Assembly: GCA_016183245.1 (NCBI GenBank)
Contig: JACPEY010000035.1
Location: forward strand, 1 to 33,788
DNA from: Candidatus Daviesbacteria bacterium
Lineage (GTDB): Bacteria; Patescibacteriota; Microgenomatia; Daviesbacterales; UBA10151
Direction of reading: 5' to 3'
DNA length: 33,788 nucleotides
Shown here: positions 1 through 33,788 of the stretch, piece by piece
How positions within the stretch are numbered: position 1 is the first letter of the stretch
How the letters are laid out: the number at the start of each line of letters is the position of its first letter
Made by a program: the position numbers and the translations under genes
Notes under the pieces: model-generated
What the model was told of the DNA's origin: nothing
Database searches by the model: none
The model's input: only the letters and a program-made list of their open reading frames with translations

Positions 1-57
1 ACTTTCTATAGTGGTGAGTCAACTTAAATTCAGGGGAAATATGATAGAGTTATTGTA

Positions 58-1233
58 ATGCCTAATGAGCGTGGCTTTTTTACCCCAATCATAGCTTTTA
101 TTATTGTTGCTTTTCTTGCCGCTACAATAGCAGGCTTTTTATTCTATAAACAAAGGGAGGTTAGTAACACTGATCAGATTACCAATGAGGTACCTCTTCC
201 CCCTACTAAGTCATATTCCAAAGAAATTACCAATGAGAAACCAATAACTTTAACAGGCAATCAGATTTTGGAAATTAGCGATACTCACTATATCCAAAAA
301 AATGACATCACCTTAAAAGATAATGCCAAACTAATCATTCAAAACTCATTTTTTGAACATCTTGGTGATAGCTCGTTCCAATACTGGCTAAAAGCCTATG
401 ACAACGCCCAGGTTATTGTAGAAAACAGCAAGCTCAGATCTTCTCCCTGGCTTAACTGGAATTTCTATAACTCCTCCTCGCTCACATTATTAAACGTTGA
501 CCAAAGCGAATCAGGAATTTGGCATTATTTTCCTGATGATGCAAAAGTTATTGTTAAAAATGCCAGTTTTCATGGCACTTTGGATAATAATGCCCAAGCT
601 GATATTGACGGATCAAAAGACACCTTTATTGAACTGGTTTTTCTGCCCGGTTCAGTAGTTGATGAAAGCTTGCCCAAAACAACAACCGGCACCTACACCT
701 TCCCCAACCAAAACGATAAACTGCCGGGAAAAATGAAACTTAGCTTAACAAACTCCACCACTCCTAACTGGGGTATCACTGTTACCGAAGAAGACAAAGT
801 TACCATCCGTGACACAGAAAATTTAACTGTTACTTTTTCTTTTGGTTATAAGTTTATTAATGAAACAATTGAACTTTCAGATCTAAAAGTTAAAAAATAT
901 AATGATCAAACCTGGAATTTCAAAGATACTTACCTTCGTTTGATTAACACAAAAACAAATAAATGGAGCCCTATTGTGGGTGTGGACAATACTTTAATTA
1001 TCAAAAACTCTGAGTTGGCAGACAATGCCTTTAGTAATACCCGGGCAAAAATTATTATCGAGGATAGTACTGCTCAATTTTTAAGGGCTAAAGATAGCGT
1101 CCAGATGACCGTTAAAAATTCTACAGTTGAGGGTGATGTGGTAGCAGAAGATAATGGCAGAATTACTTTAGTTAATACTAAAATTGGAGGCCAACAGGTG
1201 CAAAAGGGAAACGGACAAGTAATCAATCAGTAA
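58..1233 (+). CDS. Membrane-anchored surface protein with parallel beta-helix-like repeats
   Basis: ORF with N-terminal hydrophobic anchor (IIAFIIVAFLAATIAGFLFY) followed by degenerate repeats such as KLIIQNSFF, QVIVENSKL, KVIVKNASF, KIIIEDSTA, QMTVKNSTV. Confidence 0.7.
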   Translation: MPNERGFFTPIIAFIIVAFLAATIAGFLFYKQREVSNTDQITNEVPLPPTKSYSKEITNEKPITLTGNQILEISDTHYIQKNDITLKDNAKLIIQNSFFEHLGDSSFQYWLKAYDNAQVIVENSKLRSSPWLNWNFYNSSSLTLLNVDQSESGIWHYFPDDAKVIVKNASFHGTLDNNAQADIDGSKDTFIELVFLPGSVVDESLPKTTTGTYTFPNQNDKLPGKMKLSLTNSTTPNWGITVTEEDKVTIRDTENLTVTFSFGYKFINETIELSDLKVKKYNDQTWNFKDTYLRLINTKTNKWSPIVGVDNTLIIKNSELADNAFSNTRAKIIIEDSTAQFLRAKDSVQMTVKNSTVEGDVVAEDNGRITLVNTKIGGQQVQKGNGQVINQ

Positions 1234-1308
1234 ATTCTTAGACAAATTGACTCGTATTTTCCAAACCCCCTTTTCCCTAAAAACTGGTATTGTTTGGCGT
1301 TTTGCTAC

Positions 1309-1369
1309 AAATTCACGCTATTTTGTCAATTTATCGTGAATTTAGTGCCATTTTCGGGATAAATTCACG
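1309..1369 (-). promoter_or_regulatory. Orphan promoter/operator-like cluster (AAATTCACG x2, CGTGAATTT x1, TTGACA on minus strand)
   Basis: AAATTCACG at 1309-1317 and 1361-1369, CGTGAATTT at 1335-1343, TTGACA on minus at 1324-1329; no minus-strand gene follows. Confidence 0.4.
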
Positions 1370-1586
1370 GTTTTTAAAAGTTCGAGTAAGCAACATCCGG
1401 CTCCCCATCCCTTGAGTTATTATACCGGGATTTAAGTAATAAAAGTTATATTGCCGAACTTAGACAGCGGTGGAAAGAAATCAAAATATTAAATCTAAAT
1501 TATGCAGTCTCACCTTAATGTTAAGTTCTATTTTCATAAATCCTATAGTTTGTCTTTTAGGTTCCTTTTTGCTATAATATTTATCT

Positions 1587-2390
1587 ATGAGAATAGAGAC
1601 TATTATTCAAGAAGAAGGCCTCGCTGATCCACGGCTATTGCCAGGTATCTTAAAAGGCAACAGGTACCTCAACGCATCTGAATATCTTTTTAGGTTTATC
1701 CTAAGCGATGATGACCCTAGGTGGGCAATTGCTGCTGGATATACCAAAGCTAAACAGGCAAATAGATTTAAACCCGTTAGTTTTGAATCTGCCCTCTCAG
1801 CTATATACTTATCTGATAGACCAAGTTTTAGAGGTGGTTATGGTATGTATAATAGTCCCCCAACCTTAAGACAACTTTGTAGAGCAGTTATCAACATTGG
1901 TTGTTATCCAGAATTAAAGGCTGTATTTGATAAAACCTCTAACGCTTCAGGGTTACCGGAAGGTTTAAGTTGGGAATTCGCAAGAACAGAAAGAATTCTT
2001 TCTGGAACAGATAGAAGAGGCATTACCGGATGCCCGGAAGCCTTATATCAAGTTAGGGTGTTTTGCCAAGGAACAGAGACTTCTTGCCAAGGAAAATATC
2101 TAGGTAGAGTTGGCTTTAATATACATACAGAAGGAGAATCTCAAGTCATGTCTGTAACTAATTTACAAGGAATTCCTTGTGGGCCAGATTGTTATCACTG
2201 TTTTACACAAAGGTTTGGGATCAAGTTTTTCAATGCATTAGTTAACCAGGCTAAAAGAATGGCAGCAGAACACCCAATCCCGATTCAGTTAAAGGGTCTT
2301 AAAAACCCCAACTGCATTGGAAGTAGCGGACTATATAACGCCACTTTTAAAACCGAGGGCATACAAAGAGTTTCCTTTAAACGGTTATAA
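1587..2390 (+). CDS. Hypothetical protein with Cys clusters (CGPDCYHC)
   Basis: 267-aa ORF preceded by TTGTCT-N17-TATAAT ending 8 nt before the ATG. Confidence 0.7.
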   Translation: MRIETIIQEEGLADPRLLPGILKGNRYLNASEYLFRFILSDDDPRWAIAAGYTKAKQANRFKPVSFESALSAIYLSDRPSFRGGYGMYNSPPTLRQLCRAVINIGCYPELKAVFDKTSNASGLPEGLSWEFARTERILSGTDRRGITGCPEALYQVRVFCQGTETSCQGKYLGRVGFNIHTEGESQVMSVTNLQGIPCGPDCYHCFTQRFGIKFFNALVNQAKRMAAEHPIPIQLKGLKNPNCIGSSGLYNATFKTEGIQRVSFKRL

Positions 2391-2477
2391 TAAAGGCCCT
2401 TACGGGTGTGACTAGCTCCCGTTATTAGACACAATAAGAACTTTTAATTACCCTCAACTAGGAAACTTTGCTTATGC

Positions 2478-3281
2478 TTAGGAAAACCTACCAAAATCTA
2501 TCCTACTACCCAAAGAGGGTACTTGTTGAGGTAAATGAACAACCCAGTCGGCTCCTCCTTTACCAAATGGAACACCACTTAAATTGGCATAAGGACGAAA
2601 ATCAATCATAAACTCTAGATGAGCTAAACCAGCCTTGCTTACGGCACCTGTTAATATTGTTGGTCCTTTAGCTTCACCTCCAGCGAAATGAACATTTACT
2701 GCAGGAACTAGTTCTTCCATCAACCTTCTACCAACCGAAGGTACTCCCTCACTAACATAGTATTTGGTTGTATGAAACCCACCAATAAGAACAGCTACTT
2801 TAGAATTAGAGTCTACTTCAAGTAATCTGTTAATGTTTTCTGTAAGACAAGCTTCTCTTGCTTCTTTGCTTGGTTTAGTTTTCTGGTCAATATCTATAGC
2901 AACAACTTGAATACCTTGAGCTGCTAACGCCCTAATAGCTGTTTCATAATCTGCTCTACCTGGACCGACATCTACTTTGGACAAATCAACTGCCTCACCT
3001 CTGTTTAATCTTTCAAAGACAGCATTTCCAGCTTCGTTTGCTTCAATAGCATAATGAGTTATCCCTGCTGCTTTTATGTCCCTCGCATGTTGAGCTAAAT
3101 GATGTCTAATTGGATGATTACCGTGGTTTTCTGCTAAAAATAACACTCTATTGTCAGCTAACATTTGAGCATAATCAACAGGTTGATGTCTGTTTTTTAT
3201 TTCCTTAGCAGTATCGGCAGGATTTAACCAAGGGTCTGAGGGTTTTTGTCCTTCACTACTTTCAAGATTTACTATATTCAT
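2478..3281 (-). CDS. ChaN/EreA/TraB-Tiki superfamily-like protein
   Basis: Motifs LFLAENHGNHPIR and VLIGGFHTTKYY resemble the metal/haem-binding Tiki/ChaN/EreA superfamily; TATAAT lies just upstream. Confidence 0.55.
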   Translation of the reverse strand: MNIVNLESSEGQKPSDPWLNPADTAKEIKNRHQPVDYAQMLADNRVLFLAENHGNHPIRHHLAQHARDIKAAGITHYAIEANEAGNAVFERLNRGEAVDLSKVDVGPGRADYETAIRALAAQGIQVVAIDIDQKTKPSKEAREACLTENINRLLEVDSNSKVAVLIGGFHTTKYYVSEGVPSVGRRLMEELVPAVNVHFAGGEAKGPTILTGAVSKAGLAHLEFMIDFRPYANLSGVPFGKGGADWVVHLPQQVPSLGSRIDFGRFS

Positions 3282-3370
3282 AATCTAACTATATTATAGC
3301 AGGATAGAAATTATTGTCTTTGGATAAAATATAATTAGTTTAGATCGTCCTAATACTCTAAACTCAACTT

Positions 3371-3445
3371 TGGCTCCCCCGCGTGGATTCGAACCACGAA
3401 CCTCGATCTTAACAGGATCTCGCTCTACCATTGAGCTACAGGGGA
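3371..3445 (-). tRNA. tRNA-Asn(GTT), CCA encoded
   Basis: Reverse complement TCCCCTG..GCTC..GAGC..CTGTTAA loop..CGTGG TTCGAAT CCACG..CGGGGGA G CCA. Confidence 0.95.
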
Positions 3446-3566
3446 TCACCTGCCTATTTTACTATACTTAAGGTTGCAAAAAAAGCTCCTTTTTGCATAA
3501 TCACCCTTAAGATGCAATAGAGGTAAAAAGGGAAAGAGAGTTACAAAATATGCAAGTTCTAAATTC

Positions 3567-3872
3567 CTATTTAATTATAGTTATATTGCCTATAAAAGGT
3601 ATTGGTTTCATTTCTCCTTTTGAAGCATTTATAATCCCTAATATCCAAAGGATAAAAAGACCTATACTTGCAATTGGAGCTACAACCCATCCTATTACAG
3701 GCACCATCCCAAATACCATTATTACAATCCCTGCAATTAAAATTATCAGGCCTTGATTTGCATGATATTTTGCAAATTGTGAATTAGGTGCCAATATAAG
3801 CGGTAAAAAGAAAATAAAATAAGCCAAAATGGCCATACCTTTATCTTGAGGAACAGAATTCAAAAAAATCAC
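3567..3872 (-). CDS. Small membrane protein, DUF4870/Tic20-like
   Basis: KGMAILAYFIFFLPLI...AKYHANQGL pattern with 3 TM segments; exact start uncertain (GTG or a TTG downstream of GGGGGTGA). Confidence 0.6.
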   Translation of the reverse strand: MIFLNSVPQDKGMAILAYFIFFLPLILAPNSQFAKYHANQGLIILIAGIVIMVFGMVPVIGWVVAPIASIGLFILWILGIINASKGEMKPIPFIGNITIIK

Positions 3873-3919
3873 CCCCTTCTTAATTTAAGTACACACTAAA
3901 AAGGGTTTATTGTCAACAA

Positions 3920-5011
3920 TTATTCAAGGTAATCTCTTAGCTTCTTAGCTCTGGTGGGGTGCTTTAATTTTCTAATGGCTTTGGCCTCAATTTGCCTGAT
4001 TCTTTCCCGGGTGACTCCAAACTCTTTGCCCACTTCCTCCAAAGTCCGCTGTTTCCCATCTTCCAGTCCAAACCGCAACTGTAAAACTCTTTTTTCTCTG
4101 GGAGAAAGACTGCCCAATACTTCATCCAGGTGAATTTTGAGAAGTTCCCGGGTAGCCTGTTCATCCGGCTGCAAACCCTGATCCGCAATAAAATCCCCCA
4201 GATGCGAATCTTCCTCATCCCCTACCGGAGTTTCCAGAGAAGTCGGTTCCTGAGACACTTTAATAATTTCCCGGGCTTTGCTTTCATCAATCCCCAAAGC
4301 TTTGGCTACCTCCTCCGGTTGAGGTTCCCTGCCTAACTCCTGCATCAACCTTCTTTGAGTTCTATTAAACCGGTTTATAGTTTCTACCATATGCACAGGA
4401 ATACGGATAGTTCTTGCTTGATCAGCAATTGCCCGGGTAATAGCCTGCCTGATCCACCAGGTAGCATAAGTGGAAAACTTATATCCCCTTCTCCAGTCAT
4501 ACTTATCTACTGCTCTCATCAGTCCAATATTGCCCTCCTCAATCAGATCCAGCAAACTCATGCCTCTGCCGACATATTTTTTGGCAATTGACACCACCAA
4601 CCGCAAATTGGCGCTTATTAGTTTATCCCGGGCAACTTTGACATTTTTTTCTGCCCGTTTGGCAAGTTCTATTTCATCCTGGGCTGTCAAAAGCGGGATC
4701 TTGCCGATATCACGAAGGTATTGCCTGACCGGGTCTGTAACAGAACCGCCCTCAAGAGTTGACAGAATTTCCAACTCTTTTTCAAGTTCAGTAGTAGACT
4801 TGGTCTCTGCTTCCAGCTCCTCAGCAGTTGTTTCAAAAACATCAATGTCTTCCTCAATTAATTTAATGAAGAATTCATCTAACTTTTCTACTGCTTCCTC
4901 AGGCTTGGGGAAAACCTGCAAAATCTCTTCCTGAGTCACAAAGCCCCGATCTTTTCCAAGCTTTAATAATTTTTTTACATCAAGTTGTACTTGTTTTTTT
5001 TGTTTAGCCAT
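3920..5011 (-). CDS. rpoD: RNA polymerase primary sigma factor (RpoD/SigA)
   Basis: Sigma-70 regions 1.2-4.2: [59 protein letters not shown]. Confidence 0.97.
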
Positions 5012-5022
5012 ATTAATAAATT

Positions 5023-6798
5023 TTAAAGATTCTTCAATTTTACCGACAAATCACGGAATCTCTTGTTTAGATTCTCAACCATTTCCATCTTATCAAATGC
5101 CTGGGCATTTTTGATCTCCAAAGAAAGTTTTTCCAAAGAAGCCTTAATCAGCGCTTTTTTAAGCTCTGAGACCACTTCATCCAGCTCCTTTTTCCACGGT
5201 TTTTCATCCAAAAGCTTTCTATCAAGTTCCATTAAGTATAATCTATCTACTTCACGAGTCAACTCTTTTGGTAAATTAAGCACAAACTCGTTAATATCAA
5301 ACGCCCTGCTTTTAAAAGAAATTGAATCCAGATAAAGCACCAGTAAAACATAGATCTGGCGCCAAATTTCAGCCAAAAATATTGTTTCCGGGAAATTCGG
5401 GACAAAATTTGCCTCAGCGGGCGGGTGCAAAAGCAGAGCAATCAAGTATTCTTCCAATAATTCTCTTCTGGATTTTAACGATACAATATTATCCTGACTT
5501 GTCTTTTGCAAAAGACCAGTATAACTTTTTTCCGGATTTTTACGCATTTTTTCTACCGCATTCCTTAGAATACCCTCATCGGTTTTTAAAAATGCCGTTA
5601 ATTTTTGAATATATAATTCCCTGACCAAATCATCACTGATCTTGGCCCATACCGGAATTAACTCTTCCCCGATTTTTTTCAAATCTGCAGAGCTTTTTAT
5701 ATCATACCTTTTGGAAGCTGAAACAAGGTAATAATCATAAATAGGCACTGCTTCTGAAATGGCTTTTTGCCACAGCTTGGGATCCTCCCTAACTACTTCT
5801 GCTGCATCTTTGCCCTGATCAAGCTGGACTACTTTAATATCTAATCCTGCTTTGTCTGCCATCTCAATCCCGCGCCTACAGGCACTGTCTCCTGCCAAAT
5901 CCATATCAAAACCTAAAAGTATATTTTCAGTATATTTTTTTACAAGTTCAATTTGTCCCTCGGTCAAAGCAGTGCCTTTTGAGGCAATAATATTTTTAAT
6001 GCCTGCCTGAAAAGATAAAATCATATCCATCTCCCCTTCCACCAAAACTGCCTCTTTTTTATTCCTGATCTCACCTTTTGCTAAATTTAAGCCAAAAAGA
6101 TAACTGCTTTTATCAAAAACCGGAGTTTGCGGAGTATTGATATATTTCGGTTCAGCAGCATAAAGCACCCTTCCTGAAAAACCCCGCAGTTTTTCTTTAC
6201 CATCAATTAGGGGAAATGTAATCCTGCCCCTGAATCGGTCATAACAGCCGGATTTGGAAGCCACCCCCAGACCGGATGCAATAATTTCTCCAACAGTAAA
6301 CCCTCTTTTGAGTAAAAATTTAGTCAGGGATTCCCAGGAATTAGGAGCATAACCAATACCAAACTCTTCAATAGTTTCTTTAGTTAATCCTCTTTTTTGT
6401 AAATATTCAAGGGCATTTTTGCCTAAATTGTGCTTAGTTAAAATATAATGAAAAAATTCCTGGGCTTTTAAGTTGACCTCAAACAACCTGTCTTTGAAAT
6501 CTTTTTTGTCATCAGTTCTTTTCTGCAAAACTATGCCGGTTTTTTTTGCCAGCATTTCCAAAGCTTCTTTAAAATCCAATCCTTCTTTTTCCATTAAAAA
6601 AGTAAAGGCATCACCTGATTTTTGACAGCCGAAACATTTAAAAATTTGCCGCTCAGGAGAAACCACAAAAGAAGGGGTTTTTTCCTGATGAAAAGGACAA
6701 GGGGCTTTAAAATTTACACCGGCTTTTTTTAAAGGGATATATTCGGAAATTAAATCTACAATATTAATTTTCTGCTTGATCAACTCAACATCATCCAT
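5023..6798 (-). CDS. dnaG: DNA primase DnaG (start set to MDDVELIKQ, not the 6888 ORF start)
   Basis: CHC2 zinc finger ([13 protein letters not shown]...[15 protein letters not shown]) and TOPRIM ([17 protein letters not shown]). ATG at 6796-6798 begins the canonical N-terminus. Confidence 0.96.
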
Positions 6799-6927
6799 TT
6801 TTTTTGCAATTATCCCAAAAGTCCATACGAAATTGAGGCTTCCAGGTATTGCTGGCGCGATTGTACACCAAATAAGTCCCGAAGGCAAGGTAAGAAAAGA
6901 TTATTGCAAAGTAAGGCTAATGAGGTT

Positions 6928-7191
6928 TCATCTTGCAAGACCCTCAAAAATCATTTGCTTGATTAATGACTGATAAGGAACATCCATTTTATGCGCTCGT
7001 ATTTTGAGACGGTCAATCACATCCAACGGCAAACGCAAGGTAATTGGTTTAGTAGTGAGCTTGAGATTAGGGAAACGCCAGTTTTCCAAAGATTTATACT
7101 CCACATATTCTGTCGAATCGTGAGTTTGCCAAAACTCCCGTTCTTCTTTCTCGCTTTTAAACTTGGGGATTCTTTTTAACTCTTTTTTCAT
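6928..7191 (-). CDS. BrnA/CopG-type antitoxin
   Basis: KKELKRIPKFKSEKEEREFWQTHDSTEY... and C-terminal RHH-like PITLRLPLDVIDRLKIRAHKMDVPYQSLIKQMI; overlaps the BrnT ORF. Confidence 0.85.
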   Translation of the reverse strand: MKKELKRIPKFKSEKEEREFWQTHDSTEYVEYKSLENWRFPNLKLTTKPITLRLPLDVIDRLKIRAHKMDVPYQSLIKQMIFEGLAR

Positions 7192-7471
7192 ACAACCTCC
7201 TTTCTTTCTGATTGGCTATCCTTGCTGAAATTACTCTGATCTTATGTTTCCTCAAAGTAAAAACAACAAACAAAATCCTTGCAACTTCATTTTTGCCAAT
7301 CGCAATATACCTGGTTTCTTTCTCCTGATGTTTAATATCTTTCTCTATTTGTACACCCTCATCGGTAAAAACTTGCTCAGTTTCATTCGGTGTAATACCG
7401 TGTTTTTGATAACTTTTGTCAATATTCCCTTTATCCCATTCAAAACTGATAATTTTACTCAGGTCTATCAC
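7157..7471 (-). CDS. BrnT-family RNase toxin (GTG start proposed at 7471)
   Basis: ISFEWDKGNIDKSYQKHGITPNETEQVF...RVISARIANQKERRLYEKR is BrnT-like. Called ATG at 7507 lies in the -35 box, so GTG (VIDLSK) at 7471 is preferred. Confidence 0.85.
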   Translation of the reverse strand: MIDLSKIISFEWDKGNIDKSYQKHGITPNETEQVFTDEGVQIEKDIKHQEKETRYIAIGKNEVARILFVVFTLRKHKIRVISARIANQKERRLYEKRVKKNPQV

Positions 7472-7507
7472 TGTACATATATTACATGTACAAACTTTCC
7501 TTGTCAA
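7472..7507 (-). promoter_or_regulatory. brnTA promoter with overlapping palindromic operator TGTACAT-N7-ATGTACA
   Basis: Minus strand TTGACA (7502-7507) - 17 nt - TAATAT (7479-7484); inverted repeat 7472-7478 / 7486-7492 covers the -10. Confidence 0.75.
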
Positions 7508-7546
7508 GATGGACTAATATTGAAAGTCCAGCTATAATAGAACAAC

Positions 7547-7623
7547 TTGGAGAGGTCGCGCCACATTCGCTAAAGCGAAGTAGGCGTCCCTGCTTCCGCA
7601 AAGCGGAATGCGGGACATAGTGG
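7547..7623 (+). repeat. tRNA-Ser 5' fragment (GGAGAGGTCGC|ATAGTGG) split by a 57-nt palindromic insert
   Basis: TTGGAGAGGTCGC at 7547-7559 and ATAGTGG at 7617-7623 match contiguous 7873-7892 of the intact tRNA-Ser; the insert holds hairpins TTCGC-TAAA-GCGAA and CTTCCGC-AAA-GCGGAA. Confidence 0.75.
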
Positions 7624-7628
7624 TCTTT

Positions 7629-7871
7629 ATGTTTTATGTATACATATTATTAAGTACAAAAGATCACAAATATTATTATGGTTCAACAAATAATATTGAA
7701 AGGCGTTTTTTTGAGCATAATTGTGGTAAGGTGGATTCGACTAAAAACCGTAGACCATTAAAACTTCATTATGTTGAAACTTTTAATGAAAGAAAGGATG
7801 CTTTAAAAAGAGAATTTTTCTTTAAAAAAAGATCCGGCTATAAGTGGCTTAAAATGAAAGAGATTATATAA
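7629..7871 (+). CDS. GIY-YIG endonuclease superfamily protein
   Basis: MFYVYILLSTKDHKYYYGSTNNIERRFFEHN...DALKREFFFKKRSGYKWLK; start at 7629 fits the family better than 7608. Confidence 0.92.
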   Translation: MFYVYILLSTKDHKYYYGSTNNIERRFFEHNCGKVDSTKNRRPLKLHYVETFNERKDALKREFFFKKRSGYKWLKMKEII

Positions 7872-7874
7872 TTT

Positions 7875-7959
7875 GGAGAGGTCGCATAGTGGCCTAGTGC
7901 GCGCGCTTGGAAAGCGCGTATACCGCAAGGTATCGAGGGTTCAAATCCCTCCCTCTCCG
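7875..7959 (+). tRNA. tRNA-Ser(GGA)
   Basis: GGAGAGG...CGCGC TTGGAAA GCGCG...long variable arm...GAGGG TTCAAAT CCCTC CCTCTCC G. Confidence 0.95.
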
Positions 7960-8083
7960 CAGATTTCGAAGAAATCAAGGAGAGGAGAAAACAAACTGCT
8001 TTGTTTCGTGAGGATTTGAAGGGTTTTTCTTTATGCTTTGCATAGAAAAACCCAGGCCCGAAGGGAAATCCCTCCCTCTCCGC
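7943..8083 (+). repeat. 18-bp direct repeat of tRNA-Ser 3' end bracketing a hairpin-rich spacer
   Basis: AAATCCCTCCCTCTCCGC at 7943-7960 and exactly again at 8066-8083. Confidence 0.85.
8021..8053. repeat. Long hairpin GGGTTTTTCTTTATGC-TTT-GCATAGAAAAACCC
   Basis: Near-perfect inverted repeat; may act as a bidirectional terminator. Confidence 0.55.
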
Positions 8084-8085
8084 CT

Positions 8086-8155
8086 TCGCCTCGCCGAAGT
8101 CCCGCTTAAGCGGGACGAAGGCGGGCTTCGCTGAAATTCGGCGAGGCTCCGGCGA
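8086..8155. repeat. Palindromic REP-like element including perfect GTCCCGCTTAAGCGGGAC
   Basis: 18-bp perfect palindrome at 8099-8116 flanked by TTCGCC/GGCGAA-type and CTCGCCGAA/TTCGGCGAG arms. Confidence 0.65.
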
Positions 8156-8184
8156 GATAAATCCGCTAGGTGTATAATCATTAA

Positions 8185-8536
8185 ATGATAAAGAAATTCA
8201 AAATTTTTAACATCTCCCAAGTGCCGTTCGAAAGCATTCATGATATGCCTAATTCCAGGCAAACTTTAGCCACAAAAGATGATCTTGTTTCTGATAATAT
8301 CGATGCACTAACAAAAGGTATGCTTCAATCAGGATCTAAATGGGATTGGCACAAACATGAACAATATGATGAACTAGGCATTGTTTTAAAAGGAAAAGGC
8401 AAATTTTATTGGAAAGATGAGATAGTTGAATATAAACCGGAAAGATGTAATCATTATTCCGGCAAATACTACCCATAAATTTGAAGCTAAAGGAAGGGAA
8501 ACCAGTGAGTTTTATTTCGTCCGAATTAAAGTATAA
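8185..8536 (+). pseudogene. Cupin-domain protein, single-base frameshift
   Basis: WDWHKHEQYDELGIVLKGKGKFYW in frame 1; removing one A of AAA at 8441-8443 continues EDVIIIPANTTHKFEAKGRETSEFYFVRIKV* to 8536. Confidence 0.8.
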
Positions 8537-8545
8537 TGTATTTAT

Positions 8546-8791
8546 ATGTTTAACTGGCAAATGCCGGATTTGGGGGCAGGAATATTTTTACTCATCATAT
8601 GGGAGATTTTTTGGAAAGGAGTCGGTCTTTGGAAATCTGCCAAAAAAGGTGACTTAATCTGGTTTGTGGCTATACTTTTGATTAACCTGTTTGGGATTAT
8701 CCCTCTTTTTTATCTTTGGAAAACCAAACAACTAGAACCAGCCCTCAAGGATATCCAAAATTTCTTCAAATCAAAGTTTAAGAAGAAGTAA
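8546..8791 (+). CDS. Small membrane protein, DUF5652-like
   Basis: Two TM segments, WKSAKKGDLIWFVAILLINLFGIIPLFYLW pattern; TATAAT 8 nt before the ATG. Confidence 0.7.
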   Translation: MFNWQMPDLGAGIFLLIIWEIFWKGVGLWKSAKKGDLIWFVAILLINLFGIIPLFYLWKTKQLEPALKDIQNFFKSKFKKK

Positions 8792-9358
8792 ATATTCTTT
8801 GTTGCCTGCACCCCCCAAAATTGGTGAGTCCATGATTTCCTGTACCCTGTAACCTGTACCCTGTAACCTGGCCACTATCTCATTTCTCACTTCTTCAGCT
8901 CTTTCAGGAGGTAAAACCCCTTTGATTAAATCCTTTTTATCAGCTTGATATTGAGGTTTTAGTAAAGCAATAATAAAACCATCAGGTTTAAGAAATTTCT
9001 TTACAATAGGTAAAATCAATTCCAGCTTAGTCCAACCGGCATCAATGGTAATTAGGTTCACTGGCTCGGGTAAACTTTCTAAATGTAAAATATTAGTCCG
9101 TTCCATGACCACTACCCGCGGATCATTTCTTAACTTCCAGGCCAACTCCCCATAACAGGTATCTACGGCATAAACTTTTTTGGCACCGTTTTGCAGCAAA
9201 CAATCCACAAAACCACCAGTGGAAGATCCAACATCCAGACAGGTTAAATTTTCAATGTTCAATTTCCCCTGCCTGCCGGCAGGCAGGAATTTTTCAATCG
9301 CAGCCAGAAGCTTAATTCCACCCCGAGAAACGAATTGACTTTTGTCATTCTGAGGCAT
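8771..9358 (-). CDS. TlyA/FtsJ-like rRNA methyltransferase lacking the N-terminal S4 domain
   Basis: FVSRGGIKLLAAIEKF, LDVGSSTGGFVDCLLQNGAKKVYAVD, LLKPQYQ, GNKEYLLLL. ORF begins right at the VSRGG motif. Confidence 0.88.
   Translation of the reverse strand: MPQNDKSQFVSRGGIKLLAAIEKFLPAGRQGKLNIENLTCLDVGSSTGGFVDCLLQNGAKKVYAVDTCYGELAWKLRNDPRVVVMERTNILHLESLPEPVNLITIDAGWTKLELILPIVKKFLKPDGFIIALLKPQYQADKKDLIKGVLPPERAEEVRNEIVARLQGTGYRVQEIMDSPILGGAGNKEYLLLLKL
9268..9287. repeat. Perfect palindrome CCTGCCTGCCGGCAGGCAGG inside tlyA-like CDS
   Basis: Encodes in-frame PAGRQG; the identical 20-mer recurs at 24607-24626. Confidence 0.9.
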
Positions 9359-9432
9359 CGCCGAAGAATCTCTGAACTTGTTTCAGGAAGACTCGCATTT
9401 GCGAGAGATCCTTCGCTACGCTCAGGATGACA
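9343..9432. repeat. TGTCATTCTGA...TCAGGATGACA dispersed inverted-repeat element, copy A
   Basis: Terminal inverted repeats TGTCATTCTGA/TCAGGATGACA with GAATCTC...GAGATCC internal arms. Confidence 0.85.
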
Positions 9433-9835
9433 CCCCTTTCATTTCTAATGCTTTTCTAAGCAAGGATTTATCCTGAGAAAAAGTCAACTGCTTTAAAGCT
9501 TCCTCCGGCTCAAACCAGCCAATATCAGAAACTTCCCAGTCATGATCTTTGATATCTCCTGAGATATATTTCATCAAAAAATAAGTCACCACTTTAAATA
9601 CCTTCTCATCGTTAAAATGATAGACATACTTTGAATAACCTACTTTACCCACAATTTCCGCTTGCACCCCGCCCTCTTCCCTAACTTCTCTTAAAGCAGA
9701 CTCTTCCATAGTTTGTTCCGGATGATCTAGCAAACCCTTGGGGAAACTCCAGTGTTTGTTTTGAGAATGCTGGGTCACCAAAACTTGCCCTTTATCATTA
9801 AAAACTATACCGCCAGCAGAAAACTCCCGTTTCAT
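9422..9835 (-). CDS. NUDIX hydrolase
   Basis: Nudix box GLLDHPEQTMEESALREVREEGG. Confidence 0.93.
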   Translation of the reverse strand: MKREFSAGGIVFNDKGQVLVTQHSQNKHWSFPKGLLDHPEQTMEESALREVREEGGVQAEIVGKVGYSKYVYHFNDEKVFKVVTYFLMKYISGDIKDHDWEVSDIGWFEPEEALKQLTFSQDKSLLRKALEMKGVSS

Positions 9836-9874
9836 ATGTAATTACACTGCAATTATAGTACAATAACACCGCCT

Positions 9875-9947
9875 GCGCCCGTAGTTCAATGGACAGAACG
9901 CATGGTTGCGGTCCATGTGGTTGGGGGTTCGATTCCCTCCGGGCGCG
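9875..9947 (+). tRNA. tRNA-Arg(GCG)
   Basis: GCGCCCG...CATGG TTGCGGT CCATG...GGGGG TTCGATT CCCTC CGGGCGC G; A20-type D-loop and C35. Confidence 0.9.
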
Positions 9948-9972
9948 CACTTCACTATACTCCGAGTAAAAG

Positions 9973-10057
9973 GGTGGGGTCGCATAGTGGCCTAGTGCGC
10001 TGGTTTCGAAAACCGGTATACCGCAAGGTATCGTGAGTTCAAATCTCACCCCCACCG
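9973..10057 (+). tRNA. tRNA-Ser(CGA)
   Basis: GGTGGGG...CTGGT TTCGAAA ACCGG...GTGAG TTCAAAT CTCAC CCCCACC G with long variable arm. Confidence 0.93.
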
Positions 10058-10067
10058 CTACCAACAT

Positions 10068-10143
10068 GTGCCCGTAGCTTAATGGACAGAGCATCAGATT
10101 CCGGATCTGACGATTGGAGGTTCGAATCCTCTCGGGCACGCCA
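10068..10143 (+). tRNA. tRNA-Arg(CCG), CCA encoded
   Basis: GTGCCCG...TCAGA TTCCGGA TCTGA...GGAGG TTCGAAT CCTCT CGGGCAC G CCA. Confidence 0.94.
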
Positions 10144-10154
10144 AGGACGCATAT

Positions 10155-10757
10155 TTATCTATGGACGTTTTCTAAAGGGAAATGTTTTTGTAAAGATTCT
10201 GACCATTTTTCCATCCATGATTTATAGGGGACTTCAACATACGGCAGAAAACGGGCAACAACTTTTTTGATTTTTTCTTCATTTTCATTGCCCAACACTA
10301 GCATGAGTTGAGCCGGAAAACGCAGACGCGTCTGAATATGCAATATTGTTATTTTATCTTTCTCTTTAAACCAAAAAGCATCTAAAAAATGCCAAAAATA
10401 AAAGTCTTCCCCTATAGTTATACCCTGGGTGGAAATTTTATACCTGATATTGTGCGGCGGCACAAAAGCCAAAACATAAGTCACAAAAGCCACGGAAAGT
10501 ATGGCCCCAATCAACAAATAATCATGCAGCCAAAAAACAACAGTAAAAACTACCAATATGACTAAAATAGTAATTGTCGTGTAATATGAACGGTCTTTTT
10601 TCCGAAAAGGGCGGGATGGAGCTTCCCAGGAAAGTAAAGTCTTAATCTCTTCTGCTTCCATCATTTTAGGGGTAAAAAATTCAGGAGGAACAGACTGCAC
10701 CGGCCTTGGCGGCTGATTTTCCTTAGGTGGGTTGTGTTTAGGAGTATCTTTGGGCAT
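10155..10757 (-). CDS. Conserved-looking membrane protein with Pro-rich cytoplasmic N-terminus
   Basis: 200-aa ORF, two TM segments, PPRPVQSVPPEFF N-terminus. Confidence 0.65.
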   Translation of the reverse strand: MPKDTPKHNPPKENQPPRPVQSVPPEFFTPKMMEAEEIKTLLSWEAPSRPFRKKDRSYYTTITILVILVVFTVVFWLHDYLLIGAILSVAFVTYVLAFVPPHNIRYKISTQGITIGEDFYFWHFLDAFWFKEKDKITILHIQTRLRFPAQLMLVLGNENEEKIKKVVARFLPYVEVPYKSWMEKWSESLQKHFPLENVHR

Positions 10758-10795
10758 TTGTTTTTAGTTTAACCTGAAAAGAATATTATGTAAAG

Positions 10796-10877
10796 CGGAG
10801 GAGGTGGGGGTCGAACCCACATGCCCTTTCAGACCCCAGTTTTCAAGACTGGTGAGCCACCATTGCTCAACTCCTCC
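10796..10877 (-). tRNA. tRNA-Ser(TGA)
   Basis: Reverse complement GGAGGAG...CCAGT CTTGAAA ACTGG...GTGGG TTCGACC CCCAC CTCCTCC G. Confidence 0.93.
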
Positions 10878-10882
10878 TTAAG

Positions 10883-10968
10883 CGGAGGGTACAGGATTCG
10901 AACCTGTGGACGGCTATTCACCGTCGCGGATTAGCAATCCGCTCCATTAACCACTCTGGCAACCCTCC
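10883..10968 (-). tRNA. tRNA-Ser(GCT)
   Basis: Reverse complement GGAGGGT...GCGGA TTGCTAA TCCGC...ACAGG TTCGAAT CCTGT ACCCTCC G. Confidence 0.93.
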
Positions 10969-10993
10969 AACAGGCCTAATTTTAACAGAATCT

Positions 10994-11041
10994 GAGATCC
11001 TTCGCTACGCCGATTCAGACTTGGCTACGCTCAGGATGACA
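10994..11041. repeat. Half copy of the TCAGGATGACA element, copy B
   Basis: GAGATCCTTCGCTACGC...GCTACGCTCAGGATGACA resembles the right half of copy A. Confidence 0.65.
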
Positions 11042-11050
11042 AAAGATAAA

Positions 11051-11776
11051 CTATCTGGCCAAAGTTAGGGCCCAGACTTTTTTTGCTCCATTCCGTTTTA
11101 AAACATAACAACATTCCCGCAGGGTTGAACCTGTAGTCCAGACATCATCGATAAGCAGGATGTTAGAGTCTAGAGTCCCGCCGAAGGCGAAGCTCGCCAA
11201 GGGCGGCAAGAGTCTAGAGTCTAGAGAAAAAGCGTTGCGGATGTTTTGGTGACGGTCATAACCTTTTAATTTCGCTTGAGGCTTAGTATAGCGGATACGC
11301 CTTAAGGCTTCACAGTAGTCTAACCCTAATTTTTTGGACAAGAGTTGCGCAATAAGCGCAGACTGGTTAAAACCTCTGTCATTATTCCTCCACCAATGCA
11401 GCGGCACAGCCACGATTGCCCACCCTGCCCCTCTATCTTTTTTAATCTGATCCAGAACAAACGGCTGGTATTTAGCCCAGTATTCTATCAAAATATCAAC
11501 TAAAGTTTCTGTAAGTCCTTTAACCCGGCCATATTTTAACTGCTTTATTGCCTCTCTTAAGGGATTTTGATATATACCCAGACTCCAAAGTCCATCAAGC
11601 CCAAATCGCCTCTTGCAAACAGGGTGGGTCTGACCTCCGACAGCCGGTTTCTCACACCTGGGACAAACAAGATCTGTTTGCAAGATACTGCAAATACAGT
11701 CCTTGCAAAAATATGTATCAAACTTGCCGCAGCCTGCACACTTTTTTGGAAATAGTATATCTAATAAAAAATTCAC
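11051..11776 (-). CDS. ComF family protein (zinc ribbon + phosphoribosyltransferase)
   Basis: CAGC..CKDC / CPRC..C ribbons, VPLHWWRNNDRGFNQS, ILLIDDVWTTGSTLRE. Confidence 0.93.
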   Translation of the reverse strand: MNFLLDILFPKKCAGCGKFDTYFCKDCICSILQTDLVCPRCEKPAVGGQTHPVCKRRFGLDGLWSLGIYQNPLREAIKQLKYGRVKGLTETLVDILIEYWAKYQPFVLDQIKKDRGAGWAIVAVPLHWWRNNDRGFNQSALIAQLLSKKLGLDYCEALRRIRYTKPQAKLKGYDRHQNIRNAFSLDSRLLPPLASFAFGGTLDSNILLIDDVWTTGSTLRECCYVLKRNGAKKVWALTLAR

Positions 11777-11788
11777 AAAATTATTCCC

Positions 11789-13198
11789 TTATTCTGAACG
11801 TTCGTAAACCGTACCAGTTTGGTCTTCATAAACCTTTTGCCACTTAGCTTTTTGAAGTCTGTCTTCAAAGCCTTCTATATGTTTGTTTTTAGGCCAAAGG
11901 ACAAACTGCACTTGATATTTATCCAAAATTTTCAACCCGTCAATATTGTTTAACACCTGATCATATTCATCAAAAGCTGCAGAACTTTCCTGCTGGTAAG
12001 GCGCCTGCCATCTCCAGGAAGGCATCCTGCCATCTACAAAAACTTTTTGTTCAGGCAGTTTCCAAATCAAATACCCGCCCCAATGATAACTGCTAAAAAT
12101 TCTCCCTGACCGGGAGCGTTGCTTTAGAAACTGCACAGCCTGTTGAGGATAAAAATTTTTTTCCTGCCGCTTTTTTAAATCTCCGACATAGAAAAAAGCT
12201 TCCAAGGCTAAAAAGAAAAAAGCAGCTATCAGAAATACTTTATATGCTTTATTAAACCTTTCCTGGGCAAACTTAATATTGCCAATTTCCTTATAGAAAA
12301 ATCCCAGGGTTTGAATAGTCAAAGGCAATGCTGTCAAAACCCAAAGAGGGGTATGCCTTCGGCTGGACAAACCTGCCAGCATCAAAAAGACGTAAAGGCT
12401 TATTTGCGTTAAAGTCAGCTTTGATCTGTAACGGTAAATTAAAATACCGGATAAAACAGCAAGCGGCATAAAAGCAAGCAGCGCCCAATCAAGGCCCAGA
12501 AAAAGCGGAATCCATTCCATGATAGCCGAGCGGAGATTATTATCAGACAACTGCTGCCAGACTTCTTTCCATAAATTAAACCCATATGGATTGAGCAGGG
12601 TTACCAATATAGAGGACAGGACTACGACTAAATCGCTTGTGAAGATCTTCCGCTGAACCAGGCTTTTTAAGGCTGAAACAAAAATTAATATTACCAGTCC
12701 TAAAACAAAACCACCATGCAGATTAGCCCAAAGCACAAAATAAACAGGCAAAAACCACCTCCATTTTACCCAAAGACGATCATCAGTGACAACTTTAAGT
12801 AAAACTGCAGTTAAAGCCCATGTTTCAACTTGCGGCCTAACTCCCAAAAAAGGCAGCAGCACGGCACAAGCAAGCAGAAACGGAGCCAGCGCAAAAGCGC
12901 TGCCTTCATTCTGCGGTTTAACTACCAAAAGGGCAAGTAAAGCAATTGCTGCAAACAGCAAAGCCATGACTGCCATGCCAACATTTTGATAAAGGTCATA
13001 AAAAATAATGTTAGTCAGCCATTCATGGTCTACAAAAGGAAAACTCGGCATGGTGTAAGAAAAAGGGTCGGTTGAAGGAATGCCCTGCCTGGAAATTAAT
13101 TCCCCCAGCTTCAAATGCCAGCCAAAATCAGGATCAAGGAAGGTCAGGTTATTAACAAAGAAGACCACCAGCACAAATAGAATGATTGCAATATGCAC
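11789..13198 (-). CDS. Polytopic membrane protein, GT-C glycosyltransferase-like
   Basis: About 10 hydrophobic segments, LDPDFGWHLKLGELI, C-terminal YHWGGYLIWKLPEQKVFVDGRMPSW. Confidence 0.6.
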   Translation of the reverse strand: MHIAIILFVLVVFFVNNLTFLDPDFGWHLKLGELISRQGIPSTDPFSYTMPSFPFVDHEWLTNIIFYDLYQNVGMAVMALLFAAIALLALLVVKPQNEGSAFALAPFLLACAVLLPFLGVRPQVETWALTAVLLKVVTDDRLWVKWRWFLPVYFVLWANLHGGFVLGLVILIFVSALKSLVQRKIFTSDLVVVLSSILVTLLNPYGFNLWKEVWQQLSDNNLRSAIMEWIPLFLGLDWALLAFMPLAVLSGILIYRYRSKLTLTQISLYVFLMLAGLSSRRHTPLWVLTALPLTIQTLGFFYKEIGNIKFAQERFNKAYKVFLIAAFFFLALEAFFYVGDLKKRQEKNFYPQQAVQFLKQRSRSGRIFSSYHWGGYLIWKLPEQKVFVDGRMPSWRWQAPYQQESSAAFDEYDQVLNNIDGLKILDKYQVQFVLWPKNKHIEGFEDRLQKAKWQKVYEDQTGTVYERSE

Positions 13199-13216
13199 CT
13201 TTTCATTCTATCAAAA

Positions 13217-13633
13217 TGGTGGAGATGCCCCGCTGTGAGCGGGGGTCCAAAATTGTTACTTAAAAATCTTCTACAAGCTTAGCTAATTAATTTTTGTTCA
13301 TCAGTTGTAACCAATTAGCAGGAAAACTAATGAATGATTGAATTGTCTTTTGCAATTTTGGATCAACCAACACCAAAATTGCAGCATCCTGACTTTGTAC
13401 GTACCTTAGTATCCCGTCAGAAAGAGGATAAATTCTAAAGCACCCTTTTAAGAAAAGGCTGGGGCAGCGGTAAAGCTACCTTGACCTAGTAAAGCCATAA
13501 GGCCTTGCATTTTACCCTCAAGGGAACGAGCAATTTTATTGCCGTTTGTGTTTTGAAACAATATTTTACGCTTAATGTTTCCTGAGCGGCTTGCAGTTTT
13601 TAAAGAGCAATCCTGTCGAAACTATACATCCCC
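13217..13633 (-). ncRNA. ssrA: tmRNA (ssrA)
   Basis: Minus strand begins GGGGATGTATAGTTTCGACAGG and ends CCCCGC TCACA GCGGGG CATCTCC A CCA. 7-bp acceptor pairing; tag ORF ends at TAA 13448-13450; adjacent to smpB. Confidence 0.92.
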
Positions 13634-13680
13634 AAGTTTGTATATTACCATAAAATGAACCTAAATACAACCCCTCTCAG

Positions 13681-14121
13681 CTATTCTTTGCCTCTTAACT
13701 CTTGTTCTACTCTGCGGGCGTGATCTCTTTCTTTGATAATTTTTCTTTTATCAAATTCTTTTTTGGATCTGGCCAACCCCACTTCCACTTTAAACCTGTT
13801 ATTTTTTTCATATATTGAAACAGGCACTAAAGTTACAGATTTTCCGGATACTTTACCAATAAGTGAACTGATTTGATGTTTATGTAAAAGCAGTTTCCTT
13901 GATTTTTGAGCATCATATTCTTTATCTGCAGCCTGATTATACCGGGGGATATTGGCATTAACGAGGTATGCTTCCCTGTTTAAAATCCTGACATAAGATT
14001 CCCCCAAATCTATCCTGCCGGTCCTGATTGATTTCACCTCAGCGCCGGAGAGGACAATCCCTGCCTCCAATTGCTCAAGGATATGGTAATTATGTAGAGC
14101 TTTTTTGTTGATAATACGCAT
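13681..14121 (-). CDS. smpB: SsrA-binding protein SmpB
   Basis: NKKALHNYHILEQLEAGIVLSGAEVKSIRTGRIDLGESYVRI, DKRKIIKERDHARR. Confidence 0.96.
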   Translation of the reverse strand: MRIINKKALHNYHILEQLEAGIVLSGAEVKSIRTGRIDLGESYVRILNREAYLVNANIPRYNQAADKEYDAQKSRKLLLHKHQISSLIGKVSGKSVTLVPVSIYEKNNRFKVEVGLARSKKEFDKRKIIKERDHARRVEQELRGKE

Positions 14122-14127
14122 ACTTTA

Positions 14128-14275
14128 AATTTACAATTCTCAGTTTTCAATTTACAATGAATTTTCAATGTATTAATTTTCAATGTTTGACCAAGTCTGA
14201 CTTAGTTTGAAAATTGTTAAATTGGAATTTGATTGAAAATTACTAAATTGGTACTTGAAAATTATTTCAAGTCCA
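14128..14275. repeat. AT-rich MITE-like element, ORF-less copy
   Basis: TTTACAATTCTCAGTTTTCAATTTACAATGAATTTTCAATG...TTTGATTGAAAATTACTAAATTGGTACTTGAAAATTA; right side matches 32012-32047. Confidence 0.65.
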
Positions 14276-16148
14276 CTTGAAATATCTTACTCCCCTCAAG
14301 CAAATATATCTTCTTCCCAATCTCATCCACCACCAAATCCGTAATAGTTGCAAACTTGCTGCCTGTAATTTGCTCTTTATAACTGCCTGTCTTAGTTAAT
14401 ATCAAAATCCGGGAATTTCCGGAATCCAGGACATATAAATTCTCAGTTTCAGAAGAAACAAATATGCTTTTTGGGTCTTTTACATTTGAAGGCCCGCCTG
14501 CCGGCGAGGCAGGCAGTCCTGCATAAGAAAAATTATCCTTGTCCCCTTTTGTAAACCTTAAAATCTCCCCCCCGCTTTTTAAGATATAAACTGATGATTC
14601 TATCTGCATTCTCAAAGCAGTGCTGAAATCAGCCGTTGTTCCTTTAGTCAAATATTCCCTTTTATCAGAGTAACCCTCAGACGCTGGCAGGTATTTCCAT
14701 ATCTGATTATTGCTTTTATCCAAAAGGTAAATATTGCCGGCAAAACCATAAATATCGGCAATCTCTCCCCAACCTTTATCAATTTTGGAAACCGTGATCA
14801 GCTTTTGACTCCCGGTATCAAGCCTTAAAACCCCTTTATCTTTTGAATAACCAAACACCAGTCCCCCGTTTAATGAAGCAAACAAGGCTTCCCCTAATTT
14901 CTCAGAACCGGCCAGAATTTGATTACTTTTTTTGGCAAGATCTATTGATACTAAAGTTTTTATCCCTGTATCCAAAAGCAACAGTTTGTTTCCTGACAAA
15001 CTCATCTGGTTGGCACGGAAGTCCTTTTTAACCAAATCTAGGTCCAAAAATAGCGGAAAATCAGCTACTTCTGCTTGTTTCAAAATAGTAGATGATTCTT
15101 CTTCTATCTGCTTTTTAAAGTTCTGAGCCTCCCCATTATTTGACTTTAAGGCCAAAGCCTTATTAATTTTATCCTTGGCCAAATCAAGTTTAATTTTGGC
15201 TTCATTAGGATTTAAGCTGGCCAGCCCTTTGGCCCCTTCAAAAGCATCTTTTGCCTCCTGCAAAGTCTGGTTAAATTCTGCCTGCATTTTTTCGTCACGG
15301 CTTAATTTGTATTTATAGCCTGCGCCCAAGACAATGACAACAATCAAGACAACCGCAATAATTAACCTGCCCCGGCCGCTTTTAGGGAAAAAAGACCCTA
15401 ATAATTTAAATAAATTGAATACAGCTGGAAAAACTTGCAGAAGATTGAAAAACTTTTTGGGAGGATTTTCACTTATTTCCTGATCTTCTGTTTGATCTGA
15501 TCCTTGAGAAGAAACGGGAGAAATTTCCAGATTCTCCTCCATTACCTCTACTGCCAAAGCAGCCAGGCCCTGATCTTCTAAATCAGACCCTCCGATTTTG
15601 CTTCCTACCTCTTCTTCAAAAGTTTCAATAGGCAAGCTGAGGGATTTTTCCAGTTCCGGACCCAGAAATGAAATCAGGCTGTTAGTGCAAAGCAAAAATC
15701 TATCACCGCTTTGCAAAAATCCGGAAATAAGCTGTGACGGGGTACCTACTGATAAAAGGGGTGATAATTTCCCCTCGCGTTTTAGGTAAACCTCAACCTG
15801 GCCTTTGCCAATCAAATACAATACCTTGCCGGAAACTGTTGCCAAAACCAAGTCCCATCCAGAAGGTGGTCCTTCTTTGACGGAAAAATCGCCACTGGAG
15901 AATTTAGCCTCAGCCTCGGCAAAAGTGGCATTTAATTTTTCAGTTGCACTTCCTTCAAACTCAAAATAGAAATCTTCCAGTTCAGATAAGGCTTGTCTGC
16001 CTCTGGTAAAAGCATCATCGCAAACAAGTTCCAAAACTGCAAAGAAACTGCTTGCCTCTCTGGTAGAAGAGGTAACTTGAGCCGCTTTTTGATCAGTATT
16101 TAAACCAATTACCTGGGCTATTTTAAGTTTCACTACAATATCCCCCAT
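14262..16148 (-). CDS. PPM/PP2C-like domain + TM + beta-propeller-like C-terminus
   Basis: N-terminal SFFAVLELVCDDAFTRGRQAL.., LVLATVSGKVLYLIGKG; TM LIIAVVLIVVIVLGAGYKY; C-terminal repeats such as VSSETENLYVLDSGNSRILIL. Confidence 0.6.
   Translation of the reverse strand: MGDIVVKLKIAQVIGLNTDQKAAQVTSSTREASSFFAVLELVCDDAFTRGRQALSELEDFYFEFEGSATEKLNATFAEAEAKFSSGDFSVKEGPPSGWDLVLATVSGKVLYLIGKGQVEVYLKREGKLSPLLSVGTPSQLISGFLQSGDRFLLCTNSLISFLGPELEKSLSLPIETFEEEVGSKIGGSDLEDQGLAALAVEVMEENLEISPVSSQGSDQTEDQEISENPPKKFFNLLQVFPAVFNLFKLLGSFFPKSGRGRLIIAVVLIVVIVLGAGYKYKLSRDEKMQAEFNQTLQEAKDAFEGAKGLASLNPNEAKIKLDLAKDKINKALALKSNNGEAQNFKKQIEEESSTILKQAEVADFPLFLDLDLVKKDFRANQMSLSGNKLLLLDTGIKTLVSIDLAKKSNQILAGSEKLGEALFASLNGGLVFGYSKDKGVLRLDTGSQKLITVSKIDKGWGEIADIYGFAGNIYLLDKSNNQIWKYLPASEGYSDKREYLTKGTTADFSTALRMQIESSVYILKSGGEILRFTKGDKDNFSYAGLPASPAGGPSNVKDPKSIFVSSETENLYVLDSGNSRILILTKTGSYKEQITGSKFATITDLVVDEIGKKIYLLEGSKIFQVDLK
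14496..14514. repeat. Palindrome GCCTGCC-GGCGA-GGCAGGC within CDS
   Basis: 7-bp perfect arms; encodes LPASPAGG in the 628-aa protein. Confidence 0.75.
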
Positions 16149-16369
16149 GCCAAAATGATCAGTCCTATGGCAAAACCGGCATGCAAGATGGAAATAGCCT
16201 TCACAACCGGCGAAACACTGCTGATTAAAGTTTTACTCATCAGATCAACCTGCCTGACAATAATCAAAGCAAATATAGCGTAAAACACTAAAATAATCAA
16301 AATAGCAACTTTTAGAAAAATTAAGGTAACCCCTGAATCAAAAATATTAGACGGGATGGTGGTCGGCAT
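16133..16369 (-). CDS. Small membrane protein
   Basis: 78 aa, two TM segments, overlaps both neighbours as in an operon. Confidence 0.65.
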   Translation of the reverse strand: MPTTIPSNIFDSGVTLIFLKVAILIILVFYAIFALIIVRQVDLMSKTLISSVSPVVKAISILHAGFAIGLIILAWGIL

Positions 16370-16919
16370 GCCTCCCCTTTCCGTGTATTTTGTGCACTTC
16401 GTCTAAAATGAAATCTGCCACCTTGTGCGGTTTAGGGATATCAATAAAGTCAATGTTCCGGGAAGCACCTGCTGTTTGTATAAAAACATTACCATAATGA
16501 AAAATAGAACTTAAAATCCCGCCCATTGAAGAGGAGGTATCTTCTATATTCCTGAGTGGTGCCACATCAATATTTTTAAACAGGAGCGAGTGAAAATCTA
16601 CGTCTATTATATTTTTATCAGTCACAATATAGACATTAAAATACCAATATAAAAAACCTTCATAGGTAATCACCAGTACTAACAGATAGTTAATAATTAA
16701 AAATACCAGCGCAAAAGACTGCGGCAGCCAGGATAAATCCAACCTTAAGAAGGCTAAAATAGCAGGGATAAAAAACGGGGCAATAAAAAGTAAAATAGCC
16801 GGGATAATCCATTGTAAATTTGTGATAGGATGAGCTCTTAAAAGCAGCAGAATTGTTTCGTCCGGGTCTTGTCCTTCAAAGCGGTAATGTAGAGGATGTT
16901 CAATATATGCCGGGAACAT
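16347..16919 (-). CDS. Membrane protein with bacterial PH-like domain
   Basis: Two TM then YIVTDKNIIDVDFHSLLFKNIDVAPLRNIEDTSSSMGGILSSIFHYGNVFIQTAG. Confidence 0.65.
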   Translation of the reverse strand: MFPAYIEHPLHYRFEGQDPDETILLLLRAHPITNLQWIIPAILLFIAPFFIPAILAFLRLDLSWLPQSFALVFLIINYLLVLVITYEGFLYWYFNVYIVTDKNIIDVDFHSLLFKNIDVAPLRNIEDTSSSMGGILSSIFHYGNVFIQTAGASRNIDFIDIPKPHKVADFILDEVHKIHGKGRHADHHPV

Positions 16920-16948
16920 TAGCCTAAGTATAGCATAAGAGTAATCCG

Positions 16949-18679
16949 CTATTTTTTCTCTATATTAAAAAAGGCAAAGCCGCTTTGGGGAATAGACATC
17001 CTGCCCGGAGCCCTTAAATTAAAGGCTTTTTTAAAATCTGCTCCCTGCAAACTCACACCATCAATAGTTACCTGATTTGTACTGCCATTACCCTGAACTA
17101 CACTGACGCTTGATGCCGAAGATATGCCTCCATATTTGCCGGCTACATTTTTTAGCTCATCCATGCTGTAAGGGTTTCCTCCCCAGCAGGAAGATATTGG
17201 AGTAATCCGGGATGCCTCTTCGCTGCTGCCTTTGATAAGCACCAGGGCCGCATTTACAATATCAGCCATTTCCGTACCATTTAACCAGGGGTTTGACCGT
17301 CCGCATTTATCACTGTTAACGCTGTAGCCCTGCGTGTACCAGGCTTTATAAACCCAGGGCGACCCGCCTGATTTTTCGAAAGATTTATCAACAAAATTTC
17401 CTCCGCCCCCTCCATCCGTAGTATCCCAGCCAATAGCAGGAATAAATACTCCATGGGTGGAAGCATAAAAGGTTACTACATCCTCTATCACCTGCCCGCG
17501 GGTGGCATTCACCGCATCTTTCCAGGACTGGGGTGAATCATCAGCTTTGGATCTGGAAAATACCTGGCAGGCCTCGGTTGTACAAATCGCCTGGCCGTTT
17601 AGTTTATACCGGTAAGCATAGGTCCTGGCTGCTACAGCCTGGGCTTTTAAAGCCTCCGGATGCCAGCTGGAAGGCATTTCCGCAATACCGTATAAATATT
17701 TTTCCTCAAAATTCATTGATCCATAGCCGGAAACATTAATATCTCCACCGGTATCTTTGCTCACCGGTTCCTTACCATAATAAGCTTTTAATATTGCTTT
17801 ATAGTCCTGGCCTGAGGAAGCCCTGCCTCTTGCCCCGTATTGGCTCATGCCTTTCCGGTGCGTATGGGCACCAAAGGAAAATACGGCAAAAGAACCGGCC
17901 GGAGCTGCCTCCCTAAAACCTTTAATAGAAGCATTGTAGTCATCTGCCAGCTCGCTGTCTCCAATGCTGGCAATAAATTGGCCTGACCTTGCTGCCAAAA
18001 TTTCCTGCTGTTTTTGCGAAAGCTCGGCAATTTTGCCGGTTAAATCTGCCTGGTAGTCTTTGGCCTTTTTAATCTCCCCGCCTAAAAAGTTGGCATTTTT
18101 GTCAACTTCTCCCTGAAAGGATGCCAATTTCACCTTATCTTTTTCAAGTTTAGTTTTTTGAGTCAAAAGATCAACTACTTCAGCAGTAATTGAAGAAATA
18201 ATTGACCGGTCTTCCCTGGTAACAGATTGGCGGTATGACAGATCCCTGAACAAATCCCCTGCTCCTATTGAGGAAAAAATCACCAGCAGCGGGTCTGCCA
18301 GATACGAACGGATATAGTAGGCCTTGACTCTTTGCTCCAAAAGCGCCTGTTGCAAAGCCAGCTTGTCTTCTCTGACATCCAGATCCTTTTGCTTGGCTTT
18401 TATATTAGTTGATAAATTGTTTAAACTGGCTTGTATTTGAGCCAATTGCCGCTTTAAAGATTCCAGCTGCCCCTCCAAAGGCTTGGTGGCTTTGACAGAT
18501 AATTGCCTTGCCTCATTTAACTCGTCAATTTGTTTTTGTAAGTCTTCTATCTCATCAGCAAAAACAGTTGGTAGTTGGTAGTTAGTAGCAAGTAGTAAGG
18601 AAATAAAAATAATAAGCAGAAAGAAAAGTTTTCTACGAACTATGAACTTAAAACTTCGAACTAATTTGCGGGCGAACAT
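16949..18679 (-). CDS. SpoIID/LytB-domain protein with N-terminal coiled coil
   Basis: Signal/TM, long coiled coil, then EALKAQAVAARTYAYRYKLNG...VNATRGQVIEDVVTFYASTHG. Confidence 0.88.
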   Translation of the reverse strand: MFARKLVRSFKFIVRRKLFFLLIIFISLLLATNYQLPTVFADEIEDLQKQIDELNEARQLSVKATKPLEGQLESLKRQLAQIQASLNNLSTNIKAKQKDLDVREDKLALQQALLEQRVKAYYIRSYLADPLLVIFSSIGAGDLFRDLSYRQSVTREDRSIISSITAEVVDLLTQKTKLEKDKVKLASFQGEVDKNANFLGGEIKKAKDYQADLTGKIAELSQKQQEILAARSGQFIASIGDSELADDYNASIKGFREAAPAGSFAVFSFGAHTHRKGMSQYGARGRASSGQDYKAILKAYYGKEPVSKDTGGDINVSGYGSMNFEEKYLYGIAEMPSSWHPEALKAQAVAARTYAYRYKLNGQAICTTEACQVFSRSKADDSPQSWKDAVNATRGQVIEDVVTFYASTHGVFIPAIGWDTTDGGGGGNFVDKSFEKSGGSPWVYKAWYTQGYSVNSDKCGRSNPWLNGTEMADIVNAALVLIKGSSEEASRITPISSCWGGNPYSMDELKNVAGKYGGISSASSVSVVQGNGSTNQVTIDGVSLQGADFKKAFNLRAPGRMSIPQSGFAFFNIEKK

Positions 18680-18786
18680 GGCCCTAAAATTCTACCATAA
18701 TTTCCTTAACCATTGACTCCAGTAACTAACCTCTCTTTCAAAATTATGCTAAGCCACAACTGGGAAAATAACACGAATTTCACAGT

Positions 18787-18901
18787 TGTCATTCTGACCC
18801 GCCTCTCAGCCGGAGGCAGTGAGGGCGGGGAATAATCTCTTGTGAATACAAGTCTGAAACAAGTTCAGAGATCCTTCGTCGTTTCACTCCTCAGGATGAC
18901 A
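18787..18901. repeat. TGTCATTCTGA...TCAGGATGACA element, copy C
   Basis: Same terminal inverted repeats as copy A; internal CCCGCCTCTCAGCCGGAGGCAGTGAGGGCGGGG shared with copy D. Confidence 0.85.
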
Positions 18902-18924
18902 GAAAGCGCAAAACTCGTAAATGA

Positions 18925-18954
18925 TTGTGGTAAACTGAATTTAATGGGTAAAAA
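18925..18954 (+). repeat. 30-bp direct repeat, left copy (TTGTGGTAAACTGAATTTAATGGGTAAAAA)
   Basis: Exact match to 19367-19396, which spans the start of the 340-aa gene. Confidence 0.9.
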
Positions 18955-18974
18955 AGTGGTATAATTTAAAAATT

Positions 18975-19250
18975 ATGAAAAAAGCTCAAATTATATCTAA
19001 TCCAAAAATTTTAGGCGGTAAACCAGTGATTGCCGGTACGAGAATTTCTGTCGAGTTGATCCTGGATAAAATCTCCGCAGGCATGAGTGAAAAAGAAATC
19101 CTGCAAGATTACCCCCATTTAACCTCTAAGCAAATCCAAACCGCAGTAGCTTATGCCAAGAAAATAGTGGCCCAAAAGAAAGGTATCGACGCTGCCAGAA
19201 GAAAAGAAATTCCACCAATTATTCTCTATACTCATGAAATTTCTCGCTGA
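18975..19250 (+). CDS. DUF433 (VapB-like antitoxin) family protein
   Basis: ISNPKILGGKPVIAGTRISVELILDKISAGMSEKEILQDYPHLT. Confidence 0.92.
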   Translation: MKKAQIISNPKILGGKPVIAGTRISVELILDKISAGMSEKEILQDYPHLTSKQIQTAVAYAKKIVAQKKGIDAARRKEIPPIILYTHEISR

Positions 19251-19284
19251 TGAAGATTTCCCAAAACCGAAGGGAAAATATTAA
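19234..19284 (+). pseudogene. Truncated DUF5615 PIN-like toxin remnant
   Basis: Overlapping ATG gives MKFLADEDFPKPKGKY*, matching the usual MKFLADENFP start of DUF5615 toxins. Confidence 0.65.
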
Positions 19285-19385
19285 AATTCAGCAAGCAAGG
19301 GCTGGAAATAATCCGTTGAGCATTTTTAATCCCTAACCCCTAGACCCTAAACCCTAATTTCTAACTTTGTGGTAAACTGAATTTA

Positions 19386-20408
19386 ATGGGTAAAAATACC
19401 ATCTTTCCAATATTTGCTTTAATCGTTTTTTTTATATTTCCTAATATAGTTAGTGCTGCTCCTTCTATAGCACCTCCGCCTACCGGGGACCTGGATCCTG
19501 GTACAACAAAACTAGTTACCGTGGATGGATTAGAAGCTAATAAGACATATGCTTGGACAGCTAAAAAAAAGACGTGTGCAAGTTTTTGTCTCTTTGCGGA
19601 TCCTTATTCAACCATTGTAACAACTTGCTATGAATCAAATAGTAGCGGCCAAATAACCAAGGAATTAGGCCCTTTTTCAAACCCGGGACTTTATCGTTTA
19701 GATATCTATAAAGCAACTGCAAACAACAATGTTTGTATACCTGCGGGCGACTCAATAATTTCACAAGAGTTTTCTGTTGGAGGGCCTACAAAAACAAGTT
19801 GCTGTGATAGCATTAGCGGCGCTCCATTTTATGACAGAAATAAGGATGGTTGTTATCAAGATCCCAATGCTTGGAATGATAGTGCCATAACGAATAAAAA
19901 GCCAACCAATTGCGAAGGCGAAAAAACTTTCTGTGAACCGGAATCTCTCCAATGCTTTAAAAAGAAAACTCCACTTATATCTGGGAAAATATGCATATAT
20001 AAAGAATATCCCGACTTTGAAGAGAAAAAGAAGGACACAAAAAAATATACTGAATGCAGTTTGGGAGGAGGGAAAATAATTCCAGGTTGTGGGGTCAAAG
20101 ATAACCAGGGCAAGGAAGATCCAAGAGGTCCGGGTATTCCTACTGCCATAGGGTGTATACATACCAATCCGGCTGAGCTTGCCAAGGACCTTTTGACCTG
20201 GGTTATAGGTATTGGAGGAGGGTTGGCGTTTTTGATGATGCTGATGGGAGCTTTCCAGATGCTGACATCAGCCGGCAATCCTGAGACTTTAAATGCCGGC
20301 AGGGACAGACTGACAAGTGCTGTCATAGGGTTGCTTTTTGTTATCTTTTCCATTTTGCTTTTGCAAATAATAGGGGTAGGGATTTTGAATTTACCAGGAT
20401 TTAAGTAA
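19386..20408 (+). CDS. Secreted Cys-rich protein with C-terminal T4SS-pilin-like module
   Basis: Signal peptide, Cys-rich ectodomain, C-terminal GGGLAFLMMLMGAFQMLTSAGNPETLNAGRDRLTSAVIGLLFVIFSILLLQIIGVGIL. Confidence 0.8.
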   Translation: MGKNTIFPIFALIVFFIFPNIVSAAPSIAPPPTGDLDPGTTKLVTVDGLEANKTYAWTAKKKTCASFCLFADPYSTIVTTCYESNSSGQITKELGPFSNPGLYRLDIYKATANNNVCIPAGDSIISQEFSVGGPTKTSCCDSISGAPFYDRNKDGCYQDPNAWNDSAITNKKPTNCEGEKTFCEPESLQCFKKKTPLISGKICIYKEYPDFEEKKKDTKKYTECSLGGGKIIPGCGVKDNQGKEDPRGPGIPTAIGCIHTNPAELAKDLLTWVIGIGGGLAFLMMLMGAFQMLTSAGNPETLNAGRDRLTSAVIGLLFVIFSILLLQIIGVGILNLPGFK

Positions 20409-20409
20409 A

Positions 20410-20867
20410 TTCAAACAAGAATTTACAATTTACAGTTTTCAATTTTCAATAAATTTACAATGAATCAATTTTCAAACTATTACAACCTGGAAGAAAGAAC
20501 CGCTAGGTTTGGAGAATCAGTTATCGGGTTGTGCAAAAAATTAAAACAGGATACTATCTCTTCACCGATTATTAACCAGCTGGTCCGCTCGTCTACAAGC
20601 ATTGGGGCAAATTACATGGAGGCAAATGGAGCAAGTTCTAAGAAAGATTTTCAGAACAAAATTTTTATTTGCAAAAAGGAATCACAAGAAACTAAGCATT
20701 GGCTTAGAATGTTAACAAAATGTTTTCCAGATATAATTACAGACACTAGAATTTTATGGAAAGAGGTGCAAGAATTAACTTTAATATTCCAAAAAATAGG
20801 TTCTTCATTAAAAATTAAAAAATGAAAATTGAATGAAAATTAGAAATTAAAAATTGGAAATTAAAAC
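20410..20867. mobile_element. Putative AT-rich element carrying a four-helix-bundle ORF
   Basis: Left TTTACAATTTACAGTTTTCAATTTTCAATAAATTTACAATG and right AAATTGAATGAAAATTAGAAATTAAAAATTGGAAATTAAAA resemble ends of 14128-14275 and 31929-32052. Confidence 0.5.
20460..20825 (+). CDS. Four-helix bundle protein (S23/IVP, bAvd-like)
   Basis: LEERTARFGESVIGLCKKL...PIINQLVRSSTSIGANYMEANGASSKKDFQNKIFICKKESQETKHWLRML. Confidence 0.92.
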   Translation: MNQFSNYYNLEERTARFGESVIGLCKKLKQDTISSPIINQLVRSSTSIGANYMEANGASSKKDFQNKIFICKKESQETKHWLRMLTKCFPDIITDTRILWKEVQELTLIFQKIGSSLKIKK

Positions 20868-21173
20868 ATGATACCTGAATTACAAAAGCTTTTTGATAAC
20901 CGTCCGGCTCCTCAGTTTAAAACCCTGGGTGATGTTTTGTCCGGTCTTTTAAACATTGTCTTTTATTTGGCCCTTTTCCTGGCCTTTTTTTACCTGATCT
21001 GGGGGGCATTTGCCTATATTTTATCCCAGGGAGGAAAAGAAGAACTGGCAAAAGCACGGGCCAGGCTTACCTGGGCCATAATCGGATTAATAATAACCCT
21101 GCTGGCATTTTTTATTGCCAAATTTGTCTCTGAAATTCTCCCGCCCGGAAAAGGAGGATTACCATTTCAATGA
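20868..21173 (+). CDS. T4SS-pilin-like (TrbC/VirB2-like) protein
   Basis: AFFYLIWGAFAYILSQGGKEELAKARARLTWAIIGLIITLLAFFIAKF. Confidence 0.8.
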   Translation: MIPELQKLFDNRPAPQFKTLGDVLSGLLNIVFYLALFLAFFYLIWGAFAYILSQGGKEELAKARARLTWAIIGLIITLLAFFIAKFVSEILPPGKGGLPFQ

Positions 21174-21649
21174 AAATTCAAAATTCAAAATTCAAAATTC
21201 AAAATTATGACGATAAAATCGAGTATCCTCGACAAAGTCGGGACAATTCAAAAATAAAAAGCCCGCCATGGCGGACTACCATACTTTTGACTTTTAACTT
21301 TTTACTTTTAACTTTCCCTTCCCCGGCTTATGCTGCCTGCGTAGACCCTGCAGGCGTTAAAATCGGGGAATGCTTTGGTTTTGGTGATTTTACCTCTTTT
21401 GGGGGGGTAGTCAGCAAATTAGTCCCTGCTGCTTTTTCCATTGCAGCAGCGGCAGTAGTTCTTTATTTTCTCTGGGGAGCTTTTAATTACTTAAAATCAG
21501 GGGGGAATAAAGAAGAAGTGGCCGGAGCCAGACAAATCATTACTCACTCAATAATTGGATTTATCATATTGATATTTGCTTTTTTAATCCTGCAATTCCT
21601 GCTGTCTTCTCTTTTTGGAATTACCGGTTTTCAATTATTCCAAAGTTAA
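21170..21649 (+). CDS. T4SS-pilin-like protein
   Basis: VLYFLWGAFNYLKSGGNKEEVAGARQIITHSIIGFIILIFAFLILQFL; 4-bp ATGA overlap with upstream gene. Confidence 0.8.
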   Translation: MKIQNSKFKIQNYDDKIEYPRQSRDNSKIKSPPWRTTILLTFNFLLLTFPSPAYAACVDPAGVKIGECFGFGDFTSFGGVVSKLVPAAFSIAAAAVVLYFLWGAFNYLKSGGNKEEVAGARQIITHSIIGFIILIFAFLILQFLLSSLFGITGFQLFQS

Positions 21650-22780
21650 TTACGCAAGAAAATCCAGGTAATTATCCGGGGTAATAATGACAAAATCCTC
21701 AGCCTTAGGATATGCCAATTCCCACTCTTTTGGAGGTAAAACCTTCTCCTTGATCGACCATTTGAATTCATAGGGAAATATTTTCCCTTCCCGCTCTTCA
21801 ATTAAATCAATTTCTTTTTGCTCATAAGTACGCCAAAAATAAGAATACCCATGAATATTTTTGTATGACCTTTTTTTCATCCTCTCTATCATGAGAAAAT
21901 TCTCCCAAAGACTACCTATATCATTTCTTAAATCTAAAGTATTAAATTGTGAGATAACCGCATTGCGTATTCCATTATCATAAAAGAAATATTTTGATGT
22001 GCTGACAACTTCTGATCGCAAATTCCTACTAAAGGCGGTAAGGCGTATAACGACAAATGCCTTCTCCAATAAATCCAGATATCGCCCGACGGTTTTTACA
22101 TCGATTGAAAGGTTCATAGCCAGTTCGTTTAACGAAACCTCATTCCCTACCTGAAAAGCCAACAGTTTCAAAAGATCAAGCAGAATCTTTGAACCCTTTA
22201 CTTGTTGAAGAGCCAGTATATCTTTAAAGATATACGAATTTACCAGTTCTTCAAGGATTTGTATTTTCTCTTCTCTTGATTGTGCGGTGAGAACTTGAGG
22301 ATAGCTGCCAAAAATAAGGTAATCTTCTAAATTTTGTTTGAGCTCATACTTGTTATATTCATTTAAAAGTTCCAGTTGGGCAATAGGATATAAAGTCAGT
22401 GTGGTTTTTCTCCCGGTTAAAGGCTCTCCAACTTGATTAGCCAAGTCAAAAGACGAAGATCCAGTAGCTATCACTTTTAAATCCGGCACTTGATCCACAA
22501 GGATCTTAATTCCCATACCGATATTCGGAATAAGTTGCGCCTCATCAATAACGATTAATTCGTACCCCTTTGTATACTCCAAAATTCTTTTAAAATCCTG
22601 CGAACCCAAGAGATCCTGCATGCGTATGTTGTCTCCGGAATCCAAACGATATTTTAAGGATGTTGTTTTTAAGAAATTTTGCAATAGGGTGGTTTTTCCT
22701 ACTCTGCGGGGGCCATAAATAATCAGCGCGCGGTTTTTCTTTAGAAATGGAGTCAGGATATTATAAAATCTGGTTATCAC
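21650..22780 (-). CDS. DUF4143-type AAA ATPase (GTG start at 22780 proposed)
   Basis: Walker A YGPRRVGKTTLLQ, LIVIDEAQLIPNIG, ATGSSSFDLANQVGEPLTGRK, IDLIEE...PYEFKW. Confidence 0.88.
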   Translation of the reverse strand: MITRFYNILTPFLKKNRALIIYGPRRVGKTTLLQNFLKTTSLKYRLDSGDNIRMQDLLGSQDFKRILEYTKGYELIVIDEAQLIPNIGMGIKILVDQVPDLKVIATGSSSFDLANQVGEPLTGRKTTLTLYPIAQLELLNEYNKYELKQNLEDYLIFGSYPQVLTAQSREEKIQILEELVNSYIFKDILALQQVKGSKILLDLLKLLAFQVGNEVSLNELAMNLSIDVKTVGRYLDLLEKAFVVIRLTAFSRNLRSEVVSTSKYFFYDNGIRNAVISQFNTLDLRNDIGSLWENFLMIERMKKRSYKNIHGYSYFWRTYEQKEIDLIEEREGKIFPYEFKWSIKEKVLPPKEWELAYPKAEDFVIITPDNYLDFLA

Positions 22781-22845
22781 AAGCAAAGATATATCATATT
22801 TCCATAAATTTGTCAAATTTTATGGAGTGATATTCCATAAATTTG
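22779..22845 (-). promoter_or_regulatory. ATPase promoter/operator with repeated TTCCATAAATTTGYCA
   Basis: TTCCATAAATTTGTCA at 22800-ish and TTCCATAAATTTGCCA about 30 bp later; inverted CCATAAATTTG-T-CAAATTTTATGG; minus TTGACA-N17-TATATC-7 nt-GTG. Confidence 0.6.
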
Positions 22846-22898
22846 CCATACAATTATCCTCTCTTTTTGGAATTACCGGCTTCCTTATTTAAAATCAA

Positions 22899-23747
22899 TT
22901 AAGGAGGCTCGTCAGGAACAGCTCCATCACCAGCTCCAGCACCACCAGCATCTTGACCAGTATCTCCTCCTGCACCAGTTTCGGCCCCCTTTCCGCTCAA
23001 CCAATTTCTAACCCAATTTATTCCTCTTCCCGGTAAACCCGCTAACCGCCTAATTCCATTCCCAATTTGTCTCCTAAATACTACTAATGTGCCTAATACG
23101 GCGAGCCCGACCGTAACTTTCCCTATAGGCTCCCACGGAATCTCTGAGGTATTGCTACCTCCTGATTCTGTAGTAACTGCGTAAGTAGGACTTGGCCTTG
23201 GCGGTGCTTTAGCTATAACAGTTGCCTCTGCTCTAGCTGTAGCAGCCGCTTTTCTATCTGCAAGTTCTTTAACAACAGCCTTCTCTGTAGCTTCTTGAGT
23301 AGCTTGAACATTCGGTGTAACTATAGGAACAGGCGTGTCAGGAGGCTTTGGTGTACCTGTCGGCTTCTGGGTTTCAGTTGGCTTAGGAGTATTAGTGGGT
23401 GTTACTGCTAAGGCTGTTGCTGTTGCTTTCATGCCAGCCAGGATTTCATCCTTCTTACGGTTTTTTTCCGCCTCAGTAATGACTGTCTGCATAGCAGCTA
23501 TCTCTCGATCCTTTACATCAGGTGTGGAAGTTGGAGTAAAAGTAACTGTCGGTGTTAATGTAGGTGTTAATGTAGCTGTTCTTGTAGGTGTAGTAGTTGG
23601 GGTTTCGCCTGCCGCACTAATAGATCCTGCTCCTCTATCAACTCCCAAAAAACCAATTGCGGCCGTACCTGCTGCTGCCACTGTTAAAGCCGCCTTCTTT
23701 TTCAAACTGCTTCTTTTTTCCGGTAATTCCGGATTAAATTCTGCCAT
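22899..23747 (-). CDS. Thr/Pro-rich membrane protein (start MAEFNPELP proposed)
   Basis: TPTTTPTRTATLTPTLTPTVTFTPTSTP stalk, TM VTVGLAVLGTLVVF, basic then Gly-rich tail; TATAAT 6 nt before ATG 23747. Confidence 0.75.
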   Translation of the reverse strand: MAEFNPELPEKRSSLKKKAALTVAAAGTAAIGFLGVDRGAGSISAAGETPTTTPTRTATLTPTLTPTVTFTPTSTPDVKDREIAAMQTVITEAEKNRKKDEILAGMKATATALAVTPTNTPKPTETQKPTGTPKPPDTPVPIVTPNVQATQEATEKAVVKELADRKAAATARAEATVIAKAPPRPSPTYAVTTESGGSNTSEIPWEPIGKVTVGLAVLGTLVVFRRQIGNGIRRLAGLPGRGINWVRNWLSGKGAETGAGGDTGQDAGGAGAGDGAVPDEPP

Positions 23748-23835
23748 ATTTAAATTATAGCATAGCACAATTAAACGATTTATGCAAATTTTATAGGCTT
23801 ATTCCATTGTTGTCTTTTTATGGTAATATATTTTT

Positions 23836-24495
23836 ATGGTTATTTATAAAATTTTTGTAACTGCTATTATTCTTATCCTATTTCCATTAACAAACATAAC
23901 CAATGTATTTGCCATAAGCGAAACAGGTCAATGCGATCCTTTAGACTTTCAACCTAATCATGGTTGTGATACGGGTTTATTATGCAAATCTTTTACAGCT
24001 GACCCTAATCGTGGATCTTGTGAAAAACCTATAACTGAAACAGGCCAATGTAGCCCTAATGACTTATTACCTAATCATGGTTGTGATACGGGTTTATTAT
24101 GCAAATCTTTTACAGCTGACCCTAATCGTGGATCTTGTGAAAAACCTGCAGGTAGCGCGCAAAATAGAATACCAGATATCTTTGGTAAAATTTCACCTCC
24201 TTCTGCTTTACAAAACCTTTTAAAAAATGATCCGACTGGTGCCGGGGCTATCAGTAAATTTTTATCCAACGGCGTAACCTTAATTTATTCTATAGCAGCT
24301 ATTATATTGCTTTTTATGTTTCTGTGGGGGGCATTCCAATGGCTGACCTCAGGAGGAGACAAGGAACAACTGGCTGCTGCCCAGAAAAGGATTATCAATG
24401 CCATTATCGGCATCATCCTTTTTGCCGTAGCTTTTGCAGTAATACAGGTTCTGGGACAATTTACCGGCTTTACCTTTTTTGCAGGACAAAAGTAA
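23836..24495 (+). CDS. T4SS-pilin-like protein with duplicated Cys-rich N-terminal domain
   Basis: Signal peptide, 2 x ETGQC...CDTGLLCKSFTADPNRGSCEKP, then LFMFLWGAFQWLTSGGDKEQLAAAQKRIINAIIGI. Confidence 0.82.
   Translation: MVIYKIFVTAIILILFPLTNITNVFAISETGQCDPLDFQPNHGCDTGLLCKSFTADPNRGSCEKPITETGQCSPNDLLPNHGCDTGLLCKSFTADPNRGSCEKPAGSAQNRIPDIFGKISPPSALQNLLKNDPTGAGAISKFLSNGVTLIYSIAAIILLFMFLWGAFQWLTSGGDKEQLAAAQKRIINAIIGIILFAVAFAVIQVLGQFTGFTFFAGQK
23920..24153 (+). repeat. 117-bp tandem duplication in coding sequence
   Basis: Units at 23920 and 24037; 78-bp identical block 23953-24030 and 24070-24147. Confidence 0.95.
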
Positions 24496-24525
24496 GAGGT
24501 AAGTGTTCAGGAGTTGTCAAAACTT

Positions 24526-24638
24526 TGTCATCTTGACCCGCCTCTCAGCCGGAGACAGTGAGGGCGGGGAAAGATCTCTAGATTAATCTTGAGATTCCTC
24601 ACTACGCCTGCCTGCCGGCAGGCAGGTTCGGAATGACA
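24526..24638. repeat. TGTCAT...ATGACA element, copy D, with nested CCTGCCTGCCGGCAGGCAGG
   Basis: TGTCATCTTGACCCGCCTCTCAGCCGGAGACAGTGAGGGCGGGGAAAGATCTCT closely matches copy C; 20-mer palindrome at 24607-24626. Confidence 0.85.
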
Positions 24639-24717
24639 ATTTACTGGAAAACTCTGAATAGTTACAGCGAGGGGTCTTGACAAGTGGTTTAGGATGTGGA
24701 ATAGTTAAACTACAGCT

Positions 24718-25107
24718 ATGAAAAAATTAGTATTTTTAGGGTCTGCCATCACTGCCTTTTTAACACCTGTCCAGGCACTGGCAGCCAACATAAATATTGC
24801 TCCCCCTACGCAAGGATTTAGAGACATAGGGGATGCTATTTCCAAGATTTTATCTATCGCTTTTGTAGTAGCTCTGTTGTTAGTCCTGATAATGCTTATC
24901 TGGGGGGCATTTGAATGGATTGCTTCCGGCGGTGACAAAGAAGCAGTCGGCAAAGCCAGGGGTAAAATCCTCAATGCCTTAATCGGTATAGCAATTTTGG
25001 CTGTTGCCTTTGCTTTATTCAGGTTTGCCGGTCAATTTGTAGGGTTTAATATTGAAGACTCAGGCAGTATTAATCTATCTGTACCCGTACCTGCTAAACA
25101 GCCCTAA
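24718..25107 (+). CDS. T4SS-pilin-like protein
   Basis: LVLIMLIWGAFEWIASGGDKEAVGKARGKILNALIGIAILAVAFALFRFAGQFVGF. Confidence 0.82.
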   Translation: MKKLVFLGSAITAFLTPVQALAANINIAPPTQGFRDIGDAISKILSIAFVVALLLVLIMLIWGAFEWIASGGDKEAVGKARGKILNALIGIAILAVAFALFRFAGQFVGFNIEDSGSINLSVPVPAKQP

Positions 25108-25169
25108 CAATTGATTCTAAATTCAATCCATCATTGATCTTTGCAAAGCATTAGTGGTAAGTTTAAATA

Positions 25170-25487
25170 ATGAATCCAGACCCTGCAGGATTAGATCAAA
25201 TTCAACAAATGGTTGGGAATGTGATCTCCGTGATAGTGTACTTAGGATTTATTGCCATGCTTGTCTTTGTCCTTTGGGCAGGGATTAAATACTTGACTTC
25301 CGGCGGTGAACCTAAAGCTATCCAGGCTGCCCACTATACCTTGACCTGGGCTATTTTAGGACTTTTTTTTATGGTTATAGCCTGGCTGATTTTGCAGCTT
25401 ATAGCAGGCTTTACCGGAATTGATATCACGGTGTTTAATATTAAAAAATTATGCGGAAATAGCTTTGAATTTTGCAAAACACCTTAA
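25170..25487 (+). CDS. T4SS-pilin-like protein
   Basis: MLVFVLWAGIKYLTSGGEPKAIQAAHYTLTWAILGLFFMVIAWLILQLIAGFTGI. Confidence 0.8.
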   Translation: MNPDPAGLDQIQQMVGNVISVIVYLGFIAMLVFVLWAGIKYLTSGGEPKAIQAAHYTLTWAILGLFFMVIAWLILQLIAGFTGIDITVFNIKKLCGNSFEFCKTP

Positions 25488-25536
25488 TGAGATCGCAAAA
25501 CTTGCAAATAAGGTCTGTTTGTTTTACTGTTAAAGC

Positions 25537-27378
25537 ATGCTTCAAAAATTGAAAATGCAAAATTTAAAATGCAAAATTGCAATTCAAAAGTTAAAATGTC
25601 TAAAAACTTTTGAATTTATACTTGTATTTTTGACTTTTAACTTTTTACTTTTAACTTTCCCTCTCTCTGTTTTAGCTCAGACTGCCACCCCTTCTGCTTT
25701 TCCTGTTTCTTCCCCTGCTACTTACTACCCGCTACCAGCTACAGTTTCCCCCACTTCCCCCCTTTATACAGATTTACTGGTAAATAATCTTTTTCACTCT
25801 TTTTCCTGCCTGGCAATTGGACAATCAGTCATCGGACAGCCATGTTTATCTTATCAGGTAACCCAAAATGCCCAGGGGGCTTTGCAGGGAGTGCCGGTAC
25901 TCTCTCAAGTCAATACATCAGGGGGCGTTTTAGGGGCTACAACCTCTTTAATCGGGGCGCTTTATCAAAACCCGCCTGTCAGGACTGTTGATTATCTGGC
26001 ATCAGTGGGAGAGGGTTTTGGAATAGTTAAAACTGCCAATGCCCAGGTAGTTGGATCCGGTGCAGCAGTTTTAAGTCCCATACTAAAACTTTGGCAGGTT
26101 TCCAGGAATATTTCCTATGTGATTATGATCCTAGTATTTCTGGTTATTGGGCTTATGGTCATGTTTAGGAATAAAATCAATCCCCAGACAGTCATTTCTG
26201 CCCAGGCAGCTTTACCGGGTCTCGTAATCGGCCTGGTTATGATTACTTTAAGTTACTTTTTAGCAGGATTAATTTCTGATATAGCCTTTGTAGGAACAAA
26301 CGTCGTTGGTTATTATTTTGTTGCTGCCCAGGGGCAAATAAATAGCGCTGACCCGCAATGGATCGACCAACGGAATTTGGCTAAACAAATTTCCCCTGAA
26401 AGCATCCTTAGTGTTTTTAGTCGTTTTGTAGGTATCATTACTAATGAAAGAGCACAGGATGCCTTAGCAGCTATATTTAATAATTTCAGCGATGGTGTCC
26501 AATCGCAAATCAGGTGGCTTGCAGGACTGCTAGCTTTCCAATTTTCATCTCAACCAGGACAAGCAATTCCGGTAATAGGCCAGTTTGTAGGTCCAATTAT
26601 CGGACTTATTGGAGCTGCTGCGACAGCCGGCGATCCAACAGCCATTTTGGGGTATATCTTGGCGTTTGTAGCTACTTTTATATTGATTTATCAAATGATA
26701 CAGTTACTTTTGCGTTTAATTACTACTTATCTCACTATAGTCTTTTTAACTTTAACTGCTCCGTTTCAATTTTTAATAGCTGCATTACCAGGCAGGCAAG
26801 GGATTGCGACAGGTTGGATTCTAAATATGTTAGCTAATATTTTGGTATTTCCTGCAGTTTTAGCGGTATTTTATTTTGTAGCATTTATCTTAGGACAGTC
26901 ATTCGGTCCATTCAGGGTCGCCAACCTTAACCAAAAACAAAATAGTACTTTTATACCTGTTGTATATGCACAAGAGAAAAACCAAATAATCGGGACTAAT
27001 ACTTTCCCTCTTTTTGGAGGTATGAACTTAGGTTTTATAAATGTGCTTCTGGCTTTTGGCGCACTCATTGCGCTTCCTACAGTCCCGGAGATAGTAATCC
27101 GAACACTCGGAAAAGCTTCTCAAGCAGGGCAATTAATAGGACAGGAAATAAGTGGAGGAATTAGAGGAGGCCAAGGATATGCAGGTAGAACTCCAGGACT
27201 GGCACAAGGGGCGGCGCAAGGTTTAGGTACAGGTATCGCAGGAGAAAGGACAATTAGCTGGACACCGGAAGGAGGAGCAAAACTAGTGACAACTAAGATT
27301 GGTGGGTGGCATATCTTAAAAGACTTACGAAAACCGAAAACTCCTACATCAGGACCAAACAGTAGCGGGCCATCTTAG
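25537..27378 (+). CDS. VirB6/TrbL-like polytopic membrane protein
   Basis: Many TM segments, FRNKINPQTVISAQAALPGLVIGLVMITLSYFLAGLI, Gly-rich hydrophilic tail; follows the pilin genes. Confidence 0.65.
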   Translation: MLQKLKMQNLKCKIAIQKLKCLKTFEFILVFLTFNFLLLTFPLSVLAQTATPSAFPVSSPATYYPLPATVSPTSPLYTDLLVNNLFHSFSCLAIGQSVIGQPCLSYQVTQNAQGALQGVPVLSQVNTSGGVLGATTSLIGALYQNPPVRTVDYLASVGEGFGIVKTANAQVVGSGAAVLSPILKLWQVSRNISYVIMILVFLVIGLMVMFRNKINPQTVISAQAALPGLVIGLVMITLSYFLAGLISDIAFVGTNVVGYYFVAAQGQINSADPQWIDQRNLAKQISPESILSVFSRFVGIITNERAQDALAAIFNNFSDGVQSQIRWLAGLLAFQFSSQPGQAIPVIGQFVGPIIGLIGAAATAGDPTAILGYILAFVATFILIYQMIQLLLRLITTYLTIVFLTLTAPFQFLIAALPGRQGIATGWILNMLANILVFPAVLAVFYFVAFILGQSFGPFRVANLNQKQNSTFIPVVYAQEKNQIIGTNTFPLFGGMNLGFINVLLAFGALIALPTVPEIVIRTLGKASQAGQLIGQEISGGIRGGQGYAGRTPGLAQGAAQGLGTGIAGERTISWTPEGGAKLVTTKIGGWHILKDLRKPKTPTSGPNSSGPS

Positions 27379-27386
27379 GCAGTAAT

Positions 27387-30300
27387 TTATGGTCTTTCAA
27401 CTTTTTGCCTAGGTCTAATTTGTCCGAGTGCCGATTTATATGTCTCTTTGTATACAGGACTCTCTGTATAATAAGTAGCCATAGTTTCAGGGAATCTTGA
27501 ATGCATCCCAAACGGCAACCAGTAATCTATTATTACTGTTTTATAGGTACTTTTCTTTGAATCTTCGTACGGTTCATATTTACCGCTTGGAAGCATTCCC
27601 ATCTTTTGTCCATTCAGAATTTCATCTCTTAGTTCTTTTGGGAACGAATCAATTAATCCCTCCACAACAGTGTCGTCGGTCTCATTCGCCACCCAGTGAG
27701 CGCCTTTCGCTGTACCATCATTATTTCGTAAAATTTCTTCTGTTTGCTCCACACCTTTGTCTATTCTAACTTTATATCTTATTATCTCTCTCTTGTCCGA
27801 CTTCTTAACATAACCCAGCATTATTTTATCCCAATCAGTATCTGAATAAATTAGACCTTCGTCTTCCTGTAAAACAGTATGCATAAAATATCTGGCTAAA
27901 TGCAAGTTTCCATCTATTGCATACCCGGGCTTTGATCTATATTCCGGACTTGTATCCATCCATTTGCTCACCGCATACCAAAGTAAGGTATTTAAGAATT
28001 TTGCAGATTCAGGATTGCGTCCAAAAGTACTTTCAACAGTGTTTTTCATATATGCAAGGAGCGGGCCTATGGTGCTACCTGCAAGTTCAATACCATCTTT
28101 ACGATGGGCCTCCGTAGAATCTTGAATTGCTTCACTAGGCTTTTTTATAGCAAAATCCTCTTCGTTTACATGTTCGCTTTTATAATAACCGCTTTCAATT
28201 TTAAGATGTCCTCTGCTATAATTCGTCCAACGAAACATGCCTGAGAACGGACCTGATTTAAGGATTCCCGGACCCCCTTCTTTACTACCTTTAGTCATAC
28301 TCTCATACTGAGCAACAACCTTTTTAAATCTATTCAACCAAGCTTCCATATCTCTTGGGCCTTCTATTATTCCTGCATACCCTGTTTGTCTAAAAATAAC
28401 TTCATCTCCTCCTTTAACCAAACCCAACCATTGCCTGAGAGGAGATCTCGTACCACCATAATCCTTAGCAGGATCCTGTTCCCCCATCAGCATTTTATCG
28501 GTTAAATCACTAATCCAGCTGGTACGGGCTGAAATACCATAGATGGGATCAAGGATATTTCTGATATCTTTGACACCTGCCCCTTTTGTATCATGTCCCG
28601 GGTAGTTAAAATATTTGGGAAACATTTGTCTCATCACCAACTGCACTAACAAATGCATCCTTCTTTCCTCTTCTGCCCACTTTGCTCCCGCGTTTTTCTC
28701 GTCTAAGCCGCTCTTTTTTTCAGTCTTCAATGCTGCACGCAAACCAACTTCATTATGGTTAGCATCGTAAACAATATCTTTATAAACTCCATCCAACATA
28801 ACAGCCGGCCTTCCGGTATCGTGTGCCCCTAGATTCCAGGCAGCATAAGTAGGCAAATCAAGATCAAAGCCCATTTTCGTTAATAGATAATGAAACTTAA
28901 AGCGCCTCTTGGCTGGTGGCTTAGCTTGATCTTCTCTTAAAAGAGCTTGCATTATTACCCGGTACAATGTTTTATAAGGTACTGTGTCTTTATCAGAAAT
29001 CTTCGGTAATCTGGCTGGCTCCAAAAATCTGTTAAATTTAGCAACCATTGCTTGAGTTTTAACTTGATCAATTTCATCGGTCTCTGGATCCCGCACTTCA
29101 GGAGTAAACCACGCAAGAGCAGACATCGAATCTACCAAAAATGCCCTGGCAACTTTTTCTGCTTTATCTAAAGTATTTTTGATTCTTCTTCTTTTTGCCC
29201 GTTTATATGCACTGTCAGTATTAACTCGAGGATCGTCTTCAAACATATCATCAAGTTCATCAACTGCCGTCGTCACTCCGCTTTGCACATCTACATATCC
29301 AACCGGCCTCAAAACCCTAGCTAAAGGGTGCTGGAATGTTACCCGCTCTGCTTCTCTGGGATCCCCAAACTCGCCCGTTTTCTCCCATTGTAAAGCTTTC
29401 CGGCAATACTCTACCCAACGGGTTTCCGTAGTAGGATTTTTATCAGCATCCAAAATACGGCCATTATTTTTCGCTTTATCTTCCGAATCTTCAAGATCGT
29501 ATTTTGCTTTTAATCTTTGAAAAGCAGGATGATTGGGTACTCCATATCCAGTAATATTTCCGTGTTGATCAAGAGTAAGGTTTAACAAATCATCCATTCG
29601 CCGCAATTTTTTTTCCATCAAGCTTTTTTCAATTTCTTTTCTTCTTCTTATTTGCCATCTTTGTAATTCAGCAACTTTAGCCTTTGTAGCTGTATCTACA
29701 GATTTCTCGCCATATCTCCAAAAAATTCCATCATCTTTTGAAAATTCTTCCAGAGCCAGCATTGTTTCTCCATGCTTATCAAGCAAAACTGCATCAGCAA
29801 AGTGGTCTTGGTATTTAGTATCCTCGCAAGAACTGGCGATAAATTCTGAAAAATGGAAAAAACCATCCCAGCCTTTTCTCACCCGCTCCGAAAAAATTTC
29901 ACTTCCTTGTAAGTTAAAATCCCCAGAAATTTCTGACACTGCCCTTCTAAATTGACTCGCTGTCTCAAAATCGTAAGCAGCCAGACCGCTATCCATTTTT
30001 CCTTTTTCTTGCTTTAATGTTTGATAAGAAGTCTCCTCATCCCCGCTACCTAATTTTCTTACTACCTTAATAATAATATAGGGCGACATCTCTCTTAACT
30101 CTTCTACATCATCTGCTACGAATTGAATCCATGTTTCATAATCACCGCGATTTGGAATCCAAGGATTTTGAATTCTGGCTCCTTGAATTATTTCCCTCAC
30201 ATCGGCAAAGTTTTTCGCTGTGATAATTCCGTCATCATCCTTTAAAGGACGCCCCATTTTATTGGTAATAACTGTATCCCAGATATCTTGTATGCCATTA

Positions 30301-31808
30301 TCAGCCAACTCCACCCGACGATCATTTACTACCTGTGCGACCATATTCAAGCCTTCGCGGTTAAAGTAATCAATACACCCTCCAATGCCCTCTTCCAGGG
30401 TATTCATTCCGTATTTTTGTTTAAAAGCAGCAACATCCCCTTGCATATTTTCTATCGCTGCTATTTCGGCTCTATCCCAATAGCCGCTCTGTTCTTCTCC
30501 TAAAAATATCCCACTATCATTTACAATCTGCATAACCCGACCAGTTCGATCTTCAATAACAACGTTGGGATTAAGCACTTGCTGTAATGTGCCCAATCTT
30601 TCCAGCACGCCGCCCTGCCCCTTATATTCATCTATGCCTAATTTTTCTTTTTGCCCCACGCCTACCCTCGAGTCATAAAAAAGCTTTACCAAGGGATCTC
30701 TTGCTACTTTAAACAAATCAATTCTTTCTCCATTGGGCTTCTTTAATGCGTCGATTTCACTAAAAAGAGTTCTTATATTACTTATTTCTGCTTGCTCCAA
30801 AGCTGCATTACCAGTTCTTCTCGCATTCTCAAGCCGGTCAAAAATTTGTTCAAAATAAGAACGAGACTGTACCGGAGGTGTTTCTGGTACCGGAGGCATT
30901 TCAGCTGTTATTCGCAAACCTTCTAGATCGGTTAAAACTTGTTGAGCTAGTGCTGCATCTTGTACCGCCCCGCCATCAACTAACCCCTCAATACGCGTCG
31001 AGATTCTTCTTAAAAACTGTTCATCTCCACGATTAGCTTTACCAGTTGCGACTACTTGTTCAATAATTCGTTTTAACCCCGGTTCAGTATCATACTCATG
31101 TGAATTTACATTTTTTTCTAAGGCAGTAAATTCGGAGGGAGGAAGAATACCCACTAATCCTGCCTCAAAAAGTTTACGCCTCTCTTCTGCGTTAAAGACT
31201 TCTTCTCCTGTTTCTGTTTTTTCTCTCCCAATCCTTACCTTCTCTTTAATTTCAGCGGGATTGTAATTAAAAACGCCTGCGCCTGGGCGATCCTTTCCTA
31301 CCTCGTGCATTCTCAAAAGAGCTTGTTTTTGCTGTTCGGACAGTTCTTTACCCTCTCCGTACAACAGCTCTCCTGCAGCTCGCTTGCGATCTTCGTCCCC
31401 AAGTCCGGCATTACGCAGCACAGCTTCTTCTGCCACTTTGCCATTAACTACTTGTCCGGGGACTAGCGGCATTTGAGGAGGCAGTGTTGGAGTTGTATCA
31501 GCTAATTCTGCGCGTATACGCGCTGCTTCCTGTTCGGCATCCTCAAGAAACTCTTCATGAGTTTGATGTTGGGCCTGACGCAACTGAATAACATCAAGGG
31601 AATGACGCTTGGTTAATGTTTCATATAAATCAGGTGGCATACCAGCAATAGGCGATTTAGGCTCTATGTTTCCTACTTGAGAGCTCGGTACTGCAACTTC
31701 TGTTCCTGGGCCGGATGTTCCTTCTGCCATATTTGATCCCCTTCGACTGGTTCGACTTCGCTCACCACTTCCAGTTCGCTCAGGGTTATAACTTTCTGCT
31801 TGTGCCAT
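27387..31808 (-). CDS. 1473-aa hydrophilic protein of unknown function
   Basis: Single uninterrupted ORF, no obvious signal or TM, convergent with the VirB6-like gene (8 nt between stops). Confidence 0.85.
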   Translation of the reverse strand: MAQAESYNPERTGSGERSRTSRRGSNMAEGTSGPGTEVAVPSSQVGNIEPKSPIAGMPPDLYETLTKRHSLDVIQLRQAQHQTHEEFLEDAEQEAARIRAELADTTPTLPPQMPLVPGQVVNGKVAEEAVLRNAGLGDEDRKRAAGELLYGEGKELSEQQKQALLRMHEVGKDRPGAGVFNYNPAEIKEKVRIGREKTETGEEVFNAEERRKLFEAGLVGILPPSEFTALEKNVNSHEYDTEPGLKRIIEQVVATGKANRGDEQFLRRISTRIEGLVDGGAVQDAALAQQVLTDLEGLRITAEMPPVPETPPVQSRSYFEQIFDRLENARRTGNAALEQAEISNIRTLFSEIDALKKPNGERIDLFKVARDPLVKLFYDSRVGVGQKEKLGIDEYKGQGGVLERLGTLQQVLNPNVVIEDRTGRVMQIVNDSGIFLGEEQSGYWDRAEIAAIENMQGDVAAFKQKYGMNTLEEGIGGCIDYFNREGLNMVAQVVNDRRVELADNGIQDIWDTVITNKMGRPLKDDDGIITAKNFADVREIIQGARIQNPWIPNRGDYETWIQFVADDVEELREMSPYIIIKVVRKLGSGDEETSYQTLKQEKGKMDSGLAAYDFETASQFRRAVSEISGDFNLQGSEIFSERVRKGWDGFFHFSEFIASSCEDTKYQDHFADAVLLDKHGETMLALEEFSKDDGIFWRYGEKSVDTATKAKVAELQRWQIRRRKEIEKSLMEKKLRRMDDLLNLTLDQHGNITGYGVPNHPAFQRLKAKYDLEDSEDKAKNNGRILDADKNPTTETRWVEYCRKALQWEKTGEFGDPREAERVTFQHPLARVLRPVGYVDVQSGVTTAVDELDDMFEDDPRVNTDSAYKRAKRRRIKNTLDKAEKVARAFLVDSMSALAWFTPEVRDPETDEIDQVKTQAMVAKFNRFLEPARLPKISDKDTVPYKTLYRVIMQALLREDQAKPPAKRRFKFHYLLTKMGFDLDLPTYAAWNLGAHDTGRPAVMLDGVYKDIVYDANHNEVGLRAALKTEKKSGLDEKNAGAKWAEEERRMHLLVQLVMRQMFPKYFNYPGHDTKGAGVKDIRNILDPIYGISARTSWISDLTDKMLMGEQDPAKDYGGTRSPLRQWLGLVKGGDEVIFRQTGYAGIIEGPRDMEAWLNRFKKVVAQYESMTKGSKEGGPGILKSGPFSGMFRWTNYSRGHLKIESGYYKSEHVNEEDFAIKKPSEAIQDSTEAHRKDGIELAGSTIGPLLAYMKNTVESTFGRNPESAKFLNTLLWYAVSKWMDTSPEYRSKPGYAIDGNLHLARYFMHTVLQEDEGLIYSDTDWDKIMLGYVKKSDKREIIRYKVRIDKGVEQTEEILRNNDGTAKGAHWVANETDDTVVEGLIDSFPKELRDEILNGQKMGMLPSGKYEPYEDSKKSTYKTVIIDYWLPFGMHSRFPETMATYYTESPVYKETYKSALGQIRPRQKVERP

Positions 31809-31928
31809 AGTTTTGTTTTAGATAAGTTTTCCAAAACCTATGGACTAATTCCCTTCGATCCTTTGACTATTACTCAGGACTCAGGGTTATAACCAGTTTA
31901 GGGCTTTGGCTAACTCACTGTCAATCTC

Positions 31929-32052
31929 CGTAATTTTTAATTTTCAATTTTTGATTTACATTGAATTTTCAATGGTTCAATGTTTAATATCTGAAAATGA
32001 ATACATTGATATTTGATTGAAAATTGTAAATTGGTATTTGAAAATTACTTTT
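31929..32052. repeat. AT-rich MITE-like element, second ORF-less copy
   Basis: TTTTTAATTTTCAATTTTTGATTTACATTGAATTTTCAATGG...TTTGATTGAAAATTGTAAATTGGTATTTGAAAATTAC. Confidence 0.65.
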
Positions 32053-32147
32053 GTATTGTAATGAAGACAAAAGTTTGGCGCTTGATTTAATCTTGACAAA
32101 ATCCTGACGGATTAGTATCTAGAAAGTAGTTAGTAATGTAGGCCGGG

Positions 32148-33326
32148 TTAAAGATCAGACGCTATAATAACTTTCTCTTCCTTGCTATATTCCTTAGAAA
32201 CAACATAATATGCTGTTAAATTCAGCGATTTTGCCTTCGCCTTTAAATGGGCCAAATCCCTTTTTGAAACACTGGTTTTAACCTCACAGGCAACACCGCC
32301 ATCAATAATAAAATCAATTTCGCTCGCATCCTTATAGAAGAAGTCAAGTTTATAATAAGGTCTTAAGTCTTGAAAGACAGCCTGTTCGAATAACTGCCCT
32401 TCAGAAACCTGCCCTAATACATTGGCCATACCGGCATCACACAGATAAAGCTTTTTGCTGCCGGCTGCCTGCCTATCAATGCTTTTGGAAAATTTAGACA
32501 AAAATGTCACAAAATAGGTATGTTCCAAAAAAGTCAGATAATTATAGACTGTCTGACGGGAAACACCTAAACTATTGGCTAATTTAGCGATTTCAATACG
32601 TCCTCCTACCCTAGGAATTAGCAACAAAATCAAATCCCGAAGTTTACCTGTATCTTCAAAATCTGCCAAGGTTTTCACATCCTGTTCAAAATACGATTTA
32701 AACACATCTAAAAGCAGTGTCCTCTTACGCTCCGGATTTGTTTCCAATACGACTTTAGGGAAACCACCAAACTCCATAAATTCCTGATAATAAGGCATCA
32801 ACCGTTCATAACGGATACGATTTTTTGCCGCCGCGGCTTGGGCGAAATCAACCATCACCTTTCTTGAAAAACCCTTAAAAACCAAAAACTCGGCAAAGGT
32901 CAACGGGAACATTTCAAAAACAATTTTCCTGCCGGCCAAAGATTCCGGAAAAAGGTTCTTAAGATAAAAACTGCTGGAACCTGTCAGGATAAACTTAATA
33001 TCATAGTGATCAGAAAGGTACTTAACCACTTGGCTAATAACAGGCAGATTTTGTATCTCATCTAATAAGATAAACGCTTTTTCTTTATTGGTAATCCCAA
33101 AGTCAGCTAAATTATTCCAAATAGCATCAAAGTTATCAGTTTCAAATATTTTCCTGTTGATAGGACTTTCCAGATCTAATAAGACTTTATTTGAAGTTGA
33201 GATTTTAGAAAACAGGTGCTCTAAGGCAATAGTCTTTCCCACCCTGCGCATACCGGTAATAACCAGATTTTCCCTGGTAGTCAACTCCTTTTCTAATTGA
33301 GCAAATATAAATCTTGGATAGATCAT
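32148..33326 (-). CDS. Second DUF4143-type AAA ATPase
   Basis: TGMRRVGKTIALEHLF, FILLDEIQNLP, LTGSSSFYLKNLFPESLAGRK, FYKDASEIDFIIDGGVACEVK. Confidence 0.9.
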   Translation of the reverse strand: MIYPRFIFAQLEKELTTRENLVITGMRRVGKTIALEHLFSKISTSNKVLLDLESPINRKIFETDNFDAIWNNLADFGITNKEKAFILLDEIQNLPVISQVVKYLSDHYDIKFILTGSSSFYLKNLFPESLAGRKIVFEMFPLTFAEFLVFKGFSRKVMVDFAQAAAAKNRIRYERLMPYYQEFMEFGGFPKVVLETNPERKRTLLLDVFKSYFEQDVKTLADFEDTGKLRDLILLLIPRVGGRIEIAKLANSLGVSRQTVYNYLTFLEHTYFVTFLSKFSKSIDRQAAGSKKLYLCDAGMANVLGQVSEGQLFEQAVFQDLRPYYKLDFFYKDASEIDFIIDGGVACEVKTSVSKRDLAHLKAKAKSLNLTAYYVVSKEYSKEEKVIIASDL

Positions 33327-33458
33327 GTGTCTATTATTAGACTACATATGAGGGGGGGTATTTGTCAAGTAGTAAATTGATCTGCCGGATCACGGCAAAC
33401 AGCAATCTTTATTTTAGGGTTAGCTACAACGCCCTTTTTCAATAGTGCTACAACCTTC

Positions 33459-33551
33459 TTACGTATTTCTTCGCTCGCCTCTTCCAGTTCGCTCAGGCCT
33501 TCGGTTCTGAGGCTCAGACTCGAAGAGGTTATAACTTTCTACTTGTGCCAT
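33459..33551 (-). pseudogene. N-terminal duplicate of the 1473-aa gene, truncated
   Basis: MAQVESYNLFESEPQNRRPERTGRGERRNT* vs MAQAESYNPERTGSGERSRT at 31808; DNA upstream of the split also similar. Confidence 0.65.
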
Positions 33552-33659
33552 AAATTCCTTTCTTTAGAGTCTAGTGGCTAGAGTCAAGAATCAAGAATCT
33601 AAGGCTTAACTCCAGCATAGAACTTCCTAAAAATAGAGTCAAGAATCTGTACAGGATGC

Positions 33660-33788
33660 CTAGATAACGTACACTTCTCCTTTCTGTGTTTGTTGGTAAT
33701 TATAGACATATTCAGAGGGGGTTTGGTAGTGGATGGCAGCATGGAATCTTCTGTTGTTGTATTTGTCATTGAACATTTCACATCTTAA
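33660..33788 (-). CDS. IS transposase/integrase-core C-terminus (partial, runs off window)
   Basis: Frame LRCEMFNDKYNNRRFHAAIHYQTPSEYVYNYQQTQKGEVYVI* matches the YNxxRxHxALxYxTPxE signature. Confidence 0.7.
   Translation of the reverse strand, partial: LRCEMFNDKYNNRRFHAAIHYQTPSEYVYNYQQTQKGEVYVI

Follow-up and report, generated by a model that had tools for sequence, protein, structure and literature searches.

The window, by which we mean the whole stretch of DNA analysed here (33,788 nucleotides of a Candidatus Daviesbacteria contig), contains a solo GIY-YIG nuclease gene that is preceded by a broken piece of a tRNA-Ser gene and followed by an intact one. The features of the locus are as follows:

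7533–7538, + strand: TATAAT −10 box, at the native tRNA-Ser promoter position ahead of the 5′ shard (read from the sequence)
7547–7559, + strand: first part of the tRNA-Ser 5′ shard, TTGGAGAGGTCGC; GGAGAGGTCGC begins at 7549
7560–7616, + strand: 57-nt palindromic insert within the 5′ shard, forming two hairpins (fold −30.5 kcal/mol)
7617–7625, + strand: second part of the tRNA-Ser 5′ shard, ATAGTGGTC (read from the sequence)
7629–7871, + strand: GIY-YIG nuclease ORF (PF01541), with a further in-frame ATG upstream at 7608 (ORF 7608–7871)
7875–7960, + strand: intact tRNA-Ser(GGA), the proposed carried or rescue tRNA (ARAGORN and Rfam)
7961–8065, + strand: 105-nt spacer containing hairpins plus a T-arm-like stretch in antisense, like spacers at tRNAs without a GIY-YIG ORF
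8066–8083, + strand: 3′ shard, 18 nt repeating the tRNA 3′ end exactly (read from the sequence)
8084–8165, + strand: palindromic elements past the 3′ shard (fold −47.0)

Every part of the arrangement reported in the first-pass annotation (promoter, split tRNA-Ser piece, insert, GIY-YIG ORF, intact tRNA and 3′ copy) is thus present, and in the reported order. The second part of the 5′ shard, ATAGTGGTC at 7617–7625, corresponds to the bases that follow in tRNA-Ser, ATAGTGGCC, with one change. An exact 18-nt repeat inside 1.2 kb is not a chance occurrence. The intact tRNA-Ser(GGA) has no second copy that we could find in the window's genome, and is identical at 85 of 86 positions to the tRNA-Ser of a genus relative (G008). 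Palindromes like those at 8084–8165 are frequent behind the tRNA-Ser genes of relatives (L052, L053, L128 and L258). Between dnaG and the GIY-YIG element the window carries a BrnA/BrnT toxin–antitoxin pair (6928–7507), whereas in relatives with dnaG upstream, dnaG directly adjoins tRNA-Ser. Further along, at 20460–20825, a gene for a 23S rRNA-intervening sequence protein (PF05635) lies outside rRNA, among type IV secretion system (T4SS) pilin genes.

The ORF product, 80–87 aa in length, matches the GIY-YIG domain family PF01541 in Pfam with an E-value of 2.8e-15. The catalytic residues Y12, Y23, G25, R33, H37, E69 and K73, conserved in at least 99% of cases across 166 homologues, are all present in the window protein, and the ATG at 7629, which fits the family better than that at 7608, is the likelier start codon. 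The nearest solved structures are of UPF0213 proteins (1ywl and 1zg2). No PHROG family matches the nuclease; in a search for a phage vector, viral contigs gave no matches, and those to phage were weak and in other settings.

We analysed the neighbourhood of homologous ORFs across 34 related genomes. A tRNA gene lies within 250 bp of 75 of the 132 ORFs, compared with an expectation of approximately 3%, and 72 of these 75 share the strand of the tRNA. A second set, consisting of new genomes and named records, gave a similar picture, with a tRNA nearby for 20 of 42 ORFs and on the same strand in 20/20. The window's genome itself has seven such ORFs, six of them with a tRNA within about 210 bp; the seventh (L005) was seen by eye to lie beside an apparent intron-bearing tRNA-fMet at 1741–1890. 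Where the tRNA follows the ORF, the two are close: in 49 of 61 cases the ORF stop codon falls within 31 nt of the downstream tRNA (hereafter the carried tRNA) or inside it. Around 41 ORFs have the tRNA upstream, mostly without a shard, and the remaining 57 of the 132 homologues have no tRNA within 250 bp. Several ORFs without a nearby tRNA adjoin tmRNA or group I introns, lie in 23S rRNA or follow 16S rRNA.

A GIY-YIG ORF is found directly downstream of tmRNA genes in L080, L058, L107, L110 and L097, while in L098 (2973–3176) and L142 (3039–3245) one such ORF lies within the 23S rRNA gene and another shortly past 16S rRNA. Group I introns, in this genus apparently in tRNA-fMet, are seen near GIY-YIG ORFs in L085 (3250–3447) and L089 (2577–2775). 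In L244, the ORF sits between an exact 80-nt copy of the start of a protein gene and the intact gene (1883–1962 and 2250–2329), which is the layout of the tRNA loci on another kind of target, a protein gene. Four further ORFs without a nearby tRNA (L239, L243, L249 and L241; three in Bacteroidota) are apparently within protein genes, where inverted sequences that match were noticed by eye at the ends.

The first-pass annotation had called for a check on whether tRNA fragments are enriched beside homologous GIY-YIG ORFs, and this enrichment was observed. Defining a 5′ shard as an upstream piece of the same tRNA that begins at its nucleotide 1, we found one in 16 of 42 loci where the ORF precedes the tRNA, against 0 of 95 tRNAs without an ORF nearby (Fisher 6e-10) and 0 of 45 tRNAs with the ORF downstream. 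The result was replicated in the second set (12/19), and a swapped-tRNA control at score 13 yielded 6/170 hits compared with 16/34 for the true pairs.

The 3′ side behaves differently. Copies anchored at the tRNA 3′ end were found in 5/42 loci with the ORF upstream, 2/45 with it downstream and 5/95 with no ORF near, and since similar copies occur at tRNAs without an ORF, the ORF cannot be held responsible for the one in the window. The right-hand 18-nt copy, which had been read as a shard left by the ORF, was accordingly dropped as an ORF-linked signal. A scan for 3′ shards using the T-arm only was weak (4/34 ORF-then-tRNA loci and 1/38 in the other class, with a background of 0.04 per 300 nt), and both shards are clear in a few loci only. 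A mirror arrangement of tRNA, ORF and 3′ shard was sought for ORFs with the tRNA upstream and was not established. Copies of 13–18 nt of the 3′ end, lying about 92–115 nt past the tRNA, were noted in the window (7961–8083), L026, L091, L118 and L088, and also at tRNAs without a GIY-YIG ORF; the spacers of the window and L118 each contain an antisense T-arm-like stretch.

The 3′ ends of tRNA genes are classic attachment sites, and the exact 18-nt 3′ copy in the window would suit an integrase-driven island, or its remnant, that carries the ORF as cargo and has left the shards as remnants of att sites. Such tRNA fragments are common in prokaryotes (PMC9897764). No integrase domain was found among the window ORFs searched with Pfam (most ORFs of at least 110 aa), the insert holds just the ORF and a tRNA, and the signal specific to the ORF is the 5′ shard, while 3′ copies also occur without it. 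For the 5′ unit we therefore disfavour this reading, which we regard as very improbable.

A different possibility is that the tRNA was duplicated in tandem and that one copy then decayed through palindrome insertions, leaving the GIY-YIG ORF as a bystander between the two. Palindromes are indeed common around the tRNAs of these genomes, L076 retains a nearly whole pseudo-tRNA, and at many loci no difference separates the 5′ shard from the 5′ end of the carried tRNA (e.g. L067, L105 and L238), so that simple duplication could account for these cases, or else the 5′ shard may travel with the element. The absence of a 5′ shard from all 95 tRNAs without a GIY-YIG ORF argues against a bystander role, as do the relatives and the nuclease phylogeny described below.

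Comparison with relatives lacking the ORF, as the first-pass annotation had proposed, revealed what the locus looks like when empty. In seven genus relatives (G001, G003, G004, G008, G009, G010 and G011), dnaG and tRNA-Ser(GGA) are uninterrupted, with neither ORF nor shard. A TATAAT-like box precedes tRNA-Ser in most of them, at the same distance as separates the window's box from its shard. More widely, a −10 box (at least 5/6 matches to TATAAT) precedes 16 of 29 shards and 45 of 69 ordinary tRNAs, whereas the carried tRNAs, with 13/61, look like random positions (202/1390). The promoter thus stands before the shard and not before the carried tRNA, which places the shard at the start of the native tRNA gene. 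Taken with the ORF stop codon close to or inside the tRNA, the same pattern makes the intact tRNA appear dependent on read-through.

The origin of the intact copy could be addressed at loci where both halves of the interrupted tRNA are recognizable. A scan for split tRNAs, requiring a perfect acceptor complement, T8 R9 and a T-arm, found six, with none in the control, and five of the six enclose an entire tRNA whose isotype matches that of the split one. At the tRNA-Cys locus L056, the joined halves match the uninterrupted tRNA-Cys of relatives at 92–96%. Nine family members have a single uninterrupted tRNA-Cys, mostly in a shared tRNA-Ile–tRNA-Cys context, and the inner tRNA-Cys type of L056 is absent from all nine. 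At the tRNA-Val locus L112 (G004), both shards match the tRNA-Val found at the same locus in G009 and in the window's own genome (G000), and the inner copy is of the G008 type. From these sequence matches, the two shards at each of the Cys and Val loci together make up the native tRNA, while the intact tRNA between them, though of the same isoacceptor, is foreign.

Restoration of the tRNA at these loci thus comes from a carried replacement and not from duplication, the route the first-pass annotation had suggested; at the loci where the matter can be decided, that part of its proposal is contradicted. The tRNA-Ser shards in the window are too short and too conserved for the same comparison, so a foreign origin is assigned to its intact tRNA-Ser by analogy. 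A foreign intact copy between native shards also runs counter to tandem duplication with a bystander ORF, and with the linkage of nuclease lineage to tRNA isotype set out below we consider that explanation unlikely.

Nested tRNAs without an ORF were seen in the same genomes. In the window's genome, a tRNA-Arg is nested in another tRNA-Arg with no ORF (L018, G000:C18 near 63205), the outer one resembling that of G004. Together with L096 (623–796) and L116 (2770–3010), this gives three cases of a complete tRNA in the anticodon loop of a tRNA of the same isotype with no ORF inside; inverted repeats were read at the split in L018 and L116.

Some GIY-YIG ORFs of the genus (at L085 and L089) have group I introns nearby, and the window protein weakly matches an endonuclease model for such introns (E 7e-4, which misses the cut-off). 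Both could indicate the remnant of a group I intron, comprising a 5′ exon, an intron with its homing ORF and a restored tRNA. Here a complete tRNA fills the insert in place of ribozyme sequence, and Rfam intron models, at gathering threshold, matched neither the window nor the insertion points of the nested loci. This origin seems extremely improbable.

Evidence for movement comes from a second record named Candidatus Daviesbacteria (L247), in which the shard and hairpin up to the ATG are identical to those of the window at 80 of 80 positions, the ORF matches at 52 of 61 (the record stops inside it) and the upstream flank at only 14 of 60. The match beside an unrelated flank means that the unit recurs behind another upstream sequence, and that the hairpin belongs to the unit. 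That the hairpin is more conserved than the ORF would also fit a cassette of ORF and tRNA that transposes via its flanking palindromes, with the GIY-YIG enzyme acting on hairpin or cruciform DNA and not in homing repair. Identical or nearly identical hairpins on both sides of the cassette in L041, L048, L056, L112, L238, L245 and L271 point the same way. The hairpins nevertheless vary between loci and define no common end sequence, and the cargo matches the isoacceptor of its target, as expected of homology-driven homing. Palindrome-driven transposition is, in our assessment, quite unlikely.

A tree of the 166 proteins, obtained by a fast tree search over one short domain, requires 51 changes of tRNA isotype compared with 69.2 ± 1.9 for shuffled labels, and 51 changes of host family compared with 50.8 ± 1.0, although the host-family comparison is limited because many families have one row. 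When the tree was thinned to one row per family and isotype, isotype required 44 changes (50.9 ± 1.6 shuffled), and own family versus others 23 (25.5 ± 2.1). The nuclease phylogeny tracks the tRNA isotype and not the host family.

We think it probable, with good though incomplete confidence, that these loci represent an intronless homing element, made up of a free-standing GIY-YIG gene and its own rescue tRNA, within a resident tRNA gene for the same isoacceptor. In the window the target would be tRNA-Ser(GGA), a case read by comparison with Cys and Val. The core of the first-pass proposal, a minimal tRNA-targeting mobile unit around the solo GIY-YIG ORF, has strong support from the neighbourhood, the 5′ shards, the empty sites, the phylogeny and L247; duplication, at the loci where it can be decided, and the 3′ copy fall away. 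The resident gene would be left as a 5′ shard that keeps its promoter, plus a 3′ shard in complete cases, with element-borne hairpins on both. The carried tRNA, which often begins before the ORF has ended, would be co-transcribed with the nuclease from the native promoter and take the place of the broken tRNA.

Invasion would begin with cleavage of an uninvaded tRNA gene by the nuclease. Repair off the element-bearing copy would then install the ORF and the replacement tRNA, a step suggested by the anatomy, the empty sites and the foreign cargo. Survival of the cell would depend on a cargo tRNA that works and that differs enough from the native gene to resist cutting. ORF and shards may later decay, giving a nested or exchanged tRNA, a state that could correspond to the ORF-less L018 and L096. 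As a guess, the hairpins might prevent folding of the shards, or their competition with the carried tRNA.

Known systems offer partial parallels. In T-even phages, the free-standing GIY-YIG enzyme SegB is found in association with tRNA genes and is reported to cut tRNA-containing DNA (PMC2988022, PMC13096335). It resembles the present unit as a solo gene, without an intron, beside or between tRNA genes. Here, by contrast, the hosts are bacterial chromosomes, the insertion is within the tRNA gene, a whole replacement tRNA is carried and the native gene lies in shards; the solved relatives are UPF0213 proteins and there is no PHROG family match. In fungal mitochondria, mobile ORFs make gene hybrids, as in Allomyces atp6 and in Glomus atp6, atp9, cox2 and nad3 (PMC3630166). 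There too an endonuclease ORF brings a foreign replacement for the displaced part of its target, and the displaced native part remains and matches close relatives (as at Cys and Val, and by analogy in the window). The fungal ORFs replace the C-terminal end of mitochondrial protein genes, whereas here a whole bacterial tRNA gene is replaced and the 5′ shard keeps the promoter. The unit joins the ideas of SegB and the fungal mobile ORFs on a bacterial tRNA gene.

Closer in host range, rRNA genes of the candidate phyla radiation (CPR), whose members are very small bacteria, contain insertions, some with GIY-YIG ORFs, that match no intron model; the study describing them judged the GIY-YIG ORFs to be outside spread by homing and made no mention of tRNA (PMC11270868). 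Host group and ORFs outside intron models are shared with our loci, but the target-tracking phylogeny here argues for homing. Our literature search, in which coverage of subscription papers was thin, found no description of such an element. In its logic it resembles the synthetic home-and-rescue and cleave-and-rescue drives engineered in insects (PMC7968924, PMC7951863), where a nuclease against an essential gene is paired with a cut-resistant functional copy, except that here a putative drive would operate naturally and in bacteria.

Extended beyond single loci, the broader proposal, for which we see an even chance, is of a natural cleave-and-rescue selfish element. tRNA-specialized nucleases would invade essential single-copy genes across the CPR, cutting the resident gene and supplying a cut-resistant tRNA, and successive waves would swap tRNA genes among lineages, with nested or shattered tRNA genes as their scars. 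If this is correct, these elements would be the natural bacterial counterpart of engineered home-and-rescue drives, and a selfish nuclease could inhabit an essential non-coding gene without splicing. It would also account for the abundance of solo GIY-YIG genes in these reduced genomes, explain tRNA fragments overlooked by tRNA finders, provide a testable set of target-matched nucleases and put a name to an agent by which tRNA genes are replaced horizontally.
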